The notes beneath the pieces are model-generated. The model was not told where the DNA came from and made no database searches. It was given only the letters and a program-made list of their open reading frames with translations. Positions 1 through 64,000 of a DNA stretch of 64,000 bases are shown piece after piece; position 1 is the first letter of the stretch, and each line of letters starts with the position of its first letter. Both the position numbers and the translations under genes were made by a program. The DNA is from Hymenobacter jejuensis (GTDB taxonomy: Bacteria > Bacteroidota > Bacteroidia > Cytophagales > Hymenobacteraceae): the NCBI RefSeq assembly GCF_006337165.1, contig NZ_CP040896.1, forward strand, positions 992,001 through 1,056,000. The letters are read 5' to 3'.

Positions 1-774
1 CTGACTGGCGGCATGGCGCTGGCCATGTCGGCGTTGGCCGTGCTGGACCCTGGCTACGTGCAGGCCGCGACCATCCCCGAGGACGACAAAGACCTCGTGG
101 CGGAAGATGTAACCTGGCCCGGCGACGACACCACCATGAAAGGCTACTTAGTGCACCCGAAAGGCCATAAGAAACGCGGCGCAGTGGTGGTTATTCACGA
201 AAACCGCGGGCTTACGCCCCACATCAAAGACGTAACGCGCCGCGTGGCGAAAGCCGGGTACTTGGCGTTGGGTGTCGATGCGCTCTCCCCTTTCGGCGGC
301 ACGCCCGCCAACGAAGACGAAGGCCGCACGCTCATCGGCAAGCTCGATCCACAGCAGAACCTCAGCAACTACGTTCGGGCCCTCGAATACCTGCGCAACC
401 GCAAAGACAGCAACGGCAAAACCGGCTGCGTGGGCTTTTGCTGGGGTGGTGGCCTCGCCAACCAGCTCGCCGTGCACGATTCCAAGCTCAATGCAGCCGT
501 AGCCTACTATGGTCAGCAGCCCAAGGCCGAAGACGTCCCGCTAATCAAATCGGCAGTCATGCTCCATTACGGTGGCCTCGACGAGCGCATCAATGCGGGC
601 ATCCCGGCCTACGAAGCAGCCCTAAAAGCAGCCGGCGTGCGCTACGAGCTATACGTGTACGAAGGAGTTAATCACGCATTCAACAACGACTCATCGCCGG
701 CGCGCTACAATGCGGAAGCAGCCAAACTGGCCTGGGAACGGACGCTACGGTTGTTTCACGAGCAGTTGGGGTAG
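1..774 (+). CDS. dienelactone hydrolase family protein (5' end cut by window)
   Basis: An alpha/beta hydrolase of the dienelactone hydrolase family. The frame is open to the first base, so the true start is probably upstream; the first ATG in the window is at 13. The visible N-terminus looks like the end of a signal sequence (ending near ...GYVQA), so export is likely. The Cys-His-Asp triad can be seen: nucleophile Cys in GFCWGGG, Asp in GGLDERI and His in NHAFNND. Substrate is unknown, since the family covers many esters and lactones. It converges on the peptidase gene across a shared hairpin terminator. Confidence 0.88.
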   Translation: MTGGMALAMSALAVLDPGYVQAATIPEDDKDLVAEDVTWPGDDTTMKGYLVHPKGHKKRGAVVVIHENRGLTPHIKDVTRRVAKAGYLALGVDALSPFGGTPANEDEGRTLIGKLDPQQNLSNYVRALEYLRNRKDSNGKTGCVGFCWGGGLANQLAVHDSKLNAAVAYYGQQPKAEDVPLIKSAVMLHYGGLDERINAGIPAYEAALKAAGVRYELYVYEGVNHAFNNDSSPARYNAEAAKLAWERTLRLFHEQLG

Positions 775-792
775 CAAAAGACCGCTCCCTCT

Positions 793-838
793 AAACACAA
801 CGCCCCGCCGGTTCCAAGACCGGCGGGGCGTTGTGTTT
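793..838. terminator. bidirectional hairpin terminator
   Basis: Perfect 19-bp inverted repeat (793-811 with 820-838), GC-rich in the centre with A/T-rich outer flanks, between two convergent genes. It can terminate transcription from both sides. Confidence 0.85.
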
Positions 839-852
839 ATGCTCAGCTTGGC

Positions 853-2409
853 TTACGACTTGGGCTGCGGCATGGCTTTGCGCGGCAGTTTCTGGTCGCG
901 CATGGCGGTGTTGTACACGAACGAGGCGACGATCACCGAAGCCTGCTTGAGGTCGTCGGGTTGAAGGCGCTCGTAGGTATCCATGTTGGTGTGGTGGGTG
1001 CGCGTGCCGTAATCGAGGCCGTCCTGAATGAACTGGAAACCAGGCAAGCCGATGGCGTCAAACGACAAGTGGTCGGTGCCGCCAGTGTTGCGGGGCGTAA
1101 TGGTGGTCGCGCCGAGGTCGGCGAAGGGTTGCAGCCATGCCGTGAAGATTGGCGCAACTGCCTCATTCCCTTGCAGATAGATACCACGGATTTTGCCAGT
1201 ACCGTTGTCGAGGTTGAAGTAGCCGGCCAGCTTCTCATGATCCGGCAGCATCTTCATGGTGGCGGGGTCGCCGAAGTGGTTTTTCACGTAGTTTTTCGAG
1301 CCGTGCAGGCCTTCTTCCTCCTCACCCCACAAGGCAATCCGGATGGTGCGCTTCGGCTTGACGTTCAGGGCTTTCAGGATGCGGACGGCTTCCATCATCA
1401 CGGCGCAACCGGCGGCATTGTCGGTGGCGCCGGTGGCGGCGTGCCACGAGTCGAGGTGGCCGCCCAGCATCACGATTTCGCTTTTGAGCTTGCGGTCGGT
1501 GCCGGGAATTTCGGCGATGACGTTGTAGCCCTTCAAATCCTGCGTCTGAAACTTGGTAATGGTTTCCATCTCCACTTCCACCGGAATGCCGCCTTCCACC
1601 AGCCGAATCATGCGCAGCTGATCTTCGGGGGCCATTTCAATTTCGGGTAGCACAGGCTTAGTGTCGGCGGCGTAAGGCGCGCCGTTGCTGGTAAAAAACG
1701 TACCGTCGGAGCCGCCGCGGGGGTTGCTCAACACGGCGGAGGCACCTTCGCTCATCAGGAACTCCGTGATTTTACCGCGCAGCGCGATGCGGGCGCGGTA
1801 AGCAGCCATGGCATCGTCGGAGAGAGCCGGGCGAGCCGACGGGCCTGCCGTGGCGGCCGTCATTTTCTGCAATTCCTCGTCGGTGTAGCGCTTAGCATCC
1901 GGTTCAAAACCTGCCTTGGGCGGCGAGGTCACTTCCGTGATCACGATTTTATCACGCAGCTGGCCTTTGTATTTGTCGAGATCGGTTTCTGCGGCGGCTT
2001 TCACGTACACAACCTGCTTCTTGATGGGGCCGCTGGTGGAAGGCGTCCAGGCTTTCGGTGCCCCGATCATGGCATGGTAATACGGCTTGGTCATGGCCAC
2101 GTACGACTTCTCAATGTCCCAGCCGCGGCCAAAATCTCCCCACGGCTCGATGTTGGCATTGACTAAGCCCCACTTGGTGAGCTGCGTTTTGGTCCATTGG
2201 TTGGCGCGCTGCAAGCCTTCGGAGTTGGCGAGACGCGGGCCACAGACATCGGTGAGGTAAAAGGCCGTTTCCATTACTTTGGAGCGGTTCAGGCCTTCGT
2301 CTTTGATCTTGGCAATCATGGCCTGATCGACTTTTTCGGCCTGTTGGGCCACGGCCGGCGCACTGGCCGCAAAGCTGCCGGCTAGCGCTAGAAATGCTAA
2401 TTTGTTCAT
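853..2409 (-). CDS. M28 family zinc aminopeptidase, secreted
   Basis: Secreted M28-type metallopeptidase of 518 residues with a signal peptide (about residues 1-21, ending AVAQ). A PA-type insert region (about 120-250) precedes the catalytic domain. The two-zinc ligand set is complete: His318 and Asp330 (GGHLDS...TGATDN), Glu-Glu at 363-366 (GEEEEG), Asp401 (FNLDNG) and His447 (GGTDHLSF). It probably trims peptides outside the cytoplasm. Transcribed alone. The leader up to 2617 shows no motif I recognise. Confidence 0.9.
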   Translation of the reverse strand: MNKLAFLALAGSFAASAPAVAQQAEKVDQAMIAKIKDEGLNRSKVMETAFYLTDVCGPRLANSEGLQRANQWTKTQLTKWGLVNANIEPWGDFGRGWDIEKSYVAMTKPYYHAMIGAPKAWTPSTSGPIKKQVVYVKAAAETDLDKYKGQLRDKIVITEVTSPPKAGFEPDAKRYTDEELQKMTAATAGPSARPALSDDAMAAYRARIALRGKITEFLMSEGASAVLSNPRGGSDGTFFTSNGAPYAADTKPVLPEIEMAPEDQLRMIRLVEGGIPVEVEMETITKFQTQDLKGYNVIAEIPGTDRKLKSEIVMLGGHLDSWHAATGATDNAAGCAVMMEAVRILKALNVKPKRTIRIALWGEEEEGLHGSKNYVKNHFGDPATMKMLPDHEKLAGYFNLDNGTGKIRGIYLQGNEAVAPIFTAWLQPFADLGATTITPRNTGGTDHLSFDAIGLPGFQFIQDGLDYGTRTHHTNMDTYERLQPDDLKQASVIVASFVYNTAMRDQKLPRKAMPQPKS

Positions 2410-2644
2410 CCAGAAGATATTGAAGGATCAGAAGATTTTCTTGCCTTAAAGAAACAGGAAAAGCCGTTGGGTTTCACATTCTTTCTGAACACCGAGCTTT
2501 CTGTAAGCCACGACGGCTGAATATTATTTCGCTTCGTGCGTTCGCCATGCGCAGCGCAGCCTGCCCTCCTTCATACATCCCAAATAAACCCCACTCCTAC
2601 TGCTCACGTCTAACAAGGTGCCGCTTCATCAATCCGCACCTGTT

Positions 2645-4456
2645 ATGAGTCTTTGGGAAATCATTCGCCGACTTTACCCTTACGTTCTTCCTTATAAGCG
2701 ATTAGTACTCAGCACGTTGCTTCTGACGCTGGTGGGCTCGCTGGCGGCGCAGGTCAACCCGTTTGTGTTGCGCTACACCGTGGACACGGTGCAAGGCCTA
2801 CTCGATGCCCACAAAGGGCTCGCACAAGGTCTTGATTTACTGATAGTTGTGAGCGCACTGCTGCTGGGCAAGGAAATCGTGAACACGTTTATCCAGTTCG
2901 GGCAGAAGTTTTATGGCGAGAAAATTCGCATCAACGTGTCGAGCACGCTCTCGCAGGACGCGATTCATAAGCTGCTGGGCTATCAGTTAGGGTTTTACTC
3001 CGAAAGCGGCAACCAGACCGGCAAGCTCCAAACCCGCATCGACCGCGGCGTTGAAAGCCTGATGAAGCTGGTGCAGAACTTCTTCATCGACATTCTGCCG
3101 CTGTTTGCCAATGCCGTGGTAGCCTTGGTTATCATGTTCACGGCCAACGTGTACGTGGGGCTGGTGGCGCTATTTATTCTGCCGATCTATTTCTGGATCA
3201 GCTACCGACAGGCCGATAAGCTCAACGGCACGCGCCGGGCCTTGCGCAGCCTGCGTGAGCAGAAAAGCCAGGGCTTAGTCAACCTCATCGATTCGGCAGT
3301 GGTCATTAAAAGCTTCGTGCGCGAAGACTACGAGGAGGAAAAGCAGAACCAACTGCAACAAAACCTGCAGGAAGCTCAGCTTCAGACGCGCAAAACCAAC
3401 TTTCTCTACGACGGCCTCAAAACCTTTGTGGAGCAGGTCGGTGTGGTGCTTATCATCATCCTGACGGCCTATCTGGTCCTCGACCGGCAGATTTCGATCG
3501 GGGCCATTATGTTCCATATTCTGCTGTTTAACAACGTATCGGCGCCCATCCGGCAGTTGCACCGCATCTACGACGAGATGAACGAAGCCCTTACCTATTC
3601 GGAAGGCTTTTTCGACATTCTCGACGCCGACGACGCCAAAGAAGCAACCGGCCCCATCCAGCCCGATCAGGTACGCGGCACGTTTGAGATCTGCAACGTC
3701 GATTTCACCTATCCCAGTGGCACACAGGCCCTTTATGATGTATGCCTGACCATAGAAGAAGGCAAAACCACGGCGCTGGTGGGCCTGAGCGGCGCGGGCA
3801 AAAGCACCATCATCAATCTGCTCTGCAAGTTCTACGAGCCCGACCGCGGCAAAATGCTGCTCGACGGCCGCCCACTCGCCGACTACGACACGCACGCCCT
3901 GCGCCAGCGCATCGGGCTGGTGCTCCAGAAAAACCACATTTTCAAAGGCACCATCGAAGAAAACATTCGCTACGGCAACATGCACGCGACGTTTGAGGAA
4001 GTGGTCGAAGCCGGCAAACAAGCCTATCTGCACCAGCAGATCATGGAACTACCGAAACAGTATCAGTCAGATGCTCAGCAGCTTAGCGGTGGTCAGCAGC
4101 AGCGCATCGCCATTGCGCGGCTGTTCCTGAAAAACCCGCCCATCATCTTTCTTGATGAGCCCACCGCTTCCCTCGACGCCATTGCGACGGAGCAAATCAA
4201 AAACAGCCTCGACGCCATCAAGCAGGGCCGCACGGTGGTCATCATCTCCCACAGCCTTGCCCAAATCGTGGACTCCGACTGCATCTACGTTATGAAGCAG
4301 GGCCGCATGGTGGAAAGCGGCACCCACGACGAGCTCTACGACATGAAAGGCACCTACCGTGAGATTTTTGACGCCTCTGCCCGCAGCCTGAATATTGAGA
4401 AAATTGCGCGCGTGATGGCCGACGATGGCGATGAGGTAATGGATACGGCGGGGTAA
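2645..4456 (+). CDS. ABC exporter, fused permease and ATPase
   Basis: A half-size type IV ABC exporter, expected to work as a homodimer in the inner membrane. The N-terminal half has six membrane segments (about residues 25-310) and the C-terminal half is the ATPase: Walker A GLSGAGKST near 380, signature LSGGQQQR near 480, Walker B IIFLDEPTASLD near 500, and the H-loop in ISHS. I prefer the ATG at 2645 (MSLWEII...) over an in-frame GTG at 2618, because relatives usually begin this way. Substrate (lipid, peptide or drug) cannot be told. Stands alone. Confidence 0.9.
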   Translation: MSLWEIIRRLYPYVLPYKRLVLSTLLLTLVGSLAAQVNPFVLRYTVDTVQGLLDAHKGLAQGLDLLIVVSALLLGKEIVNTFIQFGQKFYGEKIRINVSSTLSQDAIHKLLGYQLGFYSESGNQTGKLQTRIDRGVESLMKLVQNFFIDILPLFANAVVALVIMFTANVYVGLVALFILPIYFWISYRQADKLNGTRRALRSLREQKSQGLVNLIDSAVVIKSFVREDYEEEKQNQLQQNLQEAQLQTRKTNFLYDGLKTFVEQVGVVLIIILTAYLVLDRQISIGAIMFHILLFNNVSAPIRQLHRIYDEMNEALTYSEGFFDILDADDAKEATGPIQPDQVRGTFEICNVDFTYPSGTQALYDVCLTIEEGKTTALVGLSGAGKSTIINLLCKFYEPDRGKMLLDGRPLADYDTHALRQRIGLVLQKNHIFKGTIEENIRYGNMHATFEEVVEAGKQAYLHQQIMELPKQYQSDAQQLSGGQQQRIAIARLFLKNPPIIFLDEPTASLDAIATEQIKNSLDAIKQGRTVVIISHSLAQIVDSDCIYVMKQGRMVESGTHDELYDMKGTYREIFDASARSLNIEKIARVMADDGDEVMDTAG

Positions 4457-4572
4457 GGGAAATTCTTTGTTATAGCGGCAAAGTGAGGTGATTGTGCGTC
4501 TGGAGCAGATTGATAAGTTTGTAGACTACGGCAAAACCGCGTGTTGCCTGTGTTTCAAACTGTCATTTAAAA

Positions 4573-5331
4573 ATGCTCAGAATTTCTTCCCTTCTTCTAG
4601 CTACTGGCCTTTTCTCTTGCAGTAGTCATAGTAATGCCAAAGCTTCGTCGGAAGATAAAATACCAGTAGAAAACATTGTTCCTACTAAAGATCAGAAAGA
4701 CAGACGAATACAATCTGAGGCTTATTGTAAAGCTCACGGTATTCCCGTTTACACAAACCCTAATTCACTATTCGTCGATTCAGAGGCAGAGGCATCTTTC
4801 CGCACGAAAGATGAAGTAGTTGATAGGGCCTTGGCGCTGTGCTACATCGGCTTAAAAAGCGAAGGGCTTGAGCAGCGGTACCTGGCAAAAATGGATGCGG
4901 ACTTTCACATCTCTTCCAAGCTGACGCCAACCGAGCAAGGATATGCAAGGGCAAAGCGGCCGACCGAACAGCAGAAAACCGACGCCGGTTGGCGCTACGA
5001 AAGCTTACACGTCATGCTGTGGGCGTTAAGCTTTGTCGACACCTTGAGCTATCCCGATCGCATGTGTAATGTGGCCAGTGACGTGAAAATCATTCATGAC
5101 TTATCTGAGAATGATTTTCGTGAAAAAGCTAAGCTGAGAAGCAAAAAGGAAATTCTCGACCAAGCAGATTTAATACTGAGGCTGAATTGGGCGTGCACCA
5201 ATGCGAGAATGAAGCAAAAACCCAATCCGGGTAATCTCGACCAAGGGGTGGTATTTGAAAGACATTATTCCTTTAATTGGCTCATCAAGTATATGGGCCA
5301 AGAATGGGATGACGTCACGACTGACACCTGA
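4573..5331 (+). CDS. hypothetical lipoprotein
   Basis: Protein of 252 residues with a short hydrophobic N-terminus and a cysteine at residue 16 (GLFSC), a plausible lipobox. No family recognised. The mature part is charged, with several Trp and Cys residues and no obvious repeats. The DNA is visibly more AT-rich than its neighbours, especially 4570-4830, which may mean recent acquisition. No operon partner. Confidence 0.65.
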   Translation: MLRISSLLLATGLFSCSSHSNAKASSEDKIPVENIVPTKDQKDRRIQSEAYCKAHGIPVYTNPNSLFVDSEAEASFRTKDEVVDRALALCYIGLKSEGLEQRYLAKMDADFHISSKLTPTEQGYARAKRPTEQQKTDAGWRYESLHVMLWALSFVDTLSYPDRMCNVASDVKIIHDLSENDFREKAKLRSKKEILDQADLILRLNWACTNARMKQKPNPGNLDQGVVFERHYSFNWLIKYMGQEWDDVTTDT

Positions 5332-5460
5332 GCCGCTCTGCCCTGAGCATACATCGCCTGTCGCTTCTCACTGTTGACTAGTGCTGCCAAACCAGCGAGC
5401 CAACAGCGTTACTTTCAATGACCCAACTGCCGCAAATCGTGCACCTCGTTAATACGCTGC

Positions 5461-6561
5461 ATGAACGCTTTCGATATTGCCCAACTCCGCCTTGCTAACC
5501 ATCAGCTTACCGCGCCGCGATTTACTCACCCCGCGGAAGTAGCGGCTTGGTTTGGCGCCATTCAGGCGCAGGACTATGCTCAGGCCAAATGGGCGCTTGG
5601 CATTCGGGTACCGGGAGCTACTGAAGAGACTATTGAGCAGGCATTTGCCGATAAATCCGTCGTTCGTACCTCGTTGCTGCGAGGCACGCTGCATGTAGTG
5701 GCGGCGGCCGATATTCGTTGGCTGCTCACCTTAGTGGGGCCGCGCAGAATTGCCGCCTGCGCAACATTGTATAAGAAGGAGGCGCTTGACGACGCCACCT
5801 TTGATCTTTGTAAAGATTTGTTAATCAACTCATTGCAAGGAGGCAATCAACTAACCCGCGAGGAATTATCCAGCGTGTTTGGGCAAGCGGGCATTGAGGC
5901 CACCGGCTTTCGTTTGTCGCACATCATCCAGAGAGCAGCTTTCTCACAGCTGCTTTGCTACGGCACTCGGCGAGGCGCCAGCCCGACTTTCACCTTACTG
6001 GATGAGTGGATTGCCCCGTCCCGGCCCCTGAGTCGGGAAGAGGCACTGGCGGAGTTGGCCAAACGGTATTTTACCAGCCACGGCCCGGCCACGCTGCCAG
6101 ATTTTGCTTGGTGGTCGGGTCTGACGCTCAAGGAGGCCAAGCAAGGCCTGGAGCTGAACAAGTCCGTTTTGGTCTGCGAAACCCTGGATGGAGAAACTTA
6201 TTGGCTTTCACCCGCTACTACTGCACCGCAGCCCCCAAATCCCGACACGCAAATACTGGCCGGCTTCGACGAGTATGTGTTGGGCTACCGCAACAGAAGC
6301 ATCTGTCTGCCTGAAGCTTACACAAGACAAGTGATTACGGTAAACGGCATTTTCAATCCGACCATTGTGCAGAACGGGCGGGTGCTCGGCACGTGGGCAC
6401 GAATGCACAAAAAAGACAGCGTGGTGGTCACTAAGAAGCTTTTCGGGCCTGTGAGCCAAGCTACCGATCAGGAAATCCAGACTGCTGCCGAGCGCTATAG
6501 CCACTTCGTGCGCAAGCCGTTGGTAGTTGCCGAAAACGGTTTTGCAGCCCAAGGCTTCTGA
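5461..6561 (+). CDS. winged-helix AlkZ/YcaQ-like DNA glycosylase family protein
   Basis: Member of the winged-helix HTH_42 family, 366 residues, the usual length. Characterised relatives are DNA glycosylases that remove bulky or crosslinked bases: AlkZ protects Streptomyces from azinomycin, and E. coli YcaQ unhooks crosslinks. The catalytic motif is visible as Gln35-Ala-Gln37 in AIQAQDY, the QxQ form of AlkZ rather than the QxD of YcaQ. No biosynthetic cluster is adjacent, so a general repair role is more likely than self-resistance. Activity is inferred. Confidence 0.8.
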   Translation: MNAFDIAQLRLANHQLTAPRFTHPAEVAAWFGAIQAQDYAQAKWALGIRVPGATEETIEQAFADKSVVRTSLLRGTLHVVAAADIRWLLTLVGPRRIAACATLYKKEALDDATFDLCKDLLINSLQGGNQLTREELSSVFGQAGIEATGFRLSHIIQRAAFSQLLCYGTRRGASPTFTLLDEWIAPSRPLSREEALAELAKRYFTSHGPATLPDFAWWSGLTLKEAKQGLELNKSVLVCETLDGETYWLSPATTAPQPPNPDTQILAGFDEYVLGYRNRSICLPEAYTRQVITVNGIFNPTIVQNGRVLGTWARMHKKDSVVVTKKLFGPVSQATDQEIQTAAERYSHFVRKPLVVAENGFAAQGF

Positions 6562-6578
6562 GGCATTACCTTGGTTTT

Positions 6579-7400
6579 ATGAAACGCCACTTGCTGTTCT
6601 TTTCGCTTTTGCTGCTTTGCCAATGGGCTGTGGCTCAGACAGTACCCTATGGCAACAACCCCGCCGCCGGCAAGTACGCTACCGTGCGCGGCGTGAAGCT
6701 CTACTACGAAGCGTATGGCACCGGCCCGCCCCTGCTGCTTTTGCACGGCAATGGCGGCAGCAGCAAGGACTTTCAGAAAACCATTCCCTACTTCGCCAAG
6801 CGCTACCATGTCTTGGCCCTCGACAGCCGGGCCCACGGCAAATCCGTGGATCGCGCCGATTCCTTGAGCTTCGAGATGATGGCCGACGATTGTGCCGCGT
6901 TGCTCACCCAATTGCGCCTCGATTCGGCCTATGTGCTGGGCTGGAGCGACGGCGGCATCACGGCGTTGCTGCTGGCCTTGCGCCACCCCGAGAAGGTGAA
7001 AAAGTTGGCCGCCACCGGCGCCAACCTCTGGCCTGATTCCACGGCGCTCATGCCGGAACTGTGGCAGCAAATGAAGCGCGGCTACCAGGAAGGCAAAAGC
7101 CAAACCTTCACCGACCCCGCCCGCAAAAACGACTGGAAGGTATTTCTGCTCGACTGGAACCAGCCGCACGTGCCGCTGTCGGCGCTGGGCCGCATCAAGG
7201 CGCCCGCTTTCATCATTGCCGGCGATCGCGACGTAATTCGGCCCGAACACACAGTAGCCATTTACCAAAATCTACCCCGCGCCTGGCTCTGGATTGTGCC
7301 CAACAGCGGCCATGCCACGCTACGGGAGCACGCCGCTGCGTTTAACAGCAAGGTGGACGAGTTTTTCAGAGCCCGATCTATCTTGGCGCCCGCGCGGTAA
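6579..7400 (+). CDS. secreted alpha/beta hydrolase
   Basis: Alpha/beta-fold hydrolase of 273 residues with a clear signal peptide (about 1-20, ending AVAQ). The oxyanion motif LLHGNGGSS, nucleophile elbow GWSDGG (Ser), acid in GDRDVI and His in NSGHAT form a complete triad. Likely a periplasmic or surface esterase or lactonase; substrate unknown. It starts 17 bp after the AlkZ-like gene and could share its transcript, though the functions do not obviously connect. Confidence 0.85.
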   Translation: MKRHLLFFSLLLLCQWAVAQTVPYGNNPAAGKYATVRGVKLYYEAYGTGPPLLLLHGNGGSSKDFQKTIPYFAKRYHVLALDSRAHGKSVDRADSLSFEMMADDCAALLTQLRLDSAYVLGWSDGGITALLLALRHPEKVKKLAATGANLWPDSTALMPELWQQMKRGYQEGKSQTFTDPARKNDWKVFLLDWNQPHVPLSALGRIKAPAFIIAGDRDVIRPEHTVAIYQNLPRAWLWIVPNSGHATLREHAAAFNSKVDEFFRARSILAPAR

Positions 7401-7562
7401 CGCCGCCCCCGATTATTATCGTGAATTGGGCGCGTAATTTGTGGCTATTAAGCATGTACAACCAATGCCTCGTCCACCACGGGCAGCGATCTACTTCCTT
7501 GGCACGTCTGTCGTATACTGTTACTTCCGTTTTGGTTCCACCCCGTACCCAAACCCCACCCC

Positions 7563-8114
7563 ATGAAAGTTTTACTTATTCTCTGGCTTGTCCTGCTCGG
7601 CAGTGCGGCCAGCGCTCAGCAGGTGCCTTATACTTTCTCGATTTTACCCCTCGACAACGCCACACATAAAGTAGTATACACGGCGGTAGTGCCCGTAGCC
7701 GGTGCGTCGAAAGACCAATTGTTCTCGCGGGCGCAGGAATGGTCGGCGCAGCAGGTGCGCGATTATAAGGCCACGGAACTTCGGAACAATCAGGAAGTGG
7801 GCGTCGTCCGGACGCGGATTACGCGCAAAAAAGGGCAGGAAGCTTATACGTATGCAGTATCAGTTTCGGTGAAAGACGGATTTTATAAGTACTTGATTAC
7901 CAATATATTATATACAGAACCCGATTATCTCCGTGCGGGCAAATACAGCACTGGCCCTACTACCACCAGCATCGAAAAGATTGTGTACACCCGGCCTAGC
8001 AAGTACCGCGACCAGAAGCTGACCGAAGTAGATGCACACGCAAAAAAAATTATCAACGACCTGATTAAGAACATGTTGCACAAGCCCACCGACGACTTGG
8101 CAACCCAATGGTAA
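7563..8114 (+). CDS. DUF4468 domain secreted protein
   Basis: Small secreted protein of 183 residues with a signal peptide (1-19, ending SAQQ) followed by a DUF4468-like domain, a family common in Bacteroidota whose function is unknown. The ORF contains one copy of the window's 35-bp palindromic element (7881-7915), read as part of the coding sequence. Monocistronic; converges with the glutamine synthetase gene. Confidence 0.75.
   Translation: MKVLLILWLVLLGSAASAQQVPYTFSILPLDNATHKVVYTAVVPVAGASKDQLFSRAQEWSAQQVRDYKATELRNNQEVGVVRTRITRKKGQEAYTYAVSVSVKDGFYKYLITNILYTEPDYLRAGKYSTGPTTTSIEKIVYTRPSKYRDQKLTEVDAHAKKIINDLIKNMLHKPTDDLATQW
7881..7915. repeat. 35-bp three-block palindrome, copy 1 (inside a CDS)
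   Basis: Left block TTTTATAA (7881-7888), four bases, core TTGATTACCAA (7893-7903), four bases, right block TTATATAC (7908-7915). Spacing is identical to the intergenic copies. Confidence 0.55.
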
Positions 8115-8162
8115 GGACTTAGCTATCGTTGAGCTGCTGCGCTAGATCTTCCAACCTTGCAT

Positions 8163-8209
8163 GCCGAGCGCAACCGAAGCACCTCTCTCCCACTTCGGCT
8201 GCGTTAGGC
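8163..8209. repeat. REP-like hairpin between convergent genes
   Basis: Imperfect inverted repeat. Bases 8169-8179 pair with 8193-8203 at 10 of 11 positions. The left part resembles the GAGCGCAGCGAAGCATCT-type repeat I associate with Bacteroidota intergenic regions. It probably serves as the end signal for both the DUF4468 and glnN transcripts. Confidence 0.5.
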
Positions 8210-8234
8210 ATAAGGCATTGGTTATTAAGCTCTT

Positions 8235-10424
8235 TTAGTGCCTGAATAGCAATTCGCGGTATTTCACCAAAGGCCAGTCTTCATCGGCCACCATCAATTC
8301 CAGTTTATCCACGGCACGGCGGATGACGTCGAACCGATCGCGAATGGTTTCGCAATAGGCTACGGCGCGCTCGTGCGTGTCTTCGATCTTGTTGGCCACT
8401 TTCCGGCTTTCCACCATCGCGTCTACTTCCGTCTTGATGGTGGACACGTAGCGCGAAATGGCCTTGATGGTATCCAGGGTTACGTTGGTATGGTCGCCGT
8501 CGAGGCCAATCTCGCGTAGGCCGCACACGTTGTTAATGAGCTTGGTCTGGTAGGCAATGGCCGTCGGGATGATGTGGTTGATGGCCAAATCGCCCATCGT
8601 GCGGCCTTCGATCTGGATTTTTTTGATGTAGTCTTCCAGCAGAATCTCGTGGCGGGCGTGTAGCTCGACGTGCGTCAAGATGTGATGGCGTTCGAACAAC
8701 GCTGCTGCGTCTTCCCGAATGAGCGCGTCCAAGGCGTGGGGCGTGGTGGGCACATTGGCGAGGCCGCGCTTCGCTGCTTCTTCCTTCCATTCATCCGAAT
8801 AGCCATTGCCTTCGAAGCGTACATTTTTAGAAGAAATCACGTAGTCGCGCAGTACGTCTACGATGGCGACTTCCTTCTTTTTACCCTTCTCAATCAGGCC
8901 GTCAACGGTGGCTTTAAAATCGATGAGTTGATCGGCGACGATGGCGTTGAGCGTGGTCATGGCCGAGGAGCAGTTGGCCGAGGAGCCCACGGCGCGGAAC
9001 TCGAACTTGTTGCCCGTGAAGGCGAAGGGCGAGGTGCGGTTGCGGTCGGTGTTGTCGAGCAGGATGGCCGGGATCTTGTCGATGCCCAGTTTGAGGTAGA
9101 TGTTGTCGCCCTTGTCCAGGGGCAGCTTGGCCGTGCGCTCCAGCTCGTCCAGGACCGAGTCCAGCATCGAACCCACGAACACGCTCATGATGGCCGGCGG
9201 CGCTTCGTTGGCCCCCAGGCGGTGGTCGTTTGAAGCCGACGCGATGCTGGCCCGCAACAGCTCACCGTAGCGGTGCACGGCCTTGATCACATTCACAAAA
9301 AAGGTCAGGAATTGCAGGTTTTCCTTCGGCCGACCGCCGGGCGCGAGCAAGTTGACGCCCGTGTCGGTGCTCATGGCCCAGTTGTTATGCTTGCCCGAAC
9401 CGTTGATCCCTGCAAAGGGCTTTTCGTGCAGCAAGACCTTGAAGTTGTGCCGCTCTGCCACTTTACCCATCAAATCCATCAGGAGTTGGTTGTGGTCGAC
9501 GGCCAAGTTCGCGTCTTCGAAAGTCGGGGCGCACTCAAACTGGTTGGGCGCCACTTCGTTGTGGCGCGTGCGCAGCGGGATGCCCAACTTAGTAGCCTCT
9601 TCCTCAAATTCGAGCATAAAAGCATGCACTCTACTTGGTATCGAGCCAAAGTAGTGATCTTCAAGCTGTTGACCCTTCGATGGCGCATGTCCAAATAGCG
9701 TGCGGCCGGTCATCACGAGGTCAGGACGGGCGTCGTAGAGGGCTTTGTCCACCAGAAAATACTCCTGCTCGATGCCCAGCGTGGTGTGCACGCGCTGCAC
9801 GTCTTTGTCGAAGTAGTGACAGACATCGACGGCCGCTTTTTCAAGCACAGCCAGCGACTTGAGCAGCGGCGCTTTGTAGTCGAGCGCTTCGCCGGTGTAG
9901 GCCACGAAAATCGTGGGAATACACAGCGTCTTCGCCCCTGCCGTCTCTAAAATAAAAGCCGGTGACGTGGGGTCCCAGGCGGTGTAGCCGCGGGCCTCGA
10001 AGGTGTTGCGAATACCGCCGTTGGGGAACGACGAAGCGTCGGGCTCTTGCTGCACCAGCGCCGAGCCTTTGAACTTGTCGATGGCCTTGCCTTCGCCGTC
10101 GAGGTCGAAGAATGAATCGTGTTTTTCGGCGGTGGCGCCGGTCAGCGGCTGGAACCAGTGCGTGTAGTGCGTAGCACCTTTGGCCAGGGCCCAAGCTTTC
10201 ATGCCCGCTGCCACGGCATCAGCCAGATCCGAATCGATGGCGTGGCCTTGCTTGATGGTGGCCTGCAATTTTTTGAATGCCGAGCCAGACATGGAAACGC
10301 GCATGGCTTCGGTGTTGAATACGTTTTTGCCGAAGCTGGCGGACCGGCTTTCGGTAGCTGGAACAACTAAAACCGGCTTGCGATGATCGACCAGTTCCAG
10401 CGCTTTGAAGCGCAAAATTGACAT
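8235..10424 (-). CDS. glnN: glutamine synthetase type III
   Basis: Glutamine synthetase III, which makes glutamine from glutamate, ammonia and ATP in the cytoplasm. With the start at 10424 (MSILRFKALEL) the protein has 729 residues, the length I know for the Bacteroides enzyme; an ATG 32 codons upstream would add a non-conserved tail. Active-site blocks are present: LGIEQEYFLVD, RHNEVAPNQFECAP, GINGSGKHNNW and RNRTSPFAFTGNKFEFRA. It is the last gene of a porin-amt-glnN run, so this looks like an ammonium uptake and fixation unit. An intercistronic hairpin precedes it. Confidence 0.95.
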   Translation of the reverse strand: MSILRFKALELVDHRKPVLVVPATESRSASFGKNVFNTEAMRVSMSGSAFKKLQATIKQGHAIDSDLADAVAAGMKAWALAKGATHYTHWFQPLTGATAEKHDSFFDLDGEGKAIDKFKGSALVQQEPDASSFPNGGIRNTFEARGYTAWDPTSPAFILETAGAKTLCIPTIFVAYTGEALDYKAPLLKSLAVLEKAAVDVCHYFDKDVQRVHTTLGIEQEYFLVDKALYDARPDLVMTGRTLFGHAPSKGQQLEDHYFGSIPSRVHAFMLEFEEEATKLGIPLRTRHNEVAPNQFECAPTFEDANLAVDHNQLLMDLMGKVAERHNFKVLLHEKPFAGINGSGKHNNWAMSTDTGVNLLAPGGRPKENLQFLTFFVNVIKAVHRYGELLRASIASASNDHRLGANEAPPAIMSVFVGSMLDSVLDELERTAKLPLDKGDNIYLKLGIDKIPAILLDNTDRNRTSPFAFTGNKFEFRAVGSSANCSSAMTTLNAIVADQLIDFKATVDGLIEKGKKKEVAIVDVLRDYVISSKNVRFEGNGYSDEWKEEAAKRGLANVPTTPHALDALIREDAAALFERHHILTHVELHARHEILLEDYIKKIQIEGRTMGDLAINHIIPTAIAYQTKLINNVCGLREIGLDGDHTNVTLDTIKAISRYVSTIKTEVDAMVESRKVANKIEDTHERAVAYCETIRDRFDVIRRAVDKLELMVADEDWPLVKYRELLFRH

Positions 10425-10470
10425 GGAGAGAAGTCCCGTAAGTGAAGGATGGACAATAAAACCGAGCCGG

Positions 10471-10508
10471 GTAGAAGAGCGCACCGCGTCTGCAACACGC
10501 TCTTCTAC
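10471..10508 (-). terminator. intercistronic hairpin between amt and glnN
   Basis: Perfect 11-bp stem (10471-10481 with 10498-10508) and a 16-nt loop in the 107-bp gap. Read on the minus strand it is followed by a weak T-rich stretch, so it may attenuate read-through from amt into glnN or protect the amt mRNA end. Confidence 0.5.
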
Positions 10509-10531
10509 TGAGTCGGGCAATTAGGCAAAGG

Positions 10532-11908
10532 CTACGAAACCAGCTCTTTGCGATAAGTTTTCTCAAATTCTTCGTCGACGTGATAGGTCGATTCTTCGTG
10601 CTGGCTCAGGTCGAGGCCCAGTTCTTCGTCAGCGTCTTTTACCCGCAGGCCAAACAGCATGTCGGTGAGCTTAAGCAGCACCCAGGAAACGCCAAACGTA
10701 TAGGCAATCACGATCACGAGACCCAGCAGATGGTAGCTGAACACGGTGGTGGTGCCATGCACCAAACCTACTTTCGCCGCAAATACGCCCGTCAGGATCA
10801 TGCCTACGATGCCGCCCAAGCCGTGGCACGGAAACACGTCCAGCGTGTCGTCGATGCGCGTACGGCTGTTTTTCCAGTGCACACCCATAAAGCTGACACC
10901 AGCGCCCACCATCCCTATCAGGATGCTTTGGCCATAATCGACGTAGCCGGCGGCCGGCGTGATGGCGACCAAGCCTACCACGGCCCCGATGCAGGCACCC
11001 ATGGCCGTCGGCTTGCCGCCGCGGGCTACTTCAATCAGCATCCAGGTCAGCAGCGCGGCAGCAGAAGCCAAGTTGGTGTTGACGAAGGACAGTGCCGCCG
11101 TTTCGTTGGCGCCGAGCGCTGAGCCGGCGTTGAAGCCAAACCAGCCGAACCACAGCAGGCCCGTGCCTAGCAGCACAAACGGCACGTTCGGCGTCGAGAA
11201 AGAGGTGCCGTGGTGTGCTTTGCGGGGCCCTAGTACCAGTGCCCCAGCCAGCGCTGCCACGCCCGCCGAGATGTGCACCACAGTGCCACCGGCAAAGTCG
11301 AGCACGCCCCACTTGCGCAAAAAGCCATCAGGGTGCCACGTCCAGTGCGCCAGCGGGCAGTAGATAAATAGGCAAAACAGGACGATAAACGCCAGATAGC
11401 CTTTGAAGCGCACGCGTTCGGCGAACGAGCCGGTGATCAGCGCCGGCGTGATGATGGCGAACTTGAGCTGAAACGCGAAAAACAAAATCAGCGGGATCGT
11501 GGGCGACAAAGCCGGGCTAGGCGCGGTGCCAACGTTGCGCAGCATCAGGAATGTCAGAGGGTTGCCGATGAGGCCGTGCCACGAGTCGCCATAGGCCAGC
11601 GAGAAGCCCACGAAGTACCACAGAATGGAGATAACTCCCAGTGCTACAAAGCTTTGCAACATCGTGGATATCAGGTTCTTAGGCCGCACCATGCCGCCGT
11701 AGAAAAACGACAGACCCGGCGTCATGAGCAGCACGAAAGCCGAAGCGGTTAGCATCCAGGCGATGTCGGCGGCGTTGAGGTCGGTGGGCGCGGCCGCCGA
11801 CGGATGCGGCATGGGCACAAAAGCCGCAATGCCGCTCAGCACGAATAACACGAGCAGCGTGAGCGTGCCGTAATTCATTTTGGTGGTGGAAGGAAGCGTG
11901 TTTTCCAT
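10532..11908 (-). CDS. amt: ammonium transporter (Amt family)
   Basis: Inner-membrane ammonium channel of 458 residues with an N-terminal hydrophobic signal segment and the usual eleven or so membrane spans. Family signatures are visible: MTPGLSFFYGGMVRPKN near 60, DFAGGTVVHISAG carrying the first pore His, and CHGLGGIVGM carrying the second. The C-terminal cytoplasmic tail is acidic. An alternative ATG lies ten codons in (11878). Encoded between a porin and GSIII on the same strand. No GlnK-type gene is seen next to it. Confidence 0.95.
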   Translation of the reverse strand: MENTLPSTTKMNYGTLTLLVLFVLSGIAAFVPMPHPSAAAPTDLNAADIAWMLTASAFVLLMTPGLSFFYGGMVRPKNLISTMLQSFVALGVISILWYFVGFSLAYGDSWHGLIGNPLTFLMLRNVGTAPSPALSPTIPLILFFAFQLKFAIITPALITGSFAERVRFKGYLAFIVLFCLFIYCPLAHWTWHPDGFLRKWGVLDFAGGTVVHISAGVAALAGALVLGPRKAHHGTSFSTPNVPFVLLGTGLLWFGWFGFNAGSALGANETAALSFVNTNLASAAALLTWMLIEVARGGKPTAMGACIGAVVGLVAITPAAGYVDYGQSILIGMVGAGVSFMGVHWKNSRTRIDDTLDVFPCHGLGGIVGMILTGVFAAKVGLVHGTTTVFSYHLLGLVIVIAYTFGVSWVLLKLTDMLFGLRVKDADEELGLDLSQHEESTYHVDEEFEKTYRKELVS

Positions 11909-12002
11909 GGGAGAGTAATCGTTTTAATTCAACCTTCTTTGTTTAAATGAAAAGCCAAGCAGCTGACAGGCCGCTTTTGCAGCGGACGCCCAAGCGCGTT
12001 CT

Positions 12003-13055
12003 TCAGAATTTGTAGACCGCCGCCAATAGCCCGCTTACCGTTGATTTTTTACTGTTGCCGGATTTATCCGCGAAGATGCCCGCGCCCGACCCGCTGCTGT
12101 CGAGGCGCACTTCCGGAATAATGGTCAGGTTGTCCTTTCGGAAATTCGCGGAGAGCGTGGTTTCGACGATATCCTTCCCGAAACCGAGCACCGTTTTTTT
12201 GTCGTTGAAATACTCGCCCCGCAGCGTAAGCCCAAACCAGGGCACCGGATCGAGGTTGGCATACAGCGCCGAGCCCCACCACGAATGGTAGTTCTGCCAG
12301 CCGGTTTCGGTGCGCTCCTGCCGGTACTGCATCGTGCCGTTGTAGGAGAAGCTAATCTTTGACGATGGTGCAAACGTCAGGACCACATCGCCCTGCTGCA
12401 CGCGCATCGAATCCTGCTGTTTGCCGCCCTGGTAGTTGAAATAAGCCTTTATTTTATCGTCGGCGGTGCTGGTTGCAACCTGCGCGATAAAGGTTTTGGG
12501 CATGTGGCTAGCGCTTTTCAGGTCCGTCGGGTTGGCAATGCCGGCCATTAGCACCGTCTTGTCGCTCACCGTGAACTCGGCTTTTAGGCCGGTATGGAAA
12601 AAAGGCCCATACGAGAACATGTAGCTCATGCTGTAATTCCGATTCAGGTACGGGTCCACCGACTCGTAGCCCACGTGCGTGGCCCAGCTGCCGCCCGTAA
12701 TCTTGATTTTGTCGGTGGGCGCGTAGGTGATAAACAGCTGCTTGATCGCAAATCGGGTGTTGGCGTCGTTGTAAGAAAATTCCTCGGCGCGCCGACCAAA
12801 TCCGACGTCAGCCACCAGGCCTACTTTGCCAAAAGAATGCTCCGCTTTCAGCGAAATCATGCCTAATTCAAACGAATTGTGGCTGTTGGTAAAGCTTGTC
12901 AGGTTGTTGTAAGGAGATTCTTTGGGGTTATTAAAATTATGCCGGTAGTACACGTCTGCGTAGCCGGAAATTTTAAAGGGCTTCACCTGCACAGAATCTC
13001 CCGGATCGGCAATAAATGGTGAGCACAGCGCAAAAACTGTTGTACAAAAAAGCAT
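12003..13055 (-). CDS. outer-membrane beta-barrel porin (BBP2-like)
   Basis: Predicted outer-membrane beta-barrel of 350 residues: signal peptide (about 1-16), then alternating amphipathic strands rich in Tyr/Phe/Gly (for example KISGYADVYYRHNF) and an aromatic C-terminus ending in Phe (AAVYKF). It resembles the family of porins often found beside amt genes in Bacteroidota. By position it would let ammonium or small nitrogen compounds cross the outer membrane. That role is inferred. Confidence 0.75.
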   Translation of the reverse strand: MLFCTTVFALCSPFIADPGDSVQVKPFKISGYADVYYRHNFNNPKESPYNNLTSFTNSHNSFELGMISLKAEHSFGKVGLVADVGFGRRAEEFSYNDANTRFAIKQLFITYAPTDKIKITGGSWATHVGYESVDPYLNRNYSMSYMFSYGPFFHTGLKAEFTVSDKTVLMAGIANPTDLKSASHMPKTFIAQVATSTADDKIKAYFNYQGGKQQDSMRVQQGDVVLTFAPSSKISFSYNGTMQYRQERTETGWQNYHSWWGSALYANLDPVPWFGLTLRGEYFNDKKTVLGFGKDIVETTLSANFRKDNLTIIPEVRLDSSGSGAGIFADKSGNSKKSTVSGLLAAVYKF

Positions 13056-13587
13056 ACGGTCCGGGTTATGAGTGACACACGAAAAAGGTCATGAAACGAG
13101 CCCGCCGGTCGAAACCAAGCAGGTATGCGGAGCCTTTGTTCTCACTTTCGAAAGCACACGGAAAACCAGGGCCAGGATTGCGGCCCGTGCGTCATCCGCA
13201 CTTAGCTGAAAGTGTATGCTATGCTGTTCTCAAAACTCTCCTGGTCCTGCAGTACCAGTCTACACTAGGCGTTCATTGCCAGCCGGCGCTTGCGGGTTAG
13301 TGGCTTGTGTGTAGCGGTAACGATCCATAGGGAACGGCCTGAAAAATACCTGTTTTCCTAAAGTATCCACCCTTCATTTTACCCCTAATGTATAGAATTA
13401 TATGCATTGCCAAAATAAATCGCCTAAAATTTTAGGGTGCTTCTCATAAATAATGGTACAATCTTATTATGCATGCCATCATATTTTAGGTCTTTTTCGG
13501 AAAAATGCCTTTTTTGATACAGCGCTCGCCAGACGTTGTTCCGAGGCTTTCTTTCACCCACGAAATCTTGGCTGACGTAGTGCAGGC
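13056..13587. other. 532-bp intergenic region upstream of the porin
   Basis: Divergent spacer between the porin run and the phosphoesterase. No convincing gene. The right half (about 13370-13500) is AT-rich and carries the palindrome at 13423-13436, so control sequences for both sides probably lie here. Confidence 0.5.
13423..13436. promoter_or_regulatory. 14-bp palindrome, possible operator
   Basis: CCTAAAATTTTAGG is a perfect palindrome. A related half site (TTTTAGG) recurs at 13484-13490 and another (CCTAAA) near 13357. It lies in the control region between the porin and the phosphoesterase. No regulator can be assigned. Confidence 0.35.
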
Positions 13588-14268
13588 ATGGAAACCTATG
13601 TGCTAGGCGACATTCACGGGGCTTACCGCGCTTTGGAGCAAGTCTTGGAGCGCAGTCCCTTCCGACCGGGCATCGACCGCCTGATTCACCTGGGCGACGT
13701 GGCCGATGGCTGGCCCGAAACACCGGAATGCGTGGAGCGGCTGTTGTCCATTCCCAGAAGCATCTGGCTGCAAGGCAACCACGACTGGTGGGCTGCCGAG
13801 TGGATGGCTACCCAATTGCCGCTTCCGGACATAAATAAGATTTGGTACTTGCAGGGCGGTAAAGCCACCTACGAGGCCTACCAGCGAGTGCCCAAAAGCC
13901 GCCTCCAGCACCATTTCCGAAATTTCTTCGGTAAGCAGCTTCCTTATTTCGAAGACAACCTAGGCAACCTGTACGTGCACGCCGGGTATGACCCCGAGCT
14001 GCCCATCGCAGCGCAAGACCCGTACGACCTGATCTGGACGCGGAGCTTATGGCGCTATCGGAAGCCGGCCACAGGCTACAAGGAGTGCTTTATTGGCCAC
14101 ACGCCCACTTGGCCCGCCCACCTGGTGCCCTGCCACCACGAAAACGTCTGGAATCTGGATCAGGGCGCGGCGTACAGCGGCCGCTTGAGCATGATGAATG
14201 TGCGCACCAAAGAATTTGTGCAGAGCGACGTGGTGAAGGAACTGTATCCCGGCGTGAAAGGCAGATAA
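13588..14268 (+). CDS. PPP-family metallophosphoesterase
   Basis: Serine/threonine-phosphatase-like metallophosphoesterase, 226 residues. The di-metal motifs are all visible: GDIHG (7-11), GDVADG near 37, GNHDWW near 65, HAGYDP near 133 and GHTPTW near 173. It could act on phosphoproteins or dinucleoside polyphosphates; the sequence alone does not decide. No signal peptide, so cytoplasmic. Transcribed alone. Confidence 0.85.
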   Translation: METYVLGDIHGAYRALEQVLERSPFRPGIDRLIHLGDVADGWPETPECVERLLSIPRSIWLQGNHDWWAAEWMATQLPLPDINKIWYLQGGKATYEAYQRVPKSRLQHHFRNFFGKQLPYFEDNLGNLYVHAGYDPELPIAAQDPYDLIWTRSLWRYRKPATGYKECFIGHTPTWPAHLVPCHHENVWNLDQGAAYSGRLSMMNVRTKEFVQSDVVKELYPGVKGR

Positions 14269-14285
14269 ACGCCGCCAACTTATAG

Positions 14286-14320
14286 CTACATAATACATTG
14301 ATTATCAATTTATTATGTAA
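14286..14320. repeat. 35-bp three-block palindrome, copy 2
   Basis: CTACATAA, four bases, TTGATTATCAA (14298-14308), four bases, TTATGTAA. This is the most symmetrical copy: both outer blocks and the core form a single dyad. Intergenic. Confidence 0.75.
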
Positions 14321-14458
14321 CCACTAATCTTTCACTACGAAATAATAGTAGCTACCCGGATGAGTCTTTGGCGAGCTGAGCCGTAAACAGGATGGTCGGG
14401 GCGCGATTCTGCGCCTTTTATTTGACTTACAACGCGTTGAGATTCAGCGCTGCCCTCC

Positions 14459-15157
14459 ATGAAAAATTTCACTGTAGAACGTCTTTCCTTCGATACGCTT
14501 ACCGAACTGCCGAACGCTTGGCAAAACTCCGACTACCAGGGGCTACTGCGCAACATGAGCTACGACAACCCCGAAGAGATTGAGCCCGCGGAGCTGAAAG
14601 CCATGTGCCTGATGTCGCTGACGGACTTAGAGCCCAACGAAGCCGCCGAACTTGTACTGAACTACCTGTTTGCTGATCAACTCAATGCCGGCCAAGTCGA
14701 GAACCTAGCCCACCAAATGCTGACCGAAAAGCTGTGGGAAGAAAACCCGGAGCTTTCGCAGCACGAAGGCTTTTTTAAAGCGACCCAACTGCTCTACGAA
14801 GCCTACAACGGCAAATTTCCGCGGACCGAGGCCGTGCAGTTTCAGGTGCAGCTAACGGCCGCCGAGCCCGATGGCCTGACCGTGTTCGAGGAGCAGCCAG
14901 AGGCGCCCGTATTGCGGCTGCTGGCCCAAGGCATGCCGGACAATACCTTGCTCAAACGCCTGTTCAGCGAGCAATTGGCAGGCACTAGCTTTCCCGAGGC
15001 GCAGGACATTCTCTGGCAGCTTCGTAAGATCAAGAGCGAGGGCCAGAGCGTGGTCTTTGAAGTTGTAAGCTCGGCGTATTGGCTCGACGACTTCAAATAC
15101 GCCGACACCTACGAGGCTACTACTCAGGCTGATGCTAGCATTGAGGAAGAAAGCTGA
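14459..15157 (+). CDS. hypothetical acidic cytoplasmic protein
   Basis: Protein of 232 residues, acidic and Leu/Glu-rich, mostly helical in appearance, with no signal peptide, membrane segment or motif I recognise. The C-terminus is Ala/Thr/Glu-rich and probably disordered. Codon use matches the neighbours, so it looks like a real resident gene. No operon partner; it converges with a methyltransferase gene 12 bp away. Confidence 0.65.
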   Translation: MKNFTVERLSFDTLTELPNAWQNSDYQGLLRNMSYDNPEEIEPAELKAMCLMSLTDLEPNEAAELVLNYLFADQLNAGQVENLAHQMLTEKLWEENPELSQHEGFFKATQLLYEAYNGKFPRTEAVQFQVQLTAAEPDGLTVFEEQPEAPVLRLLAQGMPDNTLLKRLFSEQLAGTSFPEAQDILWQLRKIKSEGQSVVFEVVSSAYWLDDFKYADTYEATTQADASIEEES

Positions 15158-15169
15158 TTTCCAGTAGCC

Positions 15170-15796
15170 TCAAGGCTTCTGAAACAGAAACGATACCACC
15201 CGCGGTGTAGTAGCACGGTCGCCGTCGTCGAACCATTCCTGCACCGCGACGCAGCGCAAGCCATGGTGCCGGGCACTTTCCGTGTAATCGGAAATGTGGT
15301 GGACGTAGCATTCTAGCTCCCGTACGCCGTGGGCGGTGTCGAAGCGGGCTTTGCTGCCTTGGTACTGCTTGAAGGGGTGCAGTTCGCCAACGTAAAAAAG
15401 TCCGCCGACCGCCAGCGCCTCGCTAGCTTGTTGAAACACAAAGTCAAGATTTTCAATGTGTTCCAACATCAGGCTACAGGTAATCAGGTTGGCTGGGGTG
15501 CTGGCAAACGCCCAAGCATTGGTAATGTCGGCCTGCTGAAAATCTACGTTGGGCAGCGCTAGTTTCGCCTTGGCTTTGCTCAGCATTTCCACCGAAAAAT
15601 CAACGGCCGTGACGTGTGCAGCGCGGCTTGCCAGCCATTCGGTGTTTTTGCCGGTGCCGCAACCGATCTCGATGGCTTCGGCAAATGCGCCGGGCGGCAC
15701 CACGCTTCGGATGGCCAGTGCTTCGATATCCCGCGTCTTGTTCAGAACGGCATCGTACGTCGCGGCCCAGGAATTGTATGCTTGCTGAACGTTCAT
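15170..15796 (-). CDS. class I SAM-dependent methyltransferase
   Basis: Rossmann-fold methyltransferase of 208 residues. SAM-binding motif I is AIEIGCGTGKNTEWLA, followed by VTAVDFSVEML and the motif IV region LITCSLMLEHIENL. I start it at 15796 (MNVQQAYNSW), since the longer ORF to 15859 runs through a terminator hairpin. Closest in style to UbiE/BioC-like small-molecule methyltransferases; substrate unknown. Confidence 0.82.
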   Translation of the reverse strand: MNVQQAYNSWAATYDAVLNKTRDIEALAIRSVVPPGAFAEAIEIGCGTGKNTEWLASRAAHVTAVDFSVEMLSKAKAKLALPNVDFQQADITNAWAFASTPANLITCSLMLEHIENLDFVFQQASEALAVGGLFYVGELHPFKQYQGSKARFDTAHGVRELECYVHHISDYTESARHHGLRCVAVQEWFDDGDRATTPRVVSFLFQKP

Positions 15797-15842
15797 CGGA
15801 AAGAGGTTTAGCGCTAATTCGCACAAAGTTGCAAAAGCTTTT

Positions 15843-15885
15843 AAAACCAAAAAGGACAACCCGGTGGGTTGTCCTTTTTGGTTTT
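15843..15885 (-). terminator. hairpin terminator
   Basis: Perfect 20-bp stem (15843-15862 with 15866-15885) and a 3-nt loop. Both ends are A/T-rich, so it could work in both directions. It ends the gene at 15958-16416. Confidence 0.85.
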
Positions 15886-15957
15886 GGAGCGATCATGTAT
15901 CCGCAATGGCCATTTACACAAGTCTTTAACAATCAAATGCTTGTATAAATGATATGT

Positions 15958-16416
15958 TTATTGGTTTTTGACCTGCACGGGCAGGTCTTCCAATTGGGCG
16001 TAGCTTAGCTTCCAGGCACCGTCGGCACCTTTTTTCCAGAGCAGGATGAAGTTGCCTTCCCCGATGCCGTGGGGCTGGTCGGGGGCAGAAGGCATCACAT
16101 CCACTGAGAAAGTACCGGCTTCGTAGGCCAGATGGCTATCGACGTCGGAGCTTACCACGTTGGTTTTCAGATCGGTGATGGTGCCGAGCGTGGCTTTCAC
16201 CCATTTGTCGGTTACTTCCGATTTGCCTTTGAAGTGCGTTTCGCCTTGCAAAAACTGGGCGTCGTCGGCCAACAGCGCGGTCAATTTATCGGCATCCTTG
16301 TTATTCCAGGCGCTGATAAACTGTTGGTTCAGGTCCTGAACGTTGACATCGTCTTTCTTGTCGGAGCAAGACACGAGGAGGGCAGTGGCGAGCAAAAGGC
16401 CGGTCAGCGATTTCAT
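15958..16416 (-). CDS. SnoaL/NTF2-like lipoprotein (DUF4440-type)
   Basis: Small lipoprotein of 152 residues with the start at 16416 (MKSLTGLLLATALLVSC); the cysteine at residue 17 follows a good lipobox. The mature part resembles the NTF2/SnoaL fold of DUF4440 proteins (FISAWNNKDADKLTALLADDA...). Members bind small molecules or act as enzymes, but this one cannot be assigned. The longer reading frame to 16464 overlaps the terminator of the next gene and is unlikely. Confidence 0.75.
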   Translation of the reverse strand: MKSLTGLLLATALLVSCSDKKDDVNVQDLNQQFISAWNNKDADKLTALLADDAQFLQGETHFKGKSEVTDKWVKATLGTITDLKTNVVSSDVDSHLAYEAGTFSVDVMPSAPDQPHGIGEGNFILLWKKGADGAWKLSYAQLEDLPVQVKNQ

Positions 16417-16451
16417 GAAAGTAGGGTTTGGAGGGAGGGACGCGAAGATGC

Positions 16452-16483
16452 AAAAAAAGCCCAAGCACAGGAGCTTGGGCTTT
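16452..16483 (-). terminator. rho-independent terminator
   Basis: Stem AAGCCCAAGC / GCTTGGGCTT with a short loop. On the minus strand it ends in a run of seven T. It belongs to the glycine-zipper gene. Confidence 0.85.
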
Positions 16484-16503
16484 GAAATGGGAGAAGCTCC
16501 GGA

Positions 16504-17016
16504 TTACCAGCTCTTTCTTCTGTACTCCGAGGTGGAGTAAGCCGTTGTGTGGTCGCCGTACGACTCGTTGGGCAGATACGCCGCACCCATTGCATAAGGC
16601 GCAGGCGTTACGCCTGTTACGGCAGCGTTGGTAGCTACGAGGCTGTTGGCCATAGGCGCTGCCGATTTGGCGGGAGCAGCCTCACGCCGGGCAACGGCAG
16701 CCCGGTTGGCTGCGGCGCGGTTAGCGGCCGCTCTTTCGGCAGCAGCGCGGTTGGCAGCGGCAATCCGCGCTTTGTTTTTGTTGTCGATGTGCTTGCCGAT
16801 GCCGTATCCGGCACCACCGCCTACCACACCGCCCACTACGCCACCTACTACGCGGTTGCGCTTGTTGATGAGTGCGCCGGCAGCAGCGCCCACGCCGGTC
16901 CCGATGACGGCACCTTTAGCTTGGGGACTCCAAGGCTTGCGTTGGGCTTGGGCCGAGTTGCCAAAAGCAACGGCCAGGATCAAGATCAGACTGATGATAT
17001 AAGTGGCCTTTTTCAT
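16504..17016 (-). CDS. glycine-zipper (YMGG-like) envelope protein
   Basis: Protein of 170 residues with a signal peptide (about 1-24, ending AQAQ), then a glycine-zipper segment (GAVIGTGVGAAAGAL and GGVVGGVVGGGAGYGIG). An Ala/Asn/Arg-rich stretch built from repeated AANRAA units follows at about 85-115, then a Tyr/Ser-rich tail. Such zippers insert into or pack against membranes. Exact role unknown. Confidence 0.75.
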   Translation of the reverse strand: MKKATYIISLILILAVAFGNSAQAQRKPWSPQAKGAVIGTGVGAAAGALINKRNRVVGGVVGGVVGGGAGYGIGKHIDNKNKARIAAANRAAAERAAANRAAANRAAVARREAAPAKSAAPMANSLVATNAAVTGVTPAPYAMGAAYLPNESYGDHTTAYSTSEYRRKSW

Positions 17017-17151
17017 GACGATTGAAATTTGAGTTCCGAAAATTATACTCAGCTGTAAAGGTGAAGTACAATCACCATGCCATAAGAGTATTTTCCTATT
17101 TCTTGGCGAAGAACGAAGCTGAACAGAAAAAGTTGGCCGCGGCCCAAAACG

Positions 17152-17224
17152 GCAGCAGGCGCCGGCCGGGAAAGCAGATCAGCAAGTGTTTTGCTCCCTC
17201 CTCTCTCCTGCCGGCGCCTGCTGC
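17152..17224 (-). terminator. long-loop GC-rich hairpin after the TerB-like gene
   Basis: Perfect 15-bp stem (17152-17166 with 17210-17224), GC-rich, with a 43-nt loop, directly 3' of the gene at 17261-17674. No clear T-run, so its role as a terminator is tentative. Confidence 0.45.
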
Positions 17225-17260
17225 GCTTCTGTTGCTTTCGCGGCTGCTCTGTGCCTCCGC

Positions 17261-17674
17261 TTAGCTCACCGTAGGCGGATTATTCGCGGCGGGTCCGTTG
17301 CCGGAGAGCTGCTGCACCATGTCGTCCAGGATTTGTTTGCTGTAGCCGATGCGGTTGGCGTATTCCAGGCACAGGCCGTATTCGCGGTCGTCCATGTCAC
17401 CATCCTCCAGCATCATTTGCACCAGCGTTTGCAACTCCATAGTGCGCTGAAGGCCTTCGGCCGGCGTGATGAAGCTCAACACGCTCAGGTTGTCGGCGAT
17501 GGGCATTACTTCTTCGGGCGTGAGGCCCAGGCGGTTGCCTATTTGCAGCAAAAACTGGCTTTCGGCCTTCTGGAGCTTGCCGTCGGCGGCCGCTACCAAA
17601 ATCAGGTTTTGAAAGAATGCCAGCTTCTTTTGCTGGGTATTCAATACGGCTTCGAGGGTGTGTTCGTCCTGCAT
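17261..17674 (-). CDS. TerB-like protein
   Basis: Helical protein of 137 residues resembling the TerB fold: VAAADGKLQKAE near 28-39 and EDGDMDDRE near 90-98 look like the paired acidic DG...E metal-binding motifs. TerB-like domains are found in stress-response and membrane-associated complexes; here no ter genes are nearby. No signal peptide. Function not assignable. Confidence 0.65.
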   Translation of the reverse strand: MQDEHTLEAVLNTQQKKLAFFQNLILVAAADGKLQKAESQFLLQIGNRLGLTPEEVMPIADNLSVLSFITPAEGLQRTMELQTLVQMMLEDGDMDDREYGLCLEYANRIGYSKQILDDMVQQLSGNGPAANNPPTVS

Positions 17675-17921
17675 ATCGTGGGTTAGATGGGTCTTGGGAT
17701 AAAATCAGGTCCGGCAAACGGGTGCTTTCTTCAACGATCGCCCTTTGGGAAAGTTGTTGCTTTGTACGCCGCTTTTCATCGGCCAGCCCGTAAGCGCAGG
17801 CTCGCTTTCACCGTCGGCAAAACCGCTAACATTGCAGATCCGCCGGGGTTGAACTACCGTCTTCGTCGAAGTATTGGCCCGACATTTTGCATCCGATTAC
17901 GCTGACCCTTGATTACGTTTA

Positions 17922-17956
17922 TTACACAAATATTTGATTAGCATTTAATTATGAAA
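17922..17956. repeat. 35-bp three-block palindrome, copy 3 (overlaps a start codon)
   Basis: TTACACAA, four bases, TTGATTAGCAT (17934-17944), four bases, TTATGAAA (17949-17956). The right block contains the ATG of the gene at 17951. The core has two mismatches. Confidence 0.5.
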
Positions 17957-18571
17957 ATCCTGTTTTTATTACTTTTTATCTCCAGCAACCCTGCCGCTTC
18001 GGCGGGCGCACTGCCGCCCTACACTATCCAAGTGAGCGCGCATTCGGCGGCATCGGGCCGCCGCTTCGATATCACCATGCGGCGGGAGCGCCGTACCGTT
18101 ACGCTGATTTATCAGAAGCAGGAAGGCGTCAACCAAGCCCAGCTGCGCGCCGACCCGCTCTACGGAAAGCTGGCTCGGCAGCTGCAACCGTCCCTTCCAC
18201 GCGACAGCATCAAGGCCTTGTCGGATGCCCTCGAAGTGATTATTGAAAAGCACTCCTATTTTACCAAAGACAGCCTGCTGCTACCCGTGGCCCGCAACAA
18301 AGCCTTGGTGGTGCTCCTCGATTCGGCGTACTTGGCCAGTCCGGAAACGCTGGAAAACCCCGAAGCCAACCGCAGCCGCATCGTTTTGGATGGCACTGGC
18401 TTTCGATTTTCCTTTCTGACCGAGGGCAAAACCGTGAAGCAAGCCTACGTGCGCGCTCCCAGCCCTCACACGCATGCTTTGCTTTATCGCCTCATTACGG
18501 TGCCACTGAATTTATATCGCAGCAAGCACCCCAATTCCTTCCTAGACAAAGCCACAACATCTGGCTACTAA
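17951..18571 (+). CDS. hypothetical secreted protein
   Basis: Protein of 206 residues with a signal peptide (about 1-18, ending ASAG). The mature part has a beta-rich start and a helical, Ala/Leu-rich middle; no family recognised. The start codon lies inside a copy of the 35-bp palindrome, so any protein bound there would cover the translation start. Monocistronic. Confidence 0.62.
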   Translation: MKILFLLLFISSNPAASAGALPPYTIQVSAHSAASGRRFDITMRRERRTVTLIYQKQEGVNQAQLRADPLYGKLARQLQPSLPRDSIKALSDALEVIIEKHSYFTKDSLLLPVARNKALVVLLDSAYLASPETLENPEANRSRIVLDGTGFRFSFLTEGKTVKQAYVRAPSPHTHALLYRLITVPLNLYRSKHPNSFLDKATTSGY

Positions 18572-18738
18572 TTAGCAATCTCGTTACCATCAAATGGTTA
18601 CCAATTTTATCAGGAAGCCGCGGGACGCTTAGTACTGCCTGCGTCCATATCGGCGTGAGGCAATACTTCCGAAGGTGAGCTACAGCTTAGGGATATTCGT
18701 TTGAAAAGCGGCGTAAGTCCAGTACCAGCGGCAGGTTT

Positions 18739-18772
18739 ACAAAAAAAGCCCAGCCGATGTGGCTGGGCTTTT
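18739..18772 (-). terminator. rho-independent terminator of fabI
   Basis: Stem AAAAGCCCAGCC / GGCTGGGCTTTT. On the minus strand it is followed by a T-run. Its edge overlaps the left block of the adjacent 35-bp palindrome. Confidence 0.85.
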
Positions 18773-18804
18773 GTCAATCAAATGATTATCAGTTGATTAT
18801 GAAT
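18770..18804. repeat. 35-bp three-block palindrome, copy 4 (overlaps fabI stop codon)
   Basis: TTTGTCAA, four bases, ATGATTATCAG (18782-18792), four bases, TTATGAAT (18797-18804). The TTA of the right block is the fabI stop codon on the minus strand. Confidence 0.6.
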
Positions 18805-19618
18805 TAGCCTTTGTCAGGGCTTCTACAATGTCTTCCGAGATGCCTACGCTGCTAAAGCCCCCGTCGTGCAGCAGGTTTTGCATGGTCACGTAGCGGGTCA
18901 GGTCGGAGAAGAGGGCCACGCAGTAGTCGGCGCAGGCTTCGGCGGGTGCGTTGCCGAGCGGCGACATCTTGTCGGCGTAGTCAAAGAAAGCGTCGAAACC
19001 GCCTACGCCGGTGCCGGCGGTAGTTTTGGTTGGCGATTGCGAGATGGTGTTCACCCGAATTTTCTTCAGGCGGCCCAAGCGGTAGCCGTAGTTGCGGGCG
19101 ATGCTTTCGAGCACGGCTTTGGCCTGCGACATGTCGGTATAGTCGGGGAATACACGCTGGGCGGCGATGTACGACAGCGCCACAATGCTACCCCACTCGT
19201 TCATAGCATCCTGCTTCTCAGCGACATGCATCATCTTGTGAAACGACAGGGCCGATACGTCGATGGACTTCTGAAACCACTCGTAGTTCAGGTCGCCGTA
19301 GTGCTTGCCTTTGCGAATGTTGGTGCTCATGCCGATGCTGTGCAGCACGAAATCCAGCTTGCCGCCGAGGTGCTCTTGGGCCTGCGTAAACAGGTTTTCC
19401 AACTCTTCTACCGACGTGGCATCGGCCGGAACAATCGGGGCTTCGCACTGCTCCGAGAGCTTCTTGATTTCACCCATGCGCATAGCCAACGGCGCGTTGG
19501 TGAGCACAAAACGGGCCCCTTCGGAGTGCGCCTTCAGGGCCACTTTCCAAGCAATGGATTTTTCGTCGAGCGCGCCGGAGATGATGCCGACCTTGCCAGC
19601 GAGTAAGTTATTAGACAT
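18797..19618 (-). CDS. fabI: enoyl-[acyl-carrier-protein] reductase (NADH)
   Basis: FabI of 273 residues, the last reductive step of each fatty-acid elongation cycle; cytoplasmic, NAD(P)H-dependent. It is an atypical short-chain dehydrogenase: nucleotide-binding start GIISGALDEKSIAW, and the FabI catalytic arrangement ALSY...DYTDMSQAK with Tyr, six residues, Lys. This matches the triclosan-sensitive type. It has its own promoter (19651-19679) and terminator. Confidence 0.95.
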   Translation of the reverse strand: MSNNLLAGKVGIISGALDEKSIAWKVALKAHSEGARFVLTNAPLAMRMGEIKKLSEQCEAPIVPADATSVEELENLFTQAQEHLGGKLDFVLHSIGMSTNIRKGKHYGDLNYEWFQKSIDVSALSFHKMMHVAEKQDAMNEWGSIVALSYIAAQRVFPDYTDMSQAKAVLESIARNYGYRLGRLKKIRVNTISQSPTKTTAGTGVGGFDAFFDYADKMSPLGNAPAEACADYCVALFSDLTRYVTMQNLLHDGGFSSVGISEDIVEALTKANS

Positions 19619-19650
19619 GTGGTTGTGGGTTTTCGGAGGAAAGAAGTAAG

Positions 19651-19679
19651 CAAAAATAGCTTTTCATCCGGAACCCCAA
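19651..19679 (-). promoter_or_regulatory. fabI promoter, Bacteroidota type
   Basis: On the minus strand a TTG (19679-19677), 18 bases, then TATTTTTG (19658-19651), fitting the TTG/TAnnTTTG promoter. It lies 32 nt upstream of the fabI ATG. Confidence 0.6.
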
Positions 19680-19771
19680 CGCGCTTTCGCAATCAGTTGG
19701 GCCTACAGCAGCCTCTTGCTTTATTCTATTTGTCGAAGCGTCAGCAGTTGAATGCAGCTTTTGCTAGGTCA

Positions 19772-19810
19772 AAATAAAAAGGCCTGGCAAACTGCCAGGC
19801 CCCTATTTTT
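19772..19810 (-). terminator. rho-independent terminator of recN
   Basis: Stem GCCTGGCA (19782-19789) / TGCCAGGC (19793-19800), with A/T tracts on both sides. Confidence 0.8.
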
Positions 19811-19826
19811 CAACTACTTACTAAGG

Positions 19827-21500
19827 CTAAGCGGCCAACGCTTCGCCGCGCAAAGCCAGCAATTCGCGGGCGCTTTGGAAAGCATGCTCACTGGGGTTGG
19901 CGCCCGAAATCATCTGTGCAATCTCGCGCACGCGCTCTTCGGCAGAAAGCTCGCGGATGCGGCTAATCGTGCGGTCCTCCCGATCTTCCTTGTACACGAA
20001 GTAGTGCACATCGCCGGCGGCGGCCATTTGCGGCAGGTGCGAAATGGCTACCAACTGATGTTTCTTCGCCATTTGCTGCATCATGCGGCCTACTTTCACC
20101 GCAATCTCGCCCGAAATACCGGTATCAATTTCATCGAATACGATGGTTGGCAGAGCCGTTTTGTCAGCCAGCATGTATTTGATACACAGCATCAAACGCG
20201 AGAATTCACCGCCCGATGCAGCTTTGCTAAGCGTCTGAGGCTGAGCCCCTTTGTTAGCCGTAAATAGAATACTAACCACATCGGTACCGCTCGCGGTCGG
20301 CTGCCCGGCGCTGTGCTGCACCACAATGCGCGAGTGCGGCATGCCCAGATCGGAAAGCAATGCGGCCAACTCCTTTTCAAACTTGGGGAAAGCTTTCAGG
20401 CGGTTTTCCGAGAGCTTAGCCGCTTGGCGTTTCACCGTGTTCAGGGCGCCGTCGGTGTCTTTGCGCAGGCGCGCAATCTCTTTGTCCAGATTCAGCACCG
20501 AGCCGACTTTCTGGCGCAGCTCGTCGCGGACGGCGATGAGGCCCGCCGTATCGCGCACTTGGTGCTTGCGCTGTAGATTGTAGAGCACATTCAGGCGCGC
20601 CTGCAATTCGTCGATGCGAACTGGGTCGCCTTCGGTGCGGCGCTCGGCGGCTTCTACTTCGTCGGCAATGTCGTGAAGCTCAATGAGACAGCTGTCGAGG
20701 CGTTCTTTGAGGGTCTGGAAAGTATCGGCATAGGTTGAAATCTGCCCAAGTAATACAGCTGCTTCCTTCATGCTGCCCGTGGCGCAGTACTCGCTTTCGC
20801 TGAGGCTTTGATAAGCCTGCGCGAGCTTAAATTTGATTTCTTCGGCGTGCTCCAGCTGCTTGATTTCCTGCTCCAAAGCCTCCTGATCCTCGTTGTCGAG
20901 GCGGGCTTCTTCAAGTTCATTCAGCAGAAAGCTGTGATAATCAAGCTCTTTGTTGGCCTGTACCACTTGCGCTTCTAGCGCTTTCAGATCCGCTTCCAGC
21001 TTCCGGAACGAACGGTAGGAGTTGCTGTACTGCGCCCGCGTCGGCACCAAGCCAGCGTATAAATCGAGCAGGTTGAGTTGAAACACAGCGTCGCCCAGCA
21101 GCAGCGTATCATGCTGCGAGTGAATGTCCATCAGGTTCGCCCCGATTTTGCGCAAGGTTTCCAGCGTTACGGGCGTGTCGTTTACGAAAGCACGCGATTT
21201 ACCAGTTGGGCTGATTTCCCGGCGCAGAATGCATTGGGCGTCGTAATCCAAATCTTCGGACTCGAAGATGTCCTGCAATTGATAGTTCGAAATATTGAAC
21301 TGCCCTTCAATCACGCACTTACGTTCCGTGTGGAACAGCATGCGCGAATCGGCCCGGTTGCCAAGCAATAGCCCGATTGCGCCCAGCATAATGGACTTAC
21401 CGGCGCCAGTTTCGCCGGTGATAATGTTGAGCAGTGCCGAAGGACGAAGTTCGAGTTGCTCGATAAGAGCATAATTTTTTATGCGAAGGTCAACCAGCAC
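19827..21500 (-). CDS. recN: DNA repair protein RecN
   Basis: SMC-like ATPase of 557 residues that acts early in recombinational repair of double-strand breaks. Walker A GETGAGKS lies near residue 30, a coiled-coil region (about 160-370, rich in Glu/Lys/Leu) links the halves, the ABC signature is SKAASGGEFSR and Walker B is PTIVFDEIDTG. It ends a minus-strand run after the porD-like gene, separated by a 286-bp spacer. Its close spacing to coaBC/porD genes is, as far as I recall, common in Bacteroidota. Confidence 0.95.
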   Translation of the reverse strand: MLVDLRIKNYALIEQLELRPSALLNIITGETGAGKSIMLGAIGLLLGNRADSRMLFHTERKCVIEGQFNISNYQLQDIFESEDLDYDAQCILRREISPTGKSRAFVNDTPVTLETLRKIGANLMDIHSQHDTLLLGDAVFQLNLLDLYAGLVPTRAQYSNSYRSFRKLEADLKALEAQVVQANKELDYHSFLLNELEEARLDNEDQEALEQEIKQLEHAEEIKFKLAQAYQSLSESEYCATGSMKEAAVLLGQISTYADTFQTLKERLDSCLIELHDIADEVEAAERRTEGDPVRIDELQARLNVLYNLQRKHQVRDTAGLIAVRDELRQKVGSVLNLDKEIARLRKDTDGALNTVKRQAAKLSENRLKAFPKFEKELAALLSDLGMPHSRIVVQHSAGQPTASGTDVVSILFTANKGAQPQTLSKAASGGEFSRLMLCIKYMLADKTALPTIVFDEIDTGISGEIAVKVGRMMQQMAKKHQLVAISHLPQMAAAGDVHYFVYKEDREDRTISRIRELSAEERVREIAQMISGANPSEHAFQSARELLALRGEALAA

Positions 21501-21786
21501 GGGGTCGTCAGTTAAGAAGTAAGCGTAAAAATCCTGAACCGAATAAGCTCACGGTGCTTCTCGCCTCTCAGAATTTCTGATTCCAGCATTTACCCTCTAG
21601 TGTTCGACTAAAGAGCAGAAAGTGGCTTTTTGCTCCGAAAAACGCCGTTTTGAAGGGTTAAATTCCCTTAAAAACTCGCCGCTTCAGCGCATCAACACCC
21701 TTCCAACTAATAAAATTAGTCGCTTTTGCCAAGAGAACAAATTTGCGCCAATATTCTTAGCAGCTTCACCAATGCTTACCCCGCAG

Positions 21787-22704
21787 CTATCGTTGCCGCA
21801 GAATCGACTGATACTTAGCCGAATTGGTTGGATCTACTTCCGAGAGCATTGTTACGAGTTGCTGCTTCTGCTGCGGATCTTGACTGGTGCGGAAGATGTT
21901 GGCGATTTCGTCGGACTTGGTATCAAAGAACGCACGGGCTAGCAAGGTGCCGGGCCGGCGCACGATGGCCTGCTGCACGCCTTGCAAGGCCGTGAACACG
22001 CTGGCGCGGGCATCTTGGGGCTTTTCAATGAAGATGTCCATGCCTTGCCGGTAGTAGGCATAAATGGCCGTCCGGAAGGCCTCTAACTGCGGATCCTGCA
22101 AGTTATTGAGCAGCCAGTAGCGATTGCGTGGCTCGGCATCTTTCCAGCCGGGATCCTGCTCATTCGTAGATGATTGTGAGGCCGCCAACGTCAAGATATT
22201 ACGTGCCCGATCGTAGTAAGGCGAGCCGCCAAGCCGGGCGAAGCTATCCTGATCCATGCCAATGATGATGTAGGCGTAGAAGCTCAGCAGCGACGAGAGG
22301 TTGGAGATGAAAGTATTCTCTGAGTAGTCAAGCGGATTTTGCGGCGAATAATTGAATATCCAGCCCTTGTCGGCAAATGACAGCAGGTTGGTTTCGTAGC
22401 CGGTGCCGTACACAGGCCGCGAAGTCAGGATGCGGACGGTGGCGCGGTACGTACCAGTCTGCGGGATTTCGGTGATGCCCACGAAGAACTTACACTGAAT
22501 GCGCTCCTCCGGCCGGTAAGTTTGGGTCGTCCAGGTCCGGTTATTCAGAAATCCCTGGATGTCGTTTTGCATTTGCCGCACCAGCTGCGGATCCGAAATA
22601 GTGACGTTTTCAGTTGTCACGGCAACGGTTGCTTGCAGCTCTTGGGCCCAAGCACCGGAGCAGGCACACAGCAAAACCAGCAGAAGCAGCAGAGAATTAC
22701 GCAT
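21787..22704 (-). CDS. DUF4835 family protein, PorD-like type IX secretion protein
   Basis: Exported protein of 305 residues with a signal peptide (MRNSLLLLLVLLCACSGAWAQ). The mature sequence fits the DUF4835 family, to which the type IX secretion protein PorD belongs, an envelope component required for secretion and gliding in relatives. I choose the ATG at 22704, which overlaps the end of coaB by 8 bp and places the signal peptide at the start; the longer form adds six residues. The overlap suggests coupled translation with coaB. Confidence 0.8.
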   Translation of the reverse strand: MRNSLLLLLVLLCACSGAWAQELQATVAVTTENVTISDPQLVRQMQNDIQGFLNNRTWTTQTYRPEERIQCKFFVGITEIPQTGTYRATVRILTSRPVYGTGYETNLLSFADKGWIFNYSPQNPLDYSENTFISNLSSLLSFYAYIIIGMDQDSFARLGGSPYYDRARNILTLAASQSSTNEQDPGWKDAEPRNRYWLLNNLQDPQLEAFRTAIYAYYRQGMDIFIEKPQDARASVFTALQGVQQAIVRRPGTLLARAFFDTKSDEIANIFRTSQDPQQKQQLVTMLSEVDPTNSAKYQSILRQR

Positions 22705-23344
22705 CGGGGTGCAAACGTGCAAGTACGGTTCGGACGATGTCGCGGGCCACCTCGGCCTTGGGCTTCAACTCAAAGATACTCATTTGGCCTCCGGCTTCCA
22801 GCAGCGTCACTTTGTTGGTATCGTGGCGGAAACCCGCGCCGTTGTCGCGCAGGGAATTGAGCACAATCAGGTCGAAATTTTTGCGCTCTAGCTTCTCGCG
22901 AGCGTGGGCTTCCTCGTTTATAGTCTCCAACGCAAAACCCACCGAAAATTGTTCAGGCCGCTTGGTGCGTCCGAGCGTGGCAGCAATATCGACGTTCTTA
23001 ACCAGTTCGAGCGTAAGCGTGTCGCCGGCTTTCTTGATCTTGTTTTCGGCAACGTGACGCGGCTTGTAATCCGCTACGGCCGCTGCAAACACCCAAATAT
23101 CCGCTTCGGGCGCTGCCGCCGTAGCAGCTGCAAACATCTGATCAGCCGTTTCTACCTCAACTTTTTGAATAGCAGCGTGCTGCACCGTTAGCTGCGTAGG
23201 GCCACTGATCAGCGTTACGTGCGCGCCGGTTTCGGCAAAGGCTTCGGCCAGTGCGTAGCCCATTTTGCCAGTCGAGTGGTTGCCGATGAACCGAACGGGG
23301 TCGATGGGTTCGTAAGTTGGCCCGGCGGTAATTAGTACGCGCAT
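22697..23344 (-). CDS. coaB: phosphopantothenate-cysteine ligase (CoaB), separate from CoaC
   Basis: The CoaB half of the usual CoaBC fusion, 215 residues. It joins cysteine to 4'-phosphopantothenate in coenzyme A synthesis. It begins MRVLITAGPTYEPIDPVRF and contains FIGNHSTGKMG, the nucleotide and substrate region. In most bacteria this sequence follows CoaC in one chain. Here the coaC frame ends in TAG and the ATG follows 33 nt (11 codons) later in the same frame. Its end overlaps the porD-like gene. Confidence 0.88.
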   Translation of the reverse strand: MRVLITAGPTYEPIDPVRFIGNHSTGKMGYALAEAFAETGAHVTLISGPTQLTVQHAAIQKVEVETADQMFAAATAAAPEADIWVFAAAVADYKPRHVAENKIKKAGDTLTLELVKNVDIAATLGRTKRPEQFSVGFALETINEEAHAREKLERKNFDLIVLNSLRDNGAGFRHDTNKVTLLEAGGQMSIFELKPKAEVARDIVRTVLARLHPDA

Positions 23345-23377
23345 AGAAAATTGTGTGCTGACAAATGCAGTAGTGGC

Positions 23378-23929
23378 CTATGCGCCGAAAAATTTCATGA
23401 GTTCCGCCACGATATCTTCGGGTTCCAGCATCCGACCCGGCCCTGATAGGCCGCTGGCCAGCTCGCCGGCCGGCGACTCCAACACATAGTTGCCATAAGC
23501 CCGCAACTGCTCGAAATTACGCGTGACGGCGGGGTGCGCGTACATGTCCAAATCCATGGCAGGCGCTAGAAACACCGGACAACGCGCCGACAGATAAGCT
23601 GCATCTAACAAGTTGTCGCACAACCCATTAGCCAAATGCCCTACGGTATTGGCGCTGGCCGGCGCAATTACCAGTGCATCGGCCCAGAGGCCCAAATGCA
23701 CGTGGTTGTGCCACTCGCCGGCCGCTTCGTCCTTCAGGAAACTGGTCAGCACGGGTTTTTTGGAGAGCGTACCCAAAGTGAGCGGCGTGACAAAGGCCGC
23801 GGCCGAGGCAGTCAGAATGACCTGCACCTCAGCCCCGGCCTTTACCAATAACCGCACTAGCGTGGCGGCTTTGTACGCGGCAATGCTGCCCGTTACGCCC
23901 AGCAGGATCTTGCGGCCTTGCAGCGACAT
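23378..23929 (-). CDS. coaC: phosphopantothenoylcysteine decarboxylase (CoaC), separate from CoaB
   Basis: Flavoprotein decarboxylase half of CoaBC, 183 residues, third step of coenzyme A synthesis from pantothenate. The FMN-binding start is ILLGVTGSIAAYKA, the catalytic His is in HVHLGLWAD (about 76) and ADALVIAPASANT follows. Two positions differ from E. coli: the PAMN motif reads PAMDLDMY, and the clamp ELACG reads ELASG (Ser159 where E. coli has Cys158). I believe relatives share these changes but cannot check. It ends in an amber codon in frame with coaB. Confidence 0.88.
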   Translation of the reverse strand: MSLQGRKILLGVTGSIAAYKAATLVRLLVKAGAEVQVILTASAAAFVTPLTLGTLSKKPVLTSFLKDEAAGEWHNHVHLGLWADALVIAPASANTVGHLANGLCDNLLDAAYLSARCPVFLAPAMDLDMYAHPAVTRNFEQLRAYGNYVLESPAGELASGLSGPGRMLEPEDIVAELMKFFGA

Positions 23930-23948
23930 TAAGCAGCGTTGTTAAAGC

Positions 23949-24296
23949 TTACTCGACTACACGCAGATTGCCGTTCTCGTCGAACTCCGACGGCGTGCGG
24001 TAGTGAATTTTGCCTTCCAGAAACTCTTCCAACGCCAAGTTGGTGGGCTTGGGCAGGCGCTCGTAGTGCTTGGAGATTTCGATCTGCTCGCGGTTTTCGA
24101 ACACTTCCTCCAAGTTATCGACGGTAGTTGCAAACTCGGCCAGCTTGCCGTTCAATTCTTCTTTCAGCTTTACCGAAATCTGGTTGGCGCGCTTCGAAAT
24201 GATGGCGATCGTCTCGTACACGTTGCCGGTTTCAGCAGCAAAATCCGACAGGTTGCGGGTTACGATGGAAGCTGGTACGTTATTCGGGGTTTTCAT
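23949..24296 (-). CDS. rpoZ: RNA polymerase omega subunit (RpoZ)
   Basis: Bacteroidota-type omega subunit of 115 residues, which helps assemble RNA polymerase by holding the beta' chain. The start at 24296 (MKTPNNVPASIVTRN) gives a normal N-terminus; the longer ORF to 24353 runs into a 35-bp palindrome and looks spurious. The typical helical segment is ETIAIISKRANQISVKLKEEL. It lies between bamD and coaC on the same strand, 19 bp ahead of coaC. Confidence 0.85.
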   Translation of the reverse strand: MKTPNNVPASIVTRNLSDFAAETGNVYETIAIISKRANQISVKLKEELNGKLAEFATTVDNLEEVFENREQIEISKHYERLPKPTNLALEEFLEGKIHYRTPSEFDENGNLRVVE

Positions 24297-24326
24297 CTTG
24301 GGAAGACTAAAGGTTTGAACGGACAA

Positions 24327-24361
24327 ATTGCTATCTATTTGATTATCAAGCACTTATAAAA
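24327..24361. repeat. 35-bp three-block palindrome, copy 5
   Basis: Left block weak (ATTGCTAT), core TTGATTATCAA (24339-24349) perfect, right block TTATAAAA (24354-24361) perfect. Located in the spacer between bamD and rpoZ. Confidence 0.7.
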
Positions 24362-24435
24362 TAGAGCCCGTAGGCTGCATTTTATTTCTGGATGATCAAT
24401 AGCTTAACAGCTTGACAATTTAACGGTTACAAAAT

Positions 24436-25263
24436 TTATTTTACTGCGGTAGCGTCTTTGGGCTTGAGCTTCGCTACTTCATCGCGGGCGTTGGCGTACA
24501 TGGACTCCGCTTCTTTCAGCCGCTTGCTTTGCGGATAGTTGTCGACCAGGCTCTGGTAAAACGCGATGGCTTCGAGGTAACGATCTCGTTGCTTTTCTTC
24601 CACGCTTTCCTTGGCCAGGTCGTATTGGGCGCTAAATTTCAGGAACGCCGCTTCTTCATTATAAGCAGAAGAGGGGAACTGCTGCTGAAACGAGCCCAAC
24701 GCCGTGACGGCCGACTGATAATAACGCAGCTGGTAATACAAACGAGCGCTTTCGAAAGCCTTCACTTCCAGTTTCCGCTGCAATTCCTGCGACATCTTCT
24801 CCGCTTCCGGGCGGAACTGGCTGGTCGGGTAGCGGTTCAGGAAGTCCTGAATGGACTCGATCGCGGTGTACGTGTTGGTCTGGTCGAGCTCGAAACCCGG
24901 CGAGTCGCGAAACAGCGACTTGGCATACAGAAAAGTCGATTCCTCCGCGTACTGCGAGTTAGGATACGTTTCGAAGAACGACTTAAAGTAATACGCGCTC
25001 AGCACGTAGTTGCGCTGGCGGTAGTTGGTATTGGCGAAGTAGAACTGGGCTTTTTCCGCCTCGGGGCGGCCTTTCAGCAACGGAATCAAGTCTTCCAGCA
25101 ACGTACCGGCTTTGAAGAAATCGCCTTTGTCGTAGTACTGAATGGCAGCTTCGTACTTCTTATTGACGTCGCCGCTCTTGAGTAGCTTTTGATAGCCGGT
25201 GCACGAGCCAAGCAGCAACGCACTCAGAAACAGGACAAAGAAGGTAGGGCGAAAAGAGAGCAT
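24436..25263 (-). CDS. bamD: outer membrane protein assembly factor BamD
   Basis: Lipoprotein of 275 residues, a component of the BAM complex that folds beta-barrels into the outer membrane. The lipobox is LLLGSC with Cys21. The mature part contains tetratricopeptide-like helices (for example AIQYYDKGDFFKAGTLLEDLIP and AQFYFANTNYRQRNYVLSAYYF). A very good promoter ends only 8 nt before the ATG, so the mRNA may be nearly leaderless. First of the run bamD-rpoZ-coaC-coaB-porD. Confidence 0.92.
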   Translation of the reverse strand: MLSFRPTFFVLFLSALLLGSCTGYQKLLKSGDVNKKYEAAIQYYDKGDFFKAGTLLEDLIPLLKGRPEAEKAQFYFANTNYRQRNYVLSAYYFKSFFETYPNSQYAEESTFLYAKSLFRDSPGFELDQTNTYTAIESIQDFLNRYPTSQFRPEAEKMSQELQRKLEVKAFESARLYYQLRYYQSAVTALGSFQQQFPSSAYNEEAAFLKFSAQYDLAKESVEEKQRDRYLEAIAFYQSLVDNYPQSKRLKEAESMYANARDEVAKLKPKDATAVK

Positions 25264-25271
25264 AGGGGGCG

Positions 25272-25302
25272 CAAAGGTAACGGATTACGAAGCCGAATCA
25301 AA
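25272..25302 (-). promoter_or_regulatory. bamD promoter, perfect Bacteroidota consensus
   Basis: Minus strand TTTG (25302-25299), exactly 19 bases, TACCTTTG (25279-25272). The box ends 8 nt before the bamD ATG, leaving a 5' leader of only a few bases. Confidence 0.75.
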
Positions 25303-25319
25303 GGTAGCTGACTGGCAGG

Positions 25320-27014
25320 CTATTTGGTGGCCGGGGGCCGGGGCGCAGGCTTGGCCGGAGTGGCCTTGGGCTTGCTCGGCGGTGCAGACTTGCCAGCGGG
25401 CTTGGGTTTAGTAGAAATGGTTTTGGCTTGAGCTTTCACCTTAGCCTTGGCCGGCGAAGCAAAGTATTTGCCTAACACAGCCCGGCGTGCCGGGCGTTCC
25501 GTCGCCCGCCATTGAAAGCCTTTCAGCTTTTTGTCGGGTTCCTTGAGCTCGTGCGGCGGGATGAAACTGGCGTCGGGGTTGGTCAGGAAAGAAATGGTCT
25601 TGAGCTTGTTCTCGGCGAAGCGCAACGCCATGTTCGAACTGACAGCTTTGTTCATGCCCGTCACGGCGGTGTCACCATCAAGAGCAAAGTAGAGGCTCTC
25701 GGCGTTGCCAAGCACGTCAACTTTTTTTATGCGGTTGTCGACAAAGTAGGCCACCATGTTGCGGCCCTTCACCTGATTGAAGTTCAGGAGCGTGTCCTGC
25801 CCGACAATGAACGCGTTGGCATACAGACGCATCTGATCGACTTTGCCTTTGCGCTGCCGAATCTGCATGCTATCGGCAGTGAGCTGGTTCTGGTCACTCC
25901 AGAGCACCGGATTTTTGTCCAGGTAGATAATCGAGTCCTGCCGATTATAAGTGAGCGAGTCGCAACGGCCTTGCAGGTCGCGGCGAAAGATCTTCACTTT
26001 TCGGTACGCATATAACACACCAGCAGCGTTCTGCGGCGGCCTTCCCTCTACGCTTACCAAAGTATCAGCCGCCAAATACAGCGTGTCTTTACCTGAGATA
26101 TTGCGCATTACCGGACTGCCGTACACCTTGGCCCGACCTAAGCCCCGCCAGTAGCGCCCTACCTCACCCCGGATGGTTATGTTGTCCTTCTTCGACACCA
26201 TCGTGACGTTGCCCGTAGCCACCCCATACGCTTGGGCTTCGTCGTACATCAACTTATCGCCGCCAATGAGATAGTTGGGAGTTTCGATCTTGGCGTTGCG
26301 CTGGAAATTCGACAGGCGCGTAATGGTGTTGTAGTAGCCGTTTTCGGCGTAAAGCGTGCCCTGCTGCCCTTTGATGCGCGTCGGCCCCAAGAAGTAAGCG
26401 ATCTTGGAAACCGTATTGTATTGCAGCGTATCGGTAGAAATGTGGTTGTCTTTGGTGACCAGCTCCACATTGCGCTTGAAGCTGAAGACTTTAGTGGCCG
26501 TATTGTAATAGCCAAACTGACTATCCAACGTGTTTTCCGGGTCAGTTAGGTGGCCTCCGGTGCTGTAGTACGCCAGGTTGCGGTTGAGATCGTAGTCGAG
26601 CAGCGTGGTGGTGAGCGTCATGCGCGGGTCGCGCATGGTTACGTTGCCAGTCATGCGAGCCTTGCGGGTATCGCCGTCGTAGGTGGCGCGGTCGCCGGTG
26701 ATGGTCACGGTATCGCCCTGCACAATGCGCACGTTGCTGAACGCCTCAATGGCATTGCGATCGATGTACTGATAGGCCGAATCGCAATACAGCAGCGTAT
26801 TTTCCTGCTTAAAGCTGACGTTGCCGATCAACTTCCGAATCTCAACGCCGTTGAACTTACCGCCAATCAGCTGCCCTGCGCCGGGCAAGAGCTCGATGCG
26901 CTGGCCTTTGGGCGGCGGCGGGGTCGGGCGCTGCGGCACCGACCGCTGCTGGGCAACGGCGAAGAGGGGCAGCAGGACAAGCAGAAAAGAAAATAGAGAC
27001 TTTAAAAATGCCAT
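25320..27014 (-). CDS. OstA-like (LptA/LptD N-terminal type) envelope protein
   Basis: Exported protein of 564 residues with a signal peptide (MAFLKSLFSFLLVLLPLFAVAQ). An OstA-like beta-repeat region follows at about 40-480, shown by repeated blocks such as NVSFKQENTLLYCDSAYQY and ATYDGDTRKARMTGNVTM. It probably helps carry lipopolysaccharide across the periplasm. The C-terminal 60 residues are Lys/Pro/Ala-rich and likely disordered. I start it at 27014 because the longer ORF runs into the tilS side. A -7 box sits only 7 nt upstream. Confidence 0.8.
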   Translation of the reverse strand: MAFLKSLFSFLLVLLPLFAVAQQRSVPQRPTPPPPKGQRIELLPGAGQLIGGKFNGVEIRKLIGNVSFKQENTLLYCDSAYQYIDRNAIEAFSNVRIVQGDTVTITGDRATYDGDTRKARMTGNVTMRDPRMTLTTTLLDYDLNRNLAYYSTGGHLTDPENTLDSQFGYYNTATKVFSFKRNVELVTKDNHISTDTLQYNTVSKIAYFLGPTRIKGQQGTLYAENGYYNTITRLSNFQRNAKIETPNYLIGGDKLMYDEAQAYGVATGNVTMVSKKDNITIRGEVGRYWRGLGRAKVYGSPVMRNISGKDTLYLAADTLVSVEGRPPQNAAGVLYAYRKVKIFRRDLQGRCDSLTYNRQDSIIYLDKNPVLWSDQNQLTADSMQIRQRKGKVDQMRLYANAFIVGQDTLLNFNQVKGRNMVAYFVDNRIKKVDVLGNAESLYFALDGDTAVTGMNKAVSSNMALRFAENKLKTISFLTNPDASFIPPHELKEPDKKLKGFQWRATERPARRAVLGKYFASPAKAKVKAQAKTISTKPKPAGKSAPPSKPKATPAKPAPRPPATK

Positions 27015-27021
27015 TTCGCGA

Positions 27022-27029
27022 CAAAGGTA
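27022..27029 (-). promoter_or_regulatory. -7 box of the OstA-like gene
   Basis: TACCTTTG on the minus strand ends 7 nt before the ATG. No clear -33 TTTG at the right distance. It lies between the divergent tilS and OstA-like genes; a CATCTTTG at 27052-27059 may serve tilS. Confidence 0.45.
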
Positions 27030-27098
27030 CAGAAGGCGCCTTGGTAACGCCCATCTTTGCATTGTAGTGCCTGCATTGCTTTTCTGAATTCGCTTCTT

Positions 27099-28427
27099 AT
27101 GCTCGACCGTGTCCGTCAATTTATCGACGAAAATCAACTCTTCTCCCCTGCTACCGACCAATTGCTGGTAACCGTCAGCGGCGGCATGGACTCGGTGGTG
27201 CTGGCCGATGTGCTGCACCGCTTGGGGGTTCAATTTGCTATCGCGCACTGTCACTTTAGGTTACGAGGCGAAGAAGCCGACGCCGACGAGCAATTTGTGC
27301 GTAAGCTGGCCAAGAAATACGAAGTGCCGTATTTCGCCGAATTTTTTCAAACCAAGGAATTTGCGGCTCAGGAAGGCATCTCTACCCAAATGGCAGCACG
27401 CGTGCTGCGCTACAATTGGTTTGAGCGCCTGCGTCAGTTGCAACAGCTCGACTATATCGCCACGGCGCACCACCAGCGCGACGCCGCCGAAACCATGCTG
27501 CTCAACCTAACCCACGGCACGGGCCTGGCGGGGCTGCACGGCATCCGAGCGAAAAACGGCTATGTGGTGCGGCCATTGCTGAGCATTGGCAAGGAAGATT
27601 TGTTTGAGTACTTGGTCGAGCACCGCTTGGTATGGCGCGAAGATTCTTCCAACGACAGCACCACTTACCAGCGCAATCGCCTCCGCCACGACGTGCTGCC
27701 GGTGCTGCGCGAAATCAACCCCAACCTCGACCAGACGCTGCAATGGACTGCCGAGCGCGTGGGCGGCGCCGAGGAAATTATGCAGCATTATGTGGAGGAA
27801 ACCGCCCGTGAGGCCCGCCGCGAAGAGGATGAGGTAGTTTACCTGAGCATCGCGACCCTGCAACGCACGGCTGCCCTCCCATTGGTACTCCACGAATTGC
27901 TGCGCCCTTTCAATTTCTCGTATCTTGTTGTAAAAGAGATAGTTAGCTCTTTCGGCGCAATTGCCGGTCGTCGGTTCGAATCGCCTTCGCATACTTTAGT
28001 AAAGGACCGCGACCAATTGGTCATCACGGCCAAGAAGCTCACCAGCTTTGGTACGCACCAGCTTATGGCCGGGCAACGTGAGCTGAATGCCGATGGGTTA
28101 CGCCTTACCGCAGAACTAGTTGAGGTAGAAGGATTTGAGATTCCAAGAGGCAAAAACATAACAGCATTAGACGCCGATCGCCTGCAATTTCCGCTGATTG
28201 TGCGCCGCTGGCAGGAAGGCGATTGGTTTATGCCCATCGGGATGAAGGGCAAGAAAAAAATCAGCGATTTTCTGATTGATCAGAAGGTACCGCTCAACCT
28301 CAAGGACCATGTGCGAGTGCTGGTTTCGGCCGATGGGCGCATTGCCTGGGTCATCGGCTTTCGGCCCGACGACCGTTACAAGATCACGGAGGAAACGCAG
28401 CGTGTGCTGGTGCTGCGCAAACTATAG
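27099..28427 (+). CDS. tilS: tRNA(Ile)-lysidine synthase
   Basis: TilS of 442 residues. It places lysidine on C34 of the CAU-anticodon isoleucine tRNA so that it reads AUA. The PP-loop ATPase motif is VSGGMDS near residue 23, followed by the DADEQFVR and RHDVLPVL regions, with a C-terminal TilS domain (GDWFMPIGMKGKKKISDFLID). Start chosen at 27099 (MLDRVRQF). Divergent from the OstA-like gene. Confidence 0.93.
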   Translation: MLDRVRQFIDENQLFSPATDQLLVTVSGGMDSVVLADVLHRLGVQFAIAHCHFRLRGEEADADEQFVRKLAKKYEVPYFAEFFQTKEFAAQEGISTQMAARVLRYNWFERLRQLQQLDYIATAHHQRDAAETMLLNLTHGTGLAGLHGIRAKNGYVVRPLLSIGKEDLFEYLVEHRLVWREDSSNDSTTYQRNRLRHDVLPVLREINPNLDQTLQWTAERVGGAEEIMQHYVEETAREARREEDEVVYLSIATLQRTAALPLVLHELLRPFNFSYLVVKEIVSSFGAIAGRRFESPSHTLVKDRDQLVITAKKLTSFGTHQLMAGQRELNADGLRLTAELVEVEGFEIPRGKNITALDADRLQFPLIVRRWQEGDWFMPIGMKGKKKISDFLIDQKVPLNLKDHVRVLVSADGRIAWVIGFRPDDRYKITEETQRVLVLRKL

Positions 28428-28529
28428 GTTTGATGCTTTTTTAGAGTTTATAAAAAGCTCATTCCGAAAACCGTTTTCGCTTACTTTTACCCCCGCGAAT
28501 CCTTATTCATACACCCAATTCCTAACCCG

Positions 28530-29468
28530 ATGAAAGTTACCGTAGTTGGGGCTGGCAACGTAGGCGCTACCTGTGCCGACGTACTTGCCACCCGCGAAAT
28601 CGCCAACGAAGTTGTTCTGGTTGACATCAAAGAAGGCTTCGCCGAAGGCAAAGCGTTGGATATCTGGCAAAAAGCTCCGATTATCGGCTACGACTCCCGC
28701 ACGGTTGGCGTCACCGGCGATTACAGCCGCACGGCTGGTTCGGAAGTAGTGGTAATCACTTCGGGCCTGCCCCGCAAGCCCGGCATGAGCCGCGACGACC
28801 TGATTTCGACCAACGCGGGCATCGTGAAAACGGTGACGGAGCAGGTAGTAAAATATTCGCCCAACGCCATCATCATCGTGGTTTCCAACCCCTTGGACGT
28901 GATGACGTATCAGGCGCACCTGACCTCGGGCCTGCCCCGCGAGAAGGTGTTTGGCATGGCTGGCATACTGGACACGGCCCGCTACCGCGCTTTCCTGGCC
29001 GAAGCCCTGAACGTGAGCCCCAAAGACATTCAGGCGGTGCTCATGGGTGGCCACGGCGACACCATGGTGCCTCTGCCCCGCTACACCACAGTAGGCGGCA
29101 TTCCGGTTACCGAACTCATTGGCAAAGAGCAACTTGATGCCATCGTACAGCGCACTGCTGTAGGCGGCGGTGAGTTGGTGAAGCTGATGGGCACTTCGGC
29201 ATGGTATGCACCCGGTGCAGCCGCTGCTCAGATGGTGGAAGCCATCGTGCGCGACCAGCGCCGCGTGTTCCCCGTGTGCATCGAGCTGAAAGGCGAGTAC
29301 GGCATCGACGGGGTGTACCTCGGTGCTCCGGTAATCTTGGGCAAGAATGGCATCGAGCGCGTAATCGAGCTACAGCTCAACGACGACGAGAAGGCCCTGC
29401 TCGAAACTTCCCGCGGCCACGTGAAGGAAGTAATGGAAGCCTTGGACAAAATGTCGCAAACAGCGTAA
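28530..29468 (+). CDS. mdh: malate dehydrogenase
   Basis: NAD-dependent malate dehydrogenase of the LDH-like type, 312 residues, interconverting malate and oxaloacetate in the TCA cycle. The nucleotide fold starts VVGAGNVGATCAD; Arg residues in GLPRKPGMSRDDL and the catalytic His in MGGHGDTMVPL are present. Single gene followed by a strong bidirectional terminator. Confidence 0.95.
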   Translation: MKVTVVGAGNVGATCADVLATREIANEVVLVDIKEGFAEGKALDIWQKAPIIGYDSRTVGVTGDYSRTAGSEVVVITSGLPRKPGMSRDDLISTNAGIVKTVTEQVVKYSPNAIIIVVSNPLDVMTYQAHLTSGLPREKVFGMAGILDTARYRAFLAEALNVSPKDIQAVLMGGHGDTMVPLPRYTTVGGIPVTELIGKEQLDAIVQRTAVGGGELVKLMGTSAWYAPGAAAAQMVEAIVRDQRRVFPVCIELKGEYGIDGVYLGAPVILGKNGIERVIELQLNDDEKALLETSRGHVKEVMEALDKMSQTA

Positions 29469-29481
29469 GTGTTTCTATATC

Positions 29482-29536
29482 AACCGCATACAAAAAGACC
29501 CGCTAGATACTCTAGCGGGCCTTTTTGTATGCGGTT
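29482..29536. terminator. very strong bidirectional terminator
   Basis: A 26-bp stem with one mismatch: 29482-29507 pairs with 29511-29536, with a 3-nt loop. Shared by mdh and the rhomboid gene. Confidence 0.9.
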
Positions 29537-29568
29537 GGTTCTGGTTTTCTGATTCAAAAAAGCACTCA

Positions 29569-30459
29569 CTACTTCTGGCTGGCCCGGAACAGTTTCTGCT
29601 TTTCCTCTTTCGAGAGGCTTTCGTAGCCCGAACGGGAAATCTTGTCCAGAATCAGATCTATTTCCTCCTGCTCCGGCTTTACGAGCTTGCCTTTGCGCGG
29701 CGCGGTAGTATCCTCAGCAGGGCGGCTGCGGTGCGTAACGCGCAACCGCGGACGCCCACTTAACAACGCGCCTACCCAATCGCCGACGGCTTGCACAGGC
29801 CGGCCCAAATCGCGGCCACGCTGCAATTGACGCACGTACAGAAAGCCCAACATGGCGCCGCCGATATGGGCAATTTCGCCGCCTGTATTGCCGCCGTCCA
29901 CGCCAGCCAACGAAATCAGCACCACCGCCAACGCGATGTATTTGATTTTGACCGGCCCAATGAAAATCAGGTTGAACGTGTAATCGGGCAGCAGCGTAGC
30001 AGCACCCACAATCACAGCCATCACGGCTCCTGAAGCGCCCAGCACAATGGTTGCGGGAGCGTGTTGGAGTACAGGCACGAAGCTATAGCTCAGCACAAAC
30101 AGAAAAGCGCCCGCTAGCGCCCCCAGGATATACAGGTTCACGAGTTTGCGGTCGCCGAGGTATTCGCGGACCAACGAGCCGAACCAGTAGAGATTCAGTA
30201 GGTTGAACAGGATGTGCAGAAAGCCTTCGTGCACGAAAGCATACGTGAGCACCGTCCAGGGCCGATACATGAGGGCCACCGGGTTGGATGGCAAGGCAAT
30301 GAAGCGCAGGATATCGTCGTAAAGACCGATGCCGGTGAAATAGAAGATCGCCCGAATGAGAATCAGTACGGCAAACACCAGCACGTTGATCAGCAACAGC
30401 TGGTTCAAGGCGTTGTCGCGGCGGCTAAAAGCAGTACGGATATCGTTTACAATACTCAT
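29569..30459 (-). CDS. rhomboid-family intramembrane serine protease (second of pair)
   Basis: Rhomboid of 296 residues with six or so membrane helices. The catalytic Ser is in LGASGAVMA and His in EIAHIGGAMLG; the conserved HILFNLLNLYWFG loop is present. A soluble C-terminal tail of about 90 residues, rich in Arg/Lys and Glu, ends in a short helical motif (SRSGYESLSKEEKQKLF). Encoded 6 bp after the other rhomboid gene, so the two are co-transcribed. Substrates unknown. Confidence 0.88.
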   Translation of the reverse strand: MSIVNDIRTAFSRRDNALNQLLLINVLVFAVLILIRAIFYFTGIGLYDDILRFIALPSNPVALMYRPWTVLTYAFVHEGFLHILFNLLNLYWFGSLVREYLGDRKLVNLYILGALAGAFLFVLSYSFVPVLQHAPATIVLGASGAVMAVIVGAATLLPDYTFNLIFIGPVKIKYIALAVVLISLAGVDGGNTGGEIAHIGGAMLGFLYVRQLQRGRDLGRPVQAVGDWVGALLSGRPRLRVTHRSRPAEDTTAPRKGKLVKPEQEEIDLILDKISRSGYESLSKEEKQKLFRASQK

Positions 30460-30465
30460 GTCAAC

Positions 30466-31248
30466 TTAGTAAAACCGAGTGCGGCTGTGCTCCCAGAATT
30501 TCAACAGCAGAAAGCCAATCAACATTCCGCCCAAATGTGCGAAGTGCGCCACATTGTCGCCCGGCGTACGGTGCACGCCACTGTAGAGCTCAAACAACGC
30601 GTAGAAGAACACTAAGTACTTGGCTTTGATGGGAATCGGCAAGAAGAGCATGATCAGCTCCGTGTTGGGAAAGAGGTACGCGAAGGCAAATAAAATCCCG
30701 AAGAGTGCCCCCGAAGCCCCCACCATCGGGCTATTGACGCTTCTTTCATACACGGCGTTTACGCTCTCAGTGGCAGAAGCCACAAGTCCTTGGTCCTGAG
30801 CATTGCGCTGTAAGGCCGTCGCCACCACTTCGTACCCGCGAGCCTCAGGCGCATTGGCCCTGAAGAAATCGGCAAAGTTTCCGCCGCTGGGTTCGTTTAT
30901 AAACTCGATGCGGGACTCGTTCATCTTCTTCAGTTCGTAGTAACGAACGCCAGAGTACAACACGCCTGCCCCAATTCCGCAAACCAGCCAGAAGGTTAGG
31001 AACCGGTTGCCGCCCCAGCGTTGCTCCAACAGGGGTCCAAAGGAAATCAGGCCAAACATGTTGAACAGGATGTGCATAAAGCCGCCGTGCGCAAACATAT
31101 ACGTCAGAAACTGCCAGGGCTTAAACAACTCCGAGAAGACCGGAAACAAGGCAATGAAATCGAGCCGCGGACCGAGTTGCGTTTGGAGCAGGTACACCCC
31201 AATGTTGATAAAGAGAATAATGCGAACCGTTGGGGTCAGATTGAACAT
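30466..31248 (-). CDS. rhomboid-family intramembrane serine protease (first of pair)
   Basis: Rhomboid of 260 residues. The catalytic Ser is in VGASGALFGI and His in HFAHLGGMLIG, with HILFNMFGLISFG in the first loop. It has an unusually long hydrophilic insert of about 70 residues between helices (NESRIEF... to ...YERSVN) just before the serine helix, absent from the downstream paralogue. Both keep complete catalytic dyads. Confidence 0.88.
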   Translation of the reverse strand: MFNLTPTVRIILFINIGVYLLQTQLGPRLDFIALFPVFSELFKPWQFLTYMFAHGGFMHILFNMFGLISFGPLLEQRWGGNRFLTFWLVCGIGAGVLYSGVRYYELKKMNESRIEFINEPSGGNFADFFRANAPEARGYEVVATALQRNAQDQGLVASATESVNAVYERSVNSPMVGASGALFGILFAFAYLFPNTELIMLFLPIPIKAKYLVFFYALFELYSGVHRTPGDNVAHFAHLGGMLIGFLLLKFWEHSRTRFY

Positions 31249-31259
31249 AAGCGCGTTAG

Positions 31260-31294
31260 AAAGCTAAGCATCTGATTATCAAGTATTTACAAAC
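31260..31294. repeat. 35-bp three-block palindrome, copy 6
   Basis: Left block AAAGCTAA, core CTGATTATCAA (31272-31282), right block TTACAAAC. A second, weaker copy appears to follow in tandem at 31291-31325 with core TTGACAGCCAA and right block TTAACGAA. Located between the rhomboid and mutL genes. Confidence 0.65.
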
Positions 31295-31347
31295 ACAAGT
31301 ACTTGACAGCCAATCACTTAACGAATCGGCTAGTTAACGAGAGAAAA

Positions 31348-33282
31348 TCAGGGTTTACGAAAGAAGTCCTGCAATTGGCTAAGCTCCAGCAAGACCAGCG
31401 TCCGGCGGCCATCGGGCGTGTAGCTCGGCACGGCGCAGGCAAACAACCGATCCACCAAAGCATTCATTTCCACTTCCGACAACCGGCTGCTCGCGGCGCT
31501 GGTTGCTACGCGCCGGGCCAGCGCCCGCGCCATCTGCTCGCGGCGGTCGAAGCGCACGTTGCCGGCCTGGGTTTGAAACTGTTCGATCAGGCCTTCAAAC
31601 AACTCTTTCTCGTCGCGGGCGGGCACGTCGGCCGGAATGCCTTCGACCACAATGGTGTTGGGGCCAAACTCGGCAAAGCGGAAGCCCAGTGCCTGAAGCG
31701 TATCGGTTACTTCGCGCAGCACCGCAAAATCGGAGGGCGTAAACGTAACCGTTCGGGGAAATAGCAGCGTCTGCGAACCGCTGTTGTCGCGTTCCAGAGC
31801 GTGCGTATACTGCTCATACAGAATGCGTTCGCGAGCTGCTACCTGATCGATGAGCATCACCCCGGACTTCACCGGCACTAGCAAATACTGCTGATGCACC
31901 TGCACCACGCGGTTGCCCGGCCCAGCATTATTTTCCCGTAATGGCAGCTCCGGACTGGCATTGGGGGCTTCTTCTTCCTCCATCGGGTCGTCGAAGGAAG
32001 GCGATTTGGGGACTTCGTCTGCCGGAGTTGGTACTTGGCCCAACGACCGGTAAAATTCCTCCAGATCGCGTTTGGCCTGCTCCGTGGGGCGCTGGGGCAA
32101 AGCGCGCTCGTAGGCATCGCTTCGGCTCGTGCGTGCTTCTTTCGAAGCAGGCGAAGCTGCATGCGCGGCCGCTGCGGCTAAAGCATCGGGCTTGTAATCG
32201 TCGCTGAATGGATTGCGGGAATTTGGCGAAAGCCGCAACGGCTGAATCGGGGCAAAATTCACGTCACCTTCAAAATCCAGCGAAGGCGCCATGTTATGAA
32301 TGCCCAACGACTGTTTCACCGCGGCCCGCACGATGGCATATACCGTCTTCTCATCCTCAAACTTGATTTCCGTTTTGGTCGGGTGCACGTTGATGTCGAT
32401 CGCTTTGGGGTCGAGCTCCAGAAACAGCACGTAAAACGGATGGGTGTCGCGCGGCAGCAAGCCTTCGTACGCCGCCAGCACCGCGTGGTTGAGATAAGCC
32501 GACCGGATGAAGCGGTTATTGACAAAGAAAAACTGATCGCCACGGCTTTTTTTGGCCGATTCGGGCTTGCCGATAAAGCCTCGCACGGTCAAGAAAGGCG
32601 TAACTTCTTCACAGGCAGCTAATTGCTCTTTATAGCCATTTCCCAGCAGCGCCACAATGCGCTGGCTAAGCTTGCCGGCGGGCAGGTTGAATACCTCTAG
32701 CTCATTCTGGTATAACGAGAAGGCAATCTGGGGGTTAGCCAGCGCCACATGCTGAAACTCGTCCAGAATATGCCGCATCTCAACGGCATTGCTCTTGAGA
32801 AAATTTCGGCGCGCCGGCACGTTATAAAACAGGTTCTTGACCGAAATCGACGTCCCGTCCGGGCACGCGACCGGCTGCTGGCTAGTCACTTGCGAGCCCT
32901 CTACCAGCAGCAGCGTGCCCGTATCGTGTTCGCGCTGCTTGGTACGAATTTCTACCTGCGCCACGGCCGCAATGGAAGCCAATGCCTCGCCCCGAAACCC
33001 TAGGGTGCGAATCTTGAATAGGTCTTCCGTTGTTCGGATTTTGCTCGTAGCGTGACGCTCCAGGCTCATGCGGGCGTCCGTTGGTGTCATTCCGGAGCCA
33101 TTGTCCACGACCTGCACGAGTTGCTTGCCGGCATCTTTGATGATGAGCTGCACTTGGGTGGCGCCCGCATCCACGGCATTTTCGAGGAGCTCTTTGACTG
33201 CGGAAGCCGGGCGTTGCACTACTTCGCCCGCCGCAATCTGGTTGGCTAAGTATTCGGGAAGCAACTGAATCACGTCCGCCAT
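31348..33282 (-). CDS. mutL: DNA mismatch repair protein MutL
   Basis: MutL of 644 residues. The N-terminal GHKL ATPase is intact: NAVDAGATQVQ, VVDNGSGM, RHATSKI and TLGFRGEALASIAAV. A disordered linker (about 350-450) leads to the C-terminal dimer domain. Where endonuclease-type MutL has DQHA, two residues, E, this protein reads DQVAARE near residue 475, with Val replacing His. The usual CPHGRP segment reads YTPDGRRT. It may therefore lack nicking activity, perhaps as a lineage trait. Confidence 0.93.
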   Translation of the reverse strand: MADVIQLLPEYLANQIAAGEVVQRPASAVKELLENAVDAGATQVQLIIKDAGKQLVQVVDNGSGMTPTDARMSLERHATSKIRTTEDLFKIRTLGFRGEALASIAAVAQVEIRTKQREHDTGTLLLVEGSQVTSQQPVACPDGTSISVKNLFYNVPARRNFLKSNAVEMRHILDEFQHVALANPQIAFSLYQNELEVFNLPAGKLSQRIVALLGNGYKEQLAACEEVTPFLTVRGFIGKPESAKKSRGDQFFFVNNRFIRSAYLNHAVLAAYEGLLPRDTHPFYVLFLELDPKAIDINVHPTKTEIKFEDEKTVYAIVRAAVKQSLGIHNMAPSLDFEGDVNFAPIQPLRLSPNSRNPFSDDYKPDALAAAAAHAASPASKEARTSRSDAYERALPQRPTEQAKRDLEEFYRSLGQVPTPADEVPKSPSFDDPMEEEEAPNASPELPLRENNAGPGNRVVQVHQQYLLVPVKSGVMLIDQVAARERILYEQYTHALERDNSGSQTLLFPRTVTFTPSDFAVLREVTDTLQALGFRFAEFGPNTIVVEGIPADVPARDEKELFEGLIEQFQTQAGNVRFDRREQMARALARRVATSAASSRLSEVEMNALVDRLFACAVPSYTPDGRRTLVLLELSQLQDFFRKP

Positions 33283-33583
33283 CGGCCGGGAACTGAAGTT
33301 GAGAATGAAGGGGTTAGCGGCAGCAAATTAGGCTGGCGCGATTATCGCAGCGTCAAGCGTAGGGAAATAATCCGTAAGTTTGCGGCCAACTTTTGTGTTC
33401 GCGGAACCGAACCGGCTCCCGAATCGATGCGTTAGGAAGTGAAGCGGAAGGGTAGCAAAGGCCAATACCAGGTTATCGCCCCAACTGGCCTTTCTTCCTG
33501 ACACGCTCCGCGCTAGACAAAAGTAGGGCTATTTCCGCTCGCATTCAACCACGCGTTAACCTCAGGACGAACCCCAGGAGCCG
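33283..33583. other. divergent promoter region between mutL and the GH3 gene
   Basis: About 300 bp with no gene. It holds a plus-strand TAAGTTTG (33375-33382) that fits a -7 box for the GH3 gene with a long leader. The rest shows no repeat or structure I can support. Confidence 0.4.
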
Positions 33584-36547
33584 ATGCTCAAAGATTTTCG
33601 GATAGGAATTTTAGTACTCCTACTGACCATTACGGGGTTAGTGGTTTCGTCGTCGGCTCCGAACGACGACGATGGCACCCGACCGCCGTCGGTGGCAGAG
33701 GAGAATTGGGTCGACAGCGTTTTCAACGCCATGACGCCGGATCAGCGCCTTGGCCAACTGTTTATGGTGGCTGCGTATTCCAATAAAGATAAGAAGCACG
33801 TTCAGCACATCGACGAGCTGGTGCGCACCTATAACATTGGGGGGTTGATGTTTCTGCAAGGCGGTCCGCGCCGGCAGGCCAGCCTGACCAACCGGTACCA
33901 AGCCGAAGCCAAAGTACCCTTGCTGATCGCCATGGATGCCGAGTGGGGACTCGACATGCGCCTCGACAGCTCCATGCACTTTGCCAAGCAAATGACGCTG
34001 GGCGCCATGGACGACGATCAATACGTGTACCAAATGGGCCGCGAGATCGCGTTGAAGCTCAAGACGTTGGGAGTACACGTGAGCTTTTCGCCGGTCATCG
34101 ACGTTAATTCTAATCCCGACAACCCGGTTATTGGCAACCGCTCGTTTGGCGAAAATAAAGACCAGGTTTCCAAGCGTGGCATTGCCTACATCCGCGGACT
34201 TCAGGATCATGGCATTATCGCCGTGGCGAAGCACTTTCCCGGCCACGGCGATACCGACGTCGACTCGCACATTGCTTTGCCGGTCATCAACTCCGACATG
34301 GCCCGGCTGACGAACGTGGATCTGTACCCCTTTCAGCAGTCGTTTCAGGTCGGCGTGATGGGGGTCATGGTAGGGCATCTGTATATGCCGCTGTTTGACA
34401 CCGTCCGGACGTTGAGCGCCACGCTTTCGCACAACCTCGTGACGGGGCTATTAAAAGAAAAAATGGCCTACAAAGGCCTGGTTTTCACCGACGCGCTCAA
34501 CATGAAGAGCGTTTCCGGGCAGTATAAGCCCGGCGAAGTCGATGCCCTAGCTTTGGTAGCTGGCAACGATGTGCTGCTGTTCTCAGAAGATGTGCCGGTG
34601 GCCTTGCAAAAAATCAGGGAGGCCATCACGGCGGGCAAAATCACCCAGGAAGACGTCAATTACCGCGTCCGCAAAATTCTGCGGGCCAAATACTGGGCAG
34701 GGCTCAATCATTACCAACCTGTCGATTTGCCCAATTTGCTCACCAACCTCAACCGGCCCCTGAGCCGCTTGGTGCAGCAGCAAATTTATGAGCACGCCGT
34801 CACGGTGGCAAAAAATCAGGACGATGTTCTTCCTTTCCATCGTCTTGATACTCTGCGCATTGCCACCATCATGATTGGCAGCAACGCCGGCAGCACGTTC
34901 GGCGAAATCATGGGCAAGTACCAAGGAGGCGCTGTCTACACTATACCCAACCGCTACGCTCCCGATTCGTCATTTCAGCGTTTGCTGCCGCGTTTGGCTC
35001 CCTACAATGTAGTGGTGGTCAGCCTCCACAACATGAACAATACGCCGGTGCACAGCTATGGCATTGGGGAGGCCGCGTTGAAGTTTATTAAGCAGCTCGA
35101 GGCAAATCCGCGCCAGAAAACGGTCGTGGTGGCCATGGGTAACGCCTACGCCCTGAAGTATTTAGAAGAAGCCCGGACGCTGGTGTGCGGCTACGAAGAC
35201 AACTATCCTTCGCAGTTAGTAGTGCCTCAGGTATTATTTGGTGCGTTGCCGGCCAAGGGCCGTTTGCCCGTTACGGTATCGCCTACCTTAAAGGCTGGCA
35301 CAGGCTTGCCAACTCCGGATTTTCGCCGCCTGCGCTACGGTACTCCCGAAAGCGTGGGCATGGACTCGCGCATCCTGAGCCAGATCGACAACATCGCGCT
35401 TGAAACTGTAGCTTACGCGGCCGCCCCTGGCTGTCAGGTAATTGTAGCCAAAGACGGTGCTGTCGTTTTCGACAAGAGCTATGGCAACTATACCTACGAT
35501 AAATCGTCGCCGCAGCCTGTCAATAGCACTACGCTCTACGATTTGGCCTCGGTCACAAAGGTAGCAGGCACTTTACAGGCGGTCATGTACCTGAAAGATC
35601 AAGGCAAGCTTAATCTGGATGCCAAGGTGTCGGAATACTTGCCTGAGTTGCGCAGCACCAACAAGAAAGACATTCTGGTCCGCGATGTGCTCATGCACCA
35701 GGCGGGCCTAAAACCGGGTATCCCAACGTGGGAGCGCACGGTAGGCAAAACGGGCTTAAAGCCGACTTTTTACGCGTCTGCCAAGTCGGCCGATTTCCCT
35801 AATGAAGTCGTGCCCGGCACCTACAGCACCAAAGCCGCCGACGATTCGGTGTGGGTCTGGACGTTGCGTTCGGGCTTACTACCAAAGGTAAAGGGCAAAT
35901 ACCCGGTCGAGTACAGTGACTTGAGCTTCATCATCATGAAGCGCCTGTGCGAAAAGATTCTGAATCAGCCGATTGAAGAGTTTTTGCAGAAGACGTTTTA
36001 CCAGCCACTGGGGCTTTCTACGATGACGTACAACCCGTTGCAGCGTTACCCCAAGTCGTGCATTGCACCTTCTGAAAACGACACATACTACCGCAAAACG
36101 CAGCTTCAGGGCACAGTTCACGACCAGACTGCGGCCATGATCGGCGGCGTAGGCGGCCATGCGGGATTATTTTCCAATGCCAATGACTTGGCGATTCTGA
36201 TGCAGATGGATTTGCAGAACGGTCGTTATGGTGGGCAGCGTTTCTTCCAGACGCCTGTGGTGAGCGAGTTCGCCCGTTCGTCGGAAGCTGGCAATCGGCG
36301 CGGGCTTGGCTGGGACCGTGGCAACCCCGAAAAGCCGGAAGGCCCTACGTCAAACCTTTCACCAGCAAGCACTTTCGGGCATACCGGTTTTACTGGCACC
36401 TGCGTCTGGATCGATCCGCAAAACAAAATCGTCTACATCTTTCTTTCCAATCGGGTGTATCCGGACGGTGGCAACAACAAATTGCGCCAATACAACATCC
36501 GCACACGCATCCACGACGTTATTTACAAGTCTTTGACCAAGACATGA
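33584..36547 (+). CDS. GH3 beta-N-acetylglucosaminidase fused to a serine beta-lactamase-like domain
   Basis: Two-enzyme fusion of 987 residues with an N-terminal signal or anchor (about 8-24). Residues about 40-380 are a NagZ-like GH3 domain: KHFPGHGDTDVDSH near 216-229 and nucleophile Asp303 in FTDALNM. A C-terminal GH3 region runs to about 575. Residues about 585-985 form a class C beta-lactamase/D-alanyl-peptidase fold with Ser656-x-x-Lys659 (ASVTK), a YSD motif near 785 and HTG near 925. It probably trims peptidoglycan fragments in the periplasm. Known architecture in Bacteroidota. Confidence 0.9.
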   Translation: MLKDFRIGILVLLLTITGLVVSSSAPNDDDGTRPPSVAEENWVDSVFNAMTPDQRLGQLFMVAAYSNKDKKHVQHIDELVRTYNIGGLMFLQGGPRRQASLTNRYQAEAKVPLLIAMDAEWGLDMRLDSSMHFAKQMTLGAMDDDQYVYQMGREIALKLKTLGVHVSFSPVIDVNSNPDNPVIGNRSFGENKDQVSKRGIAYIRGLQDHGIIAVAKHFPGHGDTDVDSHIALPVINSDMARLTNVDLYPFQQSFQVGVMGVMVGHLYMPLFDTVRTLSATLSHNLVTGLLKEKMAYKGLVFTDALNMKSVSGQYKPGEVDALALVAGNDVLLFSEDVPVALQKIREAITAGKITQEDVNYRVRKILRAKYWAGLNHYQPVDLPNLLTNLNRPLSRLVQQQIYEHAVTVAKNQDDVLPFHRLDTLRIATIMIGSNAGSTFGEIMGKYQGGAVYTIPNRYAPDSSFQRLLPRLAPYNVVVVSLHNMNNTPVHSYGIGEAALKFIKQLEANPRQKTVVVAMGNAYALKYLEEARTLVCGYEDNYPSQLVVPQVLFGALPAKGRLPVTVSPTLKAGTGLPTPDFRRLRYGTPESVGMDSRILSQIDNIALETVAYAAAPGCQVIVAKDGAVVFDKSYGNYTYDKSSPQPVNSTTLYDLASVTKVAGTLQAVMYLKDQGKLNLDAKVSEYLPELRSTNKKDILVRDVLMHQAGLKPGIPTWERTVGKTGLKPTFYASAKSADFPNEVVPGTYSTKAADDSVWVWTLRSGLLPKVKGKYPVEYSDLSFIIMKRLCEKILNQPIEEFLQKTFYQPLGLSTMTYNPLQRYPKSCIAPSENDTYYRKTQLQGTVHDQTAAMIGGVGGHAGLFSNANDLAILMQMDLQNGRYGGQRFFQTPVVSEFARSSEAGNRRGLGWDRGNPEKPEGPTSNLSPASTFGHTGFTGTCVWIDPQNKIVYIFLSNRVYPDGGNNKLRQYNIRTRIHDVIYKSLTKT

Positions 36548-36586
36548 TCTGTTGTCCGGCTCCGATTTCGAACCCTTAACCCGCAC

Positions 36587-36632
36587 TTGGCGGTAAGACA
36601 ATCTGTATAGATGGCTTACCGCCAATTTTTAT
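36587..36632 (+). terminator. terminator after the GH3 fusion gene
   Basis: Perfect 11-bp stem TTGGCGGTAAG (36587-36597) / CTTACCGCCAA (36615-36625), followed by TTTTTATTT. Confidence 0.8.
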
Positions 36633-36674
36633 TTGCCTCGTTTTTTTCTTTCCTCTCCTTCCCGCCCTGCTCCC

Positions 36675-37811
36675 ATGAATATCGGCATTGTTTGTTACCC
36701 CACTTTCGGGGGCTCTGGAGTGGTTGCTACTGAGCTCGGTAAAGCCTTGGCGCTCAACGGCCACCGTGTGCACTTCATCACGTACAGCCAGCCCGTTCGC
36801 CTCGATTTTTTTAACGAAAACCTCTTCTATCACGAGGTATATATTCCGCCGTATCCGCTGTTCCAATTTCCGCCCTACGAGCTAGCGCTGGCGTCGAAAA
36901 TGGTGGACATCGTGCAGAATGAGAAGCTGGATGTGTTGCACGTACACTATGCCATTCCGCACGCGTCGGCGGCTTACATGGCCAAGCAGATTTTGATTAC
37001 GCGCGGCATTCGCATTCCGGTCGTGACAACGCTGCACGGCACCGATATTACGCTGGTGGGCAAAGACGCTAGCTATGAGCCCGTTGTGACGTTCAGCATC
37101 AACCAATCCGACGGCGTAACGGCTGTGTCAGCCGATTTGCGCAAGGAAACCTACCAGTATTTCGCCATCGAGAAAGACATTGAAGTCATCCCGAACTTCA
37201 TCAACCTCGAGCGCTTCAAAAAACAGAACAAAGGGCATTTTCGGGCAGCCATTGCGCCTGAAGGCGAAAAGCTGCTGATCCATACCTCCAACTTCCGCGA
37301 GGTAAAGCGCGTCGACGACGTGGTAAAAATCTTTGCTGGGGTGCGCGAACAGGTCCCGGCCAAGCTCCTGCTGGTCGGCGACGGCCCCGACCGCCCGCGC
37401 ATCGAGAAGCTCTGCCGCGAACTAGGTCATTGCCACGACGTGCGCTTCTTGGGCAAACTCGAGGCCGTGGAAGAAGTCCTGAGCGTAAGTGACTTATTCT
37501 TAATGCCTTCTGAAAAAGAAAGCTTCGGCTTGGCAGCACTCGAAGCCATGGCCTGCGAAGTACCCGTCATCAGTACCAATGCGGGCGGCATTCCGGAGCT
37601 GAACCTGCACGGCATCACCGGCATGGTCAGTGAAATCGGCGATGTAGACGATATGGTCAAGAACGCCCTCTACGTGCTCAGCGACGAGAATTTACCGCGT
37701 TTCAAAACTGCCGCACGGGCGCGGGCGGAAGAATTTTCAGTTGATAAAATCCTGCCCATCTACGAAGCCTGCTATCAGCGGGCGGTCAGCTCACAGCTGG
37801 CAACCGCGTAG
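36675..37811 (+). CDS. bshA: N-acetyl-alpha-D-glucosaminyl L-malate synthase BshA
   Basis: GT4 glycosyltransferase of 378 residues that joins UDP-GlcNAc and malate in the first step of bacillithiol synthesis. N-terminal MNIGIVCYPTFGGSGVVATE is diagnostic; the later TLHGTDITLVG and the EX7E-like motif EKESFGLAALEAMA support it. Start at 36675, since the longer ORF runs into the preceding terminator. bshB and bshC are not in the window. Confidence 0.93.
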   Translation: MNIGIVCYPTFGGSGVVATELGKALALNGHRVHFITYSQPVRLDFFNENLFYHEVYIPPYPLFQFPPYELALASKMVDIVQNEKLDVLHVHYAIPHASAAYMAKQILITRGIRIPVVTTLHGTDITLVGKDASYEPVVTFSINQSDGVTAVSADLRKETYQYFAIEKDIEVIPNFINLERFKKQNKGHFRAAIAPEGEKLLIHTSNFREVKRVDDVVKIFAGVREQVPAKLLLVGDGPDRPRIEKLCRELGHCHDVRFLGKLEAVEEVLSVSDLFLMPSEKESFGLAALEAMACEVPVISTNAGGIPELNLHGITGMVSEIGDVDDMVKNALYVLSDENLPRFKTAARARAEEFSVDKILPIYEACYQRAVSSQLATA

Positions 37812-37846
37812 ATTTATAGCAAGTTGATTATCAATACATTATAAAA
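37812..37846. repeat. 35-bp three-block palindrome, copy 7
   Basis: ATTTATAG, four bases, TTGATTATCAA (37824-37834), four bases, TTATAAAA. It begins directly after the bshA stop codon and ends 3 bp before a terminator-like hairpin. Confidence 0.75.
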
Positions 37847-37849
37847 AGT

Positions 37850-37888
37850 CCACCTGTCATCCTGAGCTTTGCGCAGGATGACAGGTGG
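37850..37888. terminator. REP-like bidirectional hairpin
   Basis: Perfect 15-bp stem CCACCTGTCATCCTG (37850-37864) / 37874-37888, between convergent genes. The TGTCATCCTGAGC part matches a dispersed intergenic repeat type. Confidence 0.75.
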
Positions 37889-37920
37889 GTTGTAGGTTCT
37901 TCAGCTCAGCCTGTTGTCTT

Positions 37921-38457
37921 TTAGAATAAGCTCGAAGCTTCGCGCTTTACAGAGTTGAGTGCTTGTTCGGTCGGGTCAACTTCGTCAGCAATAATGGTTT
38001 CCAGCACACGCTTGGCCAGCTCGGTGCCGCGGGCGTGTTGGGGCGTAGGCAGCGCGTGGTATGCTTTGTTGATCATGGTGAGCACGCTTTCCTTGGCTTG
38101 TTTTACCTGCGCCCAGGTTTCGGCGCTCATGTAGAGCTGCTGCGAAAGGTTGTGCTCGTACTCGGCCCGAATTTCAGATATCAAGAGGCGGTGAAACTCA
38201 GGAGCGGTTTGGCCAGAGCTGTTCAGACGCACCAAAAGGTTGTTGGGCGTGATGCGCTCCAGCAGCAGCGTCACGCGCTCGTAGGCTTGGAGCCGCAGCG
38301 GCAGCGTTTCCTTGCTGCTTTGCAGGCGCAGCTCAATCAGGCGGCGCTGCTGCTCTTTTTCTAGGTATTGCTGAATCAGATAAAATATAGAACCCGCCAC
38401 AATGAGGGCGGGCAGGATGATTTTGAGCAGGTCGAAAATGTATGCGGTAGTATCCAT
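37921..38457 (-). CDS. membrane-anchored hypothetical protein
   Basis: Protein of 178 residues with one N-terminal membrane helix (about 8-30, LLKIILPALIVAGSIFYLI). A long helical, Arg/Gln/Glu-rich cytoplasmic part follows. Start at 38457 (MDTTAYIF), which puts the helix near the N-terminus. It resembles small Bacteroidota proteins of unknown function. Divergent from the IscA-like gene. Confidence 0.7.
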   Translation of the reverse strand: MDTTAYIFDLLKIILPALIVAGSIFYLIQQYLEKEQQRRLIELRLQSSKETLPLRLQAYERVTLLLERITPNNLLVRLNSSGQTAPEFHRLLISEIRAEYEHNLSQQLYMSAETWAQVKQAKESVLTMINKAYHALPTPQHARGTELAKRVLETIIADEVDPTEQALNSVKREASSLF

Positions 38458-38576
38458 GCAGGAGTGCAGAAAGGAAGTTGAAAGAGGATCAGTCCGTAAA
38501 GGTAATCGGTGAACCGGACGGGCCATGCTGCTGTTCTATACGAAACGAGGCTACACTATGTATGCACACAGCTTCG

Positions 38577-38584
38577 TATCTTTG
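38577..38584 (+). promoter_or_regulatory. -7 box of the IscA-like gene
   Basis: TATCTTTG fits TAnnTTTG and lies 29 nt before the ATG at 38614. No clear -33 element. Confidence 0.5.
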
Positions 38585-38613
38585 CACTCTACTTTCCTAA
38601 AAACGAACGCACT

Positions 38614-38967
38614 ATGGCAACGGCCGTTTCAACCAAGCTTGCTCCTATCAGCCTCACTCCCCGCGCCTTGGAGGAGGTAAGAAATATCCTGCGCGAGAAG
38701 AATGTGCCCGGCGAGTACGGCCTTCGCGTGGGCGTACAAGGCGGCGGCTGCTCGGGCCTGAGCTACCTGCTCGGTTTCGATAAGCCCAAAGACCAAGACG
38801 AAACCTACGACGTGGATGGCGTTACGCTGATCATGGATAAGAAGCACGCCATGTACGTAATGGGCATGGAAGTCGATTTCCAAGATGGCCTCAACGCGCG
38901 CGGCTTTGTATTCAACAACCCACAAGCGAAGAGCACCTGCGGTTGCGGGTCGTCGTTCTCGGCGTAA
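38614..38967 (+). CDS. A-type iron-sulfur carrier (HesB/IscA/ErpA family)
   Basis: Iron-sulfur carrier of 117 residues. The three metal-binding cysteines are visible in GGGCSGLSY and STCGCGSSF. It delivers clusters to target enzymes in the cytoplasm. Start at 38614 (MATAVSTK); an in-frame ATG further upstream precedes the -7 box and is unlikely. Not enough to choose between IscA, SufA and ErpA. Single gene with its own terminator. Confidence 0.9.
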   Translation: MATAVSTKLAPISLTPRALEEVRNILREKNVPGEYGLRVGVQGGGCSGLSYLLGFDKPKDQDETYDVDGVTLIMDKKHAMYVMGMEVDFQDGLNARGFVFNNPQAKSTCGCGSSFSA

Positions 38968-38990
38968 GAGTTTATAAATTACAAGTTACA

Positions 38991-39022
38991 AAAAGCCTTG
39001 GCTTCGTAGCCAGGGCTTTTTT
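38991..39022 (+). terminator. rho-independent terminator
   Basis: Stem AAAAGCC..TGGCT / AGCCAGGGCTTTT with a T6 tail, 24 bp after the IscA-like gene. Confidence 0.8.
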
Positions 39023-39057
39023 GCGCCTAATAAATTAATATTTTAATATTCAGGCAC

Positions 39058-39220
39058 TTAGCTGAAATCAAAATGATAGCCTATTTCCTGAAGATTCGAC
39101 TCTAGTTGTAGCCAATCCTCCACCACTGGTACAATGGCAAAGACGAGCTTTTTCGTCAGTGTTTCGCCCCAATAGAGACTCGCTTAAGTTAGAGTACAGG
39201 CCTGCTACGTAGTCGGGCAT
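39058..39220 (-). pseudogene. probable frameshifted small gene
   Basis: Six bases after the DUF2071 stop an ATG (39220) opens MPDYVAGLYSNLS in one frame. Near 39182 the protein-like reading moves to the next frame, giving SLYWGETLTKKLVFAIV, then VEDWLQLESNLQEI and GYHFDFS, ending in TAA at 39058-39060. The second frame has a stop just upstream and no start of its own. Removing one base around 39179-39183 would give one protein of about 54 residues. Family unknown. It may be a broken gene or a sequencing error. Confidence 0.45.
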
Positions 39221-39226
39221 TTATTT

Positions 39227-39949
39227 TCAAACTCTGCCCCCACCCATCACTTTTACCGCTGAGCCGTCGGCAAGAAACACAGATTTTGGCTGCTGTTGCA
39301 ATGGCTCCACGAATTCTGCACCGTAGAGTGCTTTTACGTTGCAGTGCTTCTCGAATTCTACTACCTGCTGCATGTTCCAGCGCGGATGCACCACTTCGTA
39401 TTCCGACGTAACGGCTTCGCTCATTTTAGTGTAGCCCCAGTAGTGCTCGGTAATAAACTCCGCTTCACTGCCCGCCGGAATCGGCTGCGAAACCGTGTCG
39501 GCGGTAGCTTTCAAGAAATTCCATTCCCCTTTCACTTTCCAGTTGTATTCTACTTTCAGCTTGCCCGCTTCGGACGAATCCCAGCGGTAGCGCATGGGCA
39601 TCGCGGCATATTTTTCTTTGTACAATGTGTTCGCTACCAACACGATAGCAATACGCGGCACAATCTCCTTCACAAACACCACGCCCCGCTTCCAAGTGTT
39701 GCCGTCTTTGTAACGAACGTAAAAGCGCAGATTTACCTCCTCAAAAGTGCGGTGAAAAGGAAAAGCAATGCCGCGCACTTTCGTGTTCGTGAACAGAAAC
39801 CCAATTAGGCTGGCGTAATGTGTGCCGTTCCAATCGTCGAGCTCAACCCGGCTGGGCAGATACTTCTTTAAGATTTGAGGATCAACTTCATAGTTGGCCA
39901 TCAACAGGTTGCGCCATTCTGCCGTCAGGAACGTGACTACTTTACCCAT
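39227..39949 (-). CDS. DUF2071 family protein
   Basis: Protein of 240 residues resembling the DUF2071/YqjF family: WRNLLMANYEVDPQILKKYLPSRVELDDWNG at the start is typical. The function of this family is unknown. No signal peptide. It follows the ChaN-like gene by 1 bp and precedes the broken small gene by 6 bp, so all three look co-transcribed. Confidence 0.8.
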   Translation of the reverse strand: MGKVVTFLTAEWRNLLMANYEVDPQILKKYLPSRVELDDWNGTHYASLIGFLFTNTKVRGIAFPFHRTFEEVNLRFYVRYKDGNTWKRGVVFVKEIVPRIAIVLVANTLYKEKYAAMPMRYRWDSSEAGKLKVEYNWKVKGEWNFLKATADTVSQPIPAGSEAEFITEHYWGYTKMSEAVTSEYEVVHPRWNMQQVVEFEKHCNVKALYGAEFVEPLQQQPKSVFLADGSAVKVMGGGRV

Positions 39950-39950
39950 G

Positions 39951-40835
39951 CTAATACGTCTTGGTCATGTCGGCTGGCACAACCAGCACGTAATCAGCCT
40001 TTTTCAAATTCTCCTTCTCCAGCTTCTCCACTTCTTCCTGAGACACAGTGCTAATTGTGCGGATTTTCAAATTCGGGTCGGCTTGGTGGAGGTAATAATA
40101 GATGCCGTCGAAATTATCGGAGTGGTAGCTGCCGTTGAAGTGCAGTAACGTCTGGCCGGGCTGGCGGCTTTGGCGAATGAAATAGGCCATCGTGGCGTCT
40201 TTGAGCGCCTGTGCCTGAATGATGTTTTGTACGCCCGCACTGGCGTGGGCAGCGTCGCCACCAAACATCTTCACCATGTTTTTGTAGCCCGGCAACTCAT
40301 AATCAACAGTGATGGGCAACGGGGCCATCCAGGCCTTTTCGTCGGCGGGCAGTGCATCCAAGGCGCTGAGGCTGCCTTTAGCCACTTGTGAAGCGTAGCG
40401 GCGCGGCACGTTGGTACCAACAAACGCAAGATGCTGTTGCTGAGCAAATTGCAAAAGCGGCTTGTAGTCTGTGGCATAGTTGGGCCACGGGCGGCTTTGT
40501 TCTTCAAAAGCTTTTGCGTCCAGTTCGCCGGTGTTGTACTGAAGCACCAGAGGCTGCACGTCGCGCTCAAACATTTCGGCGCCGAGTACAAGCTGCGCGC
40601 CCTTTAGCCGAAACAAATCCTTGGCGATTTGCAGCTCCAGCCAATGAGCGATGGGGTCGTTGTGCTGCTCGCCAAAGAGCACCACGTCGGCTTGTGACAG
40701 CTCTTTGAGCATCTTATCGTAGTCGGCCGACTTGCCGGCAGCGGTGAAAAGGCGATAGGCCGGTTTGGTTTTGGGCGGGGCGAAGCTCATCAGCGTAAGC
40801 AGTGACAGCAGTAGAAATAGCAGGTTTCGGATCAT
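39951..40835 (-). CDS. ChaN-like haem-binding/Tiki-type protein
   Basis: Exported protein of 294 residues with a hydrophobic N-terminus (MIRNLLFLLLSLLTLMSFA). The family motif is VVLFGEQHNDPIAHWLE near residue 50, with the later HFNGSYHSDNFDG block carrying conserved His residues. ChaN proteins bind haem and are linked to iron uptake; related Tiki proteins are proteases, so a catalytic role is also possible. Start at 40835. Confidence 0.8.
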   Translation of the reverse strand: MIRNLLFLLLSLLTLMSFAPPKTKPAYRLFTAAGKSADYDKMLKELSQADVVLFGEQHNDPIAHWLELQIAKDLFRLKGAQLVLGAEMFERDVQPLVLQYNTGELDAKAFEEQSRPWPNYATDYKPLLQFAQQQHLAFVGTNVPRRYASQVAKGSLSALDALPADEKAWMAPLPITVDYELPGYKNMVKMFGGDAAHASAGVQNIIQAQALKDATMAYFIRQSRQPGQTLLHFNGSYHSDNFDGIYYYLHQADPNLKIRTISTVSQEEVEKLEKENLKKADYVLVVPADMTKTY

Positions 40836-40884
40836 GGTAGAAGCAACAAACAAAGGCAGGTAAAGATCAGAAACTATGTACGCA

Positions 40885-40926
40885 GAAAGCCCCGCTACCG
40901 GGATAAACCTTGGTAGCGGGGCTTTC
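40885..40926 (-). terminator. terminator of the ABC-2 operon
   Basis: Perfect 15-bp stem GAAAGCCCCGCTACC (40885-40899) / 40912-40926. Confidence 0.85.
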
Positions 40927-40943
40927 GAAAGGAATTCAGCGAC

Positions 40944-42320
40944 TTATCCTTTATACGTTATCCATTTCGATAACTCTTTGTAATTCACCTTCTTACCGTA
41001 CATCAAAATACCTACGCGGTAGATGCGGGCGGCTACCCATACGGTGCCCAGAAAACCCAGGATCAGCAGTGATACCGACAAGGCAATCTGCCACAGCGGC
41101 ACGCCAAACGGGAGCCGAATGACCATCGCAATGGGCGAGGTAAACGGAATCATCGACATCCAGAACGCTACCGGGCCATCGGGGTTAGGCAGAATCACGC
41201 TCACCCCCACGATGTAGCTCAGAATCAGCGGCATCGTGATGGGAAACATGAACTGCTGCGTATCGGTCTGGTCGTCGACGGCGGCGCCAATTGCGCCGAA
41301 CAGGGCGCCGTAGAGCAGGTAGCCACCGAGGAAATAAATCAGGAAGCCAATGGCAATAGTGCCCAGTGGCAAGTCGCCCAAGGCGCTGAAAACTGCCATT
41401 CTGCCGCCCATTGCCATGGCTTCGGGACGAGTATTGGGTTGCTTTACAGTAGTAGTTGCCGTGGAAGTAGAATTTGCGTCCGTACGCGACTTGTTCAGGG
41501 CAACGGTCGCGGCCGGATCGGTTTTGGTGGTGCTGGCTACGATTGTGCCTACGAGCGAGCTTGCCCCAAACGACAGCACGCCCCACAAGATGAACTGCGT
41601 CAGGCCGACGGCCGCGATGCCTACGATTTTGCCCATCATCAAGTCAAAAGGCTTCACCGACGACAGCATCACTTCCATAATGCGATTAGACTTCTCTTCG
41701 CCTACCCCGCGCATGATCTGCACGCCGTAGATAAAGATGAACATGTAAATGAGCAGGGCTAGCGCGTAGGCGGCACCTGATGTGGCTAACGCATTGCTAC
41801 TCTTCTCTTTACCTTGTTCGTCAAGGCTTACCGAGGTGATATTGACTTTGGCGCGTAAGCGATCAAGTTGTTCCTGCGAAAGGCCCGAAGTTTTCATCCG
41901 CAACTCCGAAAATGCCTTATTCAATGCCGATTCTACGGCGCTCTGCTTTTTCAGGCTTACGTTGCCTTTGGCGTAAAACTGAATGCCTTCGGGGTCGTCG
42001 GCGTTGAGGTTGGGCGGCAGGTACAGCAAGCCGTCATGCTTGGCTTTCTGAAAACCTTGCTTGGCCTGTTCCAGCGTACCTGTAACCGGCAGAAATACCA
42101 GCCGATCACTGGTAGTCAAGCGGTTGGTTAGGGCCAGGCCACTCTCATCGCGCACTTCGATCACGTCGATGGAATCCTTGTCCGACATGGCCAGCTTGGC
42201 GATGAAAAAGAAGAAACCGGCCGTCAGGAGCGGCACAATAAGGGTCAGGACCAGGAAACTGCGCTTCCGCACCCGAGTCAGGTATTCACGCTGGGCGATG
42301 AGCCAAAATTTGTAGTTCAT
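40944..42320 (-). CDS. ABC-2 type transporter permease (NatB-like)
   Basis: Permease of 458 residues. One membrane helix near residue 20-45 is followed by a large extracytoplasmic domain (about 50-180), then five or six helices from about 185 to the end. This fits the ABC-2 family with NatB-like topology. It begins 6 bp after its ATPase gene. An Ala/Thr/Ser-rich loop sits at about 265-300. Substrate unknown; sodium or drug export is possible. Confidence 0.85.
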   Translation of the reverse strand: MNYKFWLIAQREYLTRVRKRSFLVLTLIVPLLTAGFFFFIAKLAMSDKDSIDVIEVRDESGLALTNRLTTSDRLVFLPVTGTLEQAKQGFQKAKHDGLLYLPPNLNADDPEGIQFYAKGNVSLKKQSAVESALNKAFSELRMKTSGLSQEQLDRLRAKVNITSVSLDEQGKEKSSNALATSGAAYALALLIYMFIFIYGVQIMRGVGEEKSNRIMEVMLSSVKPFDLMMGKIVGIAAVGLTQFILWGVLSFGASSLVGTIVASTTKTDPAATVALNKSRTDANSTSTATTTVKQPNTRPEAMAMGGRMAVFSALGDLPLGTIAIGFLIYFLGGYLLYGALFGAIGAAVDDQTDTQQFMFPITMPLILSYIVGVSVILPNPDGPVAFWMSMIPFTSPIAMVIRLPFGVPLWQIALSVSLLILGFLGTVWVAARIYRVGILMYGKKVNYKELSKWITYKG

Positions 42321-42326
42321 AAGGGC

Positions 42327-43271
42327 TTACAGAAGGGCGTTGGCAGTTTCGAGGGTTTCGGGCATGGTTTCCTGCACCCGGCGAATGAAGATTTCGTTGA
42401 TGCTAGGGATTTTTTCGCGGAAGGCGTGCACCTCCACGTTGTTAATGAGGTAGCGCAGCAAGTCGTTGGGCGTGGTGTTGTGGTGCAGACGAATCTGGTC
42501 GTAGAAGTAGCCGTTTTCGCGCTCTTTGTGGTCCAGCACCTCAAAATCGGGGTGAATGACCATCAGGCGACCTTTGCCTTCTACCTCGTAGGTATTGGTT
42601 TTGAAGGTATCCTTGATCTGGGCCACCGGGCCGTCGAGCACCTTGCGTGAGCGATTGATTAGGGCGATGTTGTCGCACATTTCCTCCACCGATTCCATAC
42701 GGTGCGTCGAGAAAATAACCGTTGCACCCTTCTCCCGCAGCTCCAAGATCTCGTCTTTGATCAGGTTGGCGTTAATGGGGTCGAAGCCGGAAAAGGGCTC
42801 GTCGAGAATAATCAGACTGGGCTCATGCAGAACGGTAGCAATAAACTGCACTTTCTGCTGCATCCCTTTCGAGAGGTCTTCCACGTTTTTGGCGGCCCAC
42901 ACCTTAATGTCAAAGCGATCCAGCCAATACTTAATGCGCGCGGTGGCTTCGGCTTTGCTCAGGCCGCGTAGCTGGGCCAGGTAAAGCAGCTGCTCGCCCA
43001 CTTTCATCTTTTTGTAGAGACCGCGCTCTTCGGGCAAGTACCCGATCTGGGCGATGTGGCTGGGCTTCAGCTTTTCACCGCGAAACCGAATCTCACCTTC
43101 GTCGGCTCCCGTAATCTGGGTGATGATGCGAATGAGGGAGGTTTTGCCGGCGCCGTTGGGCCCGAGCAGGCCGAAAATACTGCGCTCCGGAATGTCGAGA
43201 CTCACGTCGTCGAGGGCAACGTGGTTGGCGTACGCTTTCCGCACGTTCAGGGCTTGGAGAATGTTACTCAC
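42327..43271 (-). CDS. ABC transporter ATP-binding protein
   Basis: ATPase of 314 residues that powers the adjacent permease. Walker A GPNGAGKTS lies near 39, signature DLSKGMQQK near 135 and Walker B SLIILDEPFSGFD near 155, with a C-terminal DUF4162-like extension. No membrane segments. First gene of a two-gene operon. Confidence 0.9.
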   Translation of the reverse strand: MSNILQALNVRKAYANHVALDDVSLDIPERSIFGLLGPNGAGKTSLIRIITQITGADEGEIRFRGEKLKPSHIAQIGYLPEERGLYKKMKVGEQLLYLAQLRGLSKAEATARIKYWLDRFDIKVWAAKNVEDLSKGMQQKVQFIATVLHEPSLIILDEPFSGFDPINANLIKDEILELREKGATVIFSTHRMESVEEMCDNIALINRSRKVLDGPVAQIKDTFKTNTYEVEGKGRLMVIHPDFEVLDHKERENGYFYDQIRLHHNTTPNDLLRYLINNVEVHAFREKIPSINEIFIRRVQETMPETLETANALL

Positions 43272-43381
43272 GGCTTCTGAGGTAGAGGTTTGATCATGCT
43301 AAATGTAGGAAAGTGGCCCGGACTTTCGGGCGCTTTGGAAGGCGGTTGTCGATGCGGGATAAGGGACATAATTCTTGGTCA

Positions 43382-43999
43382 TTAGCTGCTTTGCAATTCC
43401 CGTAAGCATTCTTCTAGGCGGTCGAGGTGCTGGCCATAGAGTCGCTGCAGGTACAGCCGCGTTACGCTGGCCACCGGCAGGTAGAGCAGCGCCGGAAGCA
43501 CCACCACCAGGCCCACCACCAGCGCAAGGCCCGGCAATGTAGTGAGGCTTATGTCGCGCTTGGCAGTTGACGCTACCATCAGCACCTGCACAAAGCCCGT
43601 TACCGGCAGCATGGCCAGGGTGAAGCGGAAGTAAAAGCAAATAAGCGCGCGCAGGCCGCTCGCCAATCGCAGCAGGTGGGCGCGCAGGTCGCCAGCGGGG
43701 TCATCCATGCGGCGTAACAAATGCAGTTTGCGCCACAAGTACACAATACAGACGCCACCCACCACCACCAGTACCCAGCCTAGCATGCGCACCCAGAACG
43801 GCTGCGCTAGCCAAGCTAGCGCCAGAGAGACTAGCAGCACCCCAAAATTCAGGTACAGCTCCAGGCGGGCACTGCGCCGCAGCCGCTCGATGATGCCATC
43901 GGACTGCCGGGCCAAGATAGCGTCAAGCTCCTGCTGCTCAATAATTTGGGAGGAAGCGGGTTGTTGCTGCCAGCGCCGCCGCAATTCATGTAGTTCCAT
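43382..43999 (-). CDS. four-helix membrane protein coupled to an ECF sigma factor
   Basis: Protein of 205 residues: cytoplasmic, Gln/Arg-rich N-terminal 45 residues, then four membrane helices in two pairs (about 50-90 and 120-180). Its ATG overlaps the sigma factor stop codon (TAATG), so translation is coupled. By position it could be an anti-sigma factor holding the sigma at the membrane, although no zinc-finger motif (HxxxCxxC) is visible. Family not recognised. Confidence 0.7.
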   Translation of the reverse strand: MELHELRRRWQQQPASSQIIEQQELDAILARQSDGIIERLRRSARLELYLNFGVLLVSLALAWLAQPFWVRMLGWVLVVVGGVCIVYLWRKLHLLRRMDDPAGDLRAHLLRLASGLRALICFYFRFTLAMLPVTGFVQVLMVASTAKRDISLTTLPGLALVVGLVVVLPALLYLPVASVTRLYLQRLYGQHLDRLEECLRELQSS

Positions 44000-44523
44000 T
44001 ATTGAATGACGCTAAACAGGTGACGTAATTTTTCTTGGATGCGGTGCATTTTCACCCGCACGTTGTTTTGGGTAATCCCCAGAATATCAGCCATTTCCTC
44101 ATAAGTATGCTCCTCGAGGTAAAGCAGTACAAACGCCTTTTCCACGTCGGAAAGCCGCTCAATTGCTTTGTATAGGGCTTCTATTTCTTCCTCATCGTAG
44201 CCACTTTGCGGCGCTTGGGCAACGTTGAGTACTTCGTCGTTCAGCTCATCGGTGCCGGCTGCACGGGTGCGCCGTCGCAGACTGGAAATTGCCACGTTCA
44301 GAGCGATGCGATACAGCCAAGTGCTCAGCTTAGCCCGTGGCTCATAGCGCGGATAGGCACGCCAAAGCTGGAGCACGATCTCCTGAAACAGATCTTTGCG
44401 GTCGTCGGCGTCCTGGCAATACAGCCGACAAATCCGTTGAATCATCGGCTGATGCCCGTTGATCACGGCAACAAAAGGCTGGGCGGATTCGGGTTGCAAG
44501 GGAGGAGTTTCGCCAAAGTTCAC
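43999..44523 (-). CDS. ECF-type RNA polymerase sigma factor
   Basis: Sigma-70 family ECF factor of 174 residues. Region 2 is CQDADDRKDLFQEIVLQLW followed by STWLYRIALNVAI; region 4 is LSDVEKAFVLLYLEEHTYEE and ILGITQNNVRVKMHRIQEKL. It directs polymerase to a stress or envelope regulon that cannot be named. Coupled to the downstream membrane protein. Confidence 0.9.
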   Translation of the reverse strand: MNFGETPPLQPESAQPFVAVINGHQPMIQRICRLYCQDADDRKDLFQEIVLQLWRAYPRYEPRAKLSTWLYRIALNVAISSLRRRTRAAGTDELNDEVLNVAQAPQSGYDEEEIEALYKAIERLSDVEKAFVLLYLEEHTYEEMADILGITQNNVRVKMHRIQEKLRHLFSVIQ

Positions 44524-44615
44524 TGTATGAATCGCAGGGCACGCGCTCGCATTACAGGGAAATGCTGAAAAATTTTCGGAAAGCTATATTTAAAATAACC
44601 CCATTTGAAAGGCAC

Positions 44616-44651
44616 AAAAAAAGCCCGCTCCTTTACAGAAGCGGGCTTTTT
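44616..44651 (-). terminator. rho-independent terminator of dnaJ
   Basis: Stem AAAAGCCCGCT (44619-44629) / AGCGGGCTTTT (44640-44650), T-run on the minus strand. It overlaps the left block of a 35-bp palindrome by three bases. Confidence 0.85.
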
Positions 44652-44682
44652 ACAATTACCTGATTATCAATTACTTATTGAA
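44648..44682. repeat. 35-bp three-block palindrome, copy 8 (overlaps dnaJ stop codon)
   Basis: TTTTACAA, four bases, CTGATTATCAA (44660-44670), four bases, TTATTGAA (44675-44682). The TTA at 44675 is the dnaJ stop codon on the minus strand. Confidence 0.7.
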
Positions 44683-45814
44683 AGTATTCTTTTACTTTCT
44701 CAAAGAATCCTTTTTCGTTTTTGCCGGGGTTCGGCGTGAAGTTGTGCGAATCGCGCAGTTTTTCGAGAAGTTGCCGCTCTTCGTTGCTCACGTTCTTGGG
44801 CGTCCAGACGTTGATGTGAATCAGTTGGTCGCCGCGCCCATAGCCGTTTAAGTCCTTGATGCCCTTGCCGCGCAAACGCAGGATCTTGCCGGGCTGCGTG
44901 CCAGGGTCAACTTTAATTTTGACCTTGCCTTCGATGGTCGGCACCTCAATGTTCGCGCCCAACGCCGCATCTACAAACGAGATGTATTGGTCGAACATGA
45001 TGTTGTTGCCGTCGCGCTTGAGAAATTCGTGCGGTTCTTCCTCAATTTGAATGAGCAAGTCGCCGGGCACGCCACCGCGCTCGGGGTAGTTGCCTTTGCC
45101 ATTCATGCTTAGCTGCATGCCTTCGGCCACCCCCGCCGGAATATTGATCGGAATGATTTCTTCCTGCAACTGTCGGCCTTCGCCGTGGCATACATCGCAC
45201 TTCGAACTCACGATTTTGCCTTCGCCATTACAGGTTGGGCAAGTAGAGGAGCTTACCATCTGGCCGAGCATCGTATTGACTACGCGCTTCACTTGGCCCT
45301 GGCCGTGGCAAGTACCGCACTCTTTCAGGTCAGTGCCGTTTTTGGCACCGGTGCCCGAGCAAGTATTGCAGGCCACGTAGCGCTTCACCTTGATCTTTTT
45401 TTCTACGCCGTTGGCGACTTCCTCCAAATCAAGCTTGAGCTTGATGCGCAGGTTAGAGCCTTTTTTTACGCGGCGGCCATTGCCACCGCGGCCGCCACCA
45501 CCGAAGAATCCTTCGAAGCCGCCGCCGCCGAAAATGTCGCCGAACTGGGAGAAAATATCCTCCATGTTCGGGCTGCCGGCGCCGCCGTTCACACCTTGGT
45601 GGCCGAAGCGGTCGTAACGGGCCCGCTTGTCGTTGTCCGACAGGATTTCGTAGGCCTCAGCGGCTTCCTTAAACTTGTCTTCCGAGGTTGGGTCGTCGGG
45701 GTTTTTGTCGGGGTGATACTTGATGGCCACCTTGCGATACGCCTTCTTGATCTCCTCCCCCGACGCGGTCTTGGCGACACCCAACACCTCGTAATAATCT
45801 CGCTTCGTTGCCAT
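44675..45814 (-). CDS. dnaJ: chaperone protein DnaJ
   Basis: Full-length type I DnaJ of 379 residues, co-chaperone of DnaK. The J domain has YHPDKNPDD with the HPD motif, followed by a Gly/Phe region (about 75-115). The four zinc-binding repeats are [24 protein letters not shown] and CDVCHGEG, and then the C-terminal substrate domain. Encoded 21 bp after grpE. Confidence 0.97.
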
Positions 45815-45835
45815 TGCAGTTTGTATGCGCGTCTT

Positions 45836-46426
45836 TTATTGGCCCAGCACCACTTTGGCGTGCCGGATGACTTTATCACCCAGGTAGTAGCCCTTCTCCA
45901 CTTCGTCCACTACTTTGCCCTTCAGGTCTTCCGAAGGCGATGGAATCTGCGTGATGGCTTCGTGCAAATCGGGGTCAAAGGCGCCACCTTTGGTTTCCAT
46001 GCCGGTTAAGCCCTTCTGTTGCAAGGTTTTAACCAGCTTGTTGTAGATGATTTCAATGCTTTCGCGCACCACGTTGGCGTCGTCAGCATCTTTGGTATAG
46101 GTACGAGCCCGCTCAAAATCGTCCAGCACCGGCAGCAATGCCACCATCAGTTCCTGGTTAGCCGTCTTGAACAAGTCAGTGCGTTCTTTGGCCGTGCGGC
46201 GCTTGTAGTTTTCAAACTCAGCAGCCAAACGCAAGTATTTATCTTTCAGTTCATTAACCTCCGAGCCGGCAGAAGCTTGCGCTTTGGCAGCGTCGTCGGT
46301 TTCAACCTCGCCAACTTCTGGAGCGTTGGGCTCTTCGGGCAATTCGCCGGCAATGTTATCGGCAGCAGATGCTGCGGTAGGCTCGGCAGTGAAATCGTCG
46401 GGATGTGGAGTTTTATCGTCAGCCAT
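45836..46426 (-). CDS. grpE: nucleotide exchange factor GrpE
   Basis: GrpE of 196 residues with the start at 46426 (MADDKTPHP); an upstream ATG at 46468 would add 14 residues. It releases ADP from DnaK. An acidic, disordered N-terminus (to about 55) leads to a long coiled coil (LKDKYLRLAAEFENYKRRTAKER) and the C-terminal beta domain (GGAFDPDLHEAI, GYYLGDKVIRHAKVVL). Forms an operon with dnaJ; dnaK is not in the window. Confidence 0.94.
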   Translation of the reverse strand: MADDKTPHPDDFTAEPTAASAADNIAGELPEEPNAPEVGEVETDDAAKAQASAGSEVNELKDKYLRLAAEFENYKRRTAKERTDLFKTANQELMVALLPVLDDFERARTYTKDADDANVVRESIEIIYNKLVKTLQQKGLTGMETKGGAFDPDLHEAITQIPSPSEDLKGKVVDEVEKGYYLGDKVIRHAKVVLGQ

Positions 46427-46614
46427 ATTCGCTAAAAATCGTCGGAATCGGGTAAATCGGTTAGCCATGGGGCGGACACTAGGGGCACAAGGAACTTGCC
46501 AAAGCCCAATTGGCTGTCAATCTGGCACGGAAACCCAAGAAGACTACCGATTAGTTCGGAAAAAGCGACGTGCTTTAGTATAGCCCGGCCTGCCAAGCAG
46601 GCCCTCAAGCCGGG

Positions 46615-47613
46615 TTACTCCTTAGCGTGCAACTCCTGCCAAATCATATCCTTCAGCTGCTGGAGATTCTTGTTGGCTAAGCTGGAAATGAACACGGTGG
46701 GCAAATCCTTGGGCAAGGTTTCCCGAATTTCGGCTTCCAACTCGTCGTCGATCAGGTCGGCCTTGCTGATGGCCAGCAAGCGGCGTTTTTCCAGCAGCTC
46801 GGGGTTGAACTGTTCTAACTCACTGAGCAGAATGCCGTACTCGGCGGCGATGTCATCGCTGTCGCACGAGATCATAAAGAGCAAAATGGAATTGCGCTCG
46901 ATGTGTTTCAGGAAGCGCGTACCCAAGCCGCGGCCTTCGGCGGCCCCTTCGATGATGCCCGGAATGTCAGCCATCACAAACGACTGATAATCACGGTAAG
47001 CCACCACGCCCAGGTTCGGAACCAACGTAGTGAAGGCGTAATCGGCAATCTTGGGTCGGGCGGCTGATACGACCGAGAGCAAGGTACTTTTGCCCGCATT
47101 CGGGAAGCCGACCAAGCCTACATCAGCCAGTAGCTTCAGCTCCAGAATTATCCATTCGTCGATGCCAGGCTCGCCGGGCTGGGCGTAGGTGGGAGCTTGG
47201 TTAGTGGCCGATTTGAAGTGATCGTTGCCCAGGCCGCCGCGGCCGCCTGGCGTCAGGATCACGCGCTGGCCGTGCTCTGTGATCTCTACTTTTTTCTCGC
47301 CGGTTTCGGCATCGCGGGCGATGGTACCGAGCGGTACGGGCACCACGATATCTTCGCCCTGTGCGCCAGAACGCAGGTTTTCGCCGCCGCCTTCGCCGTG
47401 GCCGGCAATGATGTGCTTGCGGTATTGCAGGTGAAGCAACGTCCAGAGTTGGGAGTTTCCCTCTAGAATGATGTGGCCACCCCGACCACCGTCGCCGCCA
47501 TCAGGACCTCCGTTGGGCAAACCTTTGGCCCGGAAGAAGTGATGCGAACCTGCACCACCCCGGCCCGAGCGGCAGTTGATCTTGACGTAATCGATGAAAT
47601 TATTGGAAGCCAC
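46615..47613 (-). CDS. obgE: GTPase ObgE
   Basis: Obg-family GTPase of 332 residues, involved in late assembly of the 50S ribosomal subunit and stress control. The glycine-rich Obg fold ([22 protein letters not shown]) is followed by a G domain: [12 protein letters not shown], a [16 protein letters not shown] switch and SKADL. I choose the GTG at 47613 (reading [12 protein letters not shown]), because this is the conserved start; the ATG at 47691 adds an unconserved stretch and lies in the repeat beside it. Confidence 0.93.
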
Positions 47614-47687
47614 TGCGTAAAAAATTCTGAAATGTGAATGTAGAAGGCGAAAGCATACCCGCCTCGCTGCAAAACTCTGCACAGAGG

Positions 47688-47774
47688 GCAAAGCGAAGGA
47701 CCTTTCTGGATTAGATCACAAATGCCTGATAATCAAGCAGTTATAAAATAATCCAAAAAGGTCCTTCGCTTTGC
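47688..47774. repeat. 26-bp inverted repeat enclosing one 35-bp palindrome
   Basis: Arms 47688-47713 and 47749-47774 pair at 25 of 26 positions. The 35-nt loop is exactly one copy of the palindrome. The arms contain GCAAAGCGAAGGACCTTTCTGG-like sequence, which resembles dispersed REP-like repeats. Located between obgE and adk. Confidence 0.8.
47714..47748. repeat. 35-bp three-block palindrome, copy 9
   Basis: GATCACAA, four bases, CTGATAATCAA (47726-47736), four bases, TTATAAAA (47741-47748). It fills the loop of the surrounding inverted repeat without gap or overlap. Confidence 0.75.
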
Positions 47775-47821
47775 TTGGGAGGACAGAGAAAAGGACGCCG
47801 CCTGTTGGCAACGCCGTAAAG

Positions 47822-48451
47822 TTACGCCTTTACTTCGTCGGTCGCTTCTTGGCTGTCCGTTACGGAGGTAGCGGCACCTTGGTGACGGTCAATTATGGCG
47901 CAAATCTGCCCAAAAATATCTTCGATGGCGCCGATGCCATTAAGGGCGTGAAACTTGCCCTGCGTAGCGTAGTAGCCGGCTACCTGAGCGGTTTCGGTGT
48001 TGTACACCGTTACACGCTTCCGGATTTTGGTTTCGTCTTGGTCGTCGGGGCGGCCACTGGTTTTGCCGCGCTCTAGCAGGCGCGTAACGAGTTCTTCCTC
48101 ATTTACTTCTAGCGCCACCATGCAGGTTACGCCGGTATTGTAACGCTGGGTGAGGGCGTCGAGGCTTTCGGCCTGAGGCACGGTACGAGGAAAACCGTCG
48201 AAGATAAAGCCGGCCGCGCTGGTGTTATTGGCTAATTGGCTCTCAATCATACCGATAACTACTTCGTCGGGTACGAGCAGGCCTTCGTCCATCAATTTCT
48301 TGGCCCGCAGCCCCAATTCAGTGCCTTGCGCAATCTGCGAACGAAGCAGATCGCCGGTGGAAAGATGCACGAGGTTGTAGCGGGCAATGAGCTTCTGACT
48401 TTGCGTTCCTTTGCCGGCGCCGGGAGGGCCAAACAGTACAATATTCAGCAT
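47822..48451 (-). CDS. adk: adenylate kinase
   Basis: Adenylate kinase of 209 residues, converting AMP and ATP to two ADP. P-loop GPPGAGKGTQS at residues 7-17, HLSTGDLLR, the FDGFPRTVPQAESL motif near 85 and RLLERGKTSGRPDDQDET in the lid. No zinc cysteines in the lid. The last 20 residues (GAATSVTDSQEATDEVKA) form an acidic extension. Confidence 0.95.
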   Translation of the reverse strand: MLNIVLFGPPGAGKGTQSQKLIARYNLVHLSTGDLLRSQIAQGTELGLRAKKLMDEGLLVPDEVVIGMIESQLANNTSAAGFIFDGFPRTVPQAESLDALTQRYNTGVTCMVALEVNEEELVTRLLERGKTSGRPDDQDETKIRKRVTVYNTETAQVAGYYATQGKFHALNGIGAIEDIFGQICAIIDRHQGAATSVTDSQEATDEVKA

Positions 48452-48560
48452 AAAGCGAGGAGTTTCGCGGAGGGAAAAACGGGTGGTTTTGGGAAAGATA
48501 ACAAATCAGGGCTAAAACGCCACGTACGAAGTTCAGCAGAACTCGGCCGTAGTAACCCGG

Positions 48561-49100
48561 CTAGAAAGCTTTGTAAACGTCGGGGAAATTGCGGCCAAGG
48601 CCATCGTAATCAAGGCCATAGCCCACGATAAATTCGTTGGGAATGGATAGCCCGATATAGCGAATATCCAACTCGTGTTGCAGGCATTCGGGCTTGATGA
48701 ACAGCGTCGCTACCTCCAGCGAGGCGGGCTGCTTGGCACGCAGCGTCTGGAGCAGGGCGCGCATCGTGTGGCCGGTATCCACGATGTCTTCCAGAATAAC
48801 GATGTGGCGCCCCTCGATTTCTTCTCGCAGCCCCAAAATCTCCTTTACCTCGCCCGTCGTGCTGGTGCCTTCGTAGGAAGCCACGCGAATGAAAGCGATT
48901 TCGCACGGAACGTGCATTTCCTTCATCAAATCGGCGGCAAACATAAAGGAGCCGTTGAGCACAGCCACGAACAGCGGCTGTTTGTCGGCATAATCGGCGT
49001 TGAGGCGCGCCCCTAACTCTTGAACTGCGGTAGTGATTTCAGCAGCGGGCAGGTAAGGCGCGAACTGCTTGTTATGCAAAGAGATAGAAGACAAGGGCAT
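48561..49100 (-). CDS. hpt: hypoxanthine phosphoribosyltransferase
   Basis: Purine salvage enzyme of 179 residues that makes IMP or GMP from the base and PRPP. The PRPP-binding motif is VILEDIVDTGHTM near 105, and the EIAFIRVASYEGTS flexible loop and YIGLSIPNEFIVGYGLDYD base-binding end are typical. Lies 109 bp upstream of adk on the same strand, with its own -7 box. Confidence 0.93.
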   Translation of the reverse strand: MPLSSISLHNKQFAPYLPAAEITTAVQELGARLNADYADKQPLFVAVLNGSFMFAADLMKEMHVPCEIAFIRVASYEGTSTTGEVKEILGLREEIEGRHIVILEDIVDTGHTMRALLQTLRAKQPASLEVATLFIKPECLQHELDIRYIGLSIPNEFIVGYGLDYDGLGRNFPDVYKAF

Positions 49101-49135
49101 CCGAGTGGGGTTGAGGCCTTAAGCGAAAACGTGGC

Positions 49136-49143
49136 CAAAGGTA
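49136..49143 (-). promoter_or_regulatory. -7 box of hpt
   Basis: TACCTTTG on the minus strand, 35 nt before the ATG. No matching -33 TTTG. Confidence 0.45.
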
Positions 49144-49152
49144 GTAGAAAAA

Positions 49153-49183
49153 AAGCTGCCCCTCCGGCTTGGAGAGGCAGCTT
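49153..49183 (-). terminator. rho-independent terminator of hppA
   Basis: Stem AAGCTGCC..CTCC / GGAG..GGCAGCTT, followed on the minus strand by a T-run. Confidence 0.8.
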
Positions 49184-49193
49184 CCAGATGCGA

Positions 49194-49243
49194 GCTGCTA
49201 GTTGGCTACGGCTCGAAGGAGAGCCCAATAGCCAACTAGCAGC
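49194..49243. repeat. 15-bp inverted repeat after hppA
   Basis: GCTGCTAGTTGGCTA (49194-49208) is repeated inverted at 49229-49243 with a 20-nt loop. Together with the terminator next to it, this makes a double hairpin downstream of hppA. Confidence 0.7.
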
Positions 49244-49256
49244 GACGAATTTCGGG

Positions 49257-51488
49257 TTATTGTCTTTCGCGCAACAACATAAATAAGGCTTCGGCGGCTT
49301 GAGGGGCCACGTCGGCGTAGCGCACTTTGGGCCGGATATCCAGCTCGTGCTTAGGCAGTTCGACGGGAGCCATGCCCCGCTCGGGAGCGGCGATATGGGG
49401 CGCAATAACCAGCGAAACGATGCTCATGAGCTTGATAAGAATGTTCATCGAAGGCCCGGAAGTGTCTTTGAACGGATCGCCTACGGTGTCGCCCGTTACG
49501 GAAGCTTTGTGCGCGTCGGAGCCTTTGTATTGCATGGTGCCATCGATCATCACGCCTTTCTCAAACGACTTTTTGGCGTTGTCCCAGGCGCCGCCCGCGT
49601 TGCTCTGGAACATGGCCATCAGCACCCCCGAAACCGTCACGCCGGCCAATGTGCCGCCTAACACTTCAGGCCCCATCGTAAAGCCGATGATGATGGGCAC
49701 AATCAGGGCGATAGCGCCGGGCAGCATCATCTCGCGAATAGCCGCCTGCGTTGAGATAGCCACACATTTCTCGTATTCCGGCCGGCCGGTGCCTTCCATA
49801 ATGCCTGGAATCTCGCGGAACTGCCGCCGCACTTCCTGCACCATGGCCATGGCTGCCCGTCCTACGGCCGAAATTGCCAGCGCAGAGAAAATGAACGGAA
49901 TCATGGCGCCCACGAACAGGCCGGCCAGCACGCGGGCATTGCTGATGTCGATGCTGGTAATATTGGCCGTGCCCATAAAGGCGGCAAACAATGCCAGCGA
50001 AGTAAGGGCAGCCGACGCAATGGCAAAACCCTTGCCCGTAGCGGCAGTGGTGTTGCCTACGGCGTCCAAGATGTCGGTGCGCTCACGCACTTCTTTGGGC
50101 AGTTCGCTCATTTCGGCGATGCCGCCCGCATTATCGGCGATCGGGCCGAAGGCGTCGATGGCGAGTTGCATGGCCGTCGTAGCCATCATACCAGCAGCGG
50201 CAATGGCTACCCCGTATAGGCCAGCGCATTCATAAGACAGAATAATACCAGCTGCTAACACAATGATTGGCAGCACAGTAGACTCCATACCGACGGCCAA
50301 ACCACCGATAACCGTAGTGGCGTGGCCCGTGCTGCTTTGCCGCACAATGCTCATTACCGGGCGTTTGCCCATCGCCGTATAGTACTCCGTGATGATGCTC
50401 ATCAAGGTACCTACAATCAAGCCTACTACTACTGCATAAAACACGTTCATGGCGTTGAACGTGACGCCACGGATTACCAAATCGCCGTTGGGTAATATCC
50501 AGCGGATCAGGAAGAAAGCCGCAACAGCTGACACAATCACGGAGATGTAGTTGCCTAGGTTCAGGGCAGCCTGCACGTTGCCGCCTTCTTTCACCCGCAC
50601 GCACAAAATGCCGATGAGCGAGGCCACAATGCCCATGCCCGCAATGGCCATCGGCAGCAGAATGGGCGAAAGGCCGTTGAATTGGTCACCAACCGCCACT
50701 ACTTCCCGGCCCAACACCATGGTAGCCAGAATGGTAGCTACGTACGAGCCAAACAAGTCGGCGCCCATACCGGCTACGTCGCCTACGTTGTCGCCTACGT
50801 TGTCGGCGATGGTGGCGGGGTTACGCGGGTCGTCTTCTGGGATGCCAGCTTCTACTTTGCCCACCAAGTCGGCGCCTACGTCTGCGGCTTTGGTATAAAT
50901 GCCACCTCCAACCCGCGCAAACAACGCGATGCTCTCCGCCCCGAGTGAGAAGCCCGTTAGGACTTCCAGCGCGCGCTCCATTTCGATGCCGTTGGCGCCT
51001 CCGTTGTAGCGCAACACAAACATGTTGTAGAAGATAATAAACAACGAACCCAAGCCTAGCACGGCCAAACCGGCTACGCCCATACCCATTACAGAACCGC
51101 CTGAAAATGAGACATTTAGCGCTTTCGACAAACTAGTTCGCGCGGCTTGCGCGGTACGCACATTGGCCTTCGTCGCGATTTTCATCCCAATAAAGCCGGC
51201 CAAAGCCGAAAATACGGCACCGATAATAAAGGCAATCACGATTACCGGGCTCGACTTTTCGCCCGTGCTGCCCAGGTAAAACAAAAAAGCGCTGGCAATC
51301 AACCCAAAGATGGTCAGCACTTTGTATTCCGCTTTCAAAAAGGCGATGGCGCCGTCGGCAATGTAGCCGGCAATGGTGCGCATTCGCTCGTCGCCAGCAT
51401 CCTGCCGACTAACCCAGCCCGATCGCAGCCATGTGTAAAACAACGCCAATACGCCCAAAGCGGGCACTACGTAAAGAAAATTCGTCAT
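49257..51488 (-). CDS. hppA: membrane-bound ion-pumping pyrophosphatase
   Basis: Membrane pyrophosphatase of 743 residues with about sixteen membrane helices. It splits pyrophosphate to pump sodium or protons out of the cytoplasm. Diagnostic blocks: GGGIYTKAADVGADLVGK, EDDPRNPATIADNVGDNVGD and GDTVGDPFKDTSGPS. In GNTTAATGKG an Ala stands where potassium-independent enzymes carry Lys, pointing to the potassium-stimulated class. Whether it pumps sodium or protons cannot be settled by eye. Confidence 0.95.
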   Translation of the reverse strand: MTNFLYVVPALGVLALFYTWLRSGWVSRQDAGDERMRTIAGYIADGAIAFLKAEYKVLTIFGLIASAFLFYLGSTGEKSSPVIVIAFIIGAVFSALAGFIGMKIATKANVRTAQAARTSLSKALNVSFSGGSVMGMGVAGLAVLGLGSLFIIFYNMFVLRYNGGANGIEMERALEVLTGFSLGAESIALFARVGGGIYTKAADVGADLVGKVEAGIPEDDPRNPATIADNVGDNVGDVAGMGADLFGSYVATILATMVLGREVVAVGDQFNGLSPILLPMAIAGMGIVASLIGILCVRVKEGGNVQAALNLGNYISVIVSAVAAFFLIRWILPNGDLVIRGVTFNAMNVFYAVVVGLIVGTLMSIITEYYTAMGKRPVMSIVRQSSTGHATTVIGGLAVGMESTVLPIIVLAAGIILSYECAGLYGVAIAAAGMMATTAMQLAIDAFGPIADNAGGIAEMSELPKEVRERTDILDAVGNTTAATGKGFAIASAALTSLALFAAFMGTANITSIDISNARVLAGLFVGAMIPFIFSALAISAVGRAAMAMVQEVRRQFREIPGIMEGTGRPEYEKCVAISTQAAIREMMLPGAIALIVPIIIGFTMGPEVLGGTLAGVTVSGVLMAMFQSNAGGAWDNAKKSFEKGVMIDGTMQYKGSDAHKASVTGDTVGDPFKDTSGPSMNILIKLMSIVSLVIAPHIAAPERGMAPVELPKHELDIRPKVRYADVAPQAAEALFMLLRERQ

Positions 51489-51519
51489 AGAAGGCGGTGG
51501 TAAGATGTGGGTGTTTGGA

Positions 51520-51554
51520 TTTTGGAAAGAATTGATTGCTATGGGGTTGTAAAA
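51520..51554. repeat. 35-bp three-block palindrome, copy 10 (degenerate)
   Basis: TTTTGGAA, four bases, TTGATTGCTAT (51532-51542), four bases, TTGTAAAA. Spacing is exact, but the second half of the core has diverged. Lies just upstream of hppA. Confidence 0.4.
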
Positions 51555-51638
51555 TAGAATTTATTACCTAATCCTCAACCTTTACTTTCTAAAAGCCAAA
51601 CGCAACGGGCCTACTTTGCCCATGTGCCTGTGGGCAAT

Positions 51639-51670
51639 AAAAAAGGCCGGTTGGGGTTACCAACCGGCCA
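51639..51670 (-). terminator. rho-independent terminator of the peptidase gene
   Basis: Stem GGCCGGTTGG (51645-51654) / CCAACCGGCC (51660-51669), with a T-run on the minus strand. Confidence 0.85.
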
Positions 51671-51699
51671 TCAGGCTAGGTTTGTGGAATGGAGTTTGA

Positions 51700-52614
51700 C
51701 TATAGCTCGCGCATCAGCACTTGGTAAAGCGCTACCATGCTATCGATGTCGCGTTTGTCGACGATTTCGTCGGGGGAATGTACGTTGTCTTCCGGGGCGC
51801 CCACGAAGCACCAATCCCAAGGCTGCGCGCCATGCTGCAACTCCTTGGCGTCGGAGCCGCCGCTGCCTTCTACCTCCAGCTGAAACGGTACGCCCGACTG
51901 CTCAGCAACGCGGCGGATGCGCTCGACATAAGCGCGGCGCGGAATAAGGGAGTCGCGCAGGGAAATGGCAACGCCTTGGCCAGGGTGCACACCTTCTGTA
52001 ACCCAAGTAATGTCCGAAATAAGGGCCTGCCGAACGCCGTAGTGCTCGTGGATGTACTTCGCCAGATACGCCACGGAGCCGCCGCCGTGCTCTTCCCAAC
52101 AGCTAAATGCGATAATGCCGTTCTCCAACGTCTCGGCCACGCGCAAAGCATTCCAAACCCCAAGTCGGTTATCCAAGTAACAGGATTGCACGGAGCTTTC
52201 TGTTTCGCGGAAATCGCACTTGAACGTGAGTTCGGTACCCCGATCGATGTCACGCGTGAACTCATAGCCCAACTCACCGGTTTCTTCCTCAATAAGGAGC
52301 GTACACTCAATATCACCCTGAGAATCACGCCCTACCAACCGATAACCGGTTTGCAAATCGGGCCCTCCGATGCGTACCAGCTGTCGACCATACCGAACTG
52401 TGAATCCTATGCTATCCAAATGCGCAAAAATAGCCGTCCGCGGCTGGCCAAATATCAAAATAATGCAATCTTGAAATTCCTTACCGGTTACGACTTGTGG
52501 CTGCACTCGCCAAGAGGCTTGGTTTTGGTCGATGTAGTTGAGCAAGAATTCCGTTAAAGGAGCCTCGTTCCCGGCAGGAGCCGCTATCTGGCATAAGGTT
52601 CGCAAGAGCTGCAT
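51700..52614 (-). CDS. M42-like metal-dependent aminopeptidase
   Basis: Cytoplasmic peptidase of 304 residues resembling the M42 (glutamyl aminopeptidase/PepA-like) clan. Metal ligands are plausible in [28 protein letters not shown] (Glu-Glu) and [10 protein letters not shown] (His). It is shorter than usual M42 enzymes (around 350 residues), mainly in the beta-barrel insert. Transcribed alone. Confidence 0.8.
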
Positions 52615-52725
52615 TGGGCTTCGGTTAGTTAGCCAAAGCTAGGATAAAAGTTATACTTTAGCTTCTCTGTTCAGTCGCCTTCCAGCACCCGTTACAATTG
52701 CTGAGGCCGCTGCCAAACGTCACCC

Positions 52726-53976
52726 ATGACTCTAAAACTCCGATTTGTCCTGTTGCTGGCGCTGATGCCTTTTCTTACGATGGCCCAGGGTACCGACACA
52801 GCGCGTAAGGCCCCAGCTCCCATGCGGCACATCGACGTGGACAACGTGGACATTCTGCCTTCGGCCGTTGACACCAAAGGTTGGTTGCTGCTAGACAAGG
52901 ATATCCAGCTGGAGTTGGAGGGAGCCGTGCAGAACCTCTACAACTTCAAGTACGACAAGGCCGAAAAGCAGTTCCGCTCGCTGCGCCGCCGCTACCCCCA
53001 GCACCCGATGCCCTACTTCCTGCTGGGCCTGAGCACTTGGTGGAAGATCGTGCCCACCAACGTCCAGACCAAGCAGTACGACAAGATCTTTTTCGCCTAC
53101 ATGGACACGGCCATCACTAAAGGCGAGCAGCTCTACAAGCGCGACAACAAAAACTACGAGGCCTGCTTTTTCCTGTCTGCCGCTTACGGGTTTGATGCGC
53201 GCCTGAACGCCGAACGCAAAAACTGGCGCAAGGCGACGGTCAGCAGCAAGCGGGCCTTGGAATATTTGCAGATCAGCCAAGAAGCCAACGGCTTAAGTCC
53301 AGAGTTTCTGTTCGGACAAGCGCTGTTTAATTATTACGCCGTCTGGATTTCGGAAACCTACCCGCTGCTGCGGCCGGTGCTATTGTTCTTCCCCAAAGGC
53401 AATCGTGAGCTGGGTTTGCAACAGTTGCGTAACGTGGCCAACAACGGCTTCTACACTGGCTTGGAGGCGAAGTTTTTCCTCATGAAGATTCTGAATAATG
53501 AGGAAGAGGACAGCAAGGCCGCAATGCCCATATCTCGTTATCTAGCAACCAATTATCCCGACAACGGCTATTTCCAGCGGTTCTACGCTCTGCTCTGTTT
53601 TAATGAAGGCGAACACCGGGAATGCGAACGAGTAAGCCGCGAGATACTAGACAAAATCAACCGGGGCATGCCCGGTTACGAAGCGATAAGCGGCAAGTAC
53701 GCCACCTACTTCTTGGGGTGGCTCATGGAGTATCGCTACAAAGACATCGAGAAAGCCAAGGATTACTACCAACGGTGCATCGTGTTTGCTGAGAGCACGA
53801 GTGAAACTACCGGCGGCTTTTACCTCTACGCTAATCGGGAGCTTGCTCGCATTGCTGATCAACAAGAGGATCCCAAAACCGCGATACGGTATTACAAGGA
53901 GGTGCTCGACAAAGCCGACCGCAAATCGGAAAGTTTTCGCGAGGCCAAAGCGTACATAAAGGCTCATAAAAAGTAA
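52726..53976 (+). CDS. secreted tetratricopeptide-repeat protein
   Basis: Protein of 416 residues with a signal peptide (about 1-21, ending TMAQ). Helical repeats of TPR type follow (NLYNFKYDKAEKQFRSLRRRYPQH near 70-93, and KTAIRYYKEVLDKADRKSE near the end). Probably periplasmic. The next gene starts 9 bp downstream, so it may act with that membrane protein in surface polysaccharide handling. Confidence 0.75.
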   Translation: MTLKLRFVLLLALMPFLTMAQGTDTARKAPAPMRHIDVDNVDILPSAVDTKGWLLLDKDIQLELEGAVQNLYNFKYDKAEKQFRSLRRRYPQHPMPYFLLGLSTWWKIVPTNVQTKQYDKIFFAYMDTAITKGEQLYKRDNKNYEACFFLSAAYGFDARLNAERKNWRKATVSSKRALEYLQISQEANGLSPEFLFGQALFNYYAVWISETYPLLRPVLLFFPKGNRELGLQQLRNVANNGFYTGLEAKFFLMKILNNEEEDSKAAMPISRYLATNYPDNGYFQRFYALLCFNEGEHRECERVSREILDKINRGMPGYEAISGKYATYFLGWLMEYRYKDIEKAKDYYQRCIVFAESTSETTGGFYLYANRELARIADQQEDPKTAIRYYKEVLDKADRKSESFREAKAYIKAHKK

Positions 53977-53985
53977 CCCACCGCG

Positions 53986-55350
53986 ATGGAGCTGCAAGAC
54001 CTTTTTCTGACGCCTTTCTATTTGGGAATTTTTTATGCCATCGCGTTCGCGGTTCGCAAGAAAGCGACCAATGCCTTTACGCGTAAATATTTCATTCCGG
54101 CTCTAACAGCCAAATTTATTGGTGCAATCGCTCTGGGCCTCATTTATCAGTTCTATTATCACGGCGGTGATACTTACAATTACTTCAACCACGTCAAAGT
54201 AATTTATAACGCCTTTACTACCTCCCCTTCCGTGGGCCTTAAACTGATCTTCTCCCACGGCGAGTACGATCCCGCAACGGCAAATTATGCTGCTCAAATG
54301 GAGTGGTATGGAGCACCTAAGGAGTTTTCGGTGATACGAATCGCCGCTATTTGCGGGCTCTTTTGCTTTAACACCTACACCGTTATTGGCCTTATGTTCG
54401 CTGGACTTAGCTTCAGCGGCATGTGGGCCATGTTCTTGACTTTCGTCAAAATCAAACCATTGATTTACAAGAACTTAGCAACAGCCGTTTTCTTTATTCC
54501 CTCTGTATTTTTTTGGGGCTCCGGGCTGATGAAAGACTCGCTATGCATGGGAGCTCTCGGTTGGCTATTTTATGCCTTTTACCAAGGAGCCATTCAAAAA
54601 AAACGGCCCACCCAATCGTTAATAATTGGTTTTCTAGCAGCCTATTTATTATTCGCCGTTAAGGTATATATCCTGCTTTCATTTTTGCCGCCGGCGTTGC
54701 TTTGGGTATTTAATGAAAATAGCCAACGCATCAAAGATCCTACGATCCGGATGTTGGCCAAGCCCATTTTACTTGGCTTGGGCGGGGCAGTAGCCTTTTT
54801 TGCTACTACCAGATTAACGGCTGGCGATGCCCAATACGACGTGACCAAAATTGGAGAACGCAGCAAAATCACGGCCGATTACCTTTATCAGGTAAGCATG
54901 AATGAAGGCGGCTCTGCGTACCATATTGGCGAGCTCGACGGCACGCTTACTGGCATGGCTAAGCTAGCTCCACAGGCCATTATCGTCTCTTTGTTTCGGC
55001 CATTTCTGTTTGAAGCCCGCAACCCCGTAATGCTGCTTTCTGCCATAGAGGCCACGTTTTTTCTATTTTTTACTTTGCGCATATTTTGGCGCGTCGGGGT
55101 GGGCAAAACGCTGCGCTATATCAGCAGCACGCCGGTCTTGAGCCTGTGCTTCGTCTTTTCCCTGATTTTTGCCGTGGCTGTAGGCGTATCCACTTCTAAT
55201 TTCGGAACCTTGGTGCGGTACAAGATTCCACTGATTCCTTTTTATGTGTCGGGGCTATATATTCTTGAGAATATCAGCATACCCAAGAAAACTAAGCGCC
55301 CATCGCGGCGTGTGGTAGCTTCCAGGCCGCAGCTAACGCCTGCTTCGTAG
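53986..55350 (+). CDS. multi-spanning membrane protein, possible polysaccharide polymerase
   Basis: Membrane protein of 454 residues with about nine to ten helices. The loops at about 65-105 and 275-320 are polar. The pattern resembles O-antigen polymerase-like proteins, but no motif proves it. The tail is basic (KKTKRPSRRVV). The DNA is somewhat more AT-rich than its neighbours, as often seen in polysaccharide genes. Cotranscribed with the TPR gene; converges with the formyltransferase gene 8 bp away. Confidence 0.65.
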   Translation: MELQDLFLTPFYLGIFYAIAFAVRKKATNAFTRKYFIPALTAKFIGAIALGLIYQFYYHGGDTYNYFNHVKVIYNAFTTSPSVGLKLIFSHGEYDPATANYAAQMEWYGAPKEFSVIRIAAICGLFCFNTYTVIGLMFAGLSFSGMWAMFLTFVKIKPLIYKNLATAVFFIPSVFFWGSGLMKDSLCMGALGWLFYAFYQGAIQKKRPTQSLIIGFLAAYLLFAVKVYILLSFLPPALLWVFNENSQRIKDPTIRMLAKPILLGLGGAVAFFATTRLTAGDAQYDVTKIGERSKITADYLYQVSMNEGGSAYHIGELDGTLTGMAKLAPQAIIVSLFRPFLFEARNPVMLLSAIEATFFLFFTLRIFWRVGVGKTLRYISSTPVLSLCFVFSLIFAVAVGVSTSNFGTLVRYKIPLIPFYVSGLYILENISIPKKTKRPSRRVVASRPQLTPAS

Positions 55351-55358
55351 CTTACTTA

Positions 55359-56147
55359 TTACCTCGTGCCGGTTCGCCGCCGATTGTGCAGATACTCCTG
55401 CAACGTAGGATGCGACCACAGCCGCGATTGCCCTTCGGGAGCCGGTTTGAGCATCAGCGTGCCTTGCAGCGCGTCGCGGATGGCCTGCTTGAGCAAAGGC
55501 AGCCCAGCCGCCAGTTGCAGCAGCGGGTAGGTGACGAAATTATCTTCCGGGGTCGGATCGATTAGGGCTTGGGCGATGATGGCCCCCGTATCAATTCCGG
55601 GATCGACAAGGTGCACGCTAACGCCACAATGCGCACGATCGTTGTTGGCCAGCGCCCAATAGCCTCCGTGCACGCCACGGTAAAGCGGCGTGATACCAGC
55701 GTGGGTGTTGATAAATTTGCAAGGCACGCTGTTTAGCACCTTCTTCGAGATGATGCGGGTGCCGTTCACCACAATCACGTCGGGCTGCAATTGCTGTAAT
55801 TGCTCGATGCATTCCGGTGCATTCACCGAGCTTACCCGGACCACCCGATCCTCAGGTAAAGGACGGCTATCAAGTTGCTGCTGCTGTTTGATAGCTTGCA
55901 GGCGCCGCTTCGAGCTTCCCTCTAACTGCTTCGCTATCAATAATTTAAATAAAACCTGTCCTGCCACGGTCGGCCAGCCTAGCTTTTCCAATCGTCGCTT
56001 TAGCAATTGCTTTTGACTCACTGGCGTTTCCACGATGATGCGGTGGACGCCAAACTCCCGATCGAGCGCGTGAAACAGAATATCAGTGGATTCGCCGGGG
56101 CCGGCGAGAATGACGATTCTTTTCCCGGAGAAAGCAGACTGGCTCAT
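55359..56147 (-). CDS. formyltransferase family protein (sugar N-formyltransferase-like)
   Basis: Formyl-transferase fold of 262 residues. The Asn-His-Asp active site is visible: Asn in DVIVVNGTRII, His in INTHAGITPLYRG and Asp in DPGIDTGAII. It is shorter than methionyl-tRNA formyltransferase and lacks its C-terminal OB domain. In this neighbourhood it most likely formylates an amino sugar of a surface glycan using N10-formyl-tetrahydrofolate. The ATG overlaps the stop of the deacetylase gene (ATGA), so translation is coupled. Confidence 0.78.
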   Translation of the reverse strand: MSQSAFSGKRIVILAGPGESTDILFHALDREFGVHRIIVETPVSQKQLLKRRLEKLGWPTVAGQVLFKLLIAKQLEGSSKRRLQAIKQQQQLDSRPLPEDRVVRVSSVNAPECIEQLQQLQPDVIVVNGTRIISKKVLNSVPCKFINTHAGITPLYRGVHGGYWALANNDRAHCGVSVHLVDPGIDTGAIIAQALIDPTPEDNFVTYPLLQLAAGLPLLKQAIRDALQGTLMLKPAPEGQSRLWSHPTLQEYLHNRRRTGTR

Positions 56148-57160
56148 GCAGGCAGGGATTGTTGGAGTTGAAGACGATCGGCTATGTCGCGCATGGATAA
56201 GCTTTCCATCCCGTAGGCGGTCTGCAAGTGCTGGTAATGCTCGGCAATGCGTTGGAGCACAGCCATGTTCTCGGGCAGATTAGCTCCGAAATTGTGCGGG
56301 TGCCACCACAAATGGAAGACGAGGCCGCGGCGAGCCGCGTGCTCCATACCGCTCAGAATGCGCTTGAGGCGCAACCCTTCCAACGCCTTCATCCGCCCCG
56401 ACCACGGCCGAAGAAACCGACTGGCGGGGATGTTATAAGGAAACGAACGGGCTATGTCACTCATAGCGTGACAGTTATGACCCGACAGATTTACGTAGGC
56501 ATCCAGCAAACGGGCACCCCGCTTATACAGCGTCTGTTCTTCCTCGTTGCGCTCTTTGTAAATCCATGAGGCTTCGTTGCCCCGGTAGCTGGTGATGCCT
56601 AATTCTTGACAGATCGATAAATAACTGCTGTTGTGCTGGTTACGCGGAAACACCAAGCTACGCAAATCAAGCCCTTGTTCGGTGGCAATGCGCTGGGCAG
56701 CTTGCAAATCGTGCCGAAAGGCTTCGGGCGTTTGGCCGCGCTCTAGGCAATAATAGTGGCAGAACGTATGCGTCGCCATCTCCTGCCCCGGCGTGCGACG
56801 GATTTGCTCAATCAGCGAAAGGCCAAAGTGGTACGGATCGCTGGCCTCGTCTTCGCCTACGGCATCGAGCGCCAGATAGGGCGACAGCTTCGGATCGGCG
56901 TATTCGGGGCGAACGGTTGGCAAATGCGCCAGCATCTCGCGCTTGTTGGCGAAAAACAGCAACCCAACCGTGGCCCAAGTTACGCGCAGCTTGTATTCGG
57001 CAAACAAGGCCAGCATAGCCGGCACCGCCTGCCGCACCCCAAGCAAATTAGGGCCGTATTGGGCCAGCGTTTGCTGATCGCGCACACCCCAGTTAATCTC
57101 AAAGTCAAGCGAGATTACGAATTTGCCCTTCTCAGAAGCAACTACTTGATTATGAGCCAT
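56144..57160 (-). CDS. polysaccharide deacetylase (NodB-type)
   Basis: Carbohydrate esterase 4-like protein of 338 residues. Metal ligands: Asp in ISLDFEINWG near 19 and the two His of THTFCHYYC near 133. FPRNQHN follows. It would remove N-acetyl groups from sugars. No signal peptide, so it may act on a lipid-linked or cytoplasmic intermediate. Middle gene of glycosyltransferase-deacetylase-formyltransferase, an order that suggests deacetylation followed by formylation of the freed amine. Confidence 0.82.
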   Translation of the reverse strand: MAHNQVVASEKGKFVISLDFEINWGVRDQQTLAQYGPNLLGVRQAVPAMLALFAEYKLRVTWATVGLLFFANKREMLAHLPTVRPEYADPKLSPYLALDAVGEDEASDPYHFGLSLIEQIRRTPGQEMATHTFCHYYCLERGQTPEAFRHDLQAAQRIATEQGLDLRSLVFPRNQHNSSYLSICQELGITSYRGNEASWIYKERNEEEQTLYKRGARLLDAYVNLSGHNCHAMSDIARSFPYNIPASRFLRPWSGRMKALEGLRLKRILSGMEHAARRGLVFHLWWHPHNFGANLPENMAVLQRIAEHYQHLQTAYGMESLSMRDIADRLQLQQSLPA

Positions 57161-57174
57161 ATACCTACTAGCGA

Positions 57175-58248
57175 TTACTGGAACAAGGCCAGAAAATTCT
57201 CTTTGTTTGACACCACGGAGTAGCGCTCAACAATGGTGCGCCGCGCCATAGCGCCTTGCTTGGCCCGCAACTCCTGATCGGCGAGCAGCTTGCGCAATGC
57301 CGCTTCCCACTCGGCGTCCGTATCGCAGATGTAGCCATTGTGGCCTTCCTGCACTACTTCCGTGTTCATCCCAACTGGCGACACCAAGGCAGGCATGCCT
57401 AACGACATGTATTGCAGTGCTTTAAAAGCACATTTGCCGCGCGCCCACGGGTCATCCACCAACGGCATCAGCCCCAGATGAAAGCCCAACAGGTCCTTGA
57501 TCTCGGTGGCTTTGCGCCAAGGCGTAAACGTAAGCGACCGCAACCCGGTGTGTTCGGGCGGCTGGTTGGAAATAACGCGAAACTCAAAGTCGTAGCCTTC
57601 ATTTTCCAACTTCTCCAATACCGGCCAAACCAAATCGAGATGGCGCAATGTGGTATGCGTGCCAGTCCACCCAATCACGGGGCGGCTGGTTTGGTGCTGG
57701 TCGCGCACTTGGTTATGCAGGTGTTCGGTGTCGAGCGTGGTCGGGTTGATGATGGAGTTGGGATTGAATTGCAATGCGTACTCGCGCAGATACGCGTTAC
57801 CGCAGCTCACCTTGTACGCCCATCGGCAGATGCTGCCGACCTTCTGCTGCCACTTCAAGCTGCTGATGAACGTTTGCTCGCCGGCTGGGTCTTTCATCCA
57901 GATGGCATCGTCGAAATCGTAAATAATTTTCTTTCCTAACACCTTGGCTATCAGCCATTCAAAGATGGGGGGACCAATAGGTGCGGCTTCTCGGTGAATG
58001 AAAACCCGATCGTAGCGGGGCACAGTAAACAACAACGCTGCCCGCCGCACAAAACCACCCAAAATTCCCAGCACTTTCGCCAGCGTATGGCCCGGCTTGT
58101 ACAAAATCGCCCAAGTGCTGTCCGACAGAAACGGTGCTACGTGGTAGGTATGGCCTTTTTCCGTCAGAAAATCAAAGTACTGCTCAAAACGAAACCGCTG
58201 CGATGGCGCTTTTCCGGGCGGATACGGCACTATAAATAAAATGTGCAT
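57175..58248 (-). CDS. glycosyltransferase (GT-B, family 4-like)
   Basis: GT-B glycosyltransferase of 357 residues. Features seen: PYPPGKAPSQRFRFEQY at the start, KIIYDFDDAIWM near 110, GWTGTHTTLRHLD near 195 and FKALQYMSLGMPALVSPVG near 275 (donor-binding region). First gene of a three-gene operon; 14 bp before the deacetylase gene. Donor and acceptor unknown. Confidence 0.85.
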   Translation of the reverse strand: MHILFIVPYPPGKAPSQRFRFEQYFDFLTEKGHTYHVAPFLSDSTWAILYKPGHTLAKVLGILGGFVRRAALLFTVPRYDRVFIHREAAPIGPPIFEWLIAKVLGKKIIYDFDDAIWMKDPAGEQTFISSLKWQQKVGSICRWAYKVSCGNAYLREYALQFNPNSIINPTTLDTEHLHNQVRDQHQTSRPVIGWTGTHTTLRHLDLVWPVLEKLENEGYDFEFRVISNQPPEHTGLRSLTFTPWRKATEIKDLLGFHLGLMPLVDDPWARGKCAFKALQYMSLGMPALVSPVGMNTEVVQEGHNGYICDTDAEWEAALRKLLADQELRAKQGAMARRTIVERYSVVSNKENFLALFQ

Positions 58249-58293
58249 AAGTAGCAGTAGCGGCCCACGTGGGCATTCTCATGAAGTAGCGGG

Positions 58294-58301
58294 CAAAGGT
58301 A
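58294..58301 (-). promoter_or_regulatory. -7 box of the glycosyltransferase operon
   Basis: TACCTTTG on the minus strand, 45 nt before the ATG at 58248. Confidence 0.45.
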
Positions 58302-58444
58302 CGGCAACTGCCGCAGTCTGCCGAGTTTCCAACGGCCGCGGCCAAAGGCAGCGCACGCCGCCTGACGAAACCTGCAGTTGGGTTGAGGAAGATTCGGACA
58401 GGGAATCATGGTTCTTTTTCACGAAATAAAACGCTACTCCATAT

Positions 58445-58479
58445 CTACACAAATAACTAATTATCAACTATTTACACAG
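58445..58479. repeat. 35-bp three-block palindrome, copy 11
   Basis: CTACACAA, four bases, CTAATTATCAA (58457-58467), four bases, TTACACAG. Sits between the two divergent glycan operons. Confidence 0.65.
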
Positions 58480-58562
58480 ATAAATACCAATGTATTCAGC
58501 TACTTCCTAGCTTCCACAGGTTTACTTAAGCTTTTGCCCGGGAAGCATTATCCAAACGGATT

Positions 58563-58570
58563 TATCTTTG
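58563..58570 (+). promoter_or_regulatory. -7 box of the GT2 operon
   Basis: TATCTTTG fits TAnnTTTG, 70 nt before the chosen GT2 start. No -33 TTTG at 19 bases. Confidence 0.45.
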
Positions 58571-58640
58571 TCGACATTCATAGGATCAGGCATTGGCATT
58601 GCAGCTAGGGCCTGCAGTATCCGTCCTGCTAGTTTCGCCG

Positions 58641-59573
58641 ATGGCCGTTTCCTCCAGCGCACCGCTGTTTTCCGTTGTCAGTCCCGTTTATCAGGCCGAA
58701 ATGGTGTTGAATGAATTGCTGCAACGGCTGGCCGCTACCCTCTCTGCTCTCACCGATGAATACGAGATCATCCTGGTCGATGATGCCAGCACCGACGGCA
58801 GCTGGCTCCTCATTGAGCAGCACGCGGCCCTCGACCCGCGCATTCGCGGATTGAAGCTGAGTCGTAATTTTGGGCAACACCACGCCATCACGGCCGGCCT
58901 CGATGTAGCCCACGGTCAATGGATTGTGGTGATGGACTGCGACTTACAGGACCAACCTGAAGAAATAGCCCGTCTGTATCAGAAAGCACAACAAGGCTAC
59001 GCCGTGGTGATGGCCAGCCGGACGGCCCGTCAAGACCCTTGGATTACGCGCACTTTTTCGCGCGGCTTCTATGCCGTCCTTTCCTACCTATCCGGCACGC
59101 CACAGGATCCTTTGGTAGCCAACTTCGGCATTTACCACCAGCGGGTTATCCAGGAAGTGGGCCGCTTGCGCGAAAGCATTCGCTACTTTCCGACGATGGT
59201 GCGCTGGGCCGGCTTCCGGCAAACTACCCTGCCCGTAGAGCACGGTGTCAATGGGCGGCCCAGCACCTACAACATCGTGCGGCAGCTACGCCTGGCTACC
59301 GATGTCCTGCTGGCTTATTCCGATAAACCGCTGCGCCTCACTGTCTGGTTAGGCCTTTTACTGGCTGGCGGCGCTTTCACCCTTGGCCTGATTATGTTGG
59401 TGAGAGCGCTGCTGGGCCAGATTGTCGTGCAGGGATACGCTAGCCTGATCATTTCAATCAGCTTTTTCTCCGGCCTCATCATCTTAGTGCTGGGCATGAT
59501 TGGACTGTACGTAGGCAAAATATTCGAAGGGGTGCGAAATCGGCCGCTTTACGTGATCGAAGCAACAACGTAA
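58641..59573 (+). CDS. family 2 glycosyltransferase with C-terminal membrane helices (GtrB/DPM1-like)
   Basis: GT-A glycosyltransferase of 310 residues. FSVVSPVYQAE at the start, IILVDDASTDGSW, then LSRNFGQHHAITAGLD and the metal-binding MDCDLQDQPEEIA. The C-terminus has two membrane helices (about 225-250 and 260-290), the form that makes polyprenyl-phosphate sugars. Start at 58641 preferred; an ATG at 58593 would add 16 residues. Operon with the aminotransferase 9 bp downstream. Confidence 0.87.
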   Translation: MAVSSSAPLFSVVSPVYQAEMVLNELLQRLAATLSALTDEYEIILVDDASTDGSWLLIEQHAALDPRIRGLKLSRNFGQHHAITAGLDVAHGQWIVVMDCDLQDQPEEIARLYQKAQQGYAVVMASRTARQDPWITRTFSRGFYAVLSYLSGTPQDPLVANFGIYHQRVIQEVGRLRESIRYFPTMVRWAGFRQTTLPVEHGVNGRPSTYNIVRQLRLATDVLLAYSDKPLRLTVWLGLLLAGGAFTLGLIMLVRALLGQIVVQGYASLIISISFFSGLIILVLGMIGLYVGKIFEGVRNRPLYVIEATT

Positions 59574-59582
59574 GCGCCCCTG

Positions 59583-60716
59583 ATGAAGCCAATTCCGTTT
59601 AACAAACCGTTTCTAGCGGGCCAAGAACTGCACTACATTCAGCAAGCCGTGGCCCAGGGCAAACTTTCGGGCAACGGCGAGTTTACGCAGCTTTGCCAGC
59701 GCTTTTTTCAACAACGCTACGGCATTCCCAAAGCCCTTCTGACCACGAGCGCAACCACAGCGCTGGAGATGGCGGCGTTGCTGCTTGATCTACACCCCGG
59801 CGACGAGGTCATCATGCCCTCATTCACGTTCACCTCAACGGCGAATGCCTTTGTGCTCCGCGGTGCCCGTATCGTATTCGCTGATAGCTACTTAGACAAT
59901 CCGAATCTAGACATCAGTCAGCTTGCATCCCTGATTACGCCGCGCACAAAAGCCATTGTGCCGGTACATTATGCCGGCGTAGCCTGCAACATGGCGCCCC
60001 TGTTGGCCCTAGCCGAAGAACACGGCATTTGGGTAATTGAAGATGCGGCCCAAGCCATCGAAGGGTATTATCTGGAGAAACCGTTGGGCGCAATCGGCCA
60101 TTTGGCCGCCTTCTCGTTCCACGAAACTAAAAACGTGATTGCCGGCGAAGGTGGCTTACTAGCGATCAATGACGAACGTTTTGCGGAGCGTGCCGAGATT
60201 CTATGGGAAAAAGGCACCAACCGCGCCGCTTTCTTCCGCGGTGAAGCCGCTCGGTATCAATGGATTGACATTGGCTCGTCGTTTCTGCCGTCCGAGCTGA
60301 CGGCCGCTTACCTCTGGGCCCAGCTCGAACAAATCACAGCCATCCGGGAGCAACGCTTGCAGCAATGGAACCGATACGCGACGGCGCTTCAATCGCTAGC
60401 CGAAGCAGGCCATTGCGCGTTGCCCGCCATCCCAGTTTACGCAACGCACAACGGACACATTTTCTATCTGATTTGCCGTGATACCAACGAGCGGCAAGCG
60501 CTGATCCAACACCTCGCGGAGCACCAGATCTTGGCGGTTTTCCATTACCAAACGCTGCACAACAGCCCGTTTTACCACAACCTCCACGACGGTCGCCAAT
60601 TGCCCCACGCCCGCCGCTTCGCCGAATGCCTGCTGCGCTTGCCTTTATATTTCGAACTTTCCGAAACCGATCAGCAACGCGTCATTGCTGCGGTCAATAG
60701 CTTTTACAAAGCTTAG
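59583..60716 (+). CDS. sugar aminotransferase, WecE/RffA type
   Basis: PLP enzyme of 377 residues (E. coli WecE has 376). The Schiff-base lysine is Lys183 in FHETKNVIAGEGG, where WecE has Lys181; PSFTFTSTANAF and IEDAAQAIEGYY also match. It probably makes dTDP-4-amino-4,6-dideoxygalactose or a similar 4-amino sugar. A formyltransferase nearby would have such an amine as a natural target. No rmlA/rmlB in the window. Confidence 0.85.
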   Translation: MKPIPFNKPFLAGQELHYIQQAVAQGKLSGNGEFTQLCQRFFQQRYGIPKALLTTSATTALEMAALLLDLHPGDEVIMPSFTFTSTANAFVLRGARIVFADSYLDNPNLDISQLASLITPRTKAIVPVHYAGVACNMAPLLALAEEHGIWVIEDAAQAIEGYYLEKPLGAIGHLAAFSFHETKNVIAGEGGLLAINDERFAERAEILWEKGTNRAAFFRGEAARYQWIDIGSSFLPSELTAAYLWAQLEQITAIREQRLQQWNRYATALQSLAEAGHCALPAIPVYATHNGHIFYLICRDTNERQALIQHLAEHQILAVFHYQTLHNSPFYHNLHDGRQLPHARRFAECLLRLPLYFELSETDQQRVIAAVNSFYKA

Positions 60717-60760
60717 ATAATTTCATATCGTATTGACTACCAATACGATATGAAATTATC
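60716..60760. terminator. bidirectional hairpin terminator
   Basis: Perfect 20-bp stem (60716-60735 with 60741-60760), 5-nt loop, starting at the last base of the aminotransferase stop codon and ending 5 bp before the next convergent gene. Confidence 0.85.
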
Positions 60761-60765
60761 ATAAA

Positions 60766-62040
60766 TCAGGCCTTAGCCGCTTTCCGATTTAGGATGCGTG
60801 CGTACTGCTGCTCGTAAGAAGCTACCGCACGGCCCAAATCGTAGTAGGGCTGCGCGTTGCGGCGTAACGTCTCCGGATCTTTGGCCAGCAGTTGCGGTAC
60901 TTGTGCCGCCGCTTTCTGGAGCCATGCCTCAGTAAGTTCGGGTATTGCAATGCCGCCGTCCGTGTCGCGGATGATGCTCTCCACGTCGCCCACGCCAGCG
61001 TTGCAAATCACTGGGATTCCCATCGCCAGAATTTCACCCAGCTTAGTTGGGGAGCTCGCTTTCTTGGAATAGCTCTGCTTGATGAAAAACAGATTGATGT
61101 CGGAAGCGGCCAGCAGCTTAGGCACTTGCTGGCGCGTGGCAGCGCGGACCAAAAAGTCTTCTTCACGCAGGCCCTCGAGCTTACGGGCGGCCGCCAATAT
61201 TTCCTCCTTAGAGTCTTGCGTAATGAACAACATGCGGGCCGTCGGGAATTGCTGTTTGATTACCCAAAACTGCCGCAGCATGTCATCCAGCAGATACCAT
61301 CCACCTACCGAGCCTAAATAGCTGATAACTAAATCATTATTAGGAATCCCTAGTTCTGCTTTTCCTTGAGCTCGTTGCGCCCGGTCAATGAGCGGAAAAA
61401 GATCGAAATCGGTGCTGCACGGGATTACGGTGATGGGAGCCCCTTGGTAAGCCGGCCAAGTCTGGATTTCTTGCTTGCCGTTTTCGGTCAGGCTGATAAT
61501 ACCGTCGGCCGCGGCGATGTAAGAGGCTTCTTTTTGTTTGTATTGCCGATACGCATACCGGAAAACCGGATTGCGCAGGTTCCAGATGCCGCCATCGACT
61601 CGCTCGTCGACCCAAAAGCCGCGCATGTCAAACAGCATCTTGATGCCAAATTTGCGCTTCAACATCAGTCCCACCGCGGCACTCACATAGCTACGGCAGT
61701 GCGTCATGTCGAGGGGGGTGCGGCGATGGATGGAAAGCGCCTTTTGCTTTAATTCTCTCAAGTCGAGAAACTTAGCCAGCCCTGGCGGCTTGCGACGGAA
61801 AAAGATATACTCCCACGTAATGCCGGCTTTCTGCACGATCGCCTCGATGGTAGCGCGGTGCTGCTCGAAGCGTTCGGGCTTCTCGGTGGAAAGCAAGGTA
61901 ATACGGTACCCACGCTTTGCCAGATTGGTCAGGTACGGCAACACCTGCGACTGCCCTAGCGGGTCAGTCATGCCGTCGTAGGAAATAAACAAAACGTGCG
62001 GAGCAGCGTTGGTCGCCGCTGTGGAGTCGGATGCTATCAT
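60766..62040 (-). CDS. glycosyltransferase family 4
   Basis: GT-B glycosyltransferase of 424 residues. HVLFISYDGMTDPLGQSQV near 15 and KLGEILAMGIPVICNAGVGD near 350 are the acceptor and donor sides. I start at 62040, because its ATG overlaps the stop of the asparagine synthase gene (ATGA); a longer start at 62067 adds nine residues. Probably adds a sugar to a surface glycan. The operon has just these two genes. Confidence 0.87.
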   Translation of the reverse strand: MIASDSTAATNAAPHVLFISYDGMTDPLGQSQVLPYLTNLAKRGYRITLLSTEKPERFEQHRATIEAIVQKAGITWEYIFFRRKPPGLAKFLDLRELKQKALSIHRRTPLDMTHCRSYVSAAVGLMLKRKFGIKMLFDMRGFWVDERVDGGIWNLRNPVFRYAYRQYKQKEASYIAAADGIISLTENGKQEIQTWPAYQGAPITVIPCSTDFDLFPLIDRAQRAQGKAELGIPNNDLVISYLGSVGGWYLLDDMLRQFWVIKQQFPTARMLFITQDSKEEILAAARKLEGLREEDFLVRAATRQQVPKLLAASDINLFFIKQSYSKKASSPTKLGEILAMGIPVICNAGVGDVESIIRDTDGGIAIPELTEAWLQKAAAQVPQLLAKDPETLRRNAQPYYDLGRAVASYEQQYARILNRKAAKA

Positions 62041-63899
62041 GCGGATGCGCGGTGCAGAGCTAGCCATTGGTGCAATACAATCAACAGCCAGATGCGGTTG
62101 TACAAATAGTCTTCGCCACGTTCAAAGCGATCAACTAACTGCTTTACTGCGCTATACTGCACAAATCCAGCACTTTCTATCGATTCAGCCGATAGATGCT
62201 CGTCGATAAGATAGTGCAGCTCGTTTTTGAGCCACGTGCCTAGCGGCACCGAAAAACCCCACTTGGGCCGCTGGAAAATGCTGCGCGGCAGGTAATCATA
62301 CAAGACGTCTTTGAGCAAAGATTTGCTTTCGCCGTCGTGCATTTTCAATTCGGGCGCCACGTTAAGCGCAAATTGCACGACGCGGTAATCCAGGAGCGGT
62401 ACCCGCGTTTCGAGAGAATGCTCCATGGTAGCCCGGTCTACTTTTACCAAGAGGTCATCCTGCAAGTAGTATTGCATGTCGAACAGGGCCTGCTTTTCGG
62501 CTGCTGTGGGTGTGCGGCCGGCGGGCCATTGCCATTGCTCGCGCAACGCTGCTTTGCTCTGCCACTTGGGCTGCAACAGCTTGTCCAGTTCCGTTTCGGT
62601 GAACAAGTATTGTTCCTGCGAGAAGATGTGGCTCCGCTCACGTTTGGCATCCGGAAACGCTACCAATTGTGCAACCCGCTTGTAGCGATTGCCCATCTGA
62701 CCCAATACGGCCGCCGCAGGCTGTCGTAACCCCCGCAATGGCTGGCGGGCCAGCCGGTTCGCCCAGGTGTACATGCCGTAGCCATGAAACAATTCGTCGC
62801 CGCCATCACCCGACAGCGTCATGGTCACGTGCTGGCGAGCCAGCTTCGATACCATCAGCGTAGGCACGGCTGAAGAGTCGGCGAAAGGCTCATCGTAAAT
62901 TCCGGCCAGCGAGCCCACCGTGTCCATGGCCTCTTTGTACGTGACCTGAAAGCTGTGGTGATTGGTGCCCAGTTTGTCTGCGACGGCCTTGGCGTAATCC
63001 GATTCGTTGTGCTTAGCCGAGTCGAAGCCGATGGAAAATGTCTTGACGGGCGTGCTCGAAACCGACTGCGCAATGGCAGTCACCAAGCTCGAATCGACGC
63101 CGCCGCTGAGGAAAGTACCAAATGGCACGTCGGCAATCATCCGATACCGGACTGAGCTAACCAGTAGTTCGTTCAACTGGGCTTTGGCCTCCTGGCGGTC
63201 GCTTATGACCTGGTCTTTGATCTGATCTTCCAGTTTCCAGTAGCGCGTTTCGGTCAGTTCACTGCCGCTTACCCGCACATAAGAGCCGGAATCCATCTTC
63301 CGGATCTGCGAATAAATGCTGTGCGGCCGCGGAATATAGCCCAGATGCAAAAAGTGCCGCACGGCCTCCGCATCGATGGTCAGCGTCTTCTTGACTTCGG
63401 GAATATGAACAATAGATTTTAATTCCGAAGCGAATGCAAATATCTGATTATCAAGGTAATAGTAAACCGGCTTGATACCCATCCGATCCCGGAAGATGTC
63501 GAGCGTTTGCGTCTGCTTATCGTAGATCGCGATGGCAAACATGCCGTTCATGAGGTGCACAAACTCCGGCCCGAATCGCACATACGCTTCCAGAATCACT
63601 TCGGTGTCGGAAGTAGTGCGCATCGGCACGCCTAGCTTTTCCGCAATCTCGTGGAAGTTGTAAACCTCACCATTGAAAATAGTAACGTAGCGCTCGTTGT
63701 GCGAGTGCATCGGCTGGTTAGCCGCCGTCGACAAGTCGAGAATGCTCAACCGACGGTGCCCTAGTCCTACCTTGCCGTCAAAGTAAAACCCATCCGCATC
63801 GGGTCCGCGATGCGCGAGGCAGGTTGTCATGCCACGCAGGGCTGCTTCGTCAAGGGGCGAAGCGGAAGTAAGATTTAGAAAGCCAGCTATGCCGCACAT
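62037..63899 (-). CDS. asnB: asparagine synthase (glutamine-hydrolysing)
   Basis: AsnB-type amidotransferase of 620 residues. Cys2 (MCGIAGF) starts the glutamine amidotransferase domain (to about 215). The synthetase domain carries the pyrophosphatase loop LSGGVDSSLV near 265 and SGDGGDELFHGY near 360. In polysaccharide loci such enzymes often amidate sugar acids rather than make free asparagine. Cotranscribed with a GT4 gene by a 4-bp overlap. A 35-bp palindrome copy lies inside the ORF (63432-63466). Confidence 0.92.
   Translation of the reverse strand: MCGIAGFLNLTSASPLDEAALRGMTTCLAHRGPDADGFYFDGKVGLGHRRLSILDLSTAANQPMHSHNERYVTIFNGEVYNFHEIAEKLGVPMRTTSDTEVILEAYVRFGPEFVHLMNGMFAIAIYDKQTQTLDIFRDRMGIKPVYYYLDNQIFAFASELKSIVHIPEVKKTLTIDAEAVRHFLHLGYIPRPHSIYSQIRKMDSGSYVRVSGSELTETRYWKLEDQIKDQVISDRQEAKAQLNELLVSSVRYRMIADVPFGTFLSGGVDSSLVTAIAQSVSSTPVKTFSIGFDSAKHNESDYAKAVADKLGTNHHSFQVTYKEAMDTVGSLAGIYDEPFADSSAVPTLMVSKLARQHVTMTLSGDGGDELFHGYGMYTWANRLARQPLRGLRQPAAAVLGQMGNRYKRVAQLVAFPDAKRERSHIFSQEQYLFTETELDKLLQPKWQSKAALREQWQWPAGRTPTAAEKQALFDMQYYLQDDLLVKVDRATMEHSLETRVPLLDYRVVQFALNVAPELKMHDGESKSLLKDVLYDYLPRSIFQRPKWGFSVPLGTWLKNELHYLIDEHLSAESIESAGFVQYSAVKQLVDRFERGEDYLYNRIWLLIVLHQWLALHRASA
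63432..63466. repeat. 35-bp three-block palindrome, copy 12 (inside asnB)
   Basis: GAATGCAA, four bases, CTGATTATCAA (63444-63454), four bases, ATAGTAAA. Core perfect; outer blocks weak. Coding. Confidence 0.45.
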
Positions 63900-63967
63900 G
63901 GGCGATTACTATTGAAGTCCAAGGAAACGCTGAATGCCATTTACACTTTCCATTCAGCAAGAGCTAT

Positions 63968-64000
63968 TTTCACAACTTACTGGTTATCAATAAGTTGGAT
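63968..64000. repeat. 35-bp three-block palindrome, copy 13 (cut by window edge)
   Basis: TTTCACAA, four bases, CTGGTTATCAA (63980-63990), four bases, then TTGGAT to the end of the window. Upstream of asnB. Confidence 0.55.

Follow-up and report, generated by a model that had tools for sequence, protein, structure and literature searches.

Boccard and Prentki reportedly dealt with the RIB/RIP elements of enterobacteria in 1993. At IHF sites, the W of the consensus lies on the structural dyad, and the kinks are 9 bp apart. BIME-1, as far as it is treated in PMC2817692, consists of two opposed REP arms around an IHF-type site and is located at the 3' end of a transcription unit. According to the relevant part of PMC8421141, an IHF site covers 35 bp and is bent by 160 degrees. 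The published consensus is WATCARNNNNTTR, as given in a section of PMC9820253, and the portions of both papers that concern site architecture describe a consensus that occupies one side of the site, with the opposite side often bearing an A-tract. A table excerpted from PMC6907758 sets the IHF consensus beside H-NS, which is presumably a slip there.

A composite inverted repeat is located between adk and obg on the complete 5.087-Mb chromosome of Hymenobacter jejuensis (G000), within the window, that is, the whole stretch of 64,000 nucleotides that was analyzed. Its parts are the following, of which only the two genes have a strand.

47688..47713: left arm of a 26-bp inverted repeat; by orthology, inner part of a predicted REP-like adk terminator stem (GCAAAGCGAAGGACCTTT...), with the same stem in relatives, e.g., L037
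47714..47748: 35-bp interior containing the dyad
47719..47743: 25-bp dyad of the type YAANNNNYTGAT-W-ATCARNNNNTTR, matrix score 29.0, axis 47731
47749..47774: right arm, complementary to the left arm at 25/26 positions
47822..48451, minus strand: adk (adenylate kinase), open reading frame, upstream gene and owner of the terminator; orthologous order in 79/80 loci
46615..47613, minus strand: obg GTPase gene, downstream

As claimed in an earlier note on this DNA, 25 of the 26 arm positions are complementary, and the two arms are 35 bases apart. The further claim that these 35 bases are exactly one palindrome holds for the axis, which is a single one at 47731 common to the 26-bp arms and the central dyad. 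It does not hold for the interior, where only 22 of the 35 positions self-pair; this is a partial palindrome, the conserved portion of which is the 25-bp dyad. The exact feature is the shared axis, the length of 35 bp being merely the gap left by the arms. Folded about 47731, the whole 87 bp give arms of 43 nt with 84% of the positions paired and 1 nt in between, which is the longest of 13 inverted repeats detected in the window at the same settings. RNA of the adk strand of the element has a predicted folding energy of -65.8 kcal/mol, compared with -26.9 (sd 3.5) for 200 shuffles (z -11.2). The inverted repeat at 47688-47774 is far beyond chance, and it is two things on one axis, namely, ancestral adk terminator arms and a member of a dyad family. 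Other strong inverted repeats of the window, probably ordinary terminators, are found at 29481-29537, 792-839, 15843-15885, and 40885-40926.

The adk-obg spacer was read in 80 orthologous obg loci, nearly all of them from Hymenobacter, with adk being found in 79. Both arm motifs, GCGAAGGACCTT and AAGGTCCTTCGC, are present in 45 of the 79 spacers (adk direction, at most two mismatches) and TGTCATCCTGAGC in 59 (at most two mismatches), and in relatives a T run commonly follows 3' of the adk hairpin. The dyad core is absent from all 79 Hymenobacter spacers at up to one mismatch; arms and loop are, thus, separable, as the earlier note had envisaged. By orthology, the arms of the window have a predicted terminator role and are the inner part of what would be the ancestral intrinsic adk terminator, whose outer stem and T run are degraded in the window, with TTTT only. 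The hairpin apex between the arm motifs measures 61 nt in the window versus a median of 54 nt (range 32-65) in 54 relatives, the lengths being taken with a wider pattern that leaves out the 25 of 79 spacers misfitting it. The window's apex is not 35 nt longer, which gives no support to the insertion of a 35-bp unit into a hairpin that had been suggested. At this one orthologous terminator position, unrelated stems occur across Hymenobacter (L031-L110), i.e., the TGTCATCCTGAGC type plus others; a GTCATGC-type (GTCATGCTGAGC-type) stem is present in 6 and a GAGTTATG-type (GAGTTATGAG-type) stem in 13 of the 79 spacers. The differing stems look as if whole hairpins had been exchanged. A second, smaller hairpin lies directly 3' of the adk stop (window 47775-47821; L031-L110) and seems to be conserved in shape with its sequence changing, as exemplified by CTGCTACC...GGTAGTGGCAG in relatives. 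An Rfam scan gave no matches other than to microRNA and snoRNA models; these fell far short of the respective gathering scores and were taken as chance.

Searching the whole genome with the element recovered, in addition to the query, numerous weak matches to the palindrome and opposed arm pairs with other interiors. TTGATWATCAANNNNTTA is present in 121 + 128 copies in the genome, with none for the reversed control. In a sample of 864 kb of the genome (the window and 40 stretches), TTGATWATCAA occurs 36 times, compared with zero or one copy for each of 19 other half-site letter orders; these 36 exact cores stand against 79 with one mismatch. A symmetric 27-bp matrix, the threshold of which (17) was set from the control, detects 284 sites in the same sample versus 11 in reversed sequence, while a 41-bp version drifted on iteration. 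Since the matrix was derived from the very DNA that it scans, it is the reversed-sequence and relative controls that carry weight. By extrapolation, the genome total is about 1,600 dyad sites. Each half of the matrix reads W-A-T-C-A-R-N4-T-T-R, the halves flanking a shared central W; the best-conserved positions are T11 (.99), A4 (.96), and T10 (.89), the R after ATCA is A in.71 and G in.26, and the terminal R12 is A in.80 and G in.20. Over the 284 sites, this half-site equals WATCARNNNNTTR on both sides of the shared W. Judged by its letters, the dyad is the IHF consensus doubled, in two mirror-image halves that share the central W. Among the top-ranked results of a literature search, there was no paper on the dyad motif in Hymenobacter. 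Further dyads of the window and a neighboring hairpin, all without strand, are listed here.

14291..14315: dyad, score 32.7
24332..24356: dyad, score 29.7
31265..31289: dyad, score 29.4; another (22.8) is centered at 31308 in the same spacer
37817..37841: second dyad noted earlier, score 24.1
37850..37888: REP-like terminator hairpin (TGTCATCCTGAGC...GCGCAGGATGACA) beside the dyad at 37817..37841
44653..44677: dyad at the dnaJ 3' end, score 34.6; its outer element is the dnaJ stop TAA (44675-44677, minus strand)
58450..58474: dyad in a divergent spacer, score 29.7
60726..60750: weak dyad (17.9) on the axis of a perfect 20-bp inverted repeat (60716-60760) between convergent genes

The dyad is found at other loci of the genome without the arms of the adk composite, which bears out the view of the palindrome as a discrete, recurring unit. 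The palindrome reported at 37812-37846 is likewise present; it starts immediately after a TAG stop ending at 37811, and the REP-like hairpin begins 3 bp on, at 37850.

Genes were called by a home-made hexamer method, and the class counts are, therefore, approximate: 134 of the 284 sites are tandem, 58 convergent, 25 divergent, and 60 genic, with 7 at edges. Site density per kb is 4.96 in convergent, 1.63 in tandem, and 0.84 in divergent spacers and 0.08 in genes. Dyad sites favor gene 3' ends. A stop codon faces 192 of the sites, at no more than 60 bp in 137 of them; the distance is exactly d=9 in 44, where the stop is always TAA and doubles as the dyad's outer TAA, and d=5 in 13. Near terminators predicted by a crude detector there is no enrichment (42 of 202 sites versus 400 of 2045 random points), so that the adk-type composite would not be the rule. 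Intergenic sites scoring at least 19 occur singly in 177 spacers and in pairs in 9, where 31-35 multi-site spacers would be expected. An apparently even spacing (CV 0.79 versus 1.13; 14 versus 64.9 gaps below 500 bp) was discarded, its control having mixed genic sites and intergenic points. Compared with a matched control in which distinct 3' spacers were drawn, the observed CV is 0.75 versus 0.80 (sd 0.05), with 19 versus 20.5 gaps below 1 kb; hence, the rule of one site per spacer accounts for the spacing, and there is no evenness beyond it. One 20-kb stretch (L181, G000 1890001-1910000) has no dyad scoring at least 19, and all of its 10 called genes are on one strand; it was perhaps recently acquired.

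Pairing between the two halves was tested on the 243 sites scoring at least 19. The contact positions 1, 2, 4, 5, and 10-12 show no pairing excess over independent halves (z -1.6 to 1.8), position 5 of the two halves being AA in 130 sites, AG in 44, GA in 43, and GG in 16. Position 3 has a pairing deficit (z -3.2), and the spacer positions 6-9 have some excess (z 2.0-4.3), which remains at z 2.0-3.4 after removal of 15 hairpin-like sites. Since the contact bases of the halves vary independently, the dyad is probably read as duplex DNA, which fits two independent protein half-sites. A conserved function as RNA hairpin is rejected for the contact bases, though not wholly for the spacer bases. 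Long inverted repeats (at least 11 of 14 arm positions paired) enclose 10 of 283 sites, one edge site having been dropped, whereas 0.17 would be expected from the share of 0.0006 among random points. With at least 10 of 14 positions paired there are 15 sites, including the adk composite, 11 of which lie between convergent genes. The arms differ from one hairpin-like site to the next; thus, each locus seems to have acquired its composite separately, either by a hairpin arising around a dyad or by a dyad arising at the tip of a hairpin.

At the 3' end of dnaJ, which could be read in 71 relatives, the dyad of the window occupies the short sequence that separates stop and terminator; this sequence has about the same length in, e.g., L032 and L044, where it is without a dyad. 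The dyad, accordingly, fills a gap about as long as that of relatives, which again gives no support to an insertion. The site-bearing spacers of six orthologous pairs differ in length by +22, +33, -42, -375, +6, and -580 and are, thus, not longer than their orthologues, two of them differing by hundreds of bases. Several genic sites are read in frame inside long reading frames. Gaps of similar length, spacer lengths, and in-frame sites point to an origin of the dyads by base substitution rather than insertion. A clean insertion of defined length relative to relatives, by which a MITE would be recognized, was not found.

Among 204 Hymenobacteraceae genomes, 47 contain any strict dyad; G000 has 148, the distant congener G101 has 11, and the others have 0-2. 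A survey of 395 Bacteroidota genomes found the strict dyad in 42, the highest number after G000 being 8, and the reversed control in 1. G391, a 7.2-Mb genome of the same order but another family, has 8 strict dyads and is a possible third motif carrier. The matrix finds 2 matches in 600 kb of seven relatives and 1 in the 551 kb of the 80 obg loci (L083, score 17.4), compared with 22 in 200 kb of G101, where reversed sequence gives 3. Motif density in G101 is below that in G000, and its sites, too, peak at d=9 from the stop (5 of 22). In a comparison of a 987-residue protein, G101 ranks 98th by score, with 70% identity versus 83-84% for the nearest relatives, to which G036, with one weak dyad match in 80 kb, belongs. 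With G101 distant and the nearest relatives motif-poor, two separate origins, or a moved factor, would be likelier than a single shared origin. The sampled stretches of G101 and G000 have 7 genes in common, too few for a comparison of orthologous sites.

The best reading of the dyad, to which we would give about an even chance, is that of a putative site for a homodimer of a DNABII (HU/IHF-like) protein. One DNABII gene was detected in the genome (PF00216, 81.4 bits); a PF18291 search matches the same gene.

G000 1519270-1519536: DNABII (HU) gene

Its product has relatives of known structure among IHF and HU proteins. A single DNABII gene fits a homodimer and, hence, a symmetric site, and the same motif in two separated lineages fits a conserved reader. 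Of what would characterize an IHF/DNABII site, both the consensus WATCARNNNNTTR and an encoded DNABII protein are present; the two subunit genes of IHF proper are not, there being one DNABII match at E 0.001. The gene is found in 119 of 120 Hymenobacter genomes and, being conserved in the genus, cannot alone explain a private expansion of the dyad. In an alignment of 50 DNABII sequences (30 loci from the survey and 20 chosen by hand), the beta-arm region of G000 equals the consensus; five residues outside the arm are private to G000 (S23, S40, T86, S87, and S98), and G101 has none. A change in HU common to G000 and G101 was sought among the 50 aligned sequences and not found. The single consensus WATCARNNNNTTR occurs in seven relatives 24 times in intergenic DNA versus 9.7 (2 of 300 controls as high) and 26 times in coding DNA versus 9.7 (8 of 300 as high); as the excess extends to coding DNA, it may in part reflect composition. 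In the 80 obg loci it is not enriched (intergenic 5 versus 5.6, coding 13 versus 8.7). The binding protein, the bending, and the function are what we infer: the homodimer would bind the dyad and bend the DNA, mostly at gene 3' ends, and the bent dyad could serve to anchor a supercoil boundary or to give transcription a clean end, by analogy with RIB/BIME-1 of E. coli.

If the dyad were only the RNA hairpin tip of a transcription terminator, with no role at the level of DNA, the very stable adk hairpin and the 10 of 283 sites in long inverted repeats, compared with a share of 0.0006 among random points, would find a ready explanation. The contact bases, however, do not covary, 273 of the 283 sites are without such arms, and sites are not enriched near predicted terminators, which makes this very improbable. 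Scarcely credible is a mobile element, with the 35-bp unit or the 87-bp composite as a MITE or REPIN copied by a transposase, despite the many dispersed copies and the dyad adjoining a REP-like hairpin at 37812-37888. The copies have contact bases in common but not spacers, spacers at sites are not longer than their orthologues (six pairs), and sites lie inside reading frames. The Y1-type (RAYT) transposase which the earlier note had suggested looking for elsewhere in the genome gave no match to PF01797, a family found in 5 of 14 control genomes. Mobilization of the whole composite, also raised there, does not agree with the different arms of other long inverted repeats with axial dyads, or with spacer bases that vary from copy to copy.

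Most of the probability left by a DNABII site is shared by a drive like that of uptake sequences and by another reader or maker. The former is the main rival and, in our view, rather unlikely: the dyad would be a putative motif of the DUS/USS kind, the number of which was raised in this lineage by receptor preference and biased transformation. It would account for copies numbering in the thousand range but limited to a few lineages, for dyads in coding DNA (60 of 284), for their apparent formation by substitution, and for their recruitment into hairpins at convergent gene ends; a ComEC-family protein is encoded in the genome, and the portion of PMC3630211 at issue describes, for DUS, dyad pairs that overlap in one species as well as inverted pairs resembling terminators. 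On the other hand, known uptake sequences are not palindromes, as stated in a passage of PMC1939737, and agreement with the IHF consensus would have arisen by chance, as would recurrence in two separated lineages unless the receptor had moved. While the strong over-representation of uptake sequences is found, a non-palindromic exact core is not, the matrix being symmetric and degenerate and the core loosely conserved (36 exact versus 79 one-mismatch copies), and ComEC, present in 10 of 14 control genomes, is little informative. It is unlikely, too, that the dyad is read or made by another DNA-binding protein or by a HIP1-like methylation or repair bias, through a gene common to G000 and G101. 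The DNABII gene is not distinctive across the genus, so that a lineage-specific factor is wanted, and HIP palindromes are, in the part of PMC4390886 devoted to them, abundant in some genomes, near-absent in others, and tied to methyltransferases; the exact spacing and degeneracy of the IHF half-site would then, however, be accidental.

More than 1,000 copies of a protein-sized motif with near-none in close relatives raise a question common to uptake sequences, HIP1, and nucleoid-protein sites. The dyad names its probable reader, a DNABII protein; motif-lacking relatives are in hand, and a second, separated lineage carries the motif, by which reader and driver become open to experiment and to comparison of gene content. 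Tentatively, and with somewhat less than even confidence, we would propose that ~1,600 doubled IHF-type sites arose by substitution in a Bacteroidota lineage, each 3' spacer receiving a single site of which the stop codon became a part, and that such a build-up took place on two independent occasions within one genus. This would be a chromosome-wide boundary or uptake code, its driving process undescribed outside Neisseriaceae, Pasteurellaceae, and cyanobacteria.

Compared with known systems, the dyad agrees with an IHF site in the letters, degeneracy, and spacing of each half, but the consensus flanks a shared W on either side, and a single DNABII gene was detected in place of two IHF subunits. 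With DUS/USS it has in common copies in the thousand range, confinement to lineages, presence in coding DNA, and terminator-like inverted pairs; DUS/USS are, however, non-palindromic with exact cores, whereas the dyad is symmetric and degenerate. HIP1 of cyanobacteria is likewise a palindrome repeated very many times, which some genomes have in abundance and others almost lack, but it is a GC-rich, methyltransferase-linked octamer, while the dyad is AT-rich, 25 bp long, and concentrated at 3' ends. REP/RAYT (REPIN) systems share the REP-like hairpin arms, but no Y1 transposase was detected here (PF01797), and the arms behave as an orthologous terminator. Like RIB/BIME-1, this locus has opposed REP-like arms that enclose an IHF-type site, and it lies at the 3' end of a gene. 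Here, however, the site is doubled and symmetric, and it is the site, not the composite, that is the repeated unit: long inverted repeats enclose 10 of 283 sites with differing arms, and this locus is the only one among the 283 with arms identified as REP-like, a term used independently of any comparison with the enterobacterial REP sequence. The local composite, thus, resembles BIME-1 in plan, and the chief interest lies in the dyad family.
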